Shown: piece by piece, positions 1 to 64,000 of the stretch | How the letters are laid out: each line of letters starts with the position of its first letter | Position numbering within the stretch: the first letter of the stretch is position 1 | DNA from: Pelagovum sp. HNIBRBA483 | GTDB taxonomy: Bacteria; Pseudomonadota; Alphaproteobacteria; Rhodobacterales; Rhodobacteraceae | Direction of reading: 5' to 3' | Assembly: GCF_040931995.1 (NCBI RefSeq) | Contig: NZ_CP162412.1 | Location: 2,170,001 to 2,234,000 of the forward strand | Length of the DNA stretch: 64,000 nucleotides | Notes under the pieces: generated by a model | Database searches by the model: none | What the model was told of the DNA's origin: nothing | Seen by the model: the letters and a program-made list of their open reading frames with translations, nothing else | Made by a program: the position numbers and the translations under genes

Positions 1-1397
1 TCGATGCCGAGGGCAACGAATACTGCGCCGCGACCGAGGAGGAAGCGCAAGCCAAAGCAGGCGCTGGCGTCGCCCTGACCCGCGACCCTGACGTGCTAGA
101 TACATGGTTCTCTTCCGGCCTTTGGCCCATCGGCACGCTCGGCTGGCCCGAAAAGACGCCGGAGATGGAGAAATACTTCCCCACCGATGTGCTGATCACC
201 GGATTTGACATCCTGTTCTTCTGGGTGGCGCGGATGATGATGATGCAATTGGCCGTCGTCGATCAGGAGCCGTTCCACACGGTCTACCTGCATCAATTGG
301 TGCGGGACGAAAAAGGGCAGAAGATGTCCAAGACCAAGGGCAATGTCATCGACCCGCTTGAAATCATTGATGAATACGGCGCAGACGCACTGCGCTTCAC
401 CAATGCCTCGATGGCGGCGATTGGCGGTGTGCTGAAGCTTTCGAAAGATCGCATTCAGGGCTACCGGAACTTTGGTACCAAGCTATGGAATGCCTGCCGC
501 TTTGCCGAGATGAACGGCGTCTTCGAATCGCATTCAGGCAGCACCGCGATCCCGACCGCCACGCAAACGGTGAACAAGTGGATCATCGGCGAAACCGCCC
601 GCGTGCGCGAAGAGGTGGATGCCGCGCTAGAAGCCTATCGCTTCAACGATGCCGCCAATGCGCTGTACGCCTTTGTTTGGGGTAAGGTCTGTGACTGGTA
701 TGTGGAGTTCTCCAAGCCGCTCCTGATGGATGGATCCGATGCTGAGAAGCTGGAAACCCAGCAGACGATGGGCTGGGTGCTGGGTCAATGTCTGGTTCTG
801 CTGCACCCGATCATGCCTTACATTACAGAAGAGCTTTGGGGGCTGATGGGCACACGTTCGAAAATGCTCGTCCATGCGGATTGGCCGAACTATGCCGCTG
901 CCGATCTGGTTGACGCTGCCGCAGACGCGGAGATGAACTGGGCGATTTCGCTGATCGAAGGTGTGCGTTCTGCCCGCGCCCAGATGAACGTGCCGGTGGG
1001 TCTGCGCATTCCGGTGCTGCAACTGGATGCGGACGATGCCGCCAAAACCGCGCTTGCCAACAATGAAACCCTGATCAAGCGCCTTGCGCGGATCGAAGGG
1101 ATCGACAGCGTCGAGAGCGCCCCGAAAGGCGCGATCACGGTGCCTACGGCGGGTGCAACCTTTGCCCTGCCGCTGGCCGACATCATTGATGTGGACGCTG
1201 AAAAGGCACGCCTATCGAAAGTGCTCGGCAAGCTGGAAAAGGAGCTTGGCGGCCTGCGTGGGCGGTTGAACAACCCCAAATTCGTGGCCTCCGCGCCCGA
1301 AGAGGTGGTCGAAGAAGCCCGCGAGAACCTGCGCCTGCGCGAAGAGGAAGAGGGCCAGCTGAAAGCCGCCCTTGCGCGGCTGGAGGAAATCGGTTGA
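1..1397 (+). CDS. valS: Valine--tRNA ligase, C-terminal part (5' end outside window)
   Basis: This cytosolic class I aminoacyl-tRNA synthetase charges tRNA-Val. The reading frame is open from the window edge, with its first full codon at base 3, so the gene starts upstream and the HIGH motif is not visible. [14 protein letters not shown] block at about bases 90-128 is typical of the ValRS/IleRS/LeuRS group. The KMSKS loop reads KMSKT at bases 321-335, followed by KGNVIDP. The rest is the anticodon-binding domain and a charged C-terminal helical arm (about bases 1190-1390, rich in Glu, Arg and Leu) that forms the coiled coil of ValRS. The stop is TGA, and a strong terminator follows 28 bases downstream. 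The identification is secure; only the 5' end is missing. Confidence 0.97.
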
Positions 1398-1425
1398 TAG
1401 CTGCCCTGCGGATGACCTGAAACAG

Positions 1426-1457
1426 AAGCCCGCGCCACCCGCGCGGGCTTTTTCTTT
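1426..1457 (+). terminator. Rho-independent terminator after valS
   Basis: A perfect 10-bp stem (AAGCCCGCGC, 1426-1435, with GCGCGGGCTT, 1441-1450) and a 5-base loop are followed by a T-rich tract (TTTCTTT). It lies directly downstream of the valS stop and upstream of the aminotransferase gene. Confidence 0.9.
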
Positions 1458-1496
1458 GCTCTTGTTCTGCCGGATTTCTCATGTCTAATTCGCGCC

Positions 1497-2612
1497 ATGA
1501 CACAGAATGATCCCCGCCTGACACCGCTTATCGCCGCCCTGCCCTCGACCATGCCGTTCAATTGCCCCGACGATGTGGAGCGCGCCCTCGAACGCCCTTT
1601 CGCAGCGCGGATCGGGGCCAATGAATGTGGTTTTGGCCCCTCGCCCAAAGCGCTCGAAGCGATCAGCAAAGCTGCGCCCGAGATATGGAAATACGGTGAC
1701 GGTGATTGCCACGATCTGCGCATGGCATTGGCGGACCATCACCAGATCGGGCCTGAGCATATCATGATCGGTGAGGGAATCGACGGCTTGCTGGGCCAGC
1801 TCGTGCGCCTGACCGTGACTGAGGGCACGCCGGTGGTGACGTCGCGCGGCTCCTACCCCACCTTCAACTACCATGTGAAAGGCTATGGCGGGGTGCTGCA
1901 TGAGGTCCCTTATACCGGCGACCACGAAGACCCCGAACGCCTGATTGCCAAGGCCCGCAGCACCGGCGCGCGGCTGATCTATATTTCCAACCCCAACAAC
2001 CCGATGGGGAACTGGCATGATGCGGATGTCATCGCGCGGATGATCTCCGAGGTCCCAGAAGGGGCGTTGTTGATCCTCGATGAAGCCTACTGCGATTTTG
2101 CGCCAGCATCAGCGACCCTGCCCATCGTTCCAGATGATCCGCGCGTGATCCGCATGCGCACCTTCTCAAAGGCCTATGGGCTGGCCGGTCAGCGCGTTGG
2201 TTACGCGATCGGCGCGGTGCCGATTATCTCGGCCTTTGACCGCATCCGAAACCAGTTCGGGGTCAATATGCTCGGTCAGGTCGCCGCGTTGGCCGCGCTT
2301 CATGATCGTGACTGGTATACCAATATCCTTCAATGGACGTCCGAAGCGCGCGCCCGTATCGGCAGCATCGCCGAAGCAAACGGGCTGCGACCGCTGACAT
2401 CCGCCACCAACTTTGTGACCATCGACTGTGGCGCGGATGGTGAGCTGTCAAAACGGATCGTTGCCGAGCTGGGCAAAGACGCAATTTTCATCCGCATGCC
2501 GTTCCAACCGCCGCAGAACCGCTGCATCCGCGTCAGCACAGGCAACGCCGAAGCGCTTGATGCATTCGAGGCTGCGCTTCCTGCCGCATTGGAGCGCGCA
2601 CGCAAAAGTTAA
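1497..2612 (+). CDS. PLP-dependent aminotransferase, histidinol-phosphate aminotransferase-like
   Basis: This 371-residue fold-type I aminotransferase is of the HisC/CobD-like class I/II family. The PLP aspartate region reads LILDEAYCDF. The catalytic lysine is K225 in TFSKAYGLAG, followed by the QRVGYAIG segment, and the C-terminal phosphate-binding Arg lies in NRCIRVSTG. These features fit transfer of an amino group between a phosphorylated or amino-acid substrate and a 2-oxo acid in the cytosol. No his genes are nearby, so it may be a paralogue with another substrate rather than the biosynthetic HisC. It appears monocistronic, between the valS terminator and a short membrane ORF. Confidence 0.85.
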   Translation: MTQNDPRLTPLIAALPSTMPFNCPDDVERALERPFAARIGANECGFGPSPKALEAISKAAPEIWKYGDGDCHDLRMALADHHQIGPEHIMIGEGIDGLLGQLVRLTVTEGTPVVTSRGSYPTFNYHVKGYGGVLHEVPYTGDHEDPERLIAKARSTGARLIYISNPNNPMGNWHDADVIARMISEVPEGALLILDEAYCDFAPASATLPIVPDDPRVIRMRTFSKAYGLAGQRVGYAIGAVPIISAFDRIRNQFGVNMLGQVAALAALHDRDWYTNILQWTSEARARIGSIAEANGLRPLTSATNFVTIDCGADGELSKRIVAELGKDAIFIRMPFQPPQNRCIRVSTGNAEALDAFEAALPAALERARKS

Positions 2613-2660
2613 GTGGCATTTTAACCCGCTGGGCTAGGATTATGGCAGAAGAGGTCTGCC

Positions 2661-2846
2661 ATGTCGTCAACACCGCGCCGCGTCGAAGATTTTACAACGC
2701 CATTTCTCGTCACCACTGGCGTGACGTTGTTCTTTGCGCTGTGGACCCTCGCGGCGCTTGGCGGCTTCCCTGCGGTGCTGATTGCGGCGCTCACTGTTGA
2801 CCGTTTGATTTCCCTAATCGGGGCAAGGCGCGCGCAACGCCGTTGA
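2661..2846 (+). CDS. Small hypothetical membrane protein (61 aa)
   Basis: This is a short ORF with an AGAAGAGG ribosome-binding site about 8 bases before its ATG. The product has one long hydrophobic stretch (about residues 14-46, possibly one or two membrane helices) and a basic C-terminus ending GARRAQRR, which fits a positive-inside anchor. I recognise no family. Its 3' end overlaps the convergent aminotransferase by 33 bases, which slightly weakens the call. The good ribosome-binding site and the hydrophobic, positive-inside pattern support it. Confidence 0.45.
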   Translation: MSSTPRRVEDFTTPFLVTTGVTLFFALWTLAALGGFPAVLIAALTVDRLISLIGARRAQRR

Positions 2847-4016
2847 GATCACGTCACCGGCAGCAGCAGCCCCGCCCCGCCCATGCGGGATACCAAGCGC
2901 GGTAAGCCCTGCTTCCATCGTACCGAGCGCACCGAGGATCATATGGGCATTCACATGGCCCATGTGGCCCACCCTGAGGTAATCCTCCTCCGGATGCCGC
3001 CCCAACCCGATCCCGAGCGTGAGGCCTGCCTGATGTTCGCACCATTTCCGCAGCTTGGTTGCCGCGCCACCGCCCATGCGTATCGAGGTGACGGCATGCG
3101 AACGCTGGTTCGCATCCGCAACGTTCAAGGCGATATCGCCACTTTTGCCCCAGCACTCTACCGCCGCCCAAACAGCCCGCGCCAAGATCTCATGACGCTG
3201 CCAGACATGCGGCAGGCCTTCCTCTTGGATCATGTTCACTGCTTCCCGCAGGGCAAACAGCTGGTGCGTCGGGGCTGTGCCATCCCAGTATTCGTAGAAC
3301 AATTCAGGCTTCGCACGCGGGCGCCAATCCCAATATCGGGTCGCACAATCGGCATGCTCCCGCCGCGCATCAGCACGGTCATTGAACCAGACGAATCCCA
3401 TTCCCGGCGGCGCCATCAGGCCTTTCTGCGAGGCGGCTAAGAGCACATCGACACCCCATGCATCCATCTCGATCCGGTCGCAGCCGAAGGAGGCGATCGC
3501 ATCGAGCATGAGGAGCGCCGGATGCGACAGCTCATCAAGCACCGCGCGCAACGGCGGCACCGCGCTGCGCAAGCCCGTCGAGGTATCCACATGCACCGTC
3601 AACACGGCAGCAATTTCGTGTTCTTTGTCCTGCGCCAATCGCGCCCGCAGCCGCGCCGGATCAATCGTTTCATGTTCGCCAAAATTGATGATTTCGGCAT
3701 CCAGCCCCATGCCACGGGCCATTTCTTCCCAGCCAAACCCGAACCGCCCCGTGACCAGCACCAACACCTTATCACCGCGCGACATCGTGTTGGCGAGCGA
3801 CGCCTCCCAAAGACCGTGCCCATTAGAGATATACATCGCCAAATGCCCCTCTGTCCCTGCAAGGCGCTTCAGATCGGGGACGAGACTGGCCGTGATATCG
3901 GGCAGTTTGCCTTCGTAGATGTTTGGTGATGGCTGCACCATAGCCCGCAAGACCCGCTCGGGCAGAACAGACGGACCGGGAATAGCGAGGTAGGATACGC
4001 CTTGGGAAAGCGACAT
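2814..4016 (-). CDS. PLP-dependent alanine/serine--glyoxylate aminotransferase family protein
   Basis: This 400-residue class V aminotransferase belongs to the alanine-glyoxylate/serine-glyoxylate/PucG-like group. The N-terminal IPGPSVLPERV motif, the LMLDAIASFGCD segment and the PLP lysine K198 in AASQKGLMAPPGMGF are characteristic. The start at 4016 is chosen for the GGAG site 6-10 bases upstream and because MSLSQG leads straight into the conserved N-terminus; a longer open frame upstream lacks family similarity. Likely substrates are glyoxylate or 2-oxo acids paired with Ala, Ser or ureidoglycine, which cannot be resolved here. It is divergent from the ABC exporter gene, with 122 bases between them. 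Confidence 0.85.
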   Translation of the reverse strand: MSLSQGVSYLAIPGPSVLPERVLRAMVQPSPNIYEGKLPDITASLVPDLKRLAGTEGHLAMYISNGHGLWEASLANTMSRGDKVLVLVTGRFGFGWEEMARGMGLDAEIINFGEHETIDPARLRARLAQDKEHEIAAVLTVHVDTSTGLRSAVPPLRAVLDELSHPALLMLDAIASFGCDRIEMDAWGVDVLLAASQKGLMAPPGMGFVWFNDRADARREHADCATRYWDWRPRAKPELFYEYWDGTAPTHQLFALREAVNMIQEEGLPHVWQRHEILARAVWAAVECWGKSGDIALNVADANQRSHAVTSIRMGGGAATKLRKWCEHQAGLTLGIGLGRHPEEDYLRVGHMGHVNAHMILGALGTMEAGLTALGIPHGRGGAAAAGDVISTALRAPCPD

Positions 4017-4138
4017 TTCAGCTCCTGTAGCAATGCGCGAGGCGGACGTTAGCTTTTTTATGGATGGCGTCAATCGTGCGCCGCTTGCCCCGCCTCGGAG
4101 CAGCAGATAGACCAAGACGGACCGATTAGGAAAGCCAG

Positions 4139-5938
4139 ATGTCCGACACCGCAAATCCCCCCGAACAGCCGCGCATTTCGGCCCGCGCACTCTTTGGCTG
4201 GCTATGGCGCGGTTACTTGCGGAAGTACAAGCTGCCGCTCGGGATTTCGGTATTCCTGATGATGCTCGAAGGCTCGATGCTGGGCCTGTTAAGCATCGTA
4301 ATGAAGCCGATGTTCGACGATGTTTTCGTCAATGGCGACTCCTCGGCGCTATGGCCGGTGGGGCTGACGATCCTTGCCATCTTTACCGTGCGGGCATTCA
4401 GTTCCGTAGGCCAGCAAGTGCTTCTAACGCGTGTCAACGAAAGCACAGCCGCTGATATACGCGCCGCTTTGCTACGGCATTTGATGCGATTGGAGATCGC
4501 CTTCCACCAGACCAACCCACCCGGCTACCTCATCGAGCGGGTGCAGGGCGATGTCCAATCCATTGGCACCGTCTGGACGGGCATCGTTCAAGGGATTAGC
4601 CGCGACGCCGTCGCGGTGCTCTGGCTCTTTGGTGTGGCGCTTTGGGTCGATTGGAAATGGACTGTCGCGGCGCTGATTGGCATCCCGCTCTTGATTGCGC
4701 CCTCGCTGTTGGCGCAAGCCTATGTCCGCAAACGTGCGCGGGATGCACGCGAAGTGGCGGGCAATATGTCAACGCGGCTCGACGAGGTGTTTCACGGCAT
4801 CGCCCCGATCAAGCTCAACGCGCTGGAAGACTATCAGGCCCGCCGCTACGAACGCTTGATCCGGTCGCGCGTGGTGGCAGAGGTACGGGCGGCTTTCGGG
4901 CGGGCATCTATCCCCGGCTTGATCGATCTGATGACCGGCGTGGGCTTCCTCTTTGTGCTGCTTTACGGCGGCAAACAGATCATCGAAGGCAGCAAAACCG
5001 TTGGCGAGTTCATGGCATTTTTCACGGCAATGGCCTTGGCCTTTGAACCGCTCAGGCGGCTTGGCGATATCTCGGGTCTGATTCAAGCGGCAGCGGCGGG
5101 TATCGAGCGCATACTAGCAATTTTCGAGACTGAGCCGGCGCTGAAAGAGCCTGCGAAGCCGGTCGCAACACCGACAGGCGCACCCGAGGTTGCGTTCAAA
5201 GATGTTACGCTCTCCTACGGAGATCATGCGGTTCTGCGCGGGCTGAGCTTTATCGCTGAGGCGGGCAAAACCACGGCACTTGTCGGTGCATCGGGTGCTG
5301 GCAAGAGCACGGTGTTCCACGCACTGACGCGGCTGATCGAACCACAATCGGGCCAAATCACCGTCGGCGGCGAACCTGCCAATTCGCTTCGTCTGGCTGA
5401 TCTCCGCGCGCTTGTTTCGGTGGTATCGCAGGACGCGGCGCTGTTTGATGAAACCGTGCGCGAAAACATTCTGCTCGGGCGCAGGGATATCGCGCCAGAG
5501 CACCTCGAGCGGGTGCTCAAGGCTGCGCATGTCGCGGACTTCCTGCCCAACCTGCCGAACGGCCTCGACAGCCCCGCTGGGCCGCGCGGATCGAACCTTT
5601 CCGGCGGGCAAAGGCAACGCATCGCCATCGCGCGTGCGCTGCTCCGTGATACCCCGATCCTGCTCTTGGATGAGGCGACCTCTGCGCTTGATACCCGTTC
5701 CGAGGCAATCGTGCAGGAGGCGCTTGAGACGCTGGCCGAAGGCCGTACCACGCTCGTTATCGCGCATCGCCTCTCCACCGTGCGTAACGCTAACAAAATC
5801 ATCGTGATGGATCGTGGACAGGTGATTGACCAAGGCAGCCATGAAGCGCTTTTGGCACGCGGCGGCGCGTATCGGGAATTACACAGCCTCCAGTTCGATG
5901 ATCGTGGCGAAAAAAGCGGCGCCGGGGATGAAGTCTAG
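4139..5938 (+). CDS. ABC exporter, fused permease and ATPase (MsbA-like)
   Basis: This 599-residue half-transporter has an N-terminal six-helix ABC transmembrane domain (about residues 20-320) and a C-terminal nucleotide-binding domain. Walker A is GASGAGKST (383-391), the signature LSGGQ is at 487-491 and Walker B ends at D511-E512 (LLLDEATSAL), followed by an AHRLST switch. It should work as a homodimer in the inner membrane, exporting a lipid, peptide or drug. The family (MsbA, LapB, multidrug) does not let me name the substrate. It is transcribed divergently from the aminotransferase and is followed 45 bases later by ygfZ. Confidence 0.9.
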   Translation: MSDTANPPEQPRISARALFGWLWRGYLRKYKLPLGISVFLMMLEGSMLGLLSIVMKPMFDDVFVNGDSSALWPVGLTILAIFTVRAFSSVGQQVLLTRVNESTAADIRAALLRHLMRLEIAFHQTNPPGYLIERVQGDVQSIGTVWTGIVQGISRDAVAVLWLFGVALWVDWKWTVAALIGIPLLIAPSLLAQAYVRKRARDAREVAGNMSTRLDEVFHGIAPIKLNALEDYQARRYERLIRSRVVAEVRAAFGRASIPGLIDLMTGVGFLFVLLYGGKQIIEGSKTVGEFMAFFTAMALAFEPLRRLGDISGLIQAAAAGIERILAIFETEPALKEPAKPVATPTGAPEVAFKDVTLSYGDHAVLRGLSFIAEAGKTTALVGASGAGKSTVFHALTRLIEPQSGQITVGGEPANSLRLADLRALVSVVSQDAALFDETVRENILLGRRDIAPEHLERVLKAAHVADFLPNLPNGLDSPAGPRGSNLSGGQRQRIAIARALLRDTPILLLDEATSALDTRSEAIVQEALETLAEGRTTLVIAHRLSTVRNANKIIVMDRGQVIDQGSHEALLARGGAYRELHSLQFDDRGEKSGAGDEV

Positions 5939-5983
5939 GCCGCGCCGACCTATATCGCGAGTCAAAGGCCGATGAGGGAAAAC

Positions 5984-6727
5984 ATGGAAAGCCGAACTGT
6001 TTTGGCCATCTATGGCAAAGACCGCGAAACGTTCCTGCAGGGGCTCGTCACCAATGATGTGACGAAAGCCCTGCCGGAGAAGGATGGCATTTGCTATGCG
6101 GCGCTGCTGTCCCCGCAAGGTAAGTTCATCGCGGATTTCTTCCTGATCGGGCGGGAAGATCATATCTTGCTCGATGTCGCCAGCGACGTGGCGCCTGCCT
6201 TGGCGCAGCGGTTGTCGATGTACAAACTGCGGGCCGATGTGCGGATCGAGGAAACCAGTCTGGTCGTCTCCCGTGGGTGCGGCATCGCTCCTGAAACGGC
6301 GCTCACCGATCCCCGCCACCCAGACCTTGGCTGGAGGGACTATGCGCATGACGACCATTCCGACGATACCGATTTCGAGGCCTTGCGCGTGCGCCTTGCC
6401 GTGCCCGAAATGGGCGCGGAACTCTCTGGAGAGAGCTACATCCTCGAAATGGGATTCGAGCGGCTCAACGGCGTCGATTTCCGCAAAGGATGCTATGTCG
6501 GGCAGGAAGTCACGGCTCGTATGCACCACAAGACCGAATTGAAGAAAGGGCTGCGCCGTGTGCGCCTGCATGGGTCAGCGGAAAGCGGCAGCGCGATCAC
6601 CACAGGCGAAAAGATCGTTGGCACTTTGCACAGCATTCACGGGAATGAGGGGCTGGCCTATCTTCGGTTCGACCGCGTTTCAGACAACATGACCGCCGGA
6701 AATGCGCGGGTCGAGATTGCCGACTGA
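5984..6727 (+). CDS. ygfZ: tRNA-modifying/iron-sulfur repair protein YgfZ, folate-binding
   Basis: This 247-residue protein of the GcvT-like folate-binding YgfZ family carries the family hallmark KGCYVGQEV, whose Cys is essential in characterised homologues, in its second half. The N-terminal segment reads FLQGLVTNDV. YgfZ supports maturation or repair of certain Fe-S enzymes such as MiaB. An upstream ATG at 5972 is in frame, but GAGGG sits about 8 bases before the ATG at 5984 and the family N-terminus fits the later start. The stop abuts the stop of the convergent SDR gene with no bases between. Confidence 0.9.
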   Translation: MESRTVLAIYGKDRETFLQGLVTNDVTKALPEKDGICYAALLSPQGKFIADFFLIGREDHILLDVASDVAPALAQRLSMYKLRADVRIEETSLVVSRGCGIAPETALTDPRHPDLGWRDYAHDDHSDDTDFEALRVRLAVPEMGAELSGESYILEMGFERLNGVDFRKGCYVGQEVTARMHHKTELKKGLRRVRLHGSAESGSAITTGEKIVGTLHSIHGNEGLAYLRFDRVSDNMTAGNARVEIAD

Positions 6728-7489
6728 TCAACTGCCGATCTGCGGATCAGGGTTGACCGTGTGGCCGTCAACAGGGATCGACTGCCCCGAAATCCGCGCC
6801 GCCGCATCGGAGGCAAGGAACACCGCGACGGCAGCAATATCTTCAGCTGTGACCCATGTTCTAAGCGACGTTCCGCTGGCGTAACCTTCATAAACCGCAT
6901 CGCGTGTCATGCCCTTGGCGGTGGCTTCTGCCTCAAGCACCCGCTCCATGCGCGGCCCTTCCACCGCACCGGGAAGGATCGCGTTAGCGCGGATGCCAAA
7001 CGCCCCCAATTCCATCGCGGCGGTTTTCATCAGGCCGATGATCGCCCATTTCGCGGCCGAGTACGGGCTGCGATAGGGGTAGCCGTACATCCCCGCCGTA
7101 GAGGAGGTGAAGATCACCGCGCCCTTTCCAGCTGCTTTCATCATTGGCGCAGCATGTTTGAGCGTCAGAAACGCCCCGTCGAGTGTCACAGCCGTACATG
7201 CGCGCCAATCTTCCAGCGCGACATCCTCGATCGCGGCGGTCGGGCCTTTGGTGCCCGCATTCACGCATAAGGCGTCCAAGCCACCTTTTGCAGCGATCTC
7301 GGCCATGAAGGTCGATATCTGCGCCTCGTTCGAGACATCAGCCAACCGGCCCTGCCAACCCTCCGGCAATGCGCCCAGCGCGGTCTGGTCCACATCCGTG
7401 ACCCAGACCTCGTAGCCCGCAGCGGCAAAAGCCGCACCCATCGCGTAGCCGATACCGGACGCCCCGCCGGTGATCAGTACCCGTTTCAT
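6728..7489 (-). CDS. SDR family NAD(P)-dependent oxidoreductase
   Basis: This 253-residue classical short-chain dehydrogenase has the cofactor motif TGGASGIG (7-14), NAG at 77-79, Ser130 and the YxxxK pair Tyr143-Lys147. Its ATG overlaps the stop of the carnitine dehydrogenase gene by 4 bases (ATGA), so it is translationally coupled as the last gene of the carnitine operon. The position suggests a role in quaternary-amine or hydroxy-acid metabolism, for instance an auxiliary 3-hydroxy acid dehydrogenase, but the substrate is inferred only from context. Confidence 0.85.
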   Translation of the reverse strand: MKRVLITGGASGIGYAMGAAFAAAGYEVWVTDVDQTALGALPEGWQGRLADVSNEAQISTFMAEIAAKGGLDALCVNAGTKGPTAAIEDVALEDWRACTAVTLDGAFLTLKHAAPMMKAAGKGAVIFTSSTAGMYGYPYRSPYSAAKWAIIGLMKTAAMELGAFGIRANAILPGAVEGPRMERVLEAEATAKGMTRDAVYEGYASGTSLRTWVTAEDIAAVAVFLASDAAARISGQSIPVDGHTVNPDPQIGS

Positions 7490-8949
7490 CTCTTGCCAAC
7501 GGCTGCGCCAAGCCCTTCGGGGCGTGGCAAATTGGAATGGGCAGCCGCAGCGCGCGCCAAACGCTCGGCAACCACCGGACCGGGCTGCGAGGATTTGCGC
7601 GTCTCTAGGCTCACATGGATCAACATATGCTCGCCGGTTGCCAACAGCCTGTCACCTTCAAACATCTGGTGGAAAAGGTGCATTTTCTTGCCCTCACCCA
7701 GAATACATAACGTCTCGACCCTGATCGTTGCGCCGGCATGAACCTCGTCCACATGGCGGATATGGGTTTCAGCAGTGAAATAGCTGCCTGTGGACTGGAT
7801 GTAATCGCCGTCACAGCCGACCATCATCATGAAACGATCCGTTGCATCCCCAAAAGCCTGAAGATACCGCACCTCATTCATGTGGCCGTTATAATCGGTC
7901 CAATCGAGGGGAACCGCCCGCTCGACCGTGAGAATAGGCTTTGAGAGATCAGCCACATCGTCAAGCTGCGCGGGGATCGGATCAATCTGCTTGTCACGCG
8001 CTTTGAGTAGTGCGCCCGCGCCCCAATCCTGTGCCTTCAACCCACGCAGGATCGAAACGAGGTTGTTGTCACGAATGCGCTCCAACTCGCGGATGGAATG
8101 ATGGCCTGATTGCGCGTCTGATTGACCAGCAATCGCGTCGATCAGCTCATCCGTCAGATCAGGTACATCCATCAGTTTTGTCCATGGCCACTCCAAGCAA
8201 GGACCGAACTGGGCGATGAAGTGGCGCATGCCCGCCTCGCCGCCTGCAACGCGATAAGTCTCGAAGAGACCCATCTGCGCCCAGCGCAAGCCAAAGCCGT
8301 AACGGATCGCGTTGTCGATCTCTTCGGTGGTGGCGATGCCGTCATTTATCAGCCAGAGTGCCTCGCGCCAGACGGCTTCCAAAAAGCGGTCAGCGATATG
8401 GGCATCGATCTCGCGCTTGAGGTGGAGCGGGTACATCCCGATCCCTTGCAGCACATCCTTTGCCTGCTGCACCACCTCCGGCGCATTGGCCTCGGTGGTC
8501 ACGAGTTCGACCAACGGCAGCAGATAGACGGGGTTGAACGGGTGCGTGACGACGATCTGTTCAGGACGCGATGCGCAGCCTTGCAGCTCGGATGGCTTGA
8601 AGCCGGAGGTGGACGAGCCGATCACCGCGTCAGGCGCGCAATGGGCCTGCAAGGTCTGATAGACCTTTTGCTTCAGTTCCAAGCGTTCGGGCACGCTTTC
8701 CTGAATATAGATCGCCCCATCAACCGCCTCTGACATCGTCTCGTGGAAGGAGAGCTTTCCCTCCGCAGGCATCGCCACATCCGACAATCCGGGCAGCGAG
8801 CGGCGGGCATTGGCGAGCACCTCGCCGATCTTCCTTTCGGCTTCAGGGTCAGGGTCGAAAACCCGCACATCCCAACCCGCAAGCAAGAACCGCGCAGCCC
8901 AGCCGCCCCCGATCACGCCCCCGCCAATAATCGCCGCCACTTGTGCCAT
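7486..8949 (-). CDS. lcdH: Bifunctional carnitine 3-dehydrogenase / betainyl-CoA thioesterase
   Basis: This 487-residue two-domain protein has an N-terminal 3-hydroxyacyl-CoA dehydrogenase-type NAD domain (GGGVIGGGWA at about 9-18, then about 50-320 including SSTSGF and THPFNPVYLLPLVE). Its C-terminal hotdog thioesterase domain (about 340-470) has the pattern DYNGHMNE. L-carnitine dehydrogenase oxidises carnitine to 3-dehydrocarnitine. The thioesterase would release glycine betaine from betainyl-CoA. Fusion of the two is known in rhizobia and related alphaproteobacteria. The ATG has AAGGAG upstream. It lies between the BKACE gene and the SDR gene, and all three appear to be one operon under the divergent regulator. 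Confidence 0.88.
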   Translation of the reverse strand: MAQVAAIIGGGVIGGGWAARFLLAGWDVRVFDPDPEAERKIGEVLANARRSLPGLSDVAMPAEGKLSFHETMSEAVDGAIYIQESVPERLELKQKVYQTLQAHCAPDAVIGSSTSGFKPSELQGCASRPEQIVVTHPFNPVYLLPLVELVTTEANAPEVVQQAKDVLQGIGMYPLHLKREIDAHIADRFLEAVWREALWLINDGIATTEEIDNAIRYGFGLRWAQMGLFETYRVAGGEAGMRHFIAQFGPCLEWPWTKLMDVPDLTDELIDAIAGQSDAQSGHHSIRELERIRDNNLVSILRGLKAQDWGAGALLKARDKQIDPIPAQLDDVADLSKPILTVERAVPLDWTDYNGHMNEVRYLQAFGDATDRFMMMVGCDGDYIQSTGSYFTAETHIRHVDEVHAGATIRVETLCILGEGKKMHLFHQMFEGDRLLATGEHMLIHVSLETRKSSQPGPVVAERLARAAAAHSNLPRPEGLGAAVGKR

Positions 8950-8960
8950 TGTCGTTCTCC

Positions 8961-9875
8961 TTAACCGGCAACGGGTGCGCGCTTGGTCAGGCCAAGCTTC
9001 TCGCGCACCTCGGCGGGGCCAATCACGCGGGCGCCGAGGTTTTCGATGATCCCAACGGCGCGTTCGACGAGCTGTTCGTTGGTCGCCAGTACACCTTTGT
9101 CGAGCATAAGATTGTCCTCAAGCCCAACCCGCACGTTGCCACCAGCAAGAATCGATGCCGCAACATAGGGCATCTGGTTCCGGCCCAACGAAAAGGCCGA
9201 GAAGGTCCATTCATCCGGCACATTGTTGACCATCGCCATGAATGTGTTGAGGTCATCAGGCGCACCCCACGGCACCCCCATGCAAAGCTGCACCAGTGCG
9301 TTGGGTTCGAGAATGCCATCCTTCACCAGCTGCTTGGCATACCAAAGATGGCCGGTATCAAATGCCTCGATCTCCGGCTTCACGCCCAGATCGGTCATCA
9401 TCTTGCCCATCGCCTGTAGCATGCCCGGCGTGTTGGTCATCACATAATCCGCTTCGGCAAAGTTCATCGTGCCGCAATCGAGCGTGCAGATTTCGGGCAG
9501 ACATTCCGCCACATGCGCCACGCGCTCTTCTGCGCTGGCCATATCGGTGCCTGCGGCGGGCGGCAGCGGCTTGTCGACACCGCCAAACACAATATCGCCC
9601 CCCATGCCGGCTGTCAGGTTCAACACGACATCGACCGCTGAATCGCGGATGCGATCAGTCACTTCGCGGAAATACGCCAAATTGCGGCTCGGGGTGCCTG
9701 TCTCGGGGTCGCGCACATGGCAATGAACGACCGCTGCACCTGCCTTTGCTGCCGCAATGGCGCTATCGGCAATCTCTTTCGGGCTGCGCGGCACATGCGG
9801 GCTGCGGTCTTGGGTGGATCCGGATCCGGTGACGGCACAGGTGATGAATACGTCGCGGTTCATTTGCAATGGCAT
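8961..9875 (-). CDS. BKACE family 3-keto acid cleavage enzyme (probable dehydrocarnitine cleavage enzyme)
   Basis: This 304-residue member of the DUF849/BKACE family is a zinc TIM-barrel that condenses a beta-keto acid with acetyl-CoA to give acetoacetate and a new acyl-CoA. The zinc-binding HCHVRDP motif (His51, His53) and the later GLEDN motif are present. Next to carnitine dehydrogenase, the expected reaction is 3-dehydrocarnitine plus acetyl-CoA to betainyl-CoA plus acetoacetate. The start at 9875 has AAGGAG seven bases upstream; an in-frame extension to 9905 has no such site. It is the first gene of the leftward carnitine operon, 11 bases before lcdH. Confidence 0.88.
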   Translation of the reverse strand: MPLQMNRDVFITCAVTGSGSTQDRSPHVPRSPKEIADSAIAAAKAGAAVVHCHVRDPETGTPSRNLAYFREVTDRIRDSAVDVVLNLTAGMGGDIVFGGVDKPLPPAAGTDMASAEERVAHVAECLPEICTLDCGTMNFAEADYVMTNTPGMLQAMGKMMTDLGVKPEIEAFDTGHLWYAKQLVKDGILEPNALVQLCMGVPWGAPDDLNTFMAMVNNVPDEWTFSAFSLGRNQMPYVAASILAGGNVRVGLEDNLMLDKGVLATNEQLVERAVGIIENLGARVIGPAEVREKLGLTKRAPVAG

Positions 9876-9957
9876 GACTGGCTCCTTGGATAGCGTCCGA
9901 CTCATGCGGATTATTCTTGGCCTTGCGTGACTTTTCTTTCCACTTTACGAAACCAAT
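9876..9957. promoter_or_regulatory. Divergent promoter region of the carnitine cluster
   Basis: These 82 bases separate the BKACE gene (leftward) from the GlxA/CdhR-type regulator (rightward). They hold the ribosome-binding site of the BKACE gene and must contain both promoters and the regulator operator. I could not single out a convincing palindrome. Confidence 0.5.
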
Positions 9958-10959
9958 ATGTCAAATACCGCAAAATCTCTGTTTCCCGACGAGGTCGGCG
10001 CGGGGCAACGCCCGATGACTGTTGGCGTCCTTGTCATGGACCGGACCAATCTCCTCTCGCTCGCCGCAGCCGTTGACCCGATGCGCGCCGCCAATCGCCG
10101 TGCGGGGCGAGACTTGTTTCAGTGGCAATTCGCTACCCCGACACCGGCCACCGCCAACCTGACTGCCGGAATACCGATTTCAGGCACAGCAGTCGCCAGT
10201 TTGCCAGTGCCGGACCTGCTGCTGATCGTCTCCAGCTTCGCCATTGAAGCGCAAACGACACCCAATCTCTGCGCGACCCTGCGCCGCCTCGCGCGCGGCG
10301 GGGCGATTATCGCTGGTGTGGATGGCGGCAGCCAGATCATGGCCCGCGCGGGGCTTTTGGATGGCCTGCGGGCGACAACCCACTGGGAAGACCTCGAAAG
10401 TTTCGCGGCACAATTTCCGCGCATCACGGTTGTGCGGGACCGTTTCATCTTGTCTGGCCGCACGCTGACCACAGGCGGGGCGAGCCCTTGCCTCGATATG
10501 ATGCTACATTTGATCTCAAGCCTGCACGGGAGGGAACTGGCGGCGCGGGTCGCCTCGGCGTTTATTTATGATCCCGTCTATGCAGGGCATGAGCCGCAGC
10601 GCCTTGCGCAATCCTCGGCGCTCACCAAACGCGCACCATTGGTGGCAAAGGCGATCCAGATCATGGAAGAGCAGCTGGAAAATCCGCTCCCGATTGGCGA
10701 TCTCGCGTTGCGGCTTGGTATTTCTCGCAGGCGGCTGGAACAACAATTTCAGGAAACGCTCGGGACAACACCGCACGCCTTCGGACTGACATTACGGCTG
10801 GCAGAGGCGCGGCGGCTCGCCACCGATACCAACCGCGCTGTGCAGGATATTGCGCTGGCAACGGGCTTTAGTTCGCACGCCGCTTTTGCCCGCGCATTTC
10901 AGCGTGAATTCAGCCTCTCCGTCCGCGAAATCAGGCGGGCGCGTGGTCCGCTGACCTAA
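9958..10959 (+). CDS. cdhR: GlxA family transcriptional regulator, probable carnitine catabolism activator
   Basis: This 333-residue protein has an N-terminal DJ-1/PfpI-like (class I glutamine amidotransferase-like) sensing domain (about 20-195) and a C-terminal AraC-type double helix-turn-helix (about 225-325). Visible motifs are LALRLGISRRRLEQQF for the first HTH and the AraC signature region DIALATGFSSHAAFARAFQ. This architecture is that of GlxA and of CdhR/GbdR, which activate carnitine and betaine genes. It stands divergent from the carnitine operon, so it most likely activates that operon in response to carnitine. The symbol is given by analogy. Confidence 0.8.
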   Translation: MSNTAKSLFPDEVGAGQRPMTVGVLVMDRTNLLSLAAAVDPMRAANRRAGRDLFQWQFATPTPATANLTAGIPISGTAVASLPVPDLLLIVSSFAIEAQTTPNLCATLRRLARGGAIIAGVDGGSQIMARAGLLDGLRATTHWEDLESFAAQFPRITVVRDRFILSGRTLTTGGASPCLDMMLHLISSLHGRELAARVASAFIYDPVYAGHEPQRLAQSSALTKRAPLVAKAIQIMEEQLENPLPIGDLALRLGISRRRLEQQFQETLGTTPHAFGLTLRLAEARRLATDTNRAVQDIALATGFSSHAAFARAFQREFSLSVREIRRARGPLT

Positions 10960-10961
10960 GG

Positions 10962-12005
10962 TTAATAAGGCATCGGGTGCTGCTTGTGGGTGAGGGTGAT
11001 CTCCTCCAGCACCTCATCCGACAACACCAGATCATCACCTTTGAGGATATGAGCAAGCTGTTCAGCGGTCGTTGCGCCAAAGATCGCCGAGATCGGGAAC
11101 GGCCGTGTCCGCTGCCATGCCATCGCCATATGCACGGGGTCCAACCCATGCCGCTTGGCAATATCCAGATAGGCCTGCGTCGCGGGCAGCACCCGCTCCG
11201 TCAAACGGCCTCCCATATCGCCATTCAGGCTCATCCGGCTGCCCTCCGGCACTGCGCCGCCCTGATACTTGCCGGTCAGGAATCCTGCGCCCAATGGCGA
11301 GAAGGACAGCAACGTCACTTCCTCGTTCACCGCCGTCTCAGCCAGATCGGTATCGAAAAGCCTGCACAGAAGGGAATATTCGTTCTGGATCGATGCCATG
11401 CGCGGCAAACCGTGCTGCTCGGCCAGATTGACCCAAGTGGTAGTGCCCCAAGCACTTTCGTTCGATAGCCCGATCGCGCGCAGCTTGCCCTCTTTGATCA
11501 GGTCGTCCAGCGCGCGCAATACGTCGAGCATATGATCGACAGTTCTTGCTCGATCCTGCCCAGAAGGATCATAGCGCCAGTTCTTGCGGAACATGTAGGA
11601 GCCGCGCATCGGCCAATGCAACTGGTAGAGGTCGATGACATCGGTTTTCAGACGCCGCAGCGACTGCTCGACAGCGGCACGGATCACGGCACCGTCATAG
11701 CCAGCGCCACCACGCATGAAGCCACCGTTGTCGCCCGTGACCTTGGTTGCAACGACGATCTCGTCGCGCCGCCCGCTTGCAGCAATCCATTCGCCGATGA
11801 TATCTTCGCTGCGGCCCACCGTCTCGGCGCGCACGGGGTTCACCGGATACATTTCTGCCGTATCGAGGAAGTCGATGCCGGCCTCAAGCGCCATATCAAT
11901 CTGCCGATGCGCATCCTCGACCGGCGTTTGGTTGCCAAATGTCATGGTACCAAGGCACCAGTCCGAAACAGAAATCCCCGTCCGCCCAAGATCAACTTTT
12001 TTCAT
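10962..12005 (-). CDS. Aldo/keto reductase
   Basis: This 347-residue NADPH-dependent TIM-barrel oxidoreductase has the catalytic tetrad Asp48, Tyr53, Lys88 and His130 (LDTAEMYP, ATKVTG, YQLHW). The sequence resembles the Tas-like AKR group. The start at 12005 has AGGAG upstream and leads into the family N-terminus KKVDLGRTGISVS. The stop lies two bases from the stop of the convergent regulator. The physiological aldehyde or ketone substrate cannot be told from sequence. Confidence 0.88.
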   Translation of the reverse strand: MKKVDLGRTGISVSDWCLGTMTFGNQTPVEDAHRQIDMALEAGIDFLDTAEMYPVNPVRAETVGRSEDIIGEWIAASGRRDEIVVATKVTGDNGGFMRGGAGYDGAVIRAAVEQSLRRLKTDVIDLYQLHWPMRGSYMFRKNWRYDPSGQDRARTVDHMLDVLRALDDLIKEGKLRAIGLSNESAWGTTTWVNLAEQHGLPRMASIQNEYSLLCRLFDTDLAETAVNEEVTLLSFSPLGAGFLTGKYQGGAVPEGSRMSLNGDMGGRLTERVLPATQAYLDIAKRHGLDPVHMAMAWQRTRPFPISAIFGATTAEQLAHILKGDDLVLSDEVLEEITLTHKQHPMPY

Positions 12006-12182
12006 GTCCGCTCCTATCGATGCCGCGCGGACTTTACCGAACGCGCACGGTTCCACAACCCTCGCCGCGCACAAGCGACCTACACACGAAAAATCACTTC
12101 AAAATCATCGCATTGCACCCAAAGCGACATTTCACGGCGAATTTGGCATGGAAACCACCCGCAGAGGCTTCATAAAGGGCCC

Positions 12183-13412
12183 ATGAGAATGATGATCTCC
12201 TTCGCCGCGCTGTTCCTGTCGGTTGTTATGCTGCAACTGTCATCCGGCGGTGTGGGGCCGCTGGACGCGCTGTCGGGTTTGGCGAACGGCTTTTCAACCA
12301 CGGATGTCGGCGTTCTCGGTTCAGCGCATTTTGTGGGCTTTTTCATCGGGTGCTGGTGGGCACCGCGCCTGATGGGAACCGTCGGCCATTCGCGGGCCTA
12401 TGCGAGCCTCACGGCGATGGGGGCCATCGGCCTTGCCGCGCATGTCCTTGTGACCGATCCTGTGTGGTGGGCGCTGTTTCGTGTTGCGACGGGCATCTGC
12501 GTGGCCGGTTGCTACACGGTGATCGAAGCGTGGCTGCAATCGAAGGTCACCAACGAGACGCGCGGTCGCGCCATGGGGATTTACCGCGTGGTCGATATCT
12601 CTGCTTCTTTCGCGGCCCAGTTCATGATCGGCACGCTGGCCTCGATGGAAACTTATATCGCCTATAATCTGCTCACCATCCTATGCTGCGCGTCGATGCT
12701 GCCGCTGGCCATCACCCGCATGCCCCAGCCCGATAACCACGGCGCGCCGCGCCTGCGGCCCGCGATTGCGTGGCAAATGTCACCCTTGGCGACGCTGGGC
12801 GTTGTTGTGGCCGCGCTTTCGGCGGCCTCGTTCCGTATGGTCGGACCAATTTACGGCCAAGGGGTCGGCCTCGCGGCAGATCAGATTGGCTATTTCCTCG
12901 CCGCTTTCGTGGCAGGTGGTGCAGTGGCGCAATATCCGATCGGCTGGCTTGCCGATAAATATGACCGCCGCTGGGTGCTGATCGGCCTGTCGGTTGCAGC
13001 AGTCTTTGCCAGTGCCATCACCATCGGCGCGGCCCAAACTGGCGAAACAGGAGTGATGATCGCGGCAGCCATTTTCGGCTTTACCACCTTCCCGATCTAT
13101 TCGGTCTGCGCCGCACACGCCCATGACTTCGCCACTTCAGAACAACGCGTCGAGCTATCTGCCGCGCTGATGTTCTTCTACGCGGTGGGCGCGATCGCTG
13201 CGCCCTACGCGACATCGGCTCTGATCGAAGTGTTCGGACCACCCGCACTCTTTATCGTGATCTCCGCGGGACATATCCTGCTGATCGCCTTTGGCGTGAC
13301 ACGGATGCGCGCACGCCCGACCGCCGCTGAGCGGACGCCCTATGTCTATGCGCCGCGCACGTCATTCCTCGTTGGGCGGCTCCTGCGCGGCTCGCGCGAC
13401 CCCGACACCTGA
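12183..13412 (+). CDS. MFS transporter, YcaD-like
   Basis: This 409-residue major facilitator has about twelve hydrophobic segments. It resembles the YcaD-type subgroup: the loop between helices 4 and 5 (EAWLQSKVTNETRGRAMGIY) and the mid-protein GWLADKYDRRW motif are recognisable. It sits in the inner membrane; the substrate is unknown. The start is the ATG at 12183, with a weak AAGGG upstream; a much longer upstream open frame is antisense to the aldo/keto reductase and is rejected. The gene is divergent from the reductase by about 180 bases. Confidence 0.82.
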   Translation: MRMMISFAALFLSVVMLQLSSGGVGPLDALSGLANGFSTTDVGVLGSAHFVGFFIGCWWAPRLMGTVGHSRAYASLTAMGAIGLAAHVLVTDPVWWALFRVATGICVAGCYTVIEAWLQSKVTNETRGRAMGIYRVVDISASFAAQFMIGTLASMETYIAYNLLTILCCASMLPLAITRMPQPDNHGAPRLRPAIAWQMSPLATLGVVVAALSAASFRMVGPIYGQGVGLAADQIGYFLAAFVAGGAVAQYPIGWLADKYDRRWVLIGLSVAAVFASAITIGAAQTGETGVMIAAAIFGFTTFPIYSVCAAHAHDFATSEQRVELSAALMFFYAVGAIAAPYATSALIEVFGPPALFIVISAGHILLIAFGVTRMRARPTAAERTPYVYAPRTSFLVGRLLRGSRDPDT

Positions 13413-13495
13413 GCAACAGCCGCAAACAGGGGGTTTTGATTCCCGCTCAGGGCCGCTAAATCCTTCGCAACTCGAATTGGAAGGTTGCATACCCT

Positions 13496-15208
13496 ATGGC
13501 CCGTCACCTGATCACCTCGGCAATCCCCTACATCAATGGGATCAAACATCTCGGGAACCTTGTTGGCAGCCAGCTCCCTGCTGACCTCTATGCGCGATAC
13601 CTGCGCCGGCGCGGCAATGAGGTACTGTTCCTCTGCGCGACTGACGAGCACGGCACGCCCGCCGAACTCGCCGCAGCCAAGGCCGGAAAGCCCGTCGCCG
13701 ACTACTGCGCCGAGATGCACGCCGTTCAGGCCGAGATCGCGGACGGCTTCCGCCTGAGCTTCGATCACTTTGGCCGCTCCTCCAGTGACCAAAACCACCG
13801 CCTGACCCAGCATTTCGCTGCCCGCCTCGCCGATGCGGACCTGATCCGCGAGGTCAGCGAAACGCAGATGTATTCAAAGGCCGATGGCCGTTTCCTGCCG
13901 GATCGCTACATCGAAGGCACCTGCCCCAATTGCGGCTTTGACAGCGCCCGTGGCGACCAATGCGACAACTGCACCAAGCAGCTTGATCCGGTTGATCTCA
14001 TCAACCCGCATTCCACCATTTCCGGCTCGACCGATCTGGAAATGCGCGAGACAAAGCACCTTTACCTGCGGCAGTCGCAGATGAAGGATCAGTTAGAGGA
14101 ATGGATCGACACCCGCGAGGGCTGGCCCGTCCTGACCACCTCCATCGCCAAGAAATGGCTCAACGATGGCGACGGCCTGCAAGACCGTGGCATCACCCGC
14201 GATCTGGATTGGGGCATCCCCGTCAAGCGCGGCGAGAGCGACTGGCCGGGTATGGAGGGCAAGGTTTTCTACGTCTGGTTCGACGCGCCCATCGAATATA
14301 TCGCCTGTGCGCAGGAATGGGTCGATGCTGGCAAGGGCGCCGATTGGGAGCGCTGGTGGCGCACCGACAAAGGCGCGGACGATGTGACCTACACCCAGTT
14401 CATGGGTAAGGATAACGTGCCATTCCACACGCTTTCCTTCCCCGCCACGATCCTTGGTTCTGGCGAGCCGTGGAAGCTCGTGGATTATATCAAATCCTTC
14501 AACTACCTGAACTATGATGGCGGCCAGTTCTCAACCTCGCGCGGGCGCGGCGTGTTCATGGATCAGGCGCTGGAAATCCTCCCCGCCGATTACTGGCGCT
14601 GGTGGCTACTGAGCCATGTGCCGGAAACATCTGACAGCGAGTTCACTTGGGAGAGCTTCCAATCCGGTGTGAACAAGGACTTGGCCGATGTCTTGGGCAA
14701 TTTCGTCAGCCGCGTGACCAAGTTCTGCCGTTCAAAGTTTGGCGAAGTGGTGCCGGAGGGCGGCGATCTGGGTGCGCCTGAAAAGGCATTGATCGCCACA
14801 CTTCAGGACAGGCTTACCGCTTACCAGTCCCACATGGATTCCATCGAAATCCGCAAAGCGGCGGTCGAGCTGCGGGCGATTTGGGTTGCGGGCAACGAAT
14901 ACCTGCAAGAAGCCGCGCCGTGGTCGACCTTCAAAAACGATCCAGAAGCCGCCGCCGCGCAAATCCGCTTCGCACTGAACCTGATCCCCTTCTACGCGGT
15001 GCTCTCCGCGCCGTTCATCCCTGATGCTGCGGCGCGGATGCTGGTGGATATGAAGGCTGACGACTGTGCATGGCCTGCTTCTGTCGAAGAGGCACTCACC
15101 CAACTCAAGGCAGGCCACGCTTTCACCGTGCCTGAAGTCCTGTTTGCCAAGATCACTGACGAGCAGCGCGAGGATTGGCAGCAGCGCTTCGCCGGCAAGC
15201 GGAACTAA
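13496..15208 (+). CDS. metG: Methionine--tRNA ligase
   Basis: This 570-residue class I synthetase loads Met onto initiator and elongator tRNA-Met. The HIGH motif is HLGN (18-21). The zinc knuckle is C143/C146/C156/C159, and the KMSKS loop takes the form QFSTSR (344-349), a variant I regard as normal for this alphaproteobacterial subtype. The anticodon-binding domain follows, and no C-terminal tRNA-binding (EMAP-like) dimerisation domain is present. It is preceded by the MFS gene and followed by a clear terminator shared with the convergent metY. Confidence 0.97.
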
Positions 15209-15230
15209 AACCACCATAAAAATAAAGAAA

Positions 15231-15255
15231 CGCCCCGGAAATCCGGGGCGTTTTT
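15231..15255. terminator. Bidirectional terminator between metG and metY
   Basis: An 8-9 bp stem (CGCCCCGG with CCGGGGCG, 15231-15250) is flanked by AAA on the left and TTTTT on the right. It lies in the 66-base gap between converging genes, so it can stop transcription from both sides. Confidence 0.88.
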
Positions 15256-15274
15256 CGTTGCAAGATCGCGAGTA

Positions 15275-16561
15275 TTAGGCCGTGGCTTTTGCCAATGCCT
15301 GATCCAGATCGGCGATGATGTCATCAGCGTCCTCGATGCCGATGGACAAGCGCACCACATTCGGCGACGCGCCAGCGGCTTCCTGCTGCTCCGGCGACAA
15401 CTGGCGGTGGGTGGTGGAGGCCGAGTGGATGATCAGCGAGCGCGCATCGCCAAGGTTGGCAACGTGGCTGAACAACTCAAGGCTATCAACCAACTTCACA
15501 CAAGCATCATAGCCGCCCTTCACCGCAAAGGTGAACAGCGCCCCTGCCCCTTTCGGGCAGATCTTCGCCACGCGGTCCTTGTAGGGGCTGGAATCGAGGC
15601 CCGCATAGGTCACGTAATCAACGCGCGGATCGGCTTCGAGCCAGTTCGCCACTTTCACGGCGTTGGCGACGTGCTTCTCCATCCGCAGGCTCAGCGTTTC
15701 GATGCCCATCAGCGTGTAATGCGCGGCTTGCGGGTTCATCGTCATGCCCAGATCACGCAGGCCAACCGCAATACCGTGGAAGGTGAACGCCATCGCGCCC
15801 AGCGCCTCGTGGAAGTTCAACCCGTGATAGGCCGGTTCCGGCTGCGAGAGAGAGGGGAACTTGTCACTTGCAGACCAGTCGAACTTACCAGAATCGACAA
15901 CACAACCGCCGGTGACGGAGCCATTCCCTGTCAGGTATTTGGTGGTGGAGTTCACAACGATTGTCGCGCCGTGCTCGATCGGGCGGCACAGATAAGGCGT
16001 GGCCGATGTGTTATCCACGATCAGCGGAATGCCAGCCGCGTCCGAAATCGCCGAAATCGCATCAAGATCGGTGATGTAGCCGCCTGGGTTCGCGATGGAT
16101 TCACAGAAAACGGCACGGGTGTTATCGTCAATCGCTTCTTTCACTGCATCCAGATCATCGAAATCAACGAACTTGCAGGACCAGCCAAAGCGCGAAATCG
16201 TCCGGCCGAACTGGGTGATCGTCCCACCATAGAGGCGGTTGGAGGCCACAATATTCAGCCCCGGCCCCATCAGCGGGAACAGCGCCATGATCTGCGCCGC
16301 ATGGCCCGACGAACAGCAAAAGCCGCCGACGCCGCCCTCAAGCGTGGTGATCCGCGCGGCCAGAGCATCAACCGTCGGGTTAGTCAAACGCGAGTAGATG
16401 TAGCCAACCTCTTGCAGGTTGAACAAACGCGCGGCGTGCTCGGCATCTTTAAAAACAAATGATGTGCTTTGATAGATCGGCACCTGGCGCGCGCCGGTCG
16501 CCGCGTCCGGCGTGTTTCCGGCATGCACCTGAAGCGTGTCGAAACCGTGTTCTTTGGTCAT
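15275..16561 (-). CDS. metY: O-acetylhomoserine aminocarboxypropyltransferase/sulfhydrylase
   Basis: This 428-residue enzyme of the Cys/Met metabolism PLP family makes homocysteine directly from O-acetylhomoserine and sulfide. The N-terminus FDTLQVHAG and QSTSFVF, the SRLTNPT segment and the PLP lysine K208 in NSTTKYLTGNG are those of MetY. A GGGAGA site precedes the ATG. It lies downstream of, and co-directional with, tRNA-Leu. I looked for a SAM riboswitch in the 185-base leader and did not find one. Confidence 0.95.
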   Translation of the reverse strand: MTKEHGFDTLQVHAGNTPDAATGARQVPIYQSTSFVFKDAEHAARLFNLQEVGYIYSRLTNPTVDALAARITTLEGGVGGFCCSSGHAAQIMALFPLMGPGLNIVASNRLYGGTITQFGRTISRFGWSCKFVDFDDLDAVKEAIDDNTRAVFCESIANPGGYITDLDAISAISDAAGIPLIVDNTSATPYLCRPIEHGATIVVNSTTKYLTGNGSVTGGCVVDSGKFDWSASDKFPSLSQPEPAYHGLNFHEALGAMAFTFHGIAVGLRDLGMTMNPQAAHYTLMGIETLSLRMEKHVANAVKVANWLEADPRVDYVTYAGLDSSPYKDRVAKICPKGAGALFTFAVKGGYDACVKLVDSLELFSHVANLGDARSLIIHSASTTHRQLSPEQQEAAGASPNVVRLSIGIEDADDIIADLDQALAKATA

Positions 16562-16694
16562 GGAAGTCTCCCGTTTGGATGATCGCCGTGACGCTACGGC
16601 ACGGGGGGCGGGCTTGCAATGGCCCAGAGAAGACCTTCAAAAAATTGGATATATTTATGTTAACCTAACGGTGATGATCGTCGGGCCATTGGCT

Positions 16695-16730
16695 TTCAGG
16701 CCTTTGGCGGCAACGCTCAACAGGCCTGAA
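16695..16730. repeat. 9-bp inverted repeat downstream of tRNA-Leu
   Basis: TTCAGGCCT (16695-16703) and AGGCCTGAA (16722-16730) are perfect inverted copies 18 bases apart. They lie between the 3' end of tRNA-Leu and metY. No T-tract follows on either strand, so it is either a processing or weak termination hairpin, or an operator. Confidence 0.5.
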
Positions 16731-16746
16731 CAACCAAGACTTCGTA

Positions 16747-16832
<86 letters not shown>

Positions 16833-16879
16833 ACGGGCGTTCAATTGGCAGGTTTCACCGAGCGAGGCAAGAGCCTCCG

Positions 16880-17632
16880 CTAGTTCCTGTCACCAATGAT
16901 CGCGATATAGCTGAAGTCGTCGCCAGCCCGCGTACCGCTAACACCGGCGCCCGTCACATAGTCCGCATTTTTGCCGTGAAAACTGCCGTAGAGGTCAAGG
17001 CTGCGGGTATCACCACTACCAGCGGTGACAACCAATGTGCCGCCCTGCCCGTCAAACAATCCGGAGGTTTCGATCTGCATATTGGTGTGGGAGTAGCTGG
17101 CATTGTCAGAGGTGACGCTCATGTTCGCGGTACGATCGATAAAATCCGCCTCCAGCGCGAAAGTGCCTGTTTCGCTGTAGTCTTCCCCATCAATCAGGAA
17201 CTCCACAACTGCCAGCCCGTCGTAGCTGTAGGACGCGCCAAGCGGCAGCCCCTCGGGTGCAGATCCACCCACGACAATGGCCGGATTATCAGTACCGAAC
17301 CGGCCATAAATACCCGCGACATCACTGTAGAAATAGGCGGAAACCTGTTCCCGCTCGCCATTGGCATATTCGACCTCGATCACGCCGGTGCTCAGGCCGT
17401 TTTCGTCTGTCGTTGCCGAGACAGACCGGACAATCGAAAGATGAGCATAATCTTTGGGGGATTCGATGTCGGGAATGATAGCAATGAAGTTCCCGTCGCC
17501 CGTGACTGCCCGCGCCACGCCCGCGCTAGCACCGAAAGGAGCGGTGGAAAGCACCTCCACATCGGCCGATGATCCGAAACACCCCGACAGCGCCCCGAAG
17601 GCGCCAAGAAAAAACAAAATACGATTGCCCAT
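16880..17632 (-). CDS. Hypothetical surface lipoprotein, TbpB-like C-terminal motif
   Basis: This 250-residue protein has a clear lipoprotein signal: a hydrophobic start and lipobox LSGC, with Cys18 as the lipidated residue. The rest is predicted to be secreted and rich in Gly, Ser, Asp and Thr. The C-terminal part (LYGSFHGKNADYVTGAGVSG) resembles the glycine-rich beta-barrel ends of transferrin-binding-protein-B-like lipoproteins. That similarity is from memory, not a search. The gene stands alone between tRNA-Leu and putR, with AAGG before the ATG. The function is unknown; an outer-membrane ligand-binding role is possible. Confidence 0.7.
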   Translation of the reverse strand: MGNRILFFLGAFGALSGCFGSSADVEVLSTAPFGASAGVARAVTGDGNFIAIIPDIESPKDYAHLSIVRSVSATTDENGLSTGVIEVEYANGEREQVSAYFYSDVAGIYGRFGTDNPAIVVGGSAPEGLPLGASYSYDGLAVVEFLIDGEDYSETGTFALEADFIDRTANMSVTSDNASYSHTNMQIETSGLFDGQGGTLVVTAGSGDTRSLDLYGSFHGKNADYVTGAGVSGTRAGDDFSYIAIIGDRN

Positions 17633-17737
17633 ATCAAATACCTTTTGGGAAGTGACTGCTCAGCTCTCTTGGCCTCTTATTCGGGCCGTGAATGCAGTCA
17701 GTGTGCGCCATTTCGCCCTTTCAAGCAAGTTCCGTGC

Positions 17738-18232
17738 TCACGCATCGCCTGTGGTGACAGCCGACTGCCCAAAGCCCTCTTCCTTCACCGCCTGCATGGC
17801 AACATAGGTCGAGGTATGCGCGAGGTATGGAAGGAGCGATATTTTCTCAGCAAGAACCAGCCTGTAGCCTGTCATGCCGGAGGTGCGGACCTTCAGCAAA
17901 TAATCGAACTGGCCCGCAATCAGATGGCATTGTTCGACCTCGGGTATCATCAAAACCGCCGCATTGAACTGAGCCAACGCGGCTTCGCGCGTGTCGGTCA
18001 ATTTCACCTCGACAAATACCACATGATCACGCCGCAAGCGGATCGGGTCAAAAAGCGCGCGATAGCCGCGAATGACACCGCTATCTTCAAGTCTTTTGAG
18101 GCGGGCTTGGGTCGGTGATTTGGACAGGCCGATACGCCGCGCCAGTTCGGTTACGCTGATCCGCCCCTCAACCGCCACAATGTCGAGAATCTTGCGGTCA
18201 AATCCGTCCAGTTCAGAAGTCAATTTGCTCAC
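17738..18232 (-). CDS. putR: Lrp/AsnC family regulator of proline utilisation
   Basis: This 164-residue Lrp-type regulator has an N-terminal winged helix-turn-helix (about 8-60; ELARRIGLSKSPTQARLKRLE) and a C-terminal RAM ligand-binding domain (about 75-155; EVEQCHLIAGQFDYLLKVR). It is transcribed divergently from putA, the position of PutR in Rhodobacter and Agrobacterium, where it activates putA in response to proline. The 102-base gap between them contains a good palindromic candidate operator. Confidence 0.87.
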   Translation of the reverse strand: MSKLTSELDGFDRKILDIVAVEGRISVTELARRIGLSKSPTQARLKRLEDSGVIRGYRALFDPIRLRRDHVVFVEVKLTDTREAALAQFNAAVLMIPEVEQCHLIAGQFDYLLKVRTSGMTGYRLVLAEKISLLPYLAHTSTYVAMQAVKEEGFGQSAVTTGDA

Positions 18233-18253
18233 CCAATCTGCAAAATTTCAGTC

Positions 18254-18269
18254 GCAAATAATAGTTTGC
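18254..18269. promoter_or_regulatory. Candidate PutR operator in the putR-putA gap
   Basis: GCAAATAATAGTTTGC is a perfect inverted repeat (GCAAA-N6-TTTGC) in the AT-rich centre of the divergent promoter region. Lrp-type regulators commonly bind such AT-centred dyads. It is about 66 bases before the putA ATG. Confidence 0.5.
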
Positions 18270-18334
18270 GCGCAATTAGCAGGAAAAACGCCTTTTATCA
18301 ATCCTGTATTCTGGGACAAACGGAGATACCCAAA

Positions 18335-21300
18335 ATGCCTCGTAAATTTGATAACCAGATCCGCGCAACCATCGACGCCAACATCTATGCCGAGGAAACT
18401 GCGATCGTCGAGACCCTGATCGACGTGGCCGCTCTGCCCGCCGCCGAGCGCCATGCCATTTCTGCCGATGGCGCAGAGCTTGTCCGCGCCATCCGCGGTG
18501 CCTCGGAGCCAGGGATGATGGAAGTGTTCCTTGCCGAATACGGCCTGTCAACCGAGGAAGGCATCGCGCTCATGTGTTTGGCGGAAGCGCTCCTACGGGT
18601 GCCGGATGCAGAAACCATTGATGCGCTGATCGAAGACAAGATCGCCCCTTCCGACTGGGGCAAGCATCTTGGCCATTCCTCCTCCTCATTGGTCAACGCT
18701 TCAACATGGGCGTTGATGCTGACGGGCCGCGTCTTGGACGAGCGTCACCAGCCTGGCCCCGCCAAAGCGCTGCGCGGCGCGATCAAGCGTTTGGGAGAGC
18801 CGGTCATCCGCACTGCCGTCGGGCGTGCGATGCGCGAAATGGGGCGGCAGTTCGTCCTCGGCGAGAATATCGGCGCAGCGATGAAACGCGCCGAAGGCAT
18901 GCAGAAACTCCGTTTCACCTATTCCTATGACATGCTTGGCGAAGCTGCCCGCACCGAGCGCGATGCCCGCCAGTACCATCTGGCCTATTCCCGCGCGATC
19001 AGTGCCATTGCCGAAGGCTGCAAATCAGATTCCGTGGCCGAAAACCCCGGCATTTCGGTCAAACTGTCAGCCTTGCATCCCCGTTACGAGGAAGCCCAGC
19101 GCAGCCGCGTGATGGACGAGCTGGTCCCCCGCGTACGGGCGCTGGCGCAGCTGGCGAAAGCCGCCGGCATGGGCTTCAACATTGACGCCGAGGAAGCCGA
19201 CAGGCTGTCACTATCGCTCGATGTGATCGAGGAAGTCCTCGCCGATCCGGGCCTGCGCGGATGGGATGGCTTCGGCGTGGTTGTTCAGGCCTACGGACAA
19301 CGCGCGGGACATGTGCTCGACTGGCTCTATAACACCGCAGAACGGCTTGATCGGAAGATCATGGTGCGCTTGGTCAAGGGCGCCTATTGGGACGCCGAGA
19401 TCAAACGCGCGCAGGTCGAAGGAATGACGGGCTTCCCCGTCTTCACCCGCAAGCAAGCCACTGACATTTCCTACATCGCGAATGCCCGCAAGCTGCTGTC
19501 GATGACCGACCGTATCTACCCGCAATTTGCGACGCATAACGCCCATACGGTCGCGGCGGTGCTTCATCTGGCAAAGACGATGGACAAACCGACAGACAGT
19601 TTCGAGTTCCAGCGCCTGCACGGGATGGGCGAAGCGCTGCACAAGATCGTGCTCAAGCGTGACGGCACCCGCTGCCGCATCTATGCCCCCGTTGGCGCGC
19701 ATGAGGATTTGCTGGCATATCTCGTGCGCCGCCTGTTGGAAAACGGGGCGAACTCTTCTTTCGTCAATCAGATCGTCGATGAAACAGTCCCTGCCGAGAA
19801 GGTCGCGTCCTGCCCGTTCGAGACGCTCGGCAAAGGCCCTGATCTGCCCACCGGCCCTGCGCTTTTCGCGCCGGAGCGAACCAATTCCAAAGGATGGGAC
19901 ATCACCCATACCCCAACGCTTGAGGCAATCGACAAAGGCCGCGCCGATTTTGCAACTGGTGCCAAATGGCAAGCCAGCCCGCTGCCGGCGGCCGCGTTTT
20001 CCGCCACTGGCGCGGCACAACCAGTCACCAACCCCGCCTTGCCTGATGATGTTGTTGGTCACGTCACCGCTTCCACGCCGGAAGACATCGCCACCGCGCT
20101 GGACCGCGCCGCGCCTTGGGATACCGATCCCAGCACCCGCGCCGAGGTCCTCAACCGCGTAGCAGATGCCTATGAGGCGCATGCCGACGAGCTGTTTGCC
20201 TTGGTTGCGCGTGAAGCGGGCAAATCCCTTTCCGATGCAGTAGGGGAGCTGCGCGAGGCGGTTGATTTCCTCCGCTACTATGCCGCGCAAGCCCGCGATG
20301 GGGCGTCCAATCGCGCGGCGCGCGGCATCTGGACCTGTATCAGCCCGTGGAACTTCCCCCTTGCGATTTTCACAGGTCAAATCGCTGCCGCCTTGGCTGC
20401 CGGAAATGGTGTCCTTGCCAAACCGGCGGAACAAACGCCACTGATCGCGGCCCGCGCCGTTGCGCTGATGCATGCGGCCGGTGTGCCTGACGATGCCATC
20501 CAGCTGCTCCCCGGTGGCGGCGGCGTCGGCGCGGCACTTACGGCCGATGCACGGATCGCTGGCGTCGCCTTCACCGGCTCGACCGCCACAGCGCTGAAAA
20601 TCCGCGCCGTCATGGCCACACATTGCCTGCCCGGCACGCCGTTGATTGCCGAAACCGGCGGCCTCAACGCTATGATCGTAGACAGCACCGCACTGGCTGA
20701 ACACGCGGTGCGCGATATCGTTATGTCGTCCTTCCGGTCCGCAGGTCAGCGCTGCTCAGCCCTGCGCTGCCTCTATGTGCAGGAGGATATCGCCGAAAAG
20801 CTGCTGGAGATGCTCAAAGGCGCAATGAACGAGCTGGTGGTTGGCAATCCGTGGCATCTTGCCACCGATGTCGGTCCCGTGATCGACGCCACCGCCAAAG
20901 CAGGGATCGTCGCGCATATCGAGGCAGCCCGCAGCGAAGGCCGTATCCTGCACGAACTCGCCGCACCTGCCGCTGGCACTTTCGTCGCACCAACCGTTAT
21001 CCGCATCGACGGCATTGCCGATCTTGAGCGCGAAATCTTCGGCCCCGTGCTGCATGTTGCCACATTCAAAGCCACCGAGATCGACGCCGTGATCAATGCG
21101 ATCAATGCCACCGGCTACGGACTCACATTCGGCCTGCACACGCGGATCGACGATCGCGTTCAAACCATCGTTGAGAATGTGCATGCCGGAAACATCTATG
21201 TGAATCGCAACCAGATCGGCGCGGTTGTCGGCTCGCAACCGTTCGGGGGCGAGGGGCTTTCGGGCACGGGGCCGAAGGCAGGCGGCCCGCATTACCTGCC

Positions 21301-21805
21301 CCGCTTCCACCAGCCGCAACCCGCCCCTATCAGCGGTGCCGCATGGCAATCACCCGCTGATAATGGTCAACTGACCAAGGCACTGGAGGCTCCGACGACC
21401 CCACCCAGCCTCCCAGATCGCGACATGCCCGGCCCAACGGGCGAGTCCAACCGCCTGAGCGCCACTGCGCGTGGGCCGATCCTCTGCCTTGGACCTGGCG
21501 CCGAGGCGGCGGCAGCCCAGAAGGTCGCTGTCGAAGCTTTGGGCGGAATTGCCGTGACAGCGCACGGCGATCTGACACCTGACGCATTGGTAACGCTGCC
21601 GGATCTCGGCGCGGTGCTCTGGTGGGGCGACACGGAGACAGGCCGCGCAATCGAGAACGCGCTCGCGCAGCGCAACGGGCCGATTGTGGCACTAATCACC
21701 GCGATGCCGGATGCCGCCCATGTGCTGCATGAACGGCATGTCTGCATCGACACCACCGCATCAGGTGGCAATGCAGCGCTTCTTGCCGCCGTGGCGGAGG
21801 CTTAG
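18335..21805 (+). CDS. putA: Bifunctional proline dehydrogenase / L-glutamate gamma-semialdehyde dehydrogenase
   Basis: This 1156-residue PutA oxidises proline to glutamate in two channelled steps. The FAD-dependent proline dehydrogenase barrel is in the N-terminal half (RLVKGAYWDAE at about 343). The NAD-dependent aldehyde dehydrogenase spans about 590-1030, with catalytic Glu773 (ETGG) and Cys807 (GQRCS). A C-terminal tail of about 120 residues follows. It lacks the N-terminal ribbon-helix-helix DNA-binding domain of trifunctional PutA, consistent with control by the adjacent PutR. The start at 18335 has GGAG about ten bases upstream; an in-frame ATG at 18266 falls inside the operator region and is rejected. 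Confidence 0.95.
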   Translation: MPRKFDNQIRATIDANIYAEETAIVETLIDVAALPAAERHAISADGAELVRAIRGASEPGMMEVFLAEYGLSTEEGIALMCLAEALLRVPDAETIDALIEDKIAPSDWGKHLGHSSSSLVNASTWALMLTGRVLDERHQPGPAKALRGAIKRLGEPVIRTAVGRAMREMGRQFVLGENIGAAMKRAEGMQKLRFTYSYDMLGEAARTERDARQYHLAYSRAISAIAEGCKSDSVAENPGISVKLSALHPRYEEAQRSRVMDELVPRVRALAQLAKAAGMGFNIDAEEADRLSLSLDVIEEVLADPGLRGWDGFGVVVQAYGQRAGHVLDWLYNTAERLDRKIMVRLVKGAYWDAEIKRAQVEGMTGFPVFTRKQATDISYIANARKLLSMTDRIYPQFATHNAHTVAAVLHLAKTMDKPTDSFEFQRLHGMGEALHKIVLKRDGTRCRIYAPVGAHEDLLAYLVRRLLENGANSSFVNQIVDETVPAEKVASCPFETLGKGPDLPTGPALFAPERTNSKGWDITHTPTLEAIDKGRADFATGAKWQASPLPAAAFSATGAAQPVTNPALPDDVVGHVTASTPEDIATALDRAAPWDTDPSTRAEVLNRVADAYEAHADELFALVAREAGKSLSDAVGELREAVDFLRYYAAQARDGASNRAARGIWTCISPWNFPLAIFTGQIAAALAAGNGVLAKPAEQTPLIAARAVALMHAAGVPDDAIQLLPGGGGVGAALTADARIAGVAFTGSTATALKIRAVMATHCLPGTPLIAETGGLNAMIVDSTALAEHAVRDIVMSSFRSAGQRCSALRCLYVQEDIAEKLLEMLKGAMNELVVGNPWHLATDVGPVIDATAKAGIVAHIEAARSEGRILHELAAPAAGTFVAPTVIRIDGIADLEREIFGPVLHVATFKATEIDAVINAINATGYGLTFGLHTRIDDRVQTIVENVHAGNIYVNRNQIGAVVGSQPFGGEGLSGTGPKAGGPHYLPRFHQPQPAPISGAAWQSPADNGQLTKALEAPTTPPSLPDRDMPGPTGESNRLSATARGPILCLGPGAEAAAAQKVAVEALGGIAVTAHGDLTPDALVTLPDLGAVLWWGDTETGRAIENALAQRNGPIVALITAMPDAAHVLHERHVCIDTTASGGNAALLAAVAEA

Positions 21806-21823
21806 AGCCTTTCACCATCTTGA

Positions 21824-21852
21824 CCGCACCGTCGCCTTGGCAGACGGTGCGG
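21824..21852 (+). repeat. 10-bp inverted repeat directly before the rhomboid start codon
   Basis: CCGCACCGTC (21824-21833) and GACGGTGCGG (21843-21852) pair perfectly around a 9-base loop, ending three bases before the ATG at 21856. No T-tract follows. The hairpin would bury the region where the ribosome-binding site should be. Confidence 0.6.
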
Positions 21853-21855
21853 CTC

Positions 21856-22632
21856 ATGTTCCCGATCCGCGATCATAACCCCTCAATCCGAACACCGGTG
21901 ATCACCTATCTGCTGATCGCGGCGAACATCAGTGTCTACCTGTTCGCGCAGATGCCGCTGACCTCGGAGCGCGATGTCGCCTACTTCTTTTACGAATATG
22001 CCCTCATCCCCGCTCGCATCAGCGCTGGTGAGAACCAGCAGGCGTTCGTCACGTCGATGTTCCTGCACGGCGGGCTGGCGCATCTGGGGAGCAACATGCT
22101 GTTCCTGTGGATTTTCGGAGACAACCTCGAAGACCGCATGGGCCGCTTGGGTTTCCTGCTCTTTTATGCGCTCTGCGGCATTGGCGCGGGCTTTGCTCAA
22201 TATGTCACCGAACCCAGTTCGCAAATCCCTATGGTTGGCGCTTCGGGCGCGATCTCGGGGGTGATGGGGGGATACCTGTTGTTCTTTCCCCGTGCGCGGG
22301 TTGATATCCTGATCATCTTTATCCTGTTCATCCGCATCCTTCCGGTGCCCGCATGGATGATGTTGGGGCTGTGGTTCCTGATGCAACTGGTCGGCGGGCT
22401 GGGCACGGCGGCCGGTGGCGGCGGTGTCGCCTATTGGGCGCATGCCGGCGGGTTTGTTCTGGGAGTGGTGTTTGCAATCCCTGTCTGGCTGCGCGCGGGC
22501 GCATCGGATTATTGGCAGGCGACCGCTGGCGCACCACCGCACCCTGCTGCACGCTATCCGCTGCAACGCTCAAACGTGCCACGAGTCGCGCGGCACAAAG
22601 CCCCGCGCCGACCGCGCGGGCCTTGGGGTTAG
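21856..22632 (+). CDS. Rhomboid family intramembrane serine protease
   Basis: This 258-residue inner-membrane protein has about six hydrophobic segments. Rhomboid hallmarks are HGGLAHLGSNMLFLW (the Asn80 region), the catalytic serine Ser130 in GASGAISG and the catalytic His196 in YWAHAGGF. It would cleave transmembrane substrates inside the bilayer. The start chosen is the ATG at 21856 because the family N-terminus (FPIRDHNPS) begins there; a TTG at 21820 would add 12 residues encoded by the hairpin. It follows putA by 50 bases. The C-terminus is a basic, proline-rich tail. Confidence 0.87.
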   Translation: MFPIRDHNPSIRTPVITYLLIAANISVYLFAQMPLTSERDVAYFFYEYALIPARISAGENQQAFVTSMFLHGGLAHLGSNMLFLWIFGDNLEDRMGRLGFLLFYALCGIGAGFAQYVTEPSSQIPMVGASGAISGVMGGYLLFFPRARVDILIIFILFIRILPVPAWMMLGLWFLMQLVGGLGTAAGGGGVAYWAHAGGFVLGVVFAIPVWLRAGASDYWQATAGAPPHPAARYPLQRSNVPRVARHKAPRRPRGPWG

Positions 22633-22633
22633 G

Positions 22634-22876
22634 TCAGTTGCCGTCGCTCACTCGCGGCGGCGGCGCAGAATTTGTCGACCAATCGAACTCGATATTCGCG
22701 ATGCTCTCGCTCACCCGATCAGCAAGAATTTCGACGCCAGAGCCGACCGTCTCCATCACAGCCAGTCCGAGCCCGACAGCGGCAGCCGTACCAACGACCC
22801 AATCAACGGTCGCTGCACCGGATTCGTCGCGAACGAAAGCCGCAATGCGGCTCCTATCAGAAAAACACCAATTCAT
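22634..22876 (-). CDS. Small Flp-like (type IVb) pilin, orphan
   Basis: This 80-residue protein has an N-terminal leader with Arg/Asp charges and then ESGAATVDWVV followed by a hydrophobic helix, the arrangement of Flp pilins. Flp pilins are cleaved at G|xxxxEY; here the matching site is G|AATVDW, with Asp at +5 and Trp at +6. No tad/cpa assembly genes are nearby. It could be a minor pilin or a membrane peptide retained in this lineage. The stop lies two bases from the convergent rhomboid stop. Confidence 0.65.
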   Translation of the reverse strand: MNWCFSDRSRIAAFVRDESGAATVDWVVGTAAAVGLGLAVMETVGSGVEILADRVSESIANIEFDWSTNSAPPPRVSDGN

Positions 22877-22923
22877 CCGCCTCGCATAGCAGGCGAATGC
22901 GGCATCAATTTGTCGTCGATTAT

Positions 22924-23709
22924 CTAGCTGCGGATGGCTTTTGCGAACTGCGGGAAAATCGCCTCATTGGCGCAGATGACCTCACCGTCGGCAAAGATAT
23001 CGCCACCTTCGCGGAGCGGCTCGACAAAGGCACCAGCCTCACGCGCGATGACGAGGCCCGCCGCCATATCCCATGCATTCAGCTTACGCTCCCAGAAGCC
23101 ATCGTAACGACCGGCCGCCACATAAGCCAGATCAAGCGCAGCGGCACCAAACCGGCGGACACCAGCACAGGTCGGCAGCAGGCGCCCAAGGTCTTTCAGC
23201 GTTTCGGGCAGGTCTGCGCGGCCGCCAAATGGCAGACCCGTCGCGAAAATGCTCTCGATCATGCGCGAACGGCCAGAGACGCGAATTCGCTGCTCGTTCA
23301 TCCAAGCGCCTTCGCCTTTTTCGGCAAAGAACAGCTCATCCTTCACCGGATCATAGATGACGCCGGCGACAACCTGCCCCTTATGCTCCAGCGCAATGGA
23401 CACAGCCCAATGCGGCAGGCCGTGCAGGAAGTTCGTCGTCCCGTCCAGCGGATCGACGATCCAGCGGCGGGTCGGGTCTTCGCCTTCAATTTCGGCGCCT
23501 TCTTCGCCCAAGAACCCATAGGTCGGACGGGCTGTCATCAGCTCTTCGCGGATCGTTTCCTCCGCGCGCAGATCGGCGCGGCTCACGAAGTCACCCGGGC
23601 CTTTGGTGCTGGCTTGCAGGTTTTCCACCTCGCCAAAGTCTTTCAGCAGGCCGCGTCCCGCCTTACGGGCGGTTTTCATCATGACGTTAAGATTTGCGCT
23701 TCCGGGCAT
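22924..23709 (-). CDS. suhB: Inositol monophosphatase family protein
   Basis: This 261-residue member of the Mg2+/Li+-dependent IMPase fold hydrolyses inositol-1-phosphate or related sugar or nucleotide phosphates. Metal-binding motifs are present: GEEG (about 68-71), DPLDGTTNF (86-94) and WDMAAGLVIAREAG near the C-terminus. The start at 23709 has GGAG nine bases upstream. The symbol follows the common name for this family; a histidinol-phosphatase-like role cannot be excluded. Confidence 0.87.
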   Translation of the reverse strand: MPGSANLNVMMKTARKAGRGLLKDFGEVENLQASTKGPGDFVSRADLRAEETIREELMTARPTYGFLGEEGAEIEGEDPTRRWIVDPLDGTTNFLHGLPHWAVSIALEHKGQVVAGVIYDPVKDELFFAEKGEGAWMNEQRIRVSGRSRMIESIFATGLPFGGRADLPETLKDLGRLLPTCAGVRRFGAAALDLAYVAAGRYDGFWERKLNAWDMAAGLVIAREAGAFVEPLREGGDIFADGEVICANEAIFPQFAKAIRS

Positions 23710-23842
23710 GAAGAACTCCGTTCGGGGCCATAAGGGTGGGATCAGGCCGCGCGTATAGGCGCTCGCGGCCCTCTGGGCAAGAACAAAGAACGCCGCTCCG
23801 CCATGCACGAAACGCATGGGATGGGCGCCGCTGCACCGCGCG

Positions 23843-23857
23843 TTAACCTTTTCTTTA
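23843..23857 (+). promoter_or_regulatory. Possible CtrA-type site upstream of the GGDEF gene
   Basis: TTAA-N7-TTTA at 23843-23857 differs by one base from the alphaproteobacterial CtrA consensus TTAA-N7-TTAA. It lies 42 bases before the ATG of the GGDEF protein, where a -35 element would be. This is a single weak match. Confidence 0.3.
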
Positions 23858-23898
23858 CCTCCGGCGGCCAAAAGTCATCCAGTAGCTAAGAGGCGCCT

Positions 23899-25854
23899 AT
23901 GTTACTGCCAAAATTGGATTATCTGCGCTACCAGACCCGCTTTGCCGTCCATATCGCCGCGCGTGACCTCGGAAAGCGCCTTTCCACTGCTGCGCTGATT
24001 GTTGGGCTGGTTTTTTGGGTCAAGGGCGCCGAACACGCAGCTGGCATCGGGCTGGTTCTGGCGGCCTACGAGATCGCAGGAATATGGCTTTACCGCCGGA
24101 TCGCCGATCTCGATGAAGACATCTCCCTGCGATACATTCTCGCCGTTTGGGCCGTAAATTGGAGCTCGGTCATAGCCTATGCTTGGCCTGCCTTCGTCCT
24201 CTCGCAGGAGCCCTCTGCCGCTTTGCTGCTTGGGGGGTTCCTTTGGCTGTTTGGCGTGTTCGTGCATATCTCGAACAGCTTCGCATCCCTTCCGTTCTTC
24301 AACTGGAGCCTGATGGTTCCGTCCTTTGCCTCTGCCTTCGTGGTATTCTACCTCGCCGCGCGCAATGAATTCCTCCGTGGCTCCCCGCTGGAATGGGCTG
24401 TCACCACGGGCTTGATGGGGATTTACATCCTCAACAGTCTCGACACGTTGCATAAGCAAAAAGACACCCAAAAAGCGCTCGAAGCGGCGCGGGAGGAAGC
24501 CCAGCAACGCCTGAATGCGCTCGAATACATGTCCCGCCACGACCCGCTTACAGGGCTGCTGAACCGCCGCGCCTTTGATGAGGATCTGGCGAAACTCCTG
24601 TCACAAAGCCCCGATCCCAGTGCTGTCGGGGTGATGTTGATCGACCTCGACGGTTTCAAACCGATCAACGACACCCATAGCCATGATGCGGGGGATCACC
24701 TCCTGCGCGAAATCGGGCACAGGTTGCGTAATGTAGCCCGCGAGATCGGCCTTGCAGCGCGGCTCGGTGGCGACGAATTCATCATCGCGATCCCCGACCT
24801 CAGTTCGGACAATCTCGCAGAACGCCTTGCGCGCCTCACCTTGGAGGAAGTCGAGCAACCCTACCTCTACAATTTGCAGACGGAATTGCGGGTCAGCGCC
24901 AGTGTTGGCATCGGCATCTGCCGCCATACCGGCGCCGAGGTTGAGGCGCTTTGTTCGGCGGCGGACAAGGCGATGTACATTGCCAAAACCTCCACGACTG
25001 AAAAAGTCGTCCTGTTTTCACCGACACGATTTTCCTCTTCGGTGACGCCGCAGCAACGGCTCGCCCTGTTGGCGGCGGTGCACCAAGGTGACATCAAGCC
25101 TTATTTCCAACCCATCATCTCGACTGAGGACGGAACTTTGTTCGGGGTTCACGTCCACGCGCGATGGCAAAACCAACCGCCTGCCTGTAAACCAGTCACT
25201 GCATTGAACGACGCAATCCGTGAAATCGGCGCCGAGTCAGACTTTTTCGCCGCACTGCTTGGGGAACTGTGCCTCGAATTACGCGAGAACCCTTGTGATG
25301 GTGGTTTCGTCTTTCTTGAGGTTCCAGCCCGTTTGCTCACCACGGCAGCAGGCCGCGACCTTCTCAAAAACAAACTGACGGCCCTGTCGCCTGATCTCAG
25401 GCGCAGCCTTGTCCTGACCATCGGAAAGGATGCTTTCACCGATCGCTTGGCAGCATCTGTTATCGCTGGCGTGCGCGGGATATCACATACGGGTATTTCC
25501 TTTGCGATGAGCGGCTTCGGCCACGGTCAAATGCCAATCGACGCGCTGGAAGCCGGTCTATTTGACTATATCATTTTCTCACCGCTCGCCGTCGCACCAT
25601 CGAACGTATCTAAGAACGCGATTGCCATGCAGCGCAAACGCACACTCCTTGCCGGAATGGTTGCTCTCGTGCGATCGACGCAGGCCACACCGGTAATTGC
25701 CAACGTGGAAACGAAAGAAATGCTGACCGCCGCGCAGGAGGCGGGGCTGTTCACCATGTACGGGCCGATCATCGCCAGCAAGGGATCGCTCTCCACCGTG
25801 CTGTCACGGCAGATCGTCCGCCGCCCGAAGGACCAAGCCGCGCTCCGCGCCTGA
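23899..25854 (+). CDS. Membrane GGDEF protein with degenerate EAL domain
   Basis: This 651-residue protein has five or six membrane helices (about 25-195), a coiled linker (about 195-215), a GGDEF domain (about 215-375) and an EAL-like domain (about 390-640). The cyclase signature GGDEF (290-294) is intact. The inhibitory I-site has lost its Asp: REIG stands where RxxD is expected. The EAL triad is replaced by HVH (418-420), although YFQPI just upstream is kept. It should therefore make cyclic-di-GMP, while the second domain is probably a binding or regulatory module rather than a phosphodiesterase. It is divergent from the IMPase gene. Confidence 0.88.
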   Translation: MLLPKLDYLRYQTRFAVHIAARDLGKRLSTAALIVGLVFWVKGAEHAAGIGLVLAAYEIAGIWLYRRIADLDEDISLRYILAVWAVNWSSVIAYAWPAFVLSQEPSAALLLGGFLWLFGVFVHISNSFASLPFFNWSLMVPSFASAFVVFYLAARNEFLRGSPLEWAVTTGLMGIYILNSLDTLHKQKDTQKALEAAREEAQQRLNALEYMSRHDPLTGLLNRRAFDEDLAKLLSQSPDPSAVGVMLIDLDGFKPINDTHSHDAGDHLLREIGHRLRNVAREIGLAARLGGDEFIIAIPDLSSDNLAERLARLTLEEVEQPYLYNLQTELRVSASVGIGICRHTGAEVEALCSAADKAMYIAKTSTTEKVVLFSPTRFSSSVTPQQRLALLAAVHQGDIKPYFQPIISTEDGTLFGVHVHARWQNQPPACKPVTALNDAIREIGAESDFFAALLGELCLELRENPCDGGFVFLEVPARLLTTAAGRDLLKNKLTALSPDLRRSLVLTIGKDAFTDRLAASVIAGVRGISHTGISFAMSGFGHGQMPIDALEAGLFDYIIFSPLAVAPSNVSKNAIAMQRKRTLLAGMVALVRSTQATPVIANVETKEMLTAAQEAGLFTMYGPIIASKGSLSTVLSRQIVRRPKDQAALRA

Positions 25855-25858
25855 GCGC

Positions 25859-26764
25859 CTACCTGCGCTGCAATTTAACCGCTTCGCTCCGCGCAAGGCG
25901 CACAAAATGGGCCATGAACGGCCGGCTTGCCTCATCTTCGCGGGTCGCCGCGTAGAGCCGTTTGCTCAGACCGTTGGCCGTGATCCGCCGCGTGACATAA
26001 TCACTCGAGCTGCGCAGCTGCCGCACCACCCAGTCGGGCAATACCGTCACTCCGCGATTGGAGGCGACCAACATCAAAATCACTGCGGTGAGTTCAACCT
26101 GACGGATCGCTGCCGGTTCAACGCGCGCAGGCGCCAGCAATTCGGTAAACACATCAAGCCGCGTCCGATCGACCGGATAGGTGATCAGTGTTTGACCGCG
26201 AAAATCCTCCGCCTCGATGACGTCTTTCTCGGCCAACGGATTCTGCGCGGAGGCCACGAAAACCGGCTCGTAATCAAAGAGCGGGTTAAATTCTATATCG
26301 TCCATTGCTCCCGGATCGGAGGAGATCACGACATCCACATCCTCGCGACGCAAGGCAGGCAAAGCGTCAAAAGCCAAACCGGGGCGGATATCCACATCCA
26401 CATCCGGCCATGCCTTCCGAAACGCTTCAAGAACAGGCAACAGCCATTCAAAACACGCATGACATTCTATCGCGATATGCAGCCGCCCCGCCCGCCCCTG
26501 CACCAAGCCCGAGAACTCGGCTTCCAGATCAGCGACCAAGGGCAAGATCCGCTCCGCAGCCGCGAGCAGCTTTTTGCCCGCAGCCGACAGCCGCAAGGGC
26601 TTCGAGCGGCGCACAAAGAGATCGACGCCCGCCTGTTCCTCAATACCCTTGATCTGATGGCTCAGCGCCGATTGCGTGATGTTCAACTGATCAGCCGCCC
26701 GCGCAAGGCCGCCGGTATCGTGTATCGCCTTAATCGTTCGCAGATGGCGGAACTCGATATGCAT
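25859..26764 (-). CDS. metR: LysR family methionine regulator
   Basis: This 301-residue LysR-type regulator has an N-terminal winged HTH (about 1-60; ARAADQLNITQSALSHQIKGIEE) and a C-terminal periplasmic-binding-protein-like effector domain (about 90-295). The N-terminus MHIEFRHLRTI is typical of MetR, which activates methionine genes with homocysteine as co-inducer. It stands divergent from metF, with two MetR-like boxes between. The start at 26764 gives this conserved N-terminus; a longer upstream frame overlaps the operator and metF and is rejected. Confidence 0.9.
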   Translation of the reverse strand: MHIEFRHLRTIKAIHDTGGLARAADQLNITQSALSHQIKGIEEQAGVDLFVRRSKPLRLSAAGKKLLAAAERILPLVADLEAEFSGLVQGRAGRLHIAIECHACFEWLLPVLEAFRKAWPDVDVDIRPGLAFDALPALRREDVDVVISSDPGAMDDIEFNPLFDYEPVFVASAQNPLAEKDVIEAEDFRGQTLITYPVDRTRLDVFTELLAPARVEPAAIRQVELTAVILMLVASNRGVTVLPDWVVRQLRSSSDYVTRRITANGLSKRLYAATREDEASRPFMAHFVRLARSEAVKLQRR

Positions 26765-26765
26765 A

Positions 26766-26813
26766 TGTGAGAAACTTTCATTATCTTGGTGAGAGTTATG
26801 AATTTGTCTCACA
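26766..26813. promoter_or_regulatory. Paired MetR boxes in the metR-metF gap
   Basis: Two 13-mers match the enterobacterial MetR consensus TGAA-N5-TTCA at 7 of 8 positions each: TGAGAAACTTTCA (26768-26780) and TGAATTTGTCTCA (26799-26811). Extended to 15 bases (26766-26780 and 26799-26813), they are inverted copies of each other at 13 of 15 positions. Their centres are 31 bases apart, about three helical turns. Confidence 0.65.
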
Positions 26814-26858
26814 TCGCGTTTTTGGAGACAAGAGGGCAACCAAAATAGGAATCGCCCA

Positions 26859-27725
26859 ATGACCCGCCCGTCCATCTCGTTTGAATTTTTCCCTCCCAAA
26901 TCGCTCGAAGCATCGTTCCGGCTTTGGGATACGATCAACACGCTGTCACCGCTCGCGCCGGAGTTCGTCTCGGTGACATATGGCGCGGGGGGCACGACCC
27001 GCAAACTGACGCATGATGCAGTCAGCACGATCCACAAGCGCACCGGCCTGAACGTTGCCGCACATCTGACTTGTGTTGATGCCAGCCGCGACGAAACACT
27101 CGAAATCGCACGCGCCTACAAGGCCGCGGGCGTCTCGGATATTGTCGCCCTCCGTGGCGACCCGCCGAAAGGCGCCATAGGGTTTACCCCACACGCCGCA
27201 GGCTTCAGCTCGTCTGTCGAATTGATTGAGGCGCTGGCAAGTGAAGGCAGCTTTAACATCCGCGTCGGCGCCTACCCCGAGAAGCACCCCGAGGCCGCGT
27301 CCGATCAGGCGAATATCGACTACCTCAAGCGCAAGATAGACGCCGGCGCGACGAGCGCGATTACCCAGTTCTTTTTCGAAGCGGAGACTTTCTTCCGTTT
27401 TCGTGATGCATGCGTGAAAGCGGGAATCGACGTGCCTATCATCCCCGGCATTCTCCCCGTCGAAAACTGGGCAGGAACCCGCCGTTTCGCAGCGCAATGC
27501 GGCACATCCATCCCGAAGGTGGTCGAAGATGCCTTTGAACATGCAGAAAGGGACGGCACGAGCGATCTTCTCGCCACCGCCCTTGCCAGCGAACTGTGCG
27601 ATGATCTTCTCGGTGGCGGCGTGGAGCACCTTCATTTTTACACGCTCAACCGCCCCGAGCTGACTCGCGACGTCTGTTTCGCGCTCGGCATCACACCCGA
27701 ATTGCAACTGGAAAACGTTGCCTGA
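26859..27725 (+). CDS. metF: Methylenetetrahydrofolate reductase
   Basis: This 288-residue FAD-dependent TIM-barrel enzyme reduces 5,10-methylene-THF to 5-methyl-THF, the methyl donor for methionine. Family motifs are SFEFFPPK at the N-terminus, SVTYGAGGTTR, VALRGDPP and HFYTLNR near the C-terminus. The length is normal for the bacterial enzyme. AGGA precedes the ATG. Control by the divergent MetR is implied by the two boxes upstream. A terminator follows. Confidence 0.96.
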   Translation: MTRPSISFEFFPPKSLEASFRLWDTINTLSPLAPEFVSVTYGAGGTTRKLTHDAVSTIHKRTGLNVAAHLTCVDASRDETLEIARAYKAAGVSDIVALRGDPPKGAIGFTPHAAGFSSSVELIEALASEGSFNIRVGAYPEKHPEAASDQANIDYLKRKIDAGATSAITQFFFEAETFFRFRDACVKAGIDVPIIPGILPVENWAGTRRFAAQCGTSIPKVVEDAFEHAERDGTSDLLATALASELCDDLLGGGVEHLHFYTLNRPELTRDVCFALGITPELQLENVA

Positions 27726-27762
27726 CGCCACTTCAACTTGGTTCGACTCCCCGTGAACCTCT

Positions 27763-27797
27763 CCGCCTGTCGTCATTTCCGGCAGGCGGTTTTTCTT
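27763..27797 (+). terminator. Rho-independent terminator after metF
   Basis: A 10-bp stem with one G-T pair (CCGCCTGTCG 27763-27772 with CGGCAGGCGG 27780-27789) and a 7-base loop is followed by TTTTTCTTT. Confidence 0.88.
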
Positions 27798-27911
27798 TGC
27801 GCCGATGGGCGGAAAAACGCTGTCCCTCCCTGCATTTACTAGAAACGAGACTGGCGCCCAGTATATCAGCCGGATAGGGTGCTCGGCACAGGAAATACGG
27901 ATCAGGCAGGA

Positions 27912-30900
27912 ATGAAGGCCAATTTCGCTCTCTCGCTCACTGAAGACGGTGTCCGCCTGTTTCAGCGCGTTTCGCGCGGCTGGGCAGTCGTGGGCGAGGT
28001 CGCCCATGCGGACCCAGAAGCGAGCGCGAAAATGGCCGCGCTGCGCCGCGAGGCGCTGGCGCGTGAACCATCCGGCCTGCGTACCAAGCTCCTGATCCCA
28101 AACGAGCAGATCAAGTACATCTCCCTGCAAAACCCGATCGCCACCACGGCCGAGATCGACGCTGCTCTGCAAAACGCGACAGCCTACCCGATCAGCGAAA
28201 TCGTGCACGACCACAGCCGCGACGAGAACCAAACCTTTGTCGCCGCCGTCACCCGCGAAACTCTCGACGAGGCCGAAAAATTCGCTGAGACGCACCAGTT
28301 CATGCCGGTTTGCTTTGCCGCCGTGCCCGAGAAGGGCACCTATGTAGGCGAAGTTTTCTTCGGTCGCACCCTCGCCGCCCTGAGCCTGCTCGGCCCCGGA
28401 CAAGTGATCGAGCGGGACGATGTACCAGTCAGCCTGACCGACGACTTGGCAGACCTACCACCATCACCTGATGCCAGCGCGCAAGCGCCGGTCGAGGATT
28501 CCACACCGGAGGAATCGTTCGCGGAAATTTACGATGAAATGGTGCAGCCGCCCCTGTCAGAACCTGTATCCGAAGCGCCGCAGGCGTCAGATGTGACCAC
28601 CCCGCGCCAAAGCGCTTCTGCCCGCTTCACCCCTATGGCTGTTCTTGGCACTGGCGTTGCAGACTCAGCAGCTGAAGAAGGCCCCGCAGCGCCGACCGAG
28701 CCTGTACTTTTCGCGCACACAATCAGCGACACACCCGCCCCGCCCCCCGAGGCAAAGGCGCTCTTCGGTGCCAAACGGGATGACGATAGCACCGCGCAAC
28801 CAGACCCAGCAGACGTCGCAAGCCGCTTGACAAAAGCCGCCGGCCGCCTCGCCAAAACGATCAGCGCGACCTCACCGGCCACCGACGAACAAGACACGCC
28901 AGCAACAGGCAGCCTAAAGGCGCTCTTTGCATCTACCCGCACAAAACCGGCAACCGCGCCGGAGCCCCGCAACGAGCCGCTGGTCCGAAAAGATCCGCCT
29001 GCGGTGCAACCGGCAATGTTGCCCCCCGTGCCGCCGCCAGCACCCTTCGCCAGCCGCCCAACGGCTGGAAACGATGAGCGACGCTTCACGGTTTTCGGCG
29101 CGAGAGATCGCCAGCCGCGCAGCATGCGCGACCCGCGCTTCCTTTCGCTGCTGGCTTCGAGCATCATTTTTGCCTTCGCGGTTGGCTACCTGGGCTTTGC
29201 GGGATGGGATCGCCTCAGCAATGGCGCAGAGCCGGAACTTTCCAGCGTCGAGCCGGTCGTTGCTGAAATCCCGCCCGAGGCTCCGCAAATGCCCAGCGAA
29301 ACGGATGGGCGGTCCTTCGATCCCGTGTCGGAGCAACCAGTCACTGCCGTCCAAGACCCGACATTCCCCGCCCCAGATGCAACCACGCCCGCTTTGCCCG
29401 ATGTCGCGGACACAGCCACGCAAAGCGCTGCTGCCGCGCCGGAAGCAGAGCAGGTACCTGTCATCGCGGGGCGCGTTCTGACCCCGGATGAGGCGCAAAC
29501 AATCTATCAGCGTACCGGCGTCTGGCAGCGTGCGCCGCGCTTTGCCGCCATCCCGCAAATCCTCTCCGAAGAAAGCGGCGCAGGTGCACCGATCTCGATG
29601 CCTACAGCATCGCAAGAGGTGCTGCCGCTTCCCGTTATCGCCGGTTCAACGCCTGATCAGGTTATGCTGGCACCGCTGGACCCGCCGCCCGCAGGCACAA
29701 GTTTCGCGCGGGATGCGCGCGGCTTCATACTGGCCACGGCGGAAGGAACGCAGCTTCCCAACGGCGTTACCGTCTATGCGGGCCAGCCCGACGTTCCGTT
29801 CCGCGCCCGTCCGGGGACGGAGCTGCCGCCTGACCCGCCATCCCTCCAGCCCGGCGCACAGATCACCGAAAGCGGCGCTTTGCTTCTGGCTGTGCGGCCG
29901 GTCGTAACCCCGCCAAACCGCCCTGCGGGGATCGCGCCCGAGCCGGCGGTTGAAACCCCGCCCGAGCCGGAAGCGGCGGCGGAGGCGACGGCCATAACGC
30001 CCGCCGAAACCGAAGCCACGGTTGTTCCCGCCCCGATCGACCCCGAAACCGGCCTGCCGCTCACCATCATCGAAGGCTCTCCCGACCTTCCCCCACCCAA
30101 CCGCCCTGCCGGCCTCGCGCCTGAGCGGATCATTGAACCCGAAACCGGCCTACCAATATCGATCACCGACGAACCGCCTGCGGTCCTTCCCCCGGCACGG
30201 CCGGATGGGCTCGCACCTGAAGACACAGCTCCGCCGGATCAGACCGACGCGACGAATGCTACCGATGCCACTACAGGCGTTGATGAGGCGCTCGCTGACG
30301 CCACTTCAGCCGATGATGAGGCACTCGCCGATGCGGACCTCGTCGCCCTCTTCGACAATCCCGGAGGGGTCGGTTTCGCTGCGCTTCAGCCGCCCGCCCG
30401 CCCTTCAGGGTTAGTGGCGACCGCCCCGTCATGGTCGCGCGCGGATCTCGGCACCGGATCGCCTCCTGCCCGCCCTGCTGATCTGATCGCTTCCGCACTG
30501 CCCGACAATGACGTGCTGGCGATTTCGGCAGCCCTGAACTCGGCAAGGACAGCAGTAGCCAGCAGCGATCTGGTTCCCGATCTGACCATCGTGCCGGAAC
30601 CGCGCCCGCGCAACTTCGACCAAATCGTCGCCAATGTGCGCCAGATCGCGGCAACCCGCCCCGTCGCGGCCTCGCAAGCTGCCGCGCCTTCCGGTTCTGT
30701 CCCCCGCTCTGTGGCCGACGCCGCCACCGAAGAATCCGCAATTTCCCTGCGCGGCTTGGCATTGCTCGGCATCTTCGAAAGCGGAGGCAACCGCACCGCG
30801 CTGGTGCGGCTTCCCAATGGCCGGATCACGCGGGTTGGCAGCGGAGACAGGCTTGATGGCGGACAAGTCGCCTCAATCGGTCAAACCAGCCTGACATATC

Positions 30901-30938
30901 GCTCTGGTGGCCGAACATTGACGCTCGAAATGCCGTAA
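27912..30938 (+). CDS. Large proline-rich bitopic membrane protein with PilP/GspC-like C-terminus
   Basis: This protein of about 1008 residues has no name I can assign. A folded N-terminal part (about 1-175; starts MKANFALSLTEDGVRLFQR) is followed by an Ala/Pro-rich linker, one transmembrane helix at about 410-432 (LLASSIIFAFAVGYLGF), and a long Pro/Glu/Thr-rich stretch containing five PPxRPxxL repeats. The C-terminal 65 residues (LRGLALLGIFES...RITRVGSGDRL...) look like the beta-rich domain of PilP/GspC proteins. The predicted topology is cytoplasmic N-terminus and periplasmic C-terminus. The start at 27912 leads into the apparent conserved N-terminus; a GTG at 27879 is an alternative. Similar proteins occur in roseobacters without known function. 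Confidence 0.8.
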   Translation: MKANFALSLTEDGVRLFQRVSRGWAVVGEVAHADPEASAKMAALRREALAREPSGLRTKLLIPNEQIKYISLQNPIATTAEIDAALQNATAYPISEIVHDHSRDENQTFVAAVTRETLDEAEKFAETHQFMPVCFAAVPEKGTYVGEVFFGRTLAALSLLGPGQVIERDDVPVSLTDDLADLPPSPDASAQAPVEDSTPEESFAEIYDEMVQPPLSEPVSEAPQASDVTTPRQSASARFTPMAVLGTGVADSAAEEGPAAPTEPVLFAHTISDTPAPPPEAKALFGAKRDDDSTAQPDPADVASRLTKAAGRLAKTISATSPATDEQDTPATGSLKALFASTRTKPATAPEPRNEPLVRKDPPAVQPAMLPPVPPPAPFASRPTAGNDERRFTVFGARDRQPRSMRDPRFLSLLASSIIFAFAVGYLGFAGWDRLSNGAEPELSSVEPVVAEIPPEAPQMPSETDGRSFDPVSEQPVTAVQDPTFPAPDATTPALPDVADTATQSAAAAPEAEQVPVIAGRVLTPDEAQTIYQRTGVWQRAPRFAAIPQILSEESGAGAPISMPTASQEVLPLPVIAGSTPDQVMLAPLDPPPAGTSFARDARGFILATAEGTQLPNGVTVYAGQPDVPFRARPGTELPPDPPSLQPGAQITESGALLLAVRPVVTPPNRPAGIAPEPAVETPPEPEAAAEATAITPAETEATVVPAPIDPETGLPLTIIEGSPDLPPPNRPAGLAPERIIEPETGLPISITDEPPAVLPPARPDGLAPEDTAPPDQTDATNATDATTGVDEALADATSADDEALADADLVALFDNPGGVGFAALQPPARPSGLVATAPSWSRADLGTGSPPARPADLIASALPDNDVLAISAALNSARTAVASSDLVPDLTIVPEPRPRNFDQIVANVRQIAATRPVAASQAAAPSGSVPRSVADAATEESAISLRGLALLGIFESGGNRTALVRLPNGRITRVGSGDRLDGGQVASIGQTSLTYRSGGRTLTLEMP
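29910..30485 (+). repeat. Five PPxRPxxL-coding repeats in the proline-rich protein
   Basis: The motif appears as PPNRPAGIAPE, PPNRPAGLAPE, PPARPDGLAPE, PPARPSGLVA and PPARPADLIA at roughly even spacing. The second and third copies belong to longer units that begin PETGLP. Codons differ between copies, so the repetition is kept at the protein level. Confidence 0.75.
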
Positions 30939-31003
30939 ACACTCGATAGAGACGCCCGTTTCAAACCGTTGTCATTCCGTGCCGCGATTGCGATAGTAAA
31001 ATT

Positions 31004-32995
31004 ATGGAAAGTTTCCTCTTTCAAGCCACGATCTATCTCGGTGCTGCGGTCATTGCCGTGCCGCTTGCCGCCCGCCTCGGGCTGGGCTCTGTCCTCGGCT
31101 ATCTTGCCGCAGGCATTGTGATCGGACCGCTGACAGGGCTCGTCGGCAGCGAAACCCAAGATCTTCAGCATTTTGCCGAATTTGGCGTGGTCATGATGTT
31201 GTTTCTCATCGGGTTGGAGCTGGAGCCGCGCACCCTATGGGCCATGCGCATGCGCCTGTTGGGGCTTGGAGGGTTGCAAATCGTTTTGACCGCCGGCGCC
31301 ATCACCGGCGGCCTGATCTTCATGGGCACCTCCACGGCAACCGCGCTCGCTATCGGGATGATCCTGTCGCTGTCATCGACCGCAATCGTTCTGCAAACAT
31401 TGTCGGAAAAGGGACTGGTGCAAACCTCGGGTGGGCGCAATGTCTTCTCGGTTCTGCTGTCGCAGGATATCGCCGTGATCCCGATGCTGGCAGTTTTGCC
31501 CCTTTTTGCGGTTTCACTGCCGGTATCGCTCTCGCCTGACGGGTCCATCGCCCGCGAGACGGCCACCAACGGCAGTGATCACGGCGCAAGTGATGCCCAT
31601 TCCGCGGCATTCGATTTTGTGCAAGGGCTGCCCGGTTGGGGGGTGACGCTGATTACCGTCGCGGCAATCGCAGCAATCATCCTCGCTGGCAGCTTCCTCA
31701 CACGACCGGTATTTCGCTACATCCACCTCGCGCGCCTGCGTGAGATGTATACCGCGCTCGCGCTTCTCATGGTGGTGTCCATTGCGGTTCTGATGGATTT
31801 CGTCGGCCTCTCCCCCGCGCTCGGAACCTTTCTGGCGGGCGTTGTCCTTGCCAATTCCGAATTCCGCCACGAGCTGGAAAGCGACCTTGAGCCATTCAAA
31901 GGGCTGCTGCTCGGCCTGTTCTTCATCACCGTGGGCGCGGGCTTCGACTTCGCCGCCTTCTTCCAAGAGCCGTTCCGGATCATTGGCCTAACGCTTCTGC
32001 TGATCGTCCTCAAATTCTCGGTGCTGTTTCTTCTGGCACTGGTCTGGAAAATCCGCAAACGGGACCGCTGGCTGTTCACCCTCGGTCTGAGCCAGGCAGG
32101 TGAGTTTGGCTTCGTCCTTGTCTCGTTCGCTCTGGCTACAGGCGTATTGACTCAAGCGCTCGGTCAGAACCTGATCCTCGTGATCGCGCTATCGATGCTG
32201 ATCACCCCGTTGCTATTCATCCTTTACGAATATCTGAGCCGCCGCTCGACCGAAGAGACGACAACCACCGCTGCCGACGAGATCGACAAGCAAGGGCCCG
32301 TCATCATAGCGGGCATCGGGCGCTTCGGGCAGATATCGAACCGCCTGATCCAAAGCGCCGGTTTCCAAACCATCGTGCTCGACAATGATCTGGAGACGGT
32401 TCAGATGATGCGCAAATTCGGCGCGCGCGGGTTCTTTGGCGATCCAACCCGCCCTGACCTGCTGAAAGCCGCCGGTATCGAAACCGCCCGCGTGCTTCTA
32501 GTCGCGGTGGACGACAAGCACACCGCCGTTAAGCTGGTGAGCTACGCCCGCAAATTGCGGCCCGATCTGCACATTATCGCCCGCGCCCGCGACCGCGTGC
32601 ATGTCTACGAGCTCTACGCCGCCGGCGCCAATGACATCGTGCGCGAACTTTTTGACAGCTCTCTACGCGCAGGGCGCTACGCGCTCGAAAATCTCGGCCT
32701 CTCCGAATACGAGGCGGCTGAGGCACAGGAAGTGTTCTACCACCATGACCGTGACAACCTGCGCGAACTGGCCGAACTGTGGAAACCGGGCGTGCCGATT
32801 TCTGAAATTCCAGAATATGTGAAGCGCGCCCGCGAACTGAACAACGATCTCGAAACGGCATTGGCAACGCGCCAGCAAAAGCGGGATAAGACCGCTGCGC
32901 CACCCCTGCACGAGACACAAGCGCCCCCTCCAGCCGGTTCAGGTGAAGGGGACGATCTCTCCTCCCCACCCGCCGCTGAAAAGGGCGACGCCTAG
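31004..32995 (+). CDS. Kef-type cation:proton antiporter (CPA2) with RCK domain
   Basis: This 663-residue inner-membrane antiporter has about 12-13 hydrophobic segments (about 1-415; VIGPLTGLV, FLIGLELEP, LSLSSTAIVLQ are CPA2 motifs). A cytosolic RCK-N/TrkA-N Rossmann domain follows (about 430-560; AGIGRFGQ, DNDLETVQMMRKFG), then a charged, disordered C-terminus. It probably exchanges K+ for H+ like KefB/KefC. KefF/KefG ancillary genes are not seen beside it. The stop lies four bases from the convergent cobT stop. Confidence 0.9.
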   Translation: MESFLFQATIYLGAAVIAVPLAARLGLGSVLGYLAAGIVIGPLTGLVGSETQDLQHFAEFGVVMMLFLIGLELEPRTLWAMRMRLLGLGGLQIVLTAGAITGGLIFMGTSTATALAIGMILSLSSTAIVLQTLSEKGLVQTSGGRNVFSVLLSQDIAVIPMLAVLPLFAVSLPVSLSPDGSIARETATNGSDHGASDAHSAAFDFVQGLPGWGVTLITVAAIAAIILAGSFLTRPVFRYIHLARLREMYTALALLMVVSIAVLMDFVGLSPALGTFLAGVVLANSEFRHELESDLEPFKGLLLGLFFITVGAGFDFAAFFQEPFRIIGLTLLLIVLKFSVLFLLALVWKIRKRDRWLFTLGLSQAGEFGFVLVSFALATGVLTQALGQNLILVIALSMLITPLLFILYEYLSRRSTEETTTTAADEIDKQGPVIIAGIGRFGQISNRLIQSAGFQTIVLDNDLETVQMMRKFGARGFFGDPTRPDLLKAAGIETARVLLVAVDDKHTAVKLVSYARKLRPDLHIIARARDRVHVYELYAAGANDIVRELFDSSLRAGRYALENLGLSEYEAAEAQEVFYHHDRDNLRELAELWKPGVPISEIPEYVKRARELNNDLETALATRQQKRDKTAAPPLHETQAPPPAGSGEGDDLSSPPAAEKGDA

Positions 32996-32999
32996 ACCT

Positions 33000-34016
33000 C
33001 TAGCCGTCGCTCACGCCCGCTTCCGCAAATGTCGCCATGCCCGAATGGCACGCAATCGCGCCTTTAAGCACACCGATTGCCAGTGCCGCGCCCGAGCCTT
33101 CGCCCAACCGGAGGCCGAGATCGAGAAGCGGCTGTTTGCCAATCGCATCAAGCAAACGCATATGCGCGCCCTCCGCGCTCTTATGCCCCGCAACAGCGTG
33201 ATCCAACGCGCCATCGGCGGTTTTGGCCAGAACGAGCGCCGCGGCGGTGCAGATAAAGCCATCAATAATGACCGGAATGCGGTGTTGATGCGCCGCCGCC
33301 ATCGCGCCCGCCATTGCTGCGATCTCGCGTCCGCCAAGGCAACGTAGCGCTTGCAGCGGGTCAGCGCGCGCCTCCGGATTACGCGCCAGACCATCGGCAA
33401 CGGCCTGCGTTTTGCGGGCAAGGCCTGCGTCATCCACTCCAGTGCCACGCCCTGTCCAGTCCGCCGGATCGCCACCAAGTATAGCCGCAGCAATCCCCGC
33501 AGCCGACGTGGTGTTGCCAATGCCCATCTCGCCCGTGACCACGAGATCAGCCTTCGGGTCAACAGCCTCCCAGCCAGCCGCCAGTGCAGCGACAACCTCG
33601 ACCTCGCTCATCGCGGGGCCTTGGGTGAAATCGTTCGTCGGGTTATCAAGCTCCAGCGCATGCACATCCATCTTCGCGCCAAAGGCCTTGGCCAGCTGGT
33701 TGATCGCTGCACCACCGTGCTCGAAATTGGCCACCATCTGCACCGTGACCTCCGGCGGAAAGGCCGACACACCTTGCGCACAAACGCCATGATTTCCTGC
33801 AAAGACAAGCACCTGAGGCGCTGCCAGTTGGGGCTTCTGGTCACCGCGCCACGCGGCATACCAAATCGCCAAATCCTCCAGACGGCCCAACGCTCCCGGC
33901 GGTTTGGTCAATTGCCCGTTCCGCGCCTCCGCAGCATCTTTCGCCGCAGTGTCGGCTGTGGGCAGGGCTGCCAGAACCGCGCGAAACTCTTCAAGTGTCA
34001 AAAAGGGAACTGTCAT
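33000..34016 (-). CDS. cobT: Nicotinate-nucleotide--dimethylbenzimidazole phosphoribosyltransferase
   Basis: This 338-residue enzyme makes alpha-ribazole phosphate for the lower ligand of cobalamin. Family motifs are [10 protein letters not shown] (39-48), [16 protein letters not shown] (162-170) and the catalytic Glu306 in LGEGSGAAL. The start at 34016 follows a GAGGA site. It is divergent from cobS by 76 bases, so the last steps of nucleotide-loop assembly are paired here. No cobalamin riboswitch fits in that short gap. Confidence 0.95.
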
Positions 34017-34092
34017 CTCGTCCTCATTGATTTTCAGCTGGCATCTGTCTATCGCTCCTCGCCGAGAATGAAAGCACAGAAAGGGCGCACCG

Positions 34093-34869
34093 ATGCGCAA
34101 CCGCGACACCCGCCTGCAAGATTTCGAACGTGCCGACATCGCCCGCGCATTGGGCCTGATCAGCCGCCTTCCAGTGCGCGTTGACCCTGATAGCGCGCAG
34201 GCGCGCGGGGGCGCCGCCGCGTGGGCATGGCCTGTTGCAGGCGGCATCATCGGCGCGATTGCCGCCCTCGCCGCCGCGATCGCACTCGGCTTGGGCCTCG
34301 GCCCCGCGATCGCGGCGGCTCTGGCACTTGCAACCCTCGTCGTGATTACCGGCGCGATGCATGAAGACGGGCTGGCCGATTGCGCAGACGGTTTCTGGGG
34401 CGGATGGGAAAAAACCCGCCGCCTCGAGATCATGAAAGACAGCCATATCGGCGCCTATGGCGTCGCGGCGCTGATCCTCTCTTTCCTGCTGCGCTGGTCC
34501 GCGCTGACGATGCTCTTTGCGGAAGGCTACGTCTGGACGACACTCATCGCCGCCGCAGCGCTGAGCCGTGCACCGATGGTGGTGCTGATGCGGCAGCTTC
34601 CCAACGCACGCGGCACGGGCCTTTCCCAATCGGTTGGCCAGCCAACGCTACGCGCTATGCAAGGGGCTTTGATCGCCGCACTTGTCATCGGATTTCTGAC
34701 GACCGGATTTCAGATCATCCTGCTGACCATCGTGGTCGCCCTCGCGACGCTTGGCGTTGCCGCCATCGCGCGGGCCAAGATCGACGGACAGACTGGCGAT
34801 GTTCTGGGTGCAACCCAGCAGGTTGCTGAAATCGCCGTTCTGCTTGGCCTCGTCGCGCTTAACAGCTAA
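34093..34869 (+). CDS. cobS: Adenosylcobinamide-GDP ribazoletransferase (cobalamin synthase)
   Basis: This 258-residue integral membrane enzyme joins adenosylcobinamide-GDP and alpha-ribazole. Visible are the metal-binding segment [15 protein letters not shown] (about 92-106), the following [14 protein letters not shown] and several membrane helices. It is divergent from cobT, its pathway partner. The last 11 bases overlap the stop of the convergent FG-GAP gene. Confidence 0.94.
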
Positions 34870-35556
34870 GTGCGGCGGCCAGCGACACCGGTGAATAGGC
34901 GCCAAGGCTGCGATGGGTCAGCACCCCGTCAACGAGCCGCGTCGCCACAATCTGCTGCCAATTAGCATCGGCAGTGATCATCTCGGTGCGTCCGCCGCAG
35001 GTGCGAATCCCCCCTTCGATTATGTCGGCCCCGAATTGGTGATTGGTCAGCCCGCTTGCCTCCGCCACAGGGTGCAAAACGCCGTTTTCAAAGCGCCACA
35101 CCCGCAGCACCTTAGCCAAATGCGGGCGATCAATATAGGCGATCTCGATCCAACCGTCGCCATCCAGATCAGCCGCACCCAGCGGCGCCAGCCACCGGAA
35201 ACGCGTCCCGATATGGGGCGTCGCCGCGATCATACCGCTGGGACCATAAATCACCAGCCGCGCGCCCCGTTTCGTGTCGCTCTCGACGGCGATGACCTCC
35301 ATCATACCGTCCCGATCGACATCAAACAGCCGTGGCGCCGTATCTTCAAAGACCGCACTCTCTGGCAGCGTCAACCGCCGCACCGCGCCTGTCTCACTTT
35401 GCAAAACAAGCGCACCCCATTCAATCGGATCGCCCAGTGCGCCATGCGGATAGCGCTCGGTGGGGGCTTCATAGCGTGCCGAGGCAATGGAAAACGGGTC
35501 CGCCTGCGCCGCCCCTGCCCAAAGAGCAAGGAGCAGCACCAGCGAAACCCGTCGCA

Positions 35557-35557
<1 letters not shown>
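34859..35557 (-). CDS. Secreted VCBS/FG-GAP repeat protein
   Basis: This 232-residue exported protein has a signal peptide (RRVSLVLLLALWAGAAQA) and two FG-GAP/VCBS-type calcium loops, DVDRDGMMEV and DLDGDGWIEI, as in beta-propeller blades. Such proteins bind ligands or surfaces; no enzyme motif is seen. Its ATG overlaps the ferredoxin stop by one base (TAATG), so the two are translationally coupled. No functional link between them is known to me. Confidence 0.8.
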
Positions 35558-35922
<365 letters not shown>

Positions 35923-36078
35923 TTATCTAGGGCGTTCAAAGAAGCGGTTCCAGTCAAAATCCCGAAAGAATGTGGGTTGTTCGCGACATCTTGAAGTGTC
36001 CATAACCCTACCATGCCTTTTTCCTGTATTTTCACGACGCGTCAGGTAGCATGCCCCCACAAAAAAGGACGGGCATAG

Positions 36079-36606
36079 ATGCAGTTGAAACTTCGCTTTT
36101 CCAGCCTCGTGGCGCTGACAGTTACGGCGGCCTGTTCCGCGCCGATCCCGGGTCTGGATGCCCTGTTGCCACCAGAGACGACCGAGACAAGCATCGCCCA
36201 AGGGCTCGACGGCACCTGTCAGGCCCGCAGCATCACCCCCGCGATTATCGAGACAGTGACCGAACAAATCGTCGTGCAGCCTGCCGAACTTTCGGCAGAG
36301 GGTGAGGTGCTGGAGCCTGCCACCTTCCGCACTGTCACCCGCCAAGCGATTGTTCAGGAACGCCGTGAGGTGCTGTTTGATGCAGTTTGCCCCACTGATC
36401 TGACGGTGGAATTCGTCTCTGGCCTGCAACGCGCCTTGATCGTGCGCGGTTTTCATGCGGGCGGTGTGACGGGCGACTATGACAGGCTGACCCGCGCTGC
36501 CGTTCAATCCTACCAGAGGCGCACAGGCGGGCCAGACACTTCAACCCTGTCGCTGGCCTCGGCGCAGAGCCTTGGCCTCGTCGCCATCCCCCGCAGCGAG
36601 CTGTAA
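36079..36606 (+). CDS. Peptidoglycan-binding-domain lipoprotein
   Basis: This 175-residue exported protein has a signal ending VTAAC, a plausible though not ideal lipobox with Cys19 lipidated. Its C-terminal PG_binding_1-like domain (about 110-165; LQRALIVRGFHAGGVTGDYDRLTRAAVQSYQRR) probably attaches it to the cell wall. The middle segment (about 40-110) has no family I recognise. AAGGACGGG precedes the ATG, and a terminator follows the stop by seven bases. The 198-base gap upstream holds its promoter and that of the leftward ferredoxin. Confidence 0.8.
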   Translation: MQLKLRFSSLVALTVTAACSAPIPGLDALLPPETTETSIAQGLDGTCQARSITPAIIETVTEQIVVQPAELSAEGEVLEPATFRTVTRQAIVQERREVLFDAVCPTDLTVEFVSGLQRALIVRGFHAGGVTGDYDRLTRAAVQSYQRRTGGPDTSTLSLASAQSLGLVAIPRSEL

Positions 36607-36613
36607 TAAAAAA

Positions 36614-36646
36614 CCCGGCCCGCAGATAGCGGACCGGGGTGTTTTT
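36614..36646. terminator. Terminator between the PG-binding lipoprotein and degP
   Basis: A stem with one mismatch (CCCGG-C-CCGC 36614-36623 with GCGG-A-CCGGG 36629-36638, loop AGATA) ends in GTGTTTTT. A run of A before the stem could let it also serve the convergent degP. Confidence 0.82.
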
Positions 36647-36661
36647 GCATTCTTGGCGGGA

Positions 36662-38122
36662 TTACTCGTTAACGAGAAGCGCCATGAATTGCGGCTGTCC
36701 CTGACGGCGGATCAGCAGCAGGATCGACTTCCGGCCACCGTCGCGCGCCTCTTGAACACGCTCCTCGAACTCGGCGATGCTCGTCACCTTCTGCTGGCCT
36801 GCTTCGGTAATCAGGTCGCCAGGCATGATCCCTTTGATCGAGGCATCGCTCTCGGGCATGACATCAAGCACGACCAAGCCGCTGTCCTGCGCAAGCTGGA
36901 AGCGCTCCGCAAGCTCTGGCGTCACCTCTGACAGCATCAGCCCCAGAACTTCCTGCGGCTCTGCCGGATCAGGCTCTACCGTATCGGGAAAGGCGACCGG
37001 CTCCATCGTTTCGCGTCGGCCCAGTGTCACCGCAAGCCCGACCTCATCGCCTGCGCGCAGCACGATCACATCAACCGTTTTGCCCACCGGCGCATTGCCG
37101 ACCATCCGTACAAGCTCCCGCGTGTCAGGCACGTCCATTCCGTCAAAACTCAAGATCACATCGCCCGCCAGCAAGCCGCCATCCTTGGCAGGCCCGTCCG
37201 GTACTTCTGTCACCAAGGCACCGCGGGCCATGTCGAGCCCTTCAATCGCCTCGACCATGTCATCCCCAACATTCTGGATACGCACACCCAGCCAGCCACG
37301 GCGTGTCTCGCCGTATTCCTGCAACTGGTCGACGACGTTCTTGACCACGTTCGACGCCATCGAGAAGCCAATGCCGATCGAACCACCGTTGGGCGACAGG
37401 ATCGCGGTGTTCACCCCGATAACTTCGCCTTCCATGTTAAAGAGCGGGCCACCGGAGTTGCCACGGTTAATCGCCGCATCGGTCTGGATATAGTCGTCAT
37501 AGGTGCCCGACAGCTCACGGTTTCGGGCGGAAACGATCCCCGCGGATACAGAAAAGCCCTGCCCCAGCGGGTTGCCCATGGCAATCACCCAATCACCCAC
37601 GCGCGATCCCATGCCATCACTATCCCCGAAGTTGACGAAATCGAGATTTTCGGCATCCACCTTCAAGAGCGCAATATCGGTGTTTGGGTCAGTGCCAATC
37701 ACCTCGGCGGGCATCTCATCGCCCGAGAAGAACTCGATAAGGATCTCGTCGGCATCCTCGATCACATGGTTGTTGGTCACCACATAGCCATCCGCCGAAA
37801 TCACAAAGCCGGAGCCGAGCGCCGAGGAGCGGCGCGGCTGGCCGGGGCCATTATCGAAATCGCGGAAGAAATCCTCGAAAGGCGAGCCTTCCGGAACCAT
37901 CCCCTGCGGGCCCATGCGGTCTGCGACCATGGTGGTTGTGGTGATGTTAACCACCGCAGGGCTCACCCGCTCTGCCAGTTCAGCAAAGCTGACAGGGCGG
38001 TCCTGCGCGGCGGCCGGTGTTAGCTGGGACAGCACCAAGGCCATTCCCAGAAGCACCGCTGAAAGAAATGCCAGCGCAGCAGGGCGCTGGTCTTGTCTGA
38101 CTGCAATTGCCGTCGGTTTCAC
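36662..38122 (-). CDS. degP: Periplasmic Do-family serine protease/chaperone
   Basis: This 486-residue HtrA/DegP-type protein has an N-terminal signal/anchor (LAFLSAVLLGMALVLSQLTPAAA). The trypsin-like domain carries catalytic His119 (TNNHVI), Asp149 (NTDIALLKV) and Ser223 (GNSGGPL). Two PDZ domains (about 260-350 and 395-480) follow. It degrades or refolds misfolded envelope proteins. The start is a GTG at 38122, seven bases after GGAG; a TTG at 38128 is too close to that site. It lies downstream of hflK-hflC-DUF2065 in the same direction, with a 131-base gap, forming an envelope quality-control block. Confidence 0.93.
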   Translation of the reverse strand: MKPTAIAVRQDQRPAALAFLSAVLLGMALVLSQLTPAAAQDRPVSFAELAERVSPAVVNITTTTMVADRMGPQGMVPEGSPFEDFFRDFDNGPGQPRRSSALGSGFVISADGYVVTNNHVIEDADEILIEFFSGDEMPAEVIGTDPNTDIALLKVDAENLDFVNFGDSDGMGSRVGDWVIAMGNPLGQGFSVSAGIVSARNRELSGTYDDYIQTDAAINRGNSGGPLFNMEGEVIGVNTAILSPNGGSIGIGFSMASNVVKNVVDQLQEYGETRRGWLGVRIQNVGDDMVEAIEGLDMARGALVTEVPDGPAKDGGLLAGDVILSFDGMDVPDTRELVRMVGNAPVGKTVDVIVLRAGDEVGLAVTLGRRETMEPVAFPDTVEPDPAEPQEVLGLMLSEVTPELAERFQLAQDSGLVVLDVMPESDASIKGIMPGDLITEAGQQKVTSIAEFEERVQEARDGGRKSILLLIRRQGQPQFMALLVNE

Positions 38123-38253
38123 TGGCAATCTCCCTTGTTCTAGACAGTGCCCGGTAAACGCCGAGCTTACTTAAGCGAATGTAGGCCTCGGAACGAAAGG
38201 CGCAATCGCCACGGCCGCAGCGTCACCGAGATGTGAACGCGCGTGGCACGGGT

Positions 38254-38454
38254 TCACCCTGCCGCCACCATGCGCGCATACCAGACGAGCGCAAGCCCGA
38301 TTGTAAGCGCGATCAGCCCGGTGAGCCTCCGCGCCTCGGCAGGCATATCCCGCAACAGGCGTAGCAGGTCTTCAATAACGTGAGGGGCCAGCACATAGAC
38401 CAGCCCCTCGACAATCAATACAAGACCCAACGCATACAGCGCTTCGGTCATCAT
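38254..38454 (-). CDS. DUF2065 family small membrane protein
   Basis: This 66-residue protein has two hydrophobic helices separated by a charged loop (LLRLLRDMPAEARRLTG), the typical DUF2065 pattern. It overlaps the hflC stop by four bases (ATGA). Members of this family often sit beside hflKC, suggesting a small accessory of the HflKC-FtsH complex; the function is unproven. Confidence 0.88.
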   Translation of the reverse strand: MMTEALYALGLVLIVEGLVYVLAPHVIEDLLRLLRDMPAEARRLTGLIALTIGLALVWYARMVAAG

Positions 38455-39335
38455 TGCGCGGCAGCACCATCCGCCGAATACAGGTAGTCAAAGAAACTGC
38501 TGTCCGGCGTCAGGACCAGCGAGGAATTCCCCCCCTGGATCGCAGATTCGTAAGCCTGCATCGACCGGTAGAAGTCGAAGAACTCCGGATCGGCACCAAA
38601 TGCTTCAGCAAAAATCGCGTTACGGCGGGCATCTGCTTCACCTCGGGCGACCTGTGCTTCGCGTTCGGATTCCGAAAGCGTTTCGACAACGGTACGATCA
38701 GCCAATGCGCGCACCCGCTGCGCGGCTTCGTTACCACGCGCGATTTCGTCGGCGGCTTCACGCTCACGCTCTGCGCGCATCCGTGCGAATGTGGCTTCGA
38801 GGTTTTGCTCAGGCAGGTTCGTCTGCTTCAAACGCACGTCGACCACATCAAGCCCCAACGACACCGCGCTGGCCTGTGCCTGATCGCGGATTCGCGTCAT
38901 CAGCGAGCGGCGCTCGGAGGAAAGGATCGAGTCCGAAGTCACCTGATCAGCACCCAAAACCTCACGGATTTGCGCGTTCAGGATCGAGCTCAGCCGGTCC
39001 TCAGCCGCCCGCAGACCACCGACACCGACAGCCTGACGGAATTGCACCACATCTGTGATCCGGTAACGCGCAAACGCATCGACCACCAAACGACGGTCAT
39101 CAGAGGGCGTCACCTCGATCGTGGCGGTGTCCAGCGACAGGATCCGATCGTCATATCTCACGACCTCCTGAATCAGCGGGATCTTAAAGCCCAAACCTGG
39201 CTCCTCTTTGACGGCCTTGATCTGGCCGAACTGGAGCACCAGCGCCTTTTCGCGTTCGTCAACGATGTAGATCGAAGACATAAGCCCGGCGATCAGCACC
39301 ACGAGGACGGGGAGAAGAAAAGTTGTCTTACGCAT
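38451..39335 (-). CDS. hflC: Protease modulator HflC
   Basis: This 294-residue inner-membrane protein of the stomatin/prohibitin (SPFH) family has one N-terminal membrane helix (about 5-23), VVDEREKALVLQFG-like start motifs, an SPFH domain (about 25-190) and a C-terminal helical segment rich in Glu, Arg and Ala (about 190-260). With HflK it forms the cage around FtsH and tunes its proteolysis. It begins three bases after hflK ends. Confidence 0.95.
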   Translation of the reverse strand: MRKTTFLLPVLVVLIAGLMSSIYIVDEREKALVLQFGQIKAVKEEPGLGFKIPLIQEVVRYDDRILSLDTATIEVTPSDDRRLVVDAFARYRITDVVQFRQAVGVGGLRAAEDRLSSILNAQIREVLGADQVTSDSILSSERRSLMTRIRDQAQASAVSLGLDVVDVRLKQTNLPEQNLEATFARMRAEREREAADEIARGNEAAQRVRALADRTVVETLSESEREAQVARGEADARRNAIFAEAFGADPEFFDFYRSMQAYESAIQGGNSSLVLTPDSSFFDYLYSADGAAAQ

Positions 39336-39338
39336 CTC

Positions 39339-40496
39339 TTAGTTCCCTCCACCAGAATTACGGTTCAGCTCGTTCAGCGGCAGATACGGCACCACGCCAT
39401 TTCCATCGCCCCCCGCGAGGGACGGATCGAGAATGATCTTATCCACATCGCCAAAGACCTTTTCCATCGTTTCCAGATAGAGACGGCGCCGCGTCACATC
39501 TTCGGCCTTGGAATATTCCTCAAGCACGGCGCTAAAGCGGCTCGCTTCACCCAATGCCTGATTCACGACCTGCGCACGGTAGCCTTCGGCCTGTTCAAGG
39601 ATCTGCGCGGCTTCACCACGCGCCTCGGCCAATACGCGGTTCGCATAAGCATCCGCCTGCCGTTGCAACCGATCACGCTCCTGTTCAGCAGCCTGAACCG
39701 CACGGAAGCTGTCGATCACTTCGCGCGGCGGGTCAGCCTTGTCGAGGTTCAGACGCACGATCGAAATACCGCTGTCATAGCCGTCCAGAATGGCCTGAAT
39801 TTCAGTCGCCGCTGTATCCGCGATCAAGCCACGGTCACGGTTGAGGATCGGCGCCAGCGGTGACGCGGCGATGATCTCGCGCATCACGGATTCCGATACT
39901 GCTTGAACCGTCAATTGCGGGTCACGAATGTTAAACAGCAGCTTAGCCGGATCGTTGATGTTCCACACAACTTGGAAATCAATATCCACGATATTCGCGT
40001 CGGTCGTTAGCATCAGGCCGCTCGCATCGCGGCTGTTGGCGCCTACGCCGATATCTTCTGTCCGTTCGGAAGTGACGTTGATCACGTCTGCCGTCACAAA
40101 AGGCCAAGGTGCAAAGTTCAAGCCCGGCTGCCCGGTTTTGTAATAGCTCCCGAGAAACAGCTCTACCGACTGCTCTTCCGGTTTCACGGTGTAGAAGGAT
40201 GCCATCCCCCACAGCACCACTGCTGCCAGAGCACCAAGCCCGATAGTGCCACGGGTCAGTCGCGGGCCACCGCCGCCGCCCTGACCGCCACCGCCGCGCT
40301 GGCCACCGCCACCGCCGCCGCCCATCAGAACGCGCAATTGCTCGCGCCCCTTGTTCACCAGTTCGTCGATCTCGGGGATCTGCCCGCCATCTTGACCGGG
40401 CCTGCGCCCGCCACCATTTGGCGGACGCTCGCGGTCATCGCCGCCCCCGCCTCTGTTTCCGCCGCCGCCCCAAGGGCCACCGTTATTACCAGCCAT
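39339..40496 (-). CDS. hflK: FtsH protease activity modulator HflK
   Basis: This 385-residue SPFH membrane protein has a very glycine-rich, disordered N-terminus (about 1-80, including runs of seven and five Gly around 59-75), a transmembrane helix at about 85-102, an SPFH domain (about 105-290) and an AEARGEAAQILEQAEGYRA helical segment. It partners HflC. The start at 40496 is chosen for the GGAAGA site and for MAGNNGGPWGGGG, which is typical of HflK. It lies 76 bases after gor in the same direction. Confidence 0.95.
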   Translation of the reverse strand: MAGNNGGPWGGGGNRGGGGDDRERPPNGGGRRPGQDGGQIPEIDELVNKGREQLRVLMGGGGGGGQRGGGGQGGGGGPRLTRGTIGLGALAAVVLWGMASFYTVKPEEQSVELFLGSYYKTGQPGLNFAPWPFVTADVINVTSERTEDIGVGANSRDASGLMLTTDANIVDIDFQVVWNINDPAKLLFNIRDPQLTVQAVSESVMREIIAASPLAPILNRDRGLIADTAATEIQAILDGYDSGISIVRLNLDKADPPREVIDSFRAVQAAEQERDRLQRQADAYANRVLAEARGEAAQILEQAEGYRAQVVNQALGEASRFSAVLEEYSKAEDVTRRRLYLETMEKVFGDVDKIILDPSLAGGDGNGVVPYLPLNELNRNSGGGN

Positions 40497-40572
40497 ATCC
40501 TGTCGTTCTTCCTTTTTGATCTCCGGCTTCGCCGGTTGCATGTTCTCAGACTTGTGCGTCCCTACACAAAAT

Positions 40573-41928
40573 TCAAGCCGTTCGCACGGGCGCTTTCATC
40601 GTAACAAGTTCTTCTGCCATCGTCGGATGCACCGCGACGGTGCGGTCAAAGTCCTCTTTCGTGGCACCCATCTTGACCGCAATACCAACCATCTGGATCA
40701 TTTCACCCGCCTGATCCGCGACGATATGACAGCCCAGCACCTTCCGCGTCTCGCGGCTGACGATGAGTTTCATCAGCACGCGGTCACTACGTCCGGCAAA
40801 GGCATGGTTCATCGGCCTGAACGACGTGCAGAAAACCTCTATCGGTTCCTGATCGCGGGCTTCCTCTTCGGTCAGGCCCACGCTCCCCAGTTCCGGCTGG
40901 GTAAAGACCGCCGAGGGGATCAGCTTATGGTCAACAGGTGTCGGGTTGTCATTAAATACCGTCTCGACATAGGCCATACCCTCGCGGATCGCGACCGGCG
41001 TCAACTGCACCCGCCCTGTCACATCGCCAATGGCATGGATCGACAGCACCGCCGTGGCGGAATAGTCGTCGACAAGAATTTCGCCGTTGCGGCCCAGCGC
41101 CACGCCAACCTCTTCCAGCCCCAAGCCTTCGGTATTTGGCTTGCGCCCGGTGGCGAACATCACCTGATCAAAGACGCGCTCCATTCCGTTCGTCGCCTTC
41201 ACCCGCACGCCGTCGCCGTCTTTCTCCATCGCCACGATGTTGGTGCCACAATGGAGATCGACACCTTTTGCCTTCATCGAATCCGCAATCAAGCCGCGCG
41301 CCTCGTCATCGAAGCCCCGCAGGATTTGAGCACCACGATAAAACTGCGTCACTTCAACGCCCAACCCGTTGAGAATGCCAGCAAATTCGCAGGCGATATA
41401 GCCGCCGCCCACAATAAGGATGGACTTCGGCAACGTCTCAAGGTGGAAAATGTCGTTCGAGGTGATGCCCAGATCGGCATTCGCCATCTCTGGAACCACA
41501 GGCCGCCCGCCGACCGCGATCAAGATTTGCTTGGCTGTGATTTCCTCTCCGGTGGAGAGCCGCACCGTATTGGCGTCTTTGACCGTGGCACGCGCGTCGT
41601 AAGTCGTAACGCCGGATCCTTCCAGCAACTTGCGGTAAATCCCTTCGAGCCGGTCGAGTTCGGCCTCCAGCTTGGCCCGAAAGCGCGGCCATTCAAACGT
41701 GCCCGCCTCAAGCGACCAACCATAAGCCTGCGCATCGTCGAACATCTCGCGGTAGCCAGATGCGAAAACCATCAGCTTTTTCGGCACGCATCCACGGATC
41801 ACGCAGGTGCCGCCCATCCGGTCTTCTTCCGCCAGCGCGACTTTAACGCCGCCTGCCGCTGCGACCCGCGCCGCTCTTACGCCACCGGAGCCACCCCCGA
41901 CGACAAACAAATCATAATCAAATGCCAT
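40573..41928 (-). CDS. gor: Glutathione-disulfide reductase
   Basis: This 451-residue FAD/NADPH flavoenzyme keeps glutathione reduced. The FAD motif is GGGSGG (11-16), the redox-active disulfide C42-x4-C47 (CVIRGCVPKK), the NADPH motif GGGYIACEFAG and the active-site His434 in HPTMAEE. It starts two bases after rpiA ends, so the two are co-transcribed; rpiA links it to pentose-phosphate NADPH supply. Confidence 0.95.
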   Translation of the reverse strand: MAFDYDLFVVGGGSGGVRAARVAAAGGVKVALAEEDRMGGTCVIRGCVPKKLMVFASGYREMFDDAQAYGWSLEAGTFEWPRFRAKLEAELDRLEGIYRKLLEGSGVTTYDARATVKDANTVRLSTGEEITAKQILIAVGGRPVVPEMANADLGITSNDIFHLETLPKSILIVGGGYIACEFAGILNGLGVEVTQFYRGAQILRGFDDEARGLIADSMKAKGVDLHCGTNIVAMEKDGDGVRVKATNGMERVFDQVMFATGRKPNTEGLGLEEVGVALGRNGEILVDDYSATAVLSIHAIGDVTGRVQLTPVAIREGMAYVETVFNDNPTPVDHKLIPSAVFTQPELGSVGLTEEEARDQEPIEVFCTSFRPMNHAFAGRSDRVLMKLIVSRETRKVLGCHIVADQAGEMIQMVGIAVKMGATKEDFDRTVAVHPTMAEELVTMKAPVRTA

Positions 41929-41930
41929 TC

Positions 41931-42719
41931 TTAGTCCGTTAGGTCCGAAAACAGGTTGTCGTCATCCAAAATATCAAAGCGTGTCACGTCATTCGTGCCT
42001 TCAGTAATGTCGAACACTTCGACTTTGCCGTCGCCATGCCCGATCACCACTGCATCGCAGATATCTATGAACAGCCCGTTTTCAACCACCCCCGGCACCT
42101 GATTGAGCACAAGGCTCAGCTGTCGCGGGTTACCGATCCGGCGCAGATGGAGGTCAAGGATATGGTTGCCCTCATCGGTGACAAAGGGGCGGTCCCCATC
42201 CATGCGCAAATTCACCTCGCGGCCCAATACATCCATGCCGATCAGCAATTCTTCCACCAGCGTTTTCGACGTCTGCCATCCGAACGGGATCACCTCGATC
42301 GGCAAGGGGAAAGCGCCCAGCGTTTCGACCTTTTTCGACAGGTCCGCGATCACGACCATTTTATCGCTCGCGGTGGCAACAATCTTCTCCTGCAAATGCG
42401 CACCGCCGCCGCCCTTGATCAGCGTCAGGTCCGCGTCGAACTCGTCCGCGCCGTCAATCGTCACGTCAAGCCACTTCGCTTCATCGAGGCTGATCACCTC
42501 GATCCCGACCTCGCGCGCCATCTTGGCCGTGCGGGAGGAGGTAGGGACACCTTTGATCTGCAATCCTTCGTCACGAACCATCTCACCCAAGCAGCGCACC
42601 AGCCACGCCGCTGTCGAGCCGGTTCCCAGCCCGACACGCATGCCGCTTTCCACAAACTGAGTCGCGCGCTTGGCGGCCGCGAACTTGGCCTTATCGATGG
42701 GTGACAGTGATCCGGGCAT
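41931..42719 (-). CDS. rpiA: Ribose-5-phosphate isomerase A
   Basis: This 262-residue enzyme interconverts ribose-5-phosphate and ribulose-5-phosphate in the cytosol. Family motifs are GLGTGSTAAW, TIDGADEFD and IKGGGGAHLQEKI. The start at 42719 has GGGAG upstream; an in-frame start at 42746 lacks one. It is the first gene of the leftward rpiA-gor-hflK-hflC unit. The 168 bases to the divergent GST gene hold both promoters. Confidence 0.94.
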   Translation of the reverse strand: MPGSLSPIDKAKFAAAKRATQFVESGMRVGLGTGSTAAWLVRCLGEMVRDEGLQIKGVPTSSRTAKMAREVGIEVISLDEAKWLDVTIDGADEFDADLTLIKGGGGAHLQEKIVATASDKMVVIADLSKKVETLGAFPLPIEVIPFGWQTSKTLVEELLIGMDVLGREVNLRMDGDRPFVTDEGNHILDLHLRRIGNPRQLSLVLNQVPGVVENGLFIDICDAVVIGHGDGKVEVFDITEGTNDVTRFDILDDDNLFSDLTD

Positions 42720-42887
42720 TGGGCAGCTCCCTCTATATTTCGGCACGGTTATAGGCCAGATGCCCGAGGGGTGCGAGGGGAAGATTGCTCCATCTGCGCT
42801 AACCAGCTTACGCGTCGTTTGCGCGAATTTCCTAGGAATGGTCGTTTTCCACTAAAGGCCGTTGCAACACATCGCTATGGTCGCGCC

Positions 42888-43574
42888 ATGTCACAAACGC
42901 TGCGCCTTCATTACGCCCCTGACAACGCCTCGCTTTGCGTGAGGTTGGCGATGGAGGCTTTTGCCATTCCTCACGAACTCGTTCCGGTAGATCGCGCCAG
43001 CCGCGCTCAGAAAAGCCCGTCCTATCTGCGGATCAACCCCAACGGGCTGATCCCCGCATTGGAAACGCCGCATGGCCCGCTGTTTGAGACGGCGGCGATT
43101 CTCCTATGGCTCTCTGATATCTATCCGGGGCTGATGCCCCCGCCCCGTAGCGCGGAGCGAGGCGAGGCGCTGAAATGGCTCTTCTGGATGTCCAACACCC
43201 TTCAGGCAACCGAGCGCCTGCTGTTTCACCCCGATGATCTGGTGACCACCGAAGCCGCCAAGCGGGAAGTCCAGCACGGCCTGCGCGAGGCGGTGAATCG
43301 CCAGCTGACCGTGATCGAGCATTCGGGTGGAGCATGGATCGACACCGCCGCGCCCTCGGCACTGACCGCAATGCTCGCCCCGCTCCTGCGCTGGCCAGCG
43401 CTCTACCCAGATGGCGATGGATACAATCTCGCGGGCTATCCCCGCCTTTTCCGTTTCGCCCAAGCCTTCGAAAAGCACAACTTTGTTGTGACAGTCGCCG
43501 CATCCGAAGGTCTCGGCGCCACGCCATTTTCAACCCCCTCATACCCCAACCCACCCTTAGGGAGTGCCACCTGA
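42888..43574 (+). CDS. Glutathione S-transferase family protein
   Basis: This 228-residue protein has an N-terminal thioredoxin-like GST domain (about 1-80; LRINPNGLIPAL, FETAAILLWL) and an all-helical C-terminal domain. The start codon at 42888 gives MSQTLRLHYAPDNAS, the expected beta-strand with the catalytic-region Ser/Tyr nearby. The substrate is unknown. Its stop directly abuts the ATG of sdaA, so the two are probably one transcript. The gor gene for glutathione recycling lies on the other side of the divergent promoter. Confidence 0.87.
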   Translation: MSQTLRLHYAPDNASLCVRLAMEAFAIPHELVPVDRASRAQKSPSYLRINPNGLIPALETPHGPLFETAAILLWLSDIYPGLMPPPRSAERGEALKWLFWMSNTLQATERLLFHPDDLVTTEAAKREVQHGLREAVNRQLTVIEHSGGAWIDTAAPSALTAMLAPLLRWPALYPDGDGYNLAGYPRLFRFAQAFEKHNFVVTVAASEGLGATPFSTPSYPNPPLGSAT

Positions 43575-44948
43575 ATGTTTCTTTCGGTCTTTGATATGTT
43601 CAAAGTCGGCGTCGGCCCGTCCTCGTCGCACACCATCGGCCCGATGGTCGCAGGCGCTCGGTTCCTCGATCACCTGCGCGCCCAGCCGTTTCAGGTTGCG
43701 GGTGTGCGCGCCACTCTGCACGGCAGCCTCGCCTTCACTGGCGTCGGCCACGCCACTGACCGCGCGGTGATCCTTGGCCTCGCCGGTTTCCGCGCCGATG
43801 ACTACGACGCCGCAAAAGCCGAAGCCGAATTGGAGCGTATCCGCGACGAAGGCACCCTCCACCCCGAGGACTTGCCGCAACTCGCATTCCAGCCGAAGGA
43901 TGATCTGATCTTCGATTACGGCCCAAACCTACCCGGCCACGCGAACGGCCTCGTCATTCGCGGCACCGACGCCCAAGGCGACGTGATCACCGAAGTGACC
44001 TACTATTCCATCGGTGGCGGCTTCGTCCTCACCGCCGAAGAGTTGGAAGCGGGCAAAGATCAGGATGACGGCCCGCCCGTGCCCTACCCTTTCAAATCCG
44101 CCGCCGAAATGCTCGAAATGGCCCTGCGTTCGGGTAAATCCATCGCCGAGATGAAGCGTGCAAACGAGCTGAGCCGGATGCCAGGCGCCGATCTCGATCG
44201 CGGTATCGCCCGCATTTGGGAAGTGATGAACGATTGTATCGAACGCGGCCTTGCCACCGATGGCATCTTGCCCGGTGGGCTCAATGTGCGCCGCCGCGCC
44301 AAGGGTATCCATGACGCATTGCAAGCCGAACGCGGCCGCAATCTCACCGCGCCACACACGATCAACGACTGGATGTCGACCTATGCGATGGCGGTGAACG
44401 AAGAGAATGCCGCCGGAGGTCAGGTCGTCACCGCCCCCACCAACGGGGCGGCAGGCGTCATTCCCGCTACCATCCGCTACTGGCTGGATCACGTCCCCGG
44501 CGCAACCACGTCACGAGTGCCTGATTTTCTCCTCACAGCGGCGGCGATTGGCGGGTTGATCAAGTTCAATGCCTCAATCTCGGGCGCTGAATGCGGCTGT
44601 CAGGCCGAGGTCGGCTCCGCCTCCGCTATGGCCGCCGCAGGACTGGCTGCCGTCATGGGCGGCACACCAGAGCAGGTTGAAAACGCTGCCGAAATTGCAC
44701 TGGAGCATCACCTCGGCATGACCTGCGACCCGATCCGCGGCCTTGTTCAGGTGCCTTGTATCGAGCGTAACGGCCTTGGCGCGATCAAGGCCGTTTCTGC
44801 CGCGTCGCTTTCATTGCGCGGGGATGGTCAACACCTCGTCCCGCTCGACGCCGCGATTGAAACCATGCGCCAGACCGGCAACGACATGAGCGAGAAATAC
44901 AAGGAAACCGCGCTCGGCGGCCTCGCCGTTAACGTTCCGAACTGCTAA
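43575..44948 (+). CDS. sdaA: L-serine ammonia-lyase (iron-sulfur)
   Basis: This 457-residue fused alpha/beta L-serine dehydratase converts serine to pyruvate and ammonia with a 4Fe-4S cluster. Candidate cluster cysteines are C342 (ECGCQAE), C384 (GMTCDP) and C395 (VQVPCIERN). The protein ends in Cys457 (NVPNC), the C-terminal cysteine that acts as a tail ligand in characterised homologues. The beta-domain PSSSHTIGPM motif is at 14-23. It is translated directly after the GST gene and fits the amino-acid-catabolism theme of the window. Confidence 0.95.
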   Translation: MFLSVFDMFKVGVGPSSSHTIGPMVAGARFLDHLRAQPFQVAGVRATLHGSLAFTGVGHATDRAVILGLAGFRADDYDAAKAEAELERIRDEGTLHPEDLPQLAFQPKDDLIFDYGPNLPGHANGLVIRGTDAQGDVITEVTYYSIGGGFVLTAEELEAGKDQDDGPPVPYPFKSAAEMLEMALRSGKSIAEMKRANELSRMPGADLDRGIARIWEVMNDCIERGLATDGILPGGLNVRRRAKGIHDALQAERGRNLTAPHTINDWMSTYAMAVNEENAAGGQVVTAPTNGAAGVIPATIRYWLDHVPGATTSRVPDFLLTAAAIGGLIKFNASISGAECGCQAEVGSASAMAAAGLAAVMGGTPEQVENAAEIALEHHLGMTCDPIRGLVQVPCIERNGLGAIKAVSAASLSLRGDGQHLVPLDAAIETMRQTGNDMSEKYKETALGGLAVNVPNC

Positions 44949-45006
44949 AGCCGCCATCCGTCGCAAACAGACAAGACCGCCTGCGCCTGACGGGGGAAGA
45001 GCAACC

Positions 45007-45945
45007 ATGAACACAGATCGCATTCTCCTTGGCGTGGCGCTGATGATCGGTTTCTGCGCCACCGCCCCGCTGATTGACGTCGCCTCCAAACTCGCGACGG
45101 CAGCGCTCCCTGTTGGCGAAGTGACGACCGCCCGTTTCATCGTGCAGTCCGCGCTCATGGCGCCGGTTTGCCTCGTCATGGGCCTCGGCCTGCGCCTGCC
45201 GCAAGGCACGCTTGGGATGATGACCCTGCGCGCGATCTTTCTGATTTTGTCCACCTATTGCTTCGTCGCCGCGATCGAAGTCATGCCGATCGCCGACGCG
45301 CTCGCTATCGCCTTTGTCGAGCCGTTCCTTCTGCTGATCCTCGGTCGCGCACTGTTTGGTGACGAGGTCGGCCCCCGCCGAATCGGTGCCAGCATCGTCG
45401 GCTTCGGCGGCTCCATGCTGGTTATTCAGCCGAGCTTTGCAGCCTTCGGCGCTGTGGCCTTCTACCCCTTGGGAACGGCGCTGTTCTTTGCCGCCTACAT
45501 GCTGGCAACCCGTAGCCTGTCGCGCCGCGCCCATCCCGTTGCGATGCAGTATCATACCGCGCTTCTTGCCTCGCTGATCTGCATTCCGGTTCTGGGGATC
45601 GGTGCGATTGCCGATCTTGCCCCCATCGCGCCGGTCAAGCCCGAAGGCATATTCTGGCTCTGGCTTTTCGGCGTTGGCGCAGCGGCATCCGTTTCACATA
45701 TGATGATGACCATCGCCCTGCGTTTTGCGCCTTCGGCCACCCTTGCGCCGCTGCACTATCTTGAAATCGTCTCCGCCGCCGTGCTGGGCTATCTCGTCTT
45801 TGGTGATTTCCCAGATGCGCTGACTTGGACAGGTATCGGCATCATCGTTGCATCGGGCCTCTACATCGTCCACCGCGAACGGATCACTGCCAAGCGCGGC
45901 TCGGTCATCCTCCCGACCGTTGCCAGCCGCCCGCCGCAAGGCTAG
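45007..45945 (+). CDS. EamA/DMT family transporter (first of a tandem pair)
   Basis: This 312-residue drug/metabolite transporter has about ten membrane helices in two EamA halves. Motifs shared with the next gene are DALAIAFVEPFLLL, GDEVGPRR, GFGGSMLVIQPSF and APSATLAPLHYLEI. It is probably an inner-membrane exporter of amino acids or metabolites; the substrate is unknown. It starts 58 bases after sdaA and ends nine bases before its paralogue. Confidence 0.88.
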   Translation: MNTDRILLGVALMIGFCATAPLIDVASKLATAALPVGEVTTARFIVQSALMAPVCLVMGLGLRLPQGTLGMMTLRAIFLILSTYCFVAAIEVMPIADALAIAFVEPFLLLILGRALFGDEVGPRRIGASIVGFGGSMLVIQPSFAAFGAVAFYPLGTALFFAAYMLATRSLSRRAHPVAMQYHTALLASLICIPVLGIGAIADLAPIAPVKPEGIFWLWLFGVGAAASVSHMMMTIALRFAPSATLAPLHYLEIVSAAVLGYLVFGDFPDALTWTGIGIIVASGLYIVHRERITAKRGSVILPTVASRPPQG

Positions 45946-45954
45946 CCTCCCTTC

Positions 45955-46878
45955 ATGACAGATGACCGCCCCTTCCTGGGGATCTTGTTCATGCTCGGTT
46001 TTTGCGTGCTCGCGCCCCTCGGGGACAGCGTGGCAAAACTGCTGGGCGGCAGCGTCGCGCTGGGTGTCCTTCTGCTGGCGCGCTTCGGCTTTCAGGCGCT
46101 GCTGTTGCTGCCCGTGGTTCTCGCCTCCGGCAGCCGCCCGCAGCTGACACCGCGCCTGTTGGCAATCACCGCGCTGCGCACCGTTCTGCATATGCTGGGT
46201 ATCGGTGCGATGTTTGCCGCCCTGCGCTACCTGCCGTTGGCCGATGCCCTCGCCATTACCTTCGTCATGCCCTTCCTGATGCTCCTGCTGGGCTGGCTCT
46301 TTCTGGGCGAGGAGGTCGGCCCGCATCGCCTCGCCGCCTGCGCCGTGGGCTTCGGCGGCACGCTCCTCGTGATCCAGCCCAACTTCGCCGAGGTGGGCGC
46401 ACCAGCCCTCCTGCCGCTTGTCGTTGCGGTGGTTTTCGCTGTCTTCATGCTGGTCACCCGCCTGATCGCAAAGCAGATTGATCCGGTTACACTGCAATGC
46501 CTGAACGGGTTTCAAGCAAGCCTCGTGCTGGTGCCCGCTTTCTTCCTCTGGCCGGCATTCGGCGGCGCAACTCTCACGCAAGCCCCCGCCTCCACGCTTG
46601 TTCTCCTCACGGCAATGGGCATCACCGGCACCGCCGCGCACCTGATGATGACATGGAGCCTCAGGCTGGCCCCGTCAGCCACACTCGCCCCGATGCAATA
46701 TCTCGAAATTCCGTTCGGCACGCTCCTCGGCTGGCTGATCTTCAGTGATCTCCCCGATGGGCTTGCCGCAGTTGGCATCTTGGTCACGATCTCGGCAGGG
46801 CTCTACATCATCCTGCGCGAGCGCCGCCTTCAGCAACAGGCGCCATTACCGCCCCATGCGCCGCCAGCGGCAGAGTGA
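45955..46878 (+). CDS. EamA/DMT family transporter (second of a tandem pair)
   Basis: This 307-residue paralogue of the preceding gene has the same ten-helix plan and matching motifs (DALAITFVMPFLML, GEEVGPHR, GFGGTLLVIQPNF, APSATLAPMQYLEI). The pair probably arose by local duplication and may act separately or as a heterodimer. The last 71 bases overlap the 3' end of the convergent thiamine pyrophosphokinase gene. Its C-terminus is a Pro/Gln-rich tail. Confidence 0.87.
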   Translation: MTDDRPFLGILFMLGFCVLAPLGDSVAKLLGGSVALGVLLLARFGFQALLLLPVVLASGSRPQLTPRLLAITALRTVLHMLGIGAMFAALRYLPLADALAITFVMPFLMLLLGWLFLGEEVGPHRLAACAVGFGGTLLVIQPNFAEVGAPALLPLVVAVVFAVFMLVTRLIAKQIDPVTLQCLNGFQASLVLVPAFFLWPAFGGATLTQAPASTLVLLTAMGITGTAAHLMMTWSLRLAPSATLAPMQYLEIPFGTLLGWLIFSDLPDGLAAVGILVTISAGLYIILRERRLQQQAPLPPHAPPAAE

Positions 46879-47479
46879 TCAGCAGCGGCGCATCCGTCTC
46901 GATCCGCACCTCGCCAGACCCGACAACCTTGTTCGACACACTGATCATCGCATCAGGACTCATCGCAATCTTTTCCAAGGGCCACGCAAGCCCTGTCGCA
47001 CTCACCCCGGCCTCCCCCAACGGAAACAACGAAATCCGTGACCCGTGATCCAGCTGAAGCAGGTGCGCGCCCGCCTCCAACGCGAAAACCACATCCTCCT
47101 CCGAGAGCAGGAACACCGGCCGCGCCGCGAAACGGACAAGGACGTTCAGCACGGCCATCGTGTGATCGAGCCGCCCCCCCAAAAAGCCGACCCCTACCAT
47201 CAGGGGCGCTTCGACGCGGGTGAGCACCTTTTCGAAATCGGTGGTTTCCTGCTCGGCAATCGGGTGAACACGCGCCGCAAAGTCCCGCAGCACCTCTTCT
47301 GATGCGCTGTCGAGATCGCCTATCACCGCCTCTGGCATGAGTCCCCGCGCATGCAAAAGCGCGGCACCACCATCCGCCGCAACCATCCTTGGCGAAATCG
47401 CCTGAGCAATGTTAAACTCAACAACGTTAACAGGGCCGCCCCCGACCAGAACTATTGGCTCATTTGAACAAACAATCAC
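46808..47479 (-). CDS. Thiamine diphosphokinase
   Basis: This enzyme of about 223 residues transfers pyrophosphate from ATP to thiamine to give thiamine diphosphate. Diagnostic motifs are VAADGGAALL, VIGDLDSAS, QETTDFEKVL and GFLGGRLDHTMAVLN. The start is taken as GTG at 47479, with GAGGTG about eight bases upstream; the frame is open further upstream, including an ATG at 47515. It is not linked to other thiamine genes and no TPP riboswitch was found. Confidence 0.9.
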   Translation of the reverse strand: MIVCSNEPIVLVGGGPVNVVEFNIAQAISPRMVAADGGAALLHARGLMPEAVIGDLDSASEEVLRDFAARVHPIAEQETTDFEKVLTRVEAPLMVGVGFLGGRLDHTMAVLNVLVRFAARPVFLLSEEDVVFALEAGAHLLQLDHGSRISLFPLGEAGVSATGLAWPLEKIAMSPDAMISVSNKVVGSGEVRIETDAPLLITLPLAAHGAVMAPVAEGGARAG

Positions 47480-47626
47480 AACGCCGCACCTCGATTGGCC
47501 ACAATTTGGAAACATGCCCCAAAACAGCCATGAAATAATACCGTTATAAACCTCTTTCCGTTCCCGATTACGAACCAATTGCTGGTAAAAAGGACGGACC
47601 CCGCACTGGGAGAAAGTGAGCGATTA

Positions 47627-49717
47627 ATGGTTAGTACGAGCAAAATTCTAACGGTTTCCTATGGCACATTCTCGTGCACGCTAGAGGGATTCGACGATTC
47701 GTTCGACACGATGAAAGCAATCGCCGAGTATTTTCGTGATCTCGCCGCAGATGACAGATACTTCGGTGCTGAGCCACCCACGCCAGATGCCGATATGCTT
47801 GCCCGTATCGCCGAGCGTGAGATGTCCCGCCGCGTCGAAGCCCGCATGGAGCGCACCGGAATCGTCCTGCGCCCCGCTGCCGTGGACGAGGCAGCGCCGG
47901 CCACAGAAACACCCGCTGCGCAGGCAGCACCGACCGAGGCACGCGCCCCGGCTCCCGCTCCGGCAGCTTCCCCTGCGCCCGCAGCCGCCGCTCCTTCCCT
48001 GCTGGACGACAGCGAGGACGACAGCGCCGCCACCTTCTTTTCCCAGCCGCAAACCGCTGCCGAACCCGCCTCTGGCGATAGCCTGATCGAACGCCTCAAG
48101 CGCATCCGCGCCGCCGCTGCCGCACAGGCCGCCGAGGCAGCGAACGAGGTCGACGCCGCAGAAGAGACACCGGCAACCATACGGCCCGAGGTAACGCCCG
48201 CACCCGCAGTAACGACCGAAGAGGCCACTGAACCGCCCGTAGCGGATGAGACACCTTCCGCCCCCGCAGAGGCAGAAGCCGCCCAAATCGAGGAAGAAGC
48301 CGCCGACGATAGCGGCGAAGATGATACCGCCCTGATCGCCGCCCTCGCCAGCACTCCTGCGCCTGCGGCAAGCCCCGTGACAGGCCCTATGACAGGCGCC
48401 GTGACAGACGATGCACCAGAAGATGACATCGCCACCGCAGCCACCGCAGAGGAACCGGAAACCGCAAGCGACGCCACAGCGGAGGACACTGCGGAGGACA
48501 CCGCCGAGGAAGCCCCTGCTCCGGCCCATGTCAGCATGAGTTTCGACGCTTTCACCCAAGATGTGACCGAGCGGCTTTCCGAAACCCCGTCCGATGCCAC
48601 CCCGTCCGATGACCCAGTCGAAGCCGAAAGCTCCGAAGCTGAAACCGTCGCGGAAGACAGCGACGAGGAAGAAGAGGTCACCGTCGAAATCGCAGTCGAG
48701 GGGGAGATCGTCGAAAACTGGTTCGACGAAGCCGCGACCGAAGACGCAGAAGAACCTGCCGCCAATTTTGGCGTCAATCTCGCCAGCCTAGACGGCCTCG
48801 AAGATTACGAAGACACCTCCGACAAACCCGAAGCAGCACTGCTTTCTCCCGAGGAAGAAGAAGAGCTGGCGCACGAGCTGGCTGAACTGGCTACAACGCC
48901 CGCAGAGGAAGTGGAAACAGCAATCAGCGATGACGACGACGAAGTCGAAGAGGACACACCCGCTGCCGCCGTCGACGACCGCCGCGGCCGCGACATCCTC
49001 GAAGGCCAGCCCAATGGCGATGGCGATGTCGACCGCATCATGTCCCGCACCGACGATCACCTCTCCGAGCCGGAAGGTGAGCGCCGCCGCGCTGCCATCG
49101 CGCAGCTGCGCGCCGCAGTCGCCGCCACCGAGGCCGCGCGACAGCTAGGCGACAAGCCTGAAGATGCCGAAGCGGCCAAGGAGCCTTTCCGCGACGACCT
49201 CAAGAAAGCGGTCAAGCCGCGCTCCGCCTCTGGCCTGTTAAAGGCGATCCGTGGCAGCCGCTCCAAGACAGACACCCCGCGCCCCGAGCGTCCGCGCCCC
49301 GCGCCGTTGCGTCTTGTGGCGGAGCAGCGCGTCGACGACACCGCGCAACCGGCTGCCACCCAGGCGCCGCGCCCTGCGCGCCCAGTCGCCACGCCGCGCG
49401 CGGCGGCAACGCCTGTGATCAGCGGTTATGATAGCTTCTCCGATTTCGTCGAAAGCATGGGCGCGCACGGGCTTGGTGACCTTCTCGAAGCCGCCGCCGC
49501 CTACACCGCTTTCGTTGAGGGCGCGGAGGATTTCTCCCGCCCCGAACTGATCCAAAAAGTGCGCGAAGTGCATGACGAAAACTTCAGCCGCGAAGACGGC
49601 CTGCGCTTCTTCGGCACCCTTCTGCGTGAGGGCCGGATCAACAAGGTCAGCTCCGGCCGTTTCCAAGTGGCCGATTCGACCCGCTTCCGGCCCACCCAGA
49701 AAGCCGCCAGCAACTAG
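47627..49717 (+). CDS. Large acidic, Ala/Glu-rich low-complexity protein with conserved ends
   Basis: This 696-residue protein has no name I can give. The N-terminal 75 residues (KILTVSYGTFSCTLEGFDDSFDTMKAIAEYFRDLA) form a compact domain. A long linker dominated by Ala, Glu, Pro, Asp and Thr (about 80-590) is surely disordered and strongly acidic, with a basic patch near 520-560. The last 100 residues (597-696; GYDSFSDFVESMG, FSREDGLRFFGTLLREGRINKV) form a second folded domain. No signal or membrane helix is present, so it is probably cytosolic and may act as a tether. Similar proteins occur across roseobacters as far as I recall. A terminator follows. Confidence 0.8.
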   Translation: MVSTSKILTVSYGTFSCTLEGFDDSFDTMKAIAEYFRDLAADDRYFGAEPPTPDADMLARIAEREMSRRVEARMERTGIVLRPAAVDEAAPATETPAAQAAPTEARAPAPAPAASPAPAAAAPSLLDDSEDDSAATFFSQPQTAAEPASGDSLIERLKRIRAAAAAQAAEAANEVDAAEETPATIRPEVTPAPAVTTEEATEPPVADETPSAPAEAEAAQIEEEAADDSGEDDTALIAALASTPAPAASPVTGPMTGAVTDDAPEDDIATAATAEEPETASDATAEDTAEDTAEEAPAPAHVSMSFDAFTQDVTERLSETPSDATPSDDPVEAESSEAETVAEDSDEEEEVTVEIAVEGEIVENWFDEAATEDAEEPAANFGVNLASLDGLEDYEDTSDKPEAALLSPEEEEELAHELAELATTPAEEVETAISDDDDEVEEDTPAAAVDDRRGRDILEGQPNGDGDVDRIMSRTDDHLSEPEGERRRAAIAQLRAAVAATEAARQLGDKPEDAEAAKEPFRDDLKKAVKPRSASGLLKAIRGSRSKTDTPRPERPRPAPLRLVAEQRVDDTAQPAATQAPRPARPVATPRAAATPVISGYDSFSDFVESMGAHGLGDLLEAAAAYTAFVEGAEDFSRPELIQKVREVHDENFSREDGLRFFGTLLREGRINKVSSGRFQVADSTRFRPTQKAASN

Positions 49718-49742
49718 GCGCGGCGCAGATCGAAAACCTCGT

Positions 49743-49768
49743 CGGGCGGCCAGTTGGCCGCCCGTTTT
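49743..49768 (+). terminator. Rho-independent terminator before lysC
   Basis: A GC-rich perfect stem (CGGGCGGCCA 49743-49752 with TGGCCGCCCG 49755-49764) is followed by TTTTC. It lies 25 bases after the stop of the acidic protein gene. Confidence 0.85.
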
Positions 49769-49854
49769 CGTAACGCAACGTCATTTGACGCATTGCTCTG
49801 TCCGCCCCCTGACAGTAAACAGCGGCCAACTTTAATATCCAGCCGTCGGGGGGC

Positions 49855-51099
49855 ATGCCCGTGCCAACACTCGTAATGAAATTCGGTGGAACGTCGGTCG
49901 CCAATATCGACCGCATCCACCGCGCCGCCAAGCGCGTCGCCGTCGAGGTGGCGAAAGGCTATGATGTGATCGTGATCGTGTCGGCGATGTCGGGCAAAAC
50001 CAACGAGCTTGTCGGCTGGGTCAATGAGACATCCCCGCTCTACGATGCGCGTGAATATGATGCCGTTGTGGCGTCGGGTGAAAATGTCACCGCTGGCCTG
50101 ATGGCGCTGCGCCTTCAGGAAATGGACATCCCCGCACGCAGTTGGCAGGGCTGGCAGGTGCCGGTGCTCACCACCTCGGCCCATTCCTCTGCACGGATCG
50201 AAGACATCCCGTCCGAAAACATCACCCGCAAGTTTGGCGAGGGCATGAAAGTCGCCGTGGTTGCGGGCTTCCAGGGCCTCTCGCCCGAGGGCCGGATCAC
50301 CACGCTGGGCCGTGGCGGCTCCGATACCACCGCCGTGGCCTTCGCCGCAGCCTTCGGCGCGGAGCGTTGCGATATCTACACCGATGTGGACGGCGTCTAC
50401 ACCACCGACCCCCGCATCTGCGACAAGGCCCGCAAACTCGACAAGATCGCCTTTGAAGAAATGCTGGAACTAGCCTCCCTTGGCGCCAAGGTTCTGCAAA
50501 CCCGCTCCGTCGAGCTTGCCATGCGGTACAAAGTGCGCCTGCGGGTGCTCTCCAGTTTTGAAGAACAGTCCGACGAAGCAGGAACGCTCGTATGTGACGA
50601 GGAGGAAATCATGGAAAACAACGTTGTCTCCGGCGTCGCCTATAGCCGCGACGAAGCCAAAATGACGCTGATCTCGGTGGCCGACCGCCCCGGCATCGCG
50701 GGCAAGATCTTCGTTCCGCTGGCCGAAGCTGGCGTAAACGTCGATATGATCGTGCAGAACATCTCCGAAGATGGCCGCACCGACATGACTTTCTCCTGCC
50801 CCGTAGATCAGGTTATCCGCGCCAAGAAAGCGCTGGAAGAGGCGCATGCCCGCGGCGATATCAACTTCTCTGAACTTGTGACAGATGATGGCGTCTGCAA
50901 AGTCTCGGTCGTCGGCATCGGCATGCGCAGCCATACCGGCGTCGCGGCCAAGATGTTCGAAGCGCTCGCTGCTGAAGGCGTGAACATCAAGGTCATTTCG
51001 ACCTCCGAAATCAAAGTTTCCGTCCTGATCGATAGAAAATACATGGAACTTGCAGTCCAAGCACTCCATGATGCCTTCGAACTGGAAAAAGTGGCCTAG
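49855..51099 (+). CDS. lysC: Aspartate kinase
   Basis: This 414-residue enzyme phosphorylates aspartate, the first step to lysine, methionine, threonine and diaminopimelate. The kinase domain (about 1-240) begins VMKFGGTSVANIDRI and includes GRGGSDTTAVAFAA and the YTDVDGVYTTDPR loop. Two C-terminal ACT domains (about 265-410) would provide feedback control by lysine and/or threonine. It is 33 bases upstream of ptsP, probably co-transcribed. Confidence 0.96.
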   Translation: MPVPTLVMKFGGTSVANIDRIHRAAKRVAVEVAKGYDVIVIVSAMSGKTNELVGWVNETSPLYDAREYDAVVASGENVTAGLMALRLQEMDIPARSWQGWQVPVLTTSAHSSARIEDIPSENITRKFGEGMKVAVVAGFQGLSPEGRITTLGRGGSDTTAVAFAAAFGAERCDIYTDVDGVYTTDPRICDKARKLDKIAFEEMLELASLGAKVLQTRSVELAMRYKVRLRVLSSFEEQSDEAGTLVCDEEEIMENNVVSGVAYSRDEAKMTLISVADRPGIAGKIFVPLAEAGVNVDMIVQNISEDGRTDMTFSCPVDQVIRAKKALEEAHARGDINFSELVTDDGVCKVSVVGIGMRSHTGVAAKMFEALAAEGVNIKVISTSEIKVSVLIDRKYMELAVQALHDAFELEKVA

Positions 51100-51132
51100 C
51101 GCTTTGCTGCGTAGGGCTGCACGGGGAGCGTG

Positions 51133-53379
51133 ATGCCCGAGACACGGACCGAGAGCGAAAGCCGCAAGCTGCTGGGGCGTCTGAGGGACGCACTGGCAGA
51201 GGATAGCGCCGGTCAGGCCCGCCTTGACCATGTGGTGAACATCATCGCCTCGTCCATGCAGACCGAGGTTTGCTCCATCTACCTCTTCCGCGACGAGGAC
51301 ACGCTTGAGCTTTGCGCCACCGAGGGCCTTGCTCCCGACGCGGTGCACCAAACCCGCATGCGGCTCGGTGAAGGCCTTGTCGGCAGCGTCGCCCGTAGAA
51401 AGCGCATCATCAACACCGCCAACGCGCCCGCCGCCAAGGGCTTCCGTTACATGCCGGAAACCGGCGAAGAACGGTTCTCCTCCTTCTGCGGTGTCCCGAT
51501 CCAGCGCCTCGGCGACGTGCTCGGCGTTCTGGTCGTCCAGTCCAAAGCTGCCCGCGAGTTCACGCCTGACGAAGTGTACGCCCTCGAAGTCGTCGCTATG
51601 GTGCTGGCCGAAATGACCGAGCTTGGTGCCTTTGTTGGCGAAGGCGCGGCGCTTTCTGCACGTCACCAGCAAGCTGTCATGTTCCGTGGCACTGTCGGTC
51701 AGGAAGGCGCCGCCGAAGGCCGTGTCTATTTGCATGAGCCGCGCGTGGTTGTGACCAACCCGATCTCCGACGACCCAGAATCCGAGGCCAAGCGCCTGAC
51801 AGAAGCCGTCGAAACCCTGCGCGTCAGCGTCGATGACATGCTCGCCGACGCCACGGGCGGAAATTCGGAGCAGACGCAAATCCTCGAAGCCTATCGCATG
51901 TTCGCCAATTCCAAGGGCTGGATGAAGCGCATGCTCGAAGACGTCGAAAACGGCCTTTCGGCCGAAGCTGCCGTGGAAAAGGAGCAGTCCCTCGCCCGCA
52001 CGCGGATGAGCCAAGCGACGGACTCCTACCTGCGTGACCGCCTGCACGATCTTGATGATCTCTCCAACAGGTTGCTGCGCATCCTGACCGGCCAAGGCTC
52101 CTATACTGGTGCCGAAATGCCCGATAATCCGGTGCTGATCGCCCGCAATATTGGCCCGGGTGAACTGCTTGATTACGGCAAGAAACTGCGCGGCATCGTG
52201 CTGGAGGAAGGCTCCGTCGGCAGCCACGCGGCGATCGTTGCGCGTGCATGGGCGATCCCGCTGATCATCAATGTCAAAGGCATCACCACCGAAGCGCTAA
52301 ACGGCGATCCGATCCTGATCGACGGTGATCAAGGCATCGCCCATTTGCGCCCTGACGAAACCGTCAAAACGGCCTTCCGCGACAAGATGGCGATGCAGGC
52401 CCGCGCCCAACAGCGCTATGCCTCAATCCGCGACCTGCCCGCCACCACGTTGGATGGCACCACCGTCGCGCTGCACATGAATGCCGGTTTGATGGCCGAT
52501 CTCCCCTCGCTCGAAGGCTCCGGCGCCGAAGGCGTGGGCCTTTTCCGCACCGAATTGCAATTCCTCATCCGCAACCAGATGCCCAAGCGGGCAGAACTGT
52601 CCGCGCTCTATTCGCATGTGATGAAGGCGGCTGGCGGCCGTCGCGTTGCCTTCCGCACGCTCGATATCGGCTCGGATAAAGTGCTCCCCTACATGAAGCC
52701 GAACGACGAGCCGAACCCTGCGATGGGCTGGCGTGCCATTCGCGTGGGGCTCGACAAACCGGGCGTTTTGCGGATGCAGATTCAGGCGTTGATCCGAGCC
52801 GCCAATGGCCGCCCGCTGACGCTCATGTTCCCCTTCATTGCGCAACTCCAAGAATATGATGCCGCCCGCGCCGAAGTGGACAAAGCCCTCGAACGCGAGC
52901 GCATCCTCGGCCATCCGATCCCCGAAAAGCTCGAAGTTGGCGCGATGCTGGAAACACCGTCGCTCGCCTTCGCGCCGGATGATTTCTTCAATCGCGTCGA
53001 TTTCCTATCCATCGGCGGCAATGACCTCAAGCAGTTCTTCTTTGCCGCCGACCGCGAAAACGAGCGCGTGCGCCGCCGCTACGATACGCTCAATGTCAGC
53101 TTCCTGAACTTTCTGGAAATGATCGCCGAGCGCTGCGCAGCCTCCAACACGCCCCTTTCCTTCTGTGGCGAGGATGCCGGACGCCCCGTCGAGGCACTGT
53201 GTTTCGCGGCTATCGGCATCTCGATGCTGTCAATGCGCCCGCCCTCCGTTGGGCCGGTCAAGCACCTGCTGCGCCGCTCGAACCTGCACGAAGTGAAACA
53301 GGTGATCGACAGCGCCCGTTCCGAGGGCGCGCAATCCGTGCGCCCCGCCGTGATGGAATGGCTCTCGAAGCAAAGCTGA
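51133..53379 (+). CDS. ptsP: Phosphoenolpyruvate--protein phosphotransferase of the nitrogen PTS
   Basis: This 748-residue EI-Ntr protein has an N-terminal GAF domain (about 20-165; VCSIYLFRDEDTLELCATEGL), the EI N-terminal and phosphohistidine domains with active-site His365 (GSVGSHAAIVARAW), and the PEP-binding barrel (about 440-740; GVGLFRTELQF, NDLKQFFFAADREN, FCGEDAG). It starts the phosphorelay to NPr and EIIA-Ntr, which senses nitrogen and controls potassium and metabolism. The start at 51133 follows GGGGAG. It follows lysC closely. Confidence 0.95.
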   Translation: MPETRTESESRKLLGRLRDALAEDSAGQARLDHVVNIIASSMQTEVCSIYLFRDEDTLELCATEGLAPDAVHQTRMRLGEGLVGSVARRKRIINTANAPAAKGFRYMPETGEERFSSFCGVPIQRLGDVLGVLVVQSKAAREFTPDEVYALEVVAMVLAEMTELGAFVGEGAALSARHQQAVMFRGTVGQEGAAEGRVYLHEPRVVVTNPISDDPESEAKRLTEAVETLRVSVDDMLADATGGNSEQTQILEAYRMFANSKGWMKRMLEDVENGLSAEAAVEKEQSLARTRMSQATDSYLRDRLHDLDDLSNRLLRILTGQGSYTGAEMPDNPVLIARNIGPGELLDYGKKLRGIVLEEGSVGSHAAIVARAWAIPLIINVKGITTEALNGDPILIDGDQGIAHLRPDETVKTAFRDKMAMQARAQQRYASIRDLPATTLDGTTVALHMNAGLMADLPSLEGSGAEGVGLFRTELQFLIRNQMPKRAELSALYSHVMKAAGGRRVAFRTLDIGSDKVLPYMKPNDEPNPAMGWRAIRVGLDKPGVLRMQIQALIRAANGRPLTLMFPFIAQLQEYDAARAEVDKALERERILGHPIPEKLEVGAMLETPSLAFAPDDFFNRVDFLSIGGNDLKQFFFAADRENERVRRRYDTLNVSFLNFLEMIAERCAASNTPLSFCGEDAGRPVEALCFAAIGISMLSMRPPSVGPVKHLLRRSNLHEVKQVIDSARSEGAQSVRPAVMEWLSKQS

Positions 53380-53380
53380 C

Positions 53381-54202
53381 TTAGGGCAAGCTTCGCGTCA
53401 TCAATGCAGCGTGAAAGGCGTCCAGAACCGCCTGTTCATCATGGTCCCGCGCCAGCCGCCGCAGCCCAAAATGCACCTGCGCCACCTCTGTGTAGTAGCG
53501 GATAAAGGCATAATTCGTGCCCGCCCCCGCCGCCGCGCCCAAAAGCGGCACAGCTTGGCTGGCCAGCTTTTGCGAAAGAACGGCGGCAAACTTCGGTGCC
53601 ACGCGCGAAATCACGCCCTGCACCGCCGCGCCGGTAATCGAAAGCCGCGCCCCGATGAAACTTGTATCGACACCATCATCCATGCCACCCGGTCCGCCTG
53701 CGCCGAACACCCGCAAGCATTCAATCCGCGTTTCCTCGCTGGTCGGGTCTTCGCCGTGGGTTTCGGCGATATCCTGCACCGCTCGAAAAATGACAGTGGT
53801 TGTCACCGGCAATTCCAACAACGCCGTCGGCAAGCCACCTAGGCCGCCAACCGCGCAGCTAACCGTGCCCATGATCCGGTGCGCGCGGTCGCCTCTTGCA
53901 AGGTCCGCCATCGCACCCTCGCGGCTTCGCGCGGCATATTCATAACTGCGCAATAGCGCCTTGCGCGCCGCGCTTTCAAGGCGGTCGCGCTGCTCTGCTG
54001 GGAGCATTTTCAGGCCGTCCTCGACCTGCCCACCCACCAGCATCACCGCTTTCATCAACATCCCGCCGGCAGCCGCCTGTCGCTGGGCCAGCGCGGTCAC
54101 CTCGGCGTGTGCGGCATCGGGCAGGGGTACGACCGGTACAACCGCCGTCGCCGCGACCGCGCTTTCCAAAGGTGAGTTTTCGTCTGTTTCCGGTGCGCCC
54201 AT
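53381..54202 (-). CDS. EcsC family protein
   Basis: This 273-residue protein is of the EcsC family, recognised from RAHRIMGTVSCAVGGLGGLPTALLELPVTTTVIFRAVQDIAETHGEDP and the C-terminal GAAAGAGTNYAFIRYYTEVAQVHFGLR (quoted in parts). The middle has glycine/alanine-rich hydrophobic segments that may insert in or lie on the membrane. EcsC accompanies the EcsAB transporter in Bacillus, but no ABC genes are here. It follows the GNAT gene by 19 bases. The biochemical role is unknown. Confidence 0.85.
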   Translation of the reverse strand: MGAPETDENSPLESAVAATAVVPVVPLPDAAHAEVTALAQRQAAAGGMLMKAVMLVGGQVEDGLKMLPAEQRDRLESAARKALLRSYEYAARSREGAMADLARGDRAHRIMGTVSCAVGGLGGLPTALLELPVTTTVIFRAVQDIAETHGEDPTSEETRIECLRVFGAGGPGGMDDGVDTSFIGARLSITGAAVQGVISRVAPKFAAVLSQKLASQAVPLLGAAAGAGTNYAFIRYYTEVAQVHFGLRRLARDHDEQAVLDAFHAALMTRSLP

Positions 54203-54221
54203 GGCTCATTACATGGGGAAA

Positions 54222-54728
54222 TCAGGTCGGAATACAATCCCCGTCATAGCGGCTGACCATGCCGCTGATGCCGTTCCACGCCCCATCCACGAGCGCTTGC
54301 CCCAGCACCCGATCAGGGTTCGTCGGTGGCGGCATCTCGACGCCTTGCAGCTTGCGGAAGCCAAACCGCGCGTAATAGGGCGCATCACCGACCAACATCA
54401 CCCGCTGCCAGCCCAGCTCGGTCGCGCGGTTCAGGCAGCGCTGCATCAACAGCCCGCCGACGCCCTCGCCCTGCCGCGTCGGATGCACGGCAATCGGCCC
54501 CAGCAGGACCGTTACATGCTGCCCACCAACACAGACCGGCCAGTTCCGCACTGCCCCTGCCAAGATACCATCGGCATCCCGCGCAGTGACGCATAGCTGC
54601 GGAATTGGCGCGACGCCCTCGCGCAAACGATAGGATGAAAGCGCCATACGCCCCGGTGCGAAGCACAGGTCATAAAGCGCCTCCACCTCCCACCAGTCCT
54701 CTGCCTGCTCTTCGGCGAGATTGAGCAT
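54222..54728 (-). CDS. GNAT family N-acetyltransferase, YhbS-like
   Basis: This 168-residue acetyltransferase has the acetyl-CoA pyrophosphate loop QGEGVGGLLMQRC (about 90-102) and the strand LLGPIAVHPTRQ before it, followed by VGDAPYYARFGFRK typical of the YhbS subgroup. The substrate is unknown. It appears to be the first gene of a leftward pair with the EcsC-like gene. Confidence 0.87.
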   Translation of the reverse strand: MLNLAEEQAEDWWEVEALYDLCFAPGRMALSSYRLREGVAPIPQLCVTARDADGILAGAVRNWPVCVGGQHVTVLLGPIAVHPTRQGEGVGGLLMQRCLNRATELGWQRVMLVGDAPYYARFGFRKLQGVEMPPPTNPDRVLGQALVDGAWNGISGMVSRYDGDCIPT

Positions 54729-54818
54729 CTCCGCGCCGCCCCTGTTCGTCGCTGCACTTTACCTCCGACTAACACGACGCTACCTCCTGTTCCAAGCCCA
54801 GCCATGAAAGGAAGCGAT

Positions 54819-55424
54819 ATGTTTTACACGACCGAGGACGGACACCCGCTCCCGCACAATCCGTTCAAGGCCATCGTAAGCCCGCGCCCCATAGCGTGGA
54901 TTTCCACCCGCGATGCCGCTGGCCGCGATAATCTCGCTCCTTATTCGTTTTTCAACGCCGTTTCCGATGCCCCGCCACAGGTGGTGTTTTCCTCCACATC
55001 CGCAAAAGAGGACCGTGGAGACACCAAAGACACCGTCGCCAATATCCGCGATACGGGCGCGTTTTGCGTCAATATCGTTTCCTATGCGCTGCGGGACGCG
55101 ATGAACCGCAGCTCCGGCGCATGGGGCCGCGATGTGGATGAGTTTTTAGATGCAGGCATTGAAAAAGCGCCCTGCAAGACGATCTCCTGCGCCCGCGTCG
55201 CCGCCGCTCCCGCCGCGCTGGAATGCAAGCTCCTGTCGATCACCCAACTGAAGGGCAAAAACAGCTTCATGGTTCTGGGCGAAGTCACCGGCACCTATCT
55301 GGCCGATGACTGCATCGTTGACGGGCGCTTCGACGTCACCCGGTATGAGCCACTGGCACGCCTCGGCTATCGCGATTATGCCCGCGTATCTGAAGTGATC
55401 AGCCTCAAGCGCCCCAACGATTAA
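54819..55424 (+). CDS. Flavin reductase family protein (FMN-binding split barrel)
   Basis: This 201-residue FMN-binding protein has the family pattern FKAIVSPRPIAWIST (about 14-28), APYSFFNAVSDAPP and the later VNIVSYALRDAMN. Such proteins reduce free flavin with NAD(P)H or use bound FMN. The ATG at 54819 is chosen over 54804 because AAAGGAAG lies directly upstream of it. It is divergent from the GNAT gene and converges on the SulP gene. Confidence 0.88.
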   Translation: MFYTTEDGHPLPHNPFKAIVSPRPIAWISTRDAAGRDNLAPYSFFNAVSDAPPQVVFSSTSAKEDRGDTKDTVANIRDTGAFCVNIVSYALRDAMNRSSGAWGRDVDEFLDAGIEKAPCKTISCARVAAAPAALECKLLSITQLKGKNSFMVLGEVTGTYLADDCIVDGRFDVTRYEPLARLGYRDYARVSEVISLKRPND

Positions 55425-55442
55425 CCGCGTAGGGCAGGTTCT

Positions 55443-55460
55443 GGCGGCCTAGTGGCCGCC
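55443..55460. repeat. GC-rich hairpin at the flavin reductase/SulP junction
   Basis: GGCGGCC-TAGT-GGCCGCC is a perfect 7-bp hairpin whose loop holds the SulP stop codon. It lacks a T-tract on either side. It may end or stabilise the converging transcripts. Confidence 0.5.
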
Positions 55461-57071
55461 GATAATGCCCGTCCGCACGCCATAATCCGCCGCGATCTCG
55501 TAATCGGGGTCGTCGTCGCTATCGACCATCAAATGCCCCGCTTTGGTCAGCAGGCGGTGACAATCACGGCTCAGGTGGCGCAGCATGATCCGCTTACCCG
55601 CTTCCTCGTATTTCGTGGCCAGCGCCTCAACGGCCTGTAACGCGGATTGATCCACCACGCGGCTCGCCGCAAAATCGACGATCACAGTGTCGGGGTCGTT
55701 TTCGATATCGAAAATCTCGGCAAACCCGTCCGTCGAGCCAAAGAACAGCGGCCCTTGGATTTCGTAGACTTTCGCGCCTTCTTCGGTGTTAGAAGGCCGC
55801 GTGATCGCATGAATGCGCTTGGCATTATTCCACGCATAGGCCAGCGCCGAAACGATGACCCCGACGATAACCGCCGTCGCCAGATCGGTCGCCACGGTCA
55901 CAACGGTCACCAGCACCGTCACAAATGCATCCGTCAGCGGCACTTTGGCGAGGATCTTCAGCGAGTTCCACGCAAACGTCCCGATCACCACCATGAACAT
56001 CACGCCCACCAGCGCCGCGAGCGGGATCTGTTCGATCAGCGGCGCGGCAAACAGGATGAAGATCAGCAAGAACAACGCCGCGGCAATACCGGCCACGCGG
56101 GTCCGGCCACCGGATTTGACGTTAATCATCGACTGGCCGATCATCGCGCAGCCGCCCATCCCGCCGAAAAAGCCCGTTACAGTGTTGGCAACGCCTTGCG
56201 CCATGCATTCCTGACTGGCGCCGCCACGCCGTCCCGTCAGATCGCCCACAAGGTTCAGCGTCAGCAGGCTTTCGATCAGGCCGATGGCTGCAAGGATTAG
56301 CGCATAGGGTAGGATGATCTCGAAGGTTTCAAAATTCAGCGGCACCATCGGCACATGGAACGCCGGCAGCCCGCCCTCGATCGAAGCCATATCGCCCACG
56401 CGCGGCACATCCAGCCCGAAGCCGATCACCACGGCCGCCACAATGCCGATCCCCGCCAGCGGCGCAGGAATGATCGTCGTTATCTTCGGCATGCCCCAGA
56501 TGATCACCATCGTCAGCACCACCAGCGCCAGCATCATGTAAAGCGGCATGCCAGACAGCCACTCCCCGCCAGACATCCCGTGGCCTGAGGCTTCCGCCGT
56601 GCCGGGCACTTGGAATTGCGTCAACTGTGCAAGGAAAATCACAATCGCCAGCCCGTTCACAAAGCCCAGCATCACCGGATGCGGCACCAGCCGGATAAAC
56701 TTGCCCCAATGCATCGCACCAACGATGATCTGGATAATCCCCATCAGCACAACGGTCGCAAAGAGGTACTCAACCCCATGCTGCGCCACGAGGCTCACCA
56801 TGACGACCGCCAAAGCGCCCGTCGCGCCCGAGATCATCCCCGGTCGCCCACCGATCAGCGCGGTGATCAGCCCCACGATGAAAGCTGCATACAGCCCTAC
56901 CAGCGGATGCACACCCGCGACAAAGGCAAAGGCCACCGCCTCCGGCACCAGCGCAAGCGCGACGGTCAGGCCCGAAAGCAGTTCGATCCGCAGCCGCGAG
57001 GCCGTGAAATCATCCGGTTCGGGGGCAAATGACATTCGGTCGGCAAGAGCCAACAGTGACGGCTTCGTCAT
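55449..57071 (-). CDS. SulP family anion transporter with STAS domain
   Basis: This 540-residue transporter has about 12-14 hydrophobic segments (about 25-430; ALALVPEAVAFAFVAGVHPLVGLY is the SulP helix 1-2 signature, GPMISGATGA-like motif at about 78) and a C-terminal STAS domain (about 435-530; DFAASRVVDQSALQAVEAL). It moves sulfate, bicarbonate or another anion across the inner membrane. Members related to cyanobacterial BicA carry bicarbonate; I cannot decide here. The 147 bases upstream are shared with the divergent mtnP. Confidence 0.9.
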   Translation of the reverse strand: MTKPSLLALADRMSFAPEPDDFTASRLRIELLSGLTVALALVPEAVAFAFVAGVHPLVGLYAAFIVGLITALIGGRPGMISGATGALAVVMVSLVAQHGVEYLFATVVLMGIIQIIVGAMHWGKFIRLVPHPVMLGFVNGLAIVIFLAQLTQFQVPGTAEASGHGMSGGEWLSGMPLYMMLALVVLTMVIIWGMPKITTIIPAPLAGIGIVAAVVIGFGLDVPRVGDMASIEGGLPAFHVPMVPLNFETFEIILPYALILAAIGLIESLLTLNLVGDLTGRRGGASQECMAQGVANTVTGFFGGMGGCAMIGQSMINVKSGGRTRVAGIAAALFLLIFILFAAPLIEQIPLAALVGVMFMVVIGTFAWNSLKILAKVPLTDAFVTVLVTVVTVATDLATAVIVGVIVSALAYAWNNAKRIHAITRPSNTEEGAKVYEIQGPLFFGSTDGFAEIFDIENDPDTVIVDFAASRVVDQSALQAVEALATKYEEAGKRIMLRHLSRDCHRLLTKAGHLMVDSDDDPDYEIAADYGVRTGIIGGH

Positions 57072-57218
57072 GGATCAAGGTCCGTTCTATGGGAATTTCC
57101 CTGCCCCCTACCCCGCCACGGGCGTGATGTCACCCCCTCCCCCTTAAAAACTGCCCACCACCTTGCCACGCGAGCGCGGCTCTGCTTCTCTGCGATGCAG
57201 GGCTTGAGAGGGGCATCC

Positions 57219-58094
57219 ATGAAAGCAAAGCTTGGCATCATCGGCGGTTCGGGGCTCTACGCGCTCGACGCCCTTTCAGGGGCCGAATGGCGCATCGTTG
57301 ACAGCCCGTGGGGCACACCTTCCGATGCGCTTCTGTGTGGCGAAGTCGCGGGCGTGGAGGTCGTGTTCCTCCCCCGCCACGGGCGCGGCCACCGGCTCAG
57401 CCCCGATGCCATCCCCTACCGCGCCAATATCGACGCGATGAAGCGGCTCGGCGTGACCGATCTGGTTTCCGTCTCCGCCTGTGGCTCGTTCCGCGAGGAC
57501 ATGGCACCGGGTCATATCGTGCTGCCTGACCAGTTCATCGACCGCACCTTTCAGCGCCCACCCAGCTTCTTTGGTACCGGCTGCGTCGCGCATGTGAGCC
57601 TCGCCCATCCCACTTGTGCGCGGCTGGGTGATCTGTGCGAGGCCACCGCCCGCGATCTCGGCGCGGCCGTCCACCGCAATGGCACCTATCTGGCGATGGA
57701 AGGCCCGCAGTTTTCCACCCGCGCCGAAAGCCGCCTTTATCGCGAGGTCTGGGGCGCGGACATCATCGGCATGACCAACATGCCCGAGGCCCGCCTCGCC
57801 CGCGAGGCCGAGCTGTGCTACACCACCATCGCTATGGTCACTGATTATGACTGCTGGCATCCCGATCACGGCGCGGTCGATGTCAGCGAGGTGATCGCCA
57901 CCCTCACCGCCAATGTCGCAACCGCCCGCGACCTCGTCGCCCGCCTGCCGTCGGGCCTCACCGCGCGGCCATCACCCTGCCCCTGTGGCTGCGACCGCGC
58001 CCTCGATCACGCGATCATGACCACGCCCGACACCCGCGACCCCGCCCTCCTTGCCAAGCTTGATGCTGTCGCGGGGCGAGTTCTCAGCAATTAA
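57219..58094 (+). CDS. mtnP: S-methyl-5'-thioadenosine phosphorylase
   Basis: This 291-residue enzyme splits methylthioadenosine into adenine and methylthioribose-1-phosphate. Motifs include LGIIGGSGLYAL at the N-terminus, LPRHGRGH, NYRANIDA-like YRANIDAMKRLG, MEGPQFSTRAES and the specificity segment MTNMPEARLAREAELCY. The start at 57219 follows GAGGGG; 57195 is an in-frame alternative without a good site. The adenine it releases is salvaged by apt, which lies downstream but is separated from it here by the foreign gene at 58112. Confidence 0.95.
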   Translation: MKAKLGIIGGSGLYALDALSGAEWRIVDSPWGTPSDALLCGEVAGVEVVFLPRHGRGHRLSPDAIPYRANIDAMKRLGVTDLVSVSACGSFREDMAPGHIVLPDQFIDRTFQRPPSFFGTGCVAHVSLAHPTCARLGDLCEATARDLGAAVHRNGTYLAMEGPQFSTRAESRLYREVWGADIIGMTNMPEARLAREAELCYTTIAMVTDYDCWHPDHGAVDVSEVIATLTANVATARDLVARLPSGLTARPSPCPCGCDRALDHAIMTTPDTRDPALLAKLDAVAGRVLSN

Positions 58095-58111
58095 CAGCCA
58101 TTGAGAAGATT

Positions 58112-59287
58112 ATGAAATTTCAACAAGGATCGACTGGTTCACTTAACAAATTTGAGAAAAGAATTGCAAAACGCCTACTGAACGACGGCTTAAATAGCCA
58201 AGACGTCCACGCGCGAATACTTTTTGGACGGAAAACTAGTGTAAATTTTGCACGAGTGACGTCAGTCAAAGCTGACCTACAGCAATTATCGGCAACAGAC
58301 GAAGAGCTTGAAGATTTTTTGCTTTTTAAGCGAATGCATGACCCAAGCACCGGCCTAAACCCGTTTCAAGATGAACGACTTGTCAGGTCCCGAGAGGCGA
58401 TGAAACTCGCCGTTGGCGTATTTAACAACCCTTCAATCCTATTTCGAACCCAAGCGTTTACTGTCCTGTCGGTAATCGCTTGGACTTATGCCGTCCTTGA
58501 GTACGCCCATCGGAAAGGCCTTCCAACAGAACGAAGAGACGGAAAGGCGATCTCCCTTTCTGATTTCTTGGGGCTGCCAGAATGCCCACTTTCCGACGGT
58601 GTATCCAACAACCTTAAGTCTGTTATACGTCTAAGAGATTTAGTTGAGCACCGCCTTCTATCAGCAGAAGATCCAAAATGGATTTCGCTATTCCAGTCGT
58701 GCTGCCTGAATTACGAAAAATTCATCACTGAACAATTCGGAAAATCTGTTTCGCTAGCTGAAGATTTGAGTTTCTCTCTACAATTTTCCGGCCTATCTCT
58801 CGACCAAGCAACAAATATGGTTCGCGCAGGGCTATCAAACGAGGTCCAAGCAATCAACCGAGAGCTGTTTGATCATATGACAGATGCTCAGCGGTCTGAT
58901 CAGGAGTTTCAATTTTCGGTTATTTTTACAACTATTGCTGCTTCAAAATCTAAAGCTGCTTTTCAGTTTTTGTCAGCTGACTCCCCCGAGGGGAAGGAGA
59001 TTTCGCAAGTATTGGTGAAACATAAACCATCGGCCGAGACTCACCCTTTTCGAGTGAAGGATGTGGTCGCAGCCGTTAAAAAAAGGACGGGAAAGAACTT
59101 CAACACCACCAAACATACCACTGCATGGAAAGAGAATGAAGTTCGTCCGGATGGAAACTCTGCATCACCAGAAAAAACAAAAACGGACTATTGTTTCTAC
59201 AATCCAACATTCAGAGAATACTCGTATAGTCAAATGTGGATCGACTTTTTAGTGAACAATCTGAATGAAAACGGGATCGATGAATAG
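58112..59287 (+). CDS. AT-rich foreign gene: HTH plus DUF3644/HEPN-like protein, candidate defence RNase
   Basis: This 391-residue protein is unlike its neighbours in base use: two sampled 60-base lines have 22 and 23 G+C, against 45 of 60 in a line of mtnP. The N-terminal part (about 12-60; [34 protein letters not shown]) looks like a helix-turn-helix. The middle (about 92-185; [34 protein letters not shown]) resembles DUF3644. At 175-180 it has RDLVEH, an R-x4-H motif like that of HEPN ribonucleases. The C-terminus (311-391; [25 protein letters not shown]) looks like a further module. It starts 17 bases after mtnP and ends two bases before the apt ATG. Family and function are tentative. Confidence 0.6.
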
Positions 59288-59289
59288 CT

Positions 59290-59820
59290 ATGCCCACCGT
59301 CAAAAACTTCATCCGCACCATCCCCGATTTCCCCAAGCCCGGCATCCAGTTCCGCGATGTCACCACCCTCTTCAACGATGCCCAAGGCTTCCGCATGGCG
59401 GTCGATCAGCTTCTGCATCCCTATGCTGGGGCGCAAATTGACAAGGTTGCAGGGCTGGAAGCACGCGGCTTCATCCTCGGCGGCGCTGTCGCGCATCAGC
59501 TGGGCAAGGGCTTTGTCCCGATCCGCAAGAAGGGCAAGCTCCCTGGCAAAACAATCGAGCAAGCCTACCAGCTCGAATATGGCGAAGCGGTGATGGAACT
59601 GCATGATGATGCCCTCCAACCCGGCGAACGGGTGCTCTTGGTGGACGATCTCCTCGCCACCGGCGGCACGGCGGAGGCAGGCATCCGCCTAATCGAAAAG
59701 CTCGGCGCCGAAGTGATCGCCTGCGCCTTTGTGATCGACCTGCCCGATCTGCGCGGCAGAGCCCTGTTGGAAAAGCTTGGCGTTCCGGTCCACGCGCTTT
59801 GCGCCTTCGAGGGCGATTAA
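59290..59820 (+). CDS. apt: Adenine phosphoribosyltransferase
   Basis: This 176-residue enzyme makes AMP from adenine and PRPP. It begins [25 protein letters not shown], and the PRPP-binding loop [14 protein letters not shown] is at about 115-128. The length is typical. The ATG lies two bases after the stop of the AT-rich gene and has only a weak GGGA upstream inside that gene, so its translation now probably depends on coupling to the insert. It completes the MTA/adenine salvage begun by mtnP. Confidence 0.95.
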
Positions 59821-59860
59821 CGCCCCTCAACAAGCGAAGCACAATTAGCCAACCAACGCC

Positions 59861-61276
59861 CTACCCCGCCCGCAGTACCGCGCCGGGATTGAGGATGCCT
59901 TTCGGATCGAGCGCATCTTTGATCGCCCGCATCATCGCCAGCTTCACCGGATCGCCATAGCGCTCCAGATCAGCGACCTTCAGCCGCCCGATCCCGTGTT
60001 CAGCACTCACCGAGCCTTCCATCGCGCGAACCAGATCATGCACACAGCGCTTCACGTCACCGCGCAAGCTCTCGTAATCCGCGCGGGTTTTGCCCTCGGC
60101 AGGGAACACATTGTAATGCAGGTTCCCGTCCCCGAGATGCCCAAAGCAATTGATCCGAAAATCCGCGATATCCCGCAGCTTCGGCCCCGCCACCTCGATA
60201 AATTCGGGGATTCGCGAAAGCGGCAGGGAAATATCATGCGAGCTGACAGACCCGATCCGCCGGTTCGCCTCGGGGATCGTCTCACGGATCGCCCAAAGGT
60301 CCGCCCGCTGCGCCTCATTTTGTGCGATCACCCCGTCATAGGCCAGATCAGCCTCAACCGCCGCCTCAAAAAGCCGCTCCAGCGCTGCTTCCGGCTCCAA
60401 GCCTTCCGGCAGGCCCACGTCGATCAGCACGCCCCATTCGGGCATCGGCTCCAGCGGCCAGCGCATGTCAAAACCCGCCTCGCGCAAGAAATCGAACCCC
60501 TGCCGGTGCATCATCTCAAAGGCAGATATCCCCTCGCCAATCAGCTTCCCCGCCAAAGCGAGCAGTTCAAGCGCCGCCTGCGGGCTGGATATGGCGAAGA
60601 ACGCAGTCCCTTCCCGCGCCGGCACCGGCATCAGCTTCAACGCCGCAGCGGTGATGATCCCGAGCGTCCCCTCGGAGCCGATCATCAGATCGCGCAGGTC
60701 ATAGCCGGTATTATCCTTCCGCAGCCGCGTCAGCCCGTGCCAGATCGCGCCATCGGCGGTCACCACCTCCAGCCCAAGGCACTGCGCCCGCGCGCTGCCA
60801 TAGCGCAAGACATTCAGCCCGCCCGCATTAGTCGCCAGCAATCCGCCGATCCGCGCTGACCCTTCCGAGGCCAGCGACAGCGGAAACAGCCGCTCAACCC
60901 CCTGTGCCACCGCCTGAATATCGGCCAGAATACAGCCTGCCTCAGCAACGAGTACATTCTCGTCGGCCCGCACATCGCGAATGCGGTTCATGCGTTCCAG
61001 CGAAAGGATCACCGGCGCGGCACCACCTTCCTGCATCTGCCCACCGACAAGGCCCGTACCGCCGCCGTAAGGCACAATCCCGACACCAGCTTCCGCACAG
61101 GCCCTCACGACAGTCGCCACTTCCTCAACAGAGGCAGGCGCAATCACCCGCCCCGATCCCTGAAAGCGGCCACGCGGTTCGGTCAGGTAGCTATCGGTTG
61201 TTTCACGCACTGCGCCCGCGCCCAAACGCTGCGCAAGCGCGTGGATAAATCCGTCCGTAACCGCATTCAGGGTCAT
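59861..61276 (-). CDS. FAD-binding oxidoreductase, D-lactate dehydrogenase/glycolate oxidase GlcD type
   Basis: This 471-residue flavoenzyme has an N-terminal PCMH-type FAD domain (about 35-220; VPYGGGTGLVGGQ, SEGSARIGGLLATNAGG, DLMIGSEGTLGIITAA) and a C-terminal FAD-oxidase domain (HLGDGNLHYN, GSVSAEHGIGRLK, DPKGILNPG). It oxidises a D-2-hydroxy acid such as D-lactate or 2-hydroxyglutarate. The start at 61276 has AAAGGTGG upstream. It converges on apt; no terminator hairpin is evident in the 40-base gap. Confidence 0.9.
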   Translation of the reverse strand: MTLNAVTDGFIHALAQRLGAGAVRETTDSYLTEPRGRFQGSGRVIAPASVEEVATVVRACAEAGVGIVPYGGGTGLVGGQMQEGGAAPVILSLERMNRIRDVRADENVLVAEAGCILADIQAVAQGVERLFPLSLASEGSARIGGLLATNAGGLNVLRYGSARAQCLGLEVVTADGAIWHGLTRLRKDNTGYDLRDLMIGSEGTLGIITAAALKLMPVPAREGTAFFAISSPQAALELLALAGKLIGEGISAFEMMHRQGFDFLREAGFDMRWPLEPMPEWGVLIDVGLPEGLEPEAALERLFEAAVEADLAYDGVIAQNEAQRADLWAIRETIPEANRRIGSVSSHDISLPLSRIPEFIEVAGPKLRDIADFRINCFGHLGDGNLHYNVFPAEGKTRADYESLRGDVKRCVHDLVRAMEGSVSAEHGIGRLKVADLERYGDPVKLAMMRAIKDALDPKGILNPGAVLRAG

Positions 61277-61322
61277 CGCGCCACCTTTCGAAACTCCGCG
61301 CCCAAACGTAAACGTCGCGCCG

Positions 61323-61907
61323 TTAGCCCGCGTCTGTCCGCCCACGCCGATCGCTGCGCAAATTGGCATAGAGCACATGGTTCCGCCAGCGCCCATTGAT
61401 CTGCAAATAGCTCTGCGCCACGCCTTCGTATTTGTAGCCGCAGCTTTCCAGCAAGCCACGCGATGCGGCATTTTCCGGCAGGCATCCGGCCTCAAGACGG
61501 CTGAGGTCCATCACGGTGAACGCATAATGCACCAGCGCCTTCAGCGCCTCTCGCATATAGCCGTGGCGGGCATAGCGCTCGCCGATCCAATAGCCCGTGG
61601 TGCCAGCCTGTGCGGGGCCACGGCGGATATTGTCGAGCGTCAGCGCGCCGACCAAGCGCTCGCCCTCGCGCTCGAACAGGAACAACGGCACCGCAGCCCC
61701 GTTGGCAATCGACCGCTGCGCCCAGTACACGCGATTGGTGAACCCCTTGCGCGACAGATGATCGCTCGCCCATGTCGGCTCCCACGGCGTAAGGAATTCG
61801 CGGCTCTCACTGCGCAGGTTGGCCCATTGCCGGTGATCGCCATGCTGCGGCGGGCGCATAACAAGACGCTCCGTCTCGATCTGTATCTTCGGCCGCCGCC
61901 CCAGCAT
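61323..61907 (-). CDS. GNAT family N-acetyltransferase, RimJ/RimL type
   Basis: This 194-residue acetyltransferase has IETERLVMRPPQHGDHRQWANLR at the N-terminus, the acetyl-CoA motif region YWIGERYARHGYMREALKALV and a C-terminal NAASRGLLESCGYKYEG. RimJ/RimL-type enzymes acetylate protein N-termini such as ribosomal proteins. Its ATG overlaps the M16 protease stop by one base (TAATG), so it is the third gene of a thrC-protease-GNAT unit. Confidence 0.9.
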   Translation of the reverse strand: MLGRRPKIQIETERLVMRPPQHGDHRQWANLRSESREFLTPWEPTWASDHLSRKGFTNRVYWAQRSIANGAAVPLFLFEREGERLVGALTLDNIRRGPAQAGTTGYWIGERYARHGYMREALKALVHYAFTVMDLSRLEAGCLPENAASRGLLESCGYKYEGVAQSYLQINGRWRNHVLYANLRSDRRGRTDAG

Positions 61908-63172
61908 TACGCTGCAAACCTGTCCCGCAAATCGCCGAGGCTGGGGGCATCGCCAGCAGGCCCGTAAAGCGCCATCGAGGTGCCGCAGCTCCCCGCCATG
62001 CGTGCGCCAAAGGCCCGCGTATCGGCCAGCGTCACGGCGTCGATCCGTTCGACTGTCTCTTCAATCGAACTCACCCTCCCGAAAACCTGCAACATCCGCA
62101 CAAGGCGTTCGGCGCGGTTCGACGGGCTTTCCAATCCCATCAGCATCCCTGCCTTGATCTGCGCCCGCGCGCGGGCCAGCTCGGCCTCGCTCATATCGTC
62201 AGCGGCGCGCTTCATTTCGTCCACCGTCACCTCGGCCAACTCGCGGATCAGCCCGCCCGATGTGCCCGCATAGACGGTCATCATGCCGGTATCCTCATAG
62301 GCGCCAGCTTGCGCAAAAATCGTGTAGCACAGCCCGCGCCGCTCCCGCGCTTCCTGAAACAGCCGTGATGACATCCCCCCGCCCAGAGCCGTCGCATATA
62401 TCTGCGCGGTATAAATCGCCGGATCGTAGAAATCCGGCCCCTCGAAGGCCAGCGCCATATGCACCTGCTCCAGCGCCTTGTCCTCGCGGTACTCACCACC
62501 TGTCCAGCGGGCAGGCACCAAGCCATGCGCCTTCGGGCGTGGCTTCAAATGGCCGAAGATTGCCTCCGCCTGTTTCATGATCGCGTTATGATCCACCGCA
62601 CCCGCCGCGGCCAGTACCATCTGCTCCGGCCCGTAATGTTCGGCCACGAAGCCAGCCAGATCATCACGGCCAAAGCTGCGCACCCGCTCGGCGGGGCCAA
62701 GGATCGTGCGGCCAATCGGCTGATCGGCATAAGACACTTCCTGCAACCAGTCGAAAATGATGTCGTCAGGCGTATCGAGCGCCTGCCCGATCTCCTGCAA
62801 GATCACCCCGCGCTCCACCTCGATCTCCGCCGGATCAAAGACAGGGTTCAGCAAGATATCCCCGATCAGGTCCAGCCCGAGCGGTATGTCCTGCTGCAAA
62901 ACCCGCGCGTAATAGGCGGTCATCTCGCGGCTGGTATAGGCGTTGATATAGCCGCCCACATCCTCGATTTCCTCGGCGATCTGGAGCGCGCTGCGCCGCG
63001 CCGTTCCCTTGAACGCCATATGCTCAAGGAAATGCGCAATGCCGTTCTGCTCAACCCGCTCATGGCGGCCACCCGCCATCACCCACACGCCGATAGAGGC
63101 CGATTGCAGCCCCGGCATATGTTCGGTGACGACCCTCAATCCATTGGGTAACGTATCAAACCGGACGCTCAA
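61907..63172 (-). CDS. M16 family zinc metallopeptidase (pitrilysin/processing protease-like)
   Basis: This 421-residue protease has the inverted zinc motif HFLEH (47-51), with further Glu ligand candidates at 119 and 126 (EVERGVILQEI). The N-terminal catalytic half and the inactive second half (about 180-400; SRLFQEARERRGLCYTIFA) are of the mitochondrial processing peptidase beta type. The start codon is TTG, overlapping the thrC stop as TTGA. No signal peptide is apparent. It is co-transcribed with thrC and the GNAT gene. Confidence 0.93.
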   Translation of the reverse strand: MSVRFDTLPNGLRVVTEHMPGLQSASIGVWVMAGGRHERVEQNGIAHFLEHMAFKGTARRSALQIAEEIEDVGGYINAYTSREMTAYYARVLQQDIPLGLDLIGDILLNPVFDPAEIEVERGVILQEIGQALDTPDDIIFDWLQEVSYADQPIGRTILGPAERVRSFGRDDLAGFVAEHYGPEQMVLAAAGAVDHNAIMKQAEAIFGHLKPRPKAHGLVPARWTGGEYREDKALEQVHMALAFEGPDFYDPAIYTAQIYATALGGGMSSRLFQEARERRGLCYTIFAQAGAYEDTGMMTVYAGTSGGLIRELAEVTVDEMKRAADDMSEAELARARAQIKAGMLMGLESPSNRAERLVRMLQVFGRVSSIEETVERIDAVTLADTRAFGARMAGSCGTSMALYGPAGDAPSLGDLRDRFAA

Positions 63173-64000
63173 TTCTGCACCTTTTCGGCTATCCGTGCGC
63201 GGATGATGGATTGCAGCGACGCAAGATCATTCGCCACCCGCGTCACCCGTTCTTCACGCTCGAACAGGTCCGCCATGCGCGGCGGCAGCGCCGGATGCAC
63301 GCCCGTCGCCGCTTCCACTGCGGCGGGGAATTTCGCCGGATGCGCGGTCGCCAGCGTGATCATCGGCACGTCGGAGAGATGCGCCTCCGCCACCTTCACG
63401 CCCACCGCCGAATGCGGGCAGAGGATTTCGCCGGTCACATCCCGCTGCGCAGTGATCGTGGCGCTGGTTTCCTCTTCCGAGGCACGGCCACTGTCAAAAT
63501 GGCCCTTGAGCCACTCGAACGCACCCTGACTGATTGCAAAGCCGCCCTTATCTTTCAGGTCGGCCATTTGTTCAGCCACGACCTTGCCGTCACGCCCGTA
63601 GGCATCAAAAAGCGCGCGCTCGAAATTCGACGACACCTGAATATCCATCGACGGGCTGATAGACGGGGTCACGCCCTCTTTCGTCTGGGTGCCGGTTCCC
63701 ATCGTGCGGTGCAGAATGTCGTTCTGGTTTGTCGCAATCACCAGCCGCTCGACAGGCAGCCCCATCATCTTGGCAATATAGCCCGCGAAAATGTCACCGA
63801 AATTGCCAGTCGGCACAGTAAAGCTCACCTTGCGGTGCGGCGCGCCAAGGCTCACAGCCGAGCTGAAGTAATACACCACCTGCGCCAGCACACGGCCCCA
63901 GTTGATTGAGTTCACCCCCGCCAGCGCCACTTCATCGCGGAATTGGAAATCGTTGAACATATCCTTCAACGCCGCTTGGCAGTCGTCAAAGTCACCATCA
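63169..64000 (-). CDS. thrC: Threonine synthase, C-terminal part (5' end outside window)
   Basis: About 277 codons are visible and the frame stays open to the window edge. Threonine synthase converts O-phosphohomoserine to threonine with PLP; the PLP lysine lies in the missing N-terminal half. Visible family motifs are FTVPTGNFGDIFAGYIAKMMGLP, IATNQNDIL, SPSMDIQVSSNFER and HPAKFP near the end. The gene overlaps the M16 protease start by four bases. Together with lysC earlier in the window it represents the aspartate-family pathway. Confidence 0.96.
   Translation of the reverse strand, partial: DGDFDDCQAALKDMFNDFQFRDEVALAGVNSINWGRVLAQVVYYFSSAVSLGAPHRKVSFTVPTGNFGDIFAGYIAKMMGLPVERLVIATNQNDILHRTMGTGTQTKEGVTPSISPSMDIQVSSNFERALFDAYGRDGKVVAEQMADLKDKGGFAISQGAFEWLKGHFDSGRASEEETSATITAQRDVTGEILCPHSAVGVKVAEAHLSDVPMITLATAHPAKFPAAVEAATGVHPALPPRMADLFEREERVTRVANDLASLQSIIRARIAEKVQN

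Follow-up and report, generated by a model that had tools for sequence, protein, structure and literature searches.

The gene that lies between mtnP and apt in the window (the whole 64,000-nucleotide stretch of DNA analyzed here) is read, with reasonable though not firm confidence, as encoding a HEPN ribonuclease that works as a single protein and is of the DUF3644 type (EC042_2821-type; PADLOC PDC-S19), acquired as one gene and set without a visible scar between its two host genes. Such a protein probably acts as a one-protein ribonuclease that aborts phage infection, with both the activity and the trigger being what we infer for it. What can be said firmly is that the DUF3644 gene moves horizontally and that the window copy is a solitary, acquired conflict gene, because of an empty site in a close genome, a scattered distribution, and the company of mobile elements and defense genes in which homologues are found. 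The broad identification, DUF3644 as HEPN and as a candidate defense gene, is not new, since Anantharaman et al. had already in 2013 named DUF3644/EC042_2821 a HEPN family with a conserved Rx4-6H motif (PMC3710099). The first-pass annotation, made from the letters of the sequence, had made the same family call, and the Pfam match described below, together with that paper, bears it out.

The inserted gene and its setting

The open reading frame is intact, from an ATG start to a TAG stop, and is tightly fitted: 17 bases follow the stop of mtnP, and 2 bases lead to the start of apt, exactly as first annotated. The G+C content had been put at 37 to 38%; the gene is indeed an outlier, but those values belong to single lines of sequence, and the mean over the gene is 44.0% versus a window average of 60.8%. 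Among all 1,176-base stretches of the window, it has the lowest G+C (standard deviation of 2.8% at that length), and at third codon positions it reaches 41.8%, compared with 79% in mtnP and 74% in apt. The genome holds one copy, intact and without a paralogue.

Table 1. Features of the DUF3644 gene, its protein domains, and the adjoining genes
Feature	Position	Strand	Basis or remark
mtnP, S-methyl-5'-thioadenosine/purine-nucleoside phosphorylase family, upstream host gene	57195..58094	+	Pfam PNP_UDP_1, 3.4e-44
17-base gap with purine-rich GAGAAG ahead of the DUF3644 gene ATG	58095..58111	+	Sequence
DUF3644/HEPN gene, 391 aa	58112..59287	+	Candidate defense RNase, solitary, horizontally acquired, PADLOC PDC-S19
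N-terminal helical HTH-like domain, residues about 13-74	58148..58333	+	AlphaFold2 helices 13-24, 29-37, 46-54, 63-74
HEPN four-helix domain, residues 88-209	58373..58738	+	AlphaFold2 helices 88-105, 112-135, 162-180, 188-209; PF12358
R175-D-L-V-E179-H180, HEPN R-x4-H motif, end of third helix	58634..58651	+	Invariant in 19/19 homologues
C-terminal domain, residues 308-387, PF18740, "EC042_2821 REase-like" by name	59033..59272	+	Pfam, 2.9e-05
apt, adenine phosphoribosyltransferase, downstream host gene	59290..59820	+	Pfam Pribosyltran, 3.1e-17

No other defense gene was found among the neighboring genes read in the source genome. The ends of the insert share no direct or inverted repeat of at least 7 bases, and neither a transposase nor an integrase adjoins the gene, which rules out a mobile element with ends of its own.

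When the insert was scanned against a promoter consensus, its plus strand gave nothing and its minus strand a single weak site, as chance predicts. The 17-base gap by itself suggests that the gene is transcribed from the mtnP operon promoter, and the GAGAAG within it is a probable ribosome-binding site, as judged from the sequence. Similarly, with 2 bases between the insert and apt, translation of apt may now depend in part on the insert.

Empty sites and the company of homologues

Evidence for acquisition comes from the one other genome of the genus compared (G354), in which mtnP is 87% identical at the DNA level and the site is empty, with 10 bases between the two host genes (mtnP TGA-CAGGATCCCC-ATG of apt). 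The first-pass annotation had both proposed acquisition and pointed to this interval as the one to compare across genomes. We took apt loci from other genomes with mtnP in reach upstream, 19 intervals in all, with gaps from 0 to 1,247 bases; none of the 19, G354 included, holds a DUF3644 gene. An old or fixed member of the salvage operon is therefore ruled out, by its absence from all 19 intervals, that of G354 among them. Family genomes often hold a different single passenger gene at this place, so the mtnP-apt junction seems to accept insertions repeatedly. Named by eye from sequence, these other passengers are DUF2927-like (L019, L032, and L034), a LysE-type transporter (L026, L033, and L037), or NadR-like (L020 and L027).

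Counting the source genome, a homologue is present in 6 of 397 genomes sampled from the family (about 1.5%), 12 of 385 from the class, and 5 of 399 from the phylum, in unrelated places. A second presence/absence pair was found: in one genome (G109) the gene stands after the terminator of a YeeE gene and before rplO, and in another (G1122) it is missing. The nearest relative, at 52%, lies downstream of thyX in Aliiroseovarius lamellibrachiae. In the tree, which mixes chromosomal, plasmid, and viral sequences, there are two clades, and members of the window's own family, six in number, fall in both, ungrouped. At the DNA level, E. coli genomes and plasmids gave no match.

Phages and plasmids are prominent among the carriers. 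A viral scan with a single sequence as the query found nothing, and an alignment-based search found 10 viral contigs with a homologue, mostly on the strand opposite to that of the flanking phage genes, which is the position of phage cargo genes. On two of the viral contigs, near-identical DUF3644 genes (L085, 1241 to 2461; L086, 2099 to 3319) have different upstream flanks, and the sequences thus suggest that the gene may move between phages as a unit. In many satellite phages of streptococci, a distant relative adjoins the integrase gene; such proteins, such as that at 3983 to 4948 of L044 (Javan9), match from about residue 89 on and are annotated just as hypothetical. Plasmid copies occur in Phaeobacter and Falsirhodobacter, with toxin-antitoxin or partition genes nearby.

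Most chromosomal relatives are solitary, in otherwise ordinary regions. One is downstream of HsdR and Mrr (type I restriction-modification [R-M]/Mrr), another is next to AbiEi/AbiEii (L063), and another is next to a NOV_C protein. Truncated or frameshifted copies also occur (L063, 1471 to 2451, oriented to the gene; L066, 6095 to 6484; L078, 1101 to 2069). This distribution over viral, satellite, and plasmid sequences, with R-M and Abi neighbors, is of the defense type and agrees with the initial placement of the gene among defense systems. It is otherwise for the first proposal of a trigger through nucleotide or adenine metabolism. In each relative examined, the gene has different neighbors (thyX; YeeE/rplO; LysR; NOV_C; AbiE; HsdR/Mrr; phage genes), and the position among salvage genes is common to no relative found. 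Because the neighbors are unrelated in the relatives examined, control by adenine metabolism is unsupported, and we reject that trigger.

Domains of the protein

DUF3644 (PF12358) matches residues 90 to 239 with an E value of 2.3e-33 (115.8 bits versus a cutoff of 27.6), and it is matched by all 19 homologues. The PADLOC profile PDC-S19 covers residues 89 to 388 (E = 2.7e-48), and PDC-S19 models were likewise matched by 19 of the 19 aligned homologues. At an E value of 1 or below, PADLOC gave PDC-S19 models only, with no match to ApeA or other families; an NCBIfam search with the 391-residue protein and a sequence search of the PDB each gave no match.

In HEPN proteins, the R-x4-6-H motif closes the third helix of a four-helix fold. 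The RDLVEH motif (residues 175 to 180) closes the third helix of the HEPN region in the AlphaFold2 model, and R175, E179, and H180 are invariant across an alignment of 19 sequences spanning two deep clades, as are E88, R94, E95, N105, W124, and N167. The R175/H180 pair singled out at the outset is thus conserved throughout. The model, whose input alignment left out two plasmid rows, has a mean pLDDT of 75, mostly 80 to 95 over residues 11 to 180. When the whole model was searched against PDB folds, HepT (of MntA-HepT), the HEPN protein AF_0298, and Csm6 recurred, with no match below an E value of 0.1; the HEPN-type matches had probabilities of at most 0.80, TM scores (target) of 0.53 to 0.65, and E values of about 0.7 to 2, i.e., not significant. 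Shallow alignments of the HEPN and HepT families (PF05168 and PF01934) were also made for this analysis, and a profile comparison with them gave no link, no better than shuffled columns. The grounds for placing the protein in HEPN are therefore the motif and the family assignment already in the literature; the modeled fold is consistent with it, at a level short of statistical significance.

Both the HTH-like N terminus and the distinct C-terminal module that had been perceived in the translation are present in the model. The N-terminal helices are mostly at a pLDDT of 82 to 95, and Q30 and N45 are conserved there among the 19 homologues. The C-terminal match to PF18740 is marginal (25.0 bits versus a cutoff of 24.9), and 5 of 19 homologues match that family at an E value of 0.01 or below. 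After residue 230, the invariant positions among the 19 are Q232, V270, F330, H335, W339, and W376; no PD-(D/E)XK catalytic set (D/E plus ExK) is conserved within residues 226 to 391. Residues 308 to 387 are modeled as helix, helix, beta hairpin, and helix. Many MerR/RacA-type winged-helix DNA-binding domains came up when this fold was searched, all of them weak (E above 1), with RacA matching at 2.5 Å and a TM score of 0.65 of the target; there were no restriction enzymes among the 50 matches listed. With no nuclease residues conserved and a helix-helix-hairpin-helix model that is weakly MerR-like, these results suggest that the module may bind nucleic acid rather than cut DNA and may be winged-helix-like. 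We keep this as a suggestion because residues 225 to 307 are modeled at low confidence, and a degenerate fold there is compatible with the model. The Pfam label "restriction endonuclease-like" misfits the PF18740 region in the clade of the window protein, where catalytic residues are not conserved and the model resembles a winged helix.

Proposed mode of action, alternatives, and related systems

ApeA-type single-gene HEPN abortive-infection RNases have an R-x4-6-H site and are thought to cut RNA on infection. The window protein is like ApeA and other single-gene HEPN RNases in being one protein with such a site (PMC3710099); the flanking domains differ, and PADLOC matched it to no family other than PDC-S19. 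It is closest to the EC042_2821/DUF3644 family, whose order of domains it shares, namely, an HTH-like N terminus, a HEPN domain with R-x4-H, and a C-terminal EC042_2821 module (PMC3710099). EC042_2821 proteins fuse HEPN to wHTH, REase, and Zn-ribbon domains, among them a fusion with the EC042_2821_CTD REase, and occur in R-M operons (PMC3710099). Homologues of the window protein, too, are found among defense genes, but the window C-terminal module lacks nuclease residues and is winged-helix-like in the model, and the window copy stands by itself among metabolic genes of an operon rather than in an R-M operon. As to PDC-S19, a single-gene candidate, it is the best profile match and its homologues are on phages, on plasmids, and beside R-M genes, whereas residues 1 to 80 of the window protein lie outside the match. 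PDC candidates are largely unvalidated (PMC12988326), and our literature search found no experiment on DUF3644 or PDC-S19. DS-11, from DefensePredictor, is a CBS-HEPN single-protein defense system whose HEPN residues are needed for defense; its CBS domain serves as the sensor, with an adenine derivative as the presumed ligand (PMC13092281). It likewise joins a HEPN effector to a sensing domain in one protein; the window protein has HTH- and winged-helix-like domains in place of a CBS domain. By analogy with DS-11, control of a HEPN protein by an adenine derivative is plausible, by way of the CBS domain that is absent here.

We propose that the protein, expressed from the mtnP promoter, would bind or sense nucleic acid through its N-terminal HTH and C-terminal winged-helix-like domains; the DNA of an infecting phage, or intermediates of its transcription or replication, are possible targets. 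Pairing of the HEPN domains would bring R175, E179, and H180 together, and on infection the paired domains would cut host or phage RNA, so that growth would stop before phage release. One can envision a more specific architecture, in which the RNase is clamped between the HTH and a MerR/RacA-like winged helix. Once these domains bound invader DNA or a transcription complex that had stalled, the RNase would be driven directly, and the single protein would need no helper genes; in this detailed form, we think the idea unlikely, if worth stating.

The copies in prophages, satellites, and plasmids could also mean that the gene is selfish, of a toxin-like or addiction type, or is superinfection-exclusion cargo of a prophage or plasmid that works for the mobile element, now stranded on the chromosome without present benefit. 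The broken copies (in L063, L066, and L078) are as expected for weakly selected genes and fit that account. However, there is no antitoxin partner beside the window gene and none that is consistent in relatives, and the window copy is intact, as is its motif; we hold such an origin to be a minority prospect, well behind a defense RNase. More doubtful still is an active restriction endonuclease at the C terminus, which would let the protein cut both phage DNA and RNA. The name of PF18740, a score just over the cutoff, and the REase-HEPN fusion of the 2013 paper (PMC3710099) speak for this two-nuclease weapon, but the missing catalytic set across 19 homologues, the modeled fold, and the MerR/RacA-type matches, with no restriction enzyme among those listed, make it quite improbable. 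Lowest of all, and largely refuted, stands a role in regulating the salvage operon, through transcription or RNA processing, with a tie to the metabolism of adenine or methylthioadenosine. It would account for the tight fit between mtnP and apt and for two DNA-binding-like domains, yet the site lacks the gene in the other genome of the genus, as in every interval compared, and the relatives of the gene adjoin unrelated genes.

Were the clamped architecture true, the "restriction endonuclease" label of the C-terminal family would be wrong, and the gene would be one that spreads as a single unit among phages, plasmids, and chromosomes. Even now, the nuclease label of PF18740 is called in question, which changes what to assay. 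For the favored reading, a HEPN ribonuclease acquired as one gene, the window offers a predicted single-gene defense RNase outside any defense island, embedded in a housekeeping operon, and the genus also has a clean site without the insert, so that the two could be compared directly, as a pair, to learn whether DUF3644 genes give protection from phage.
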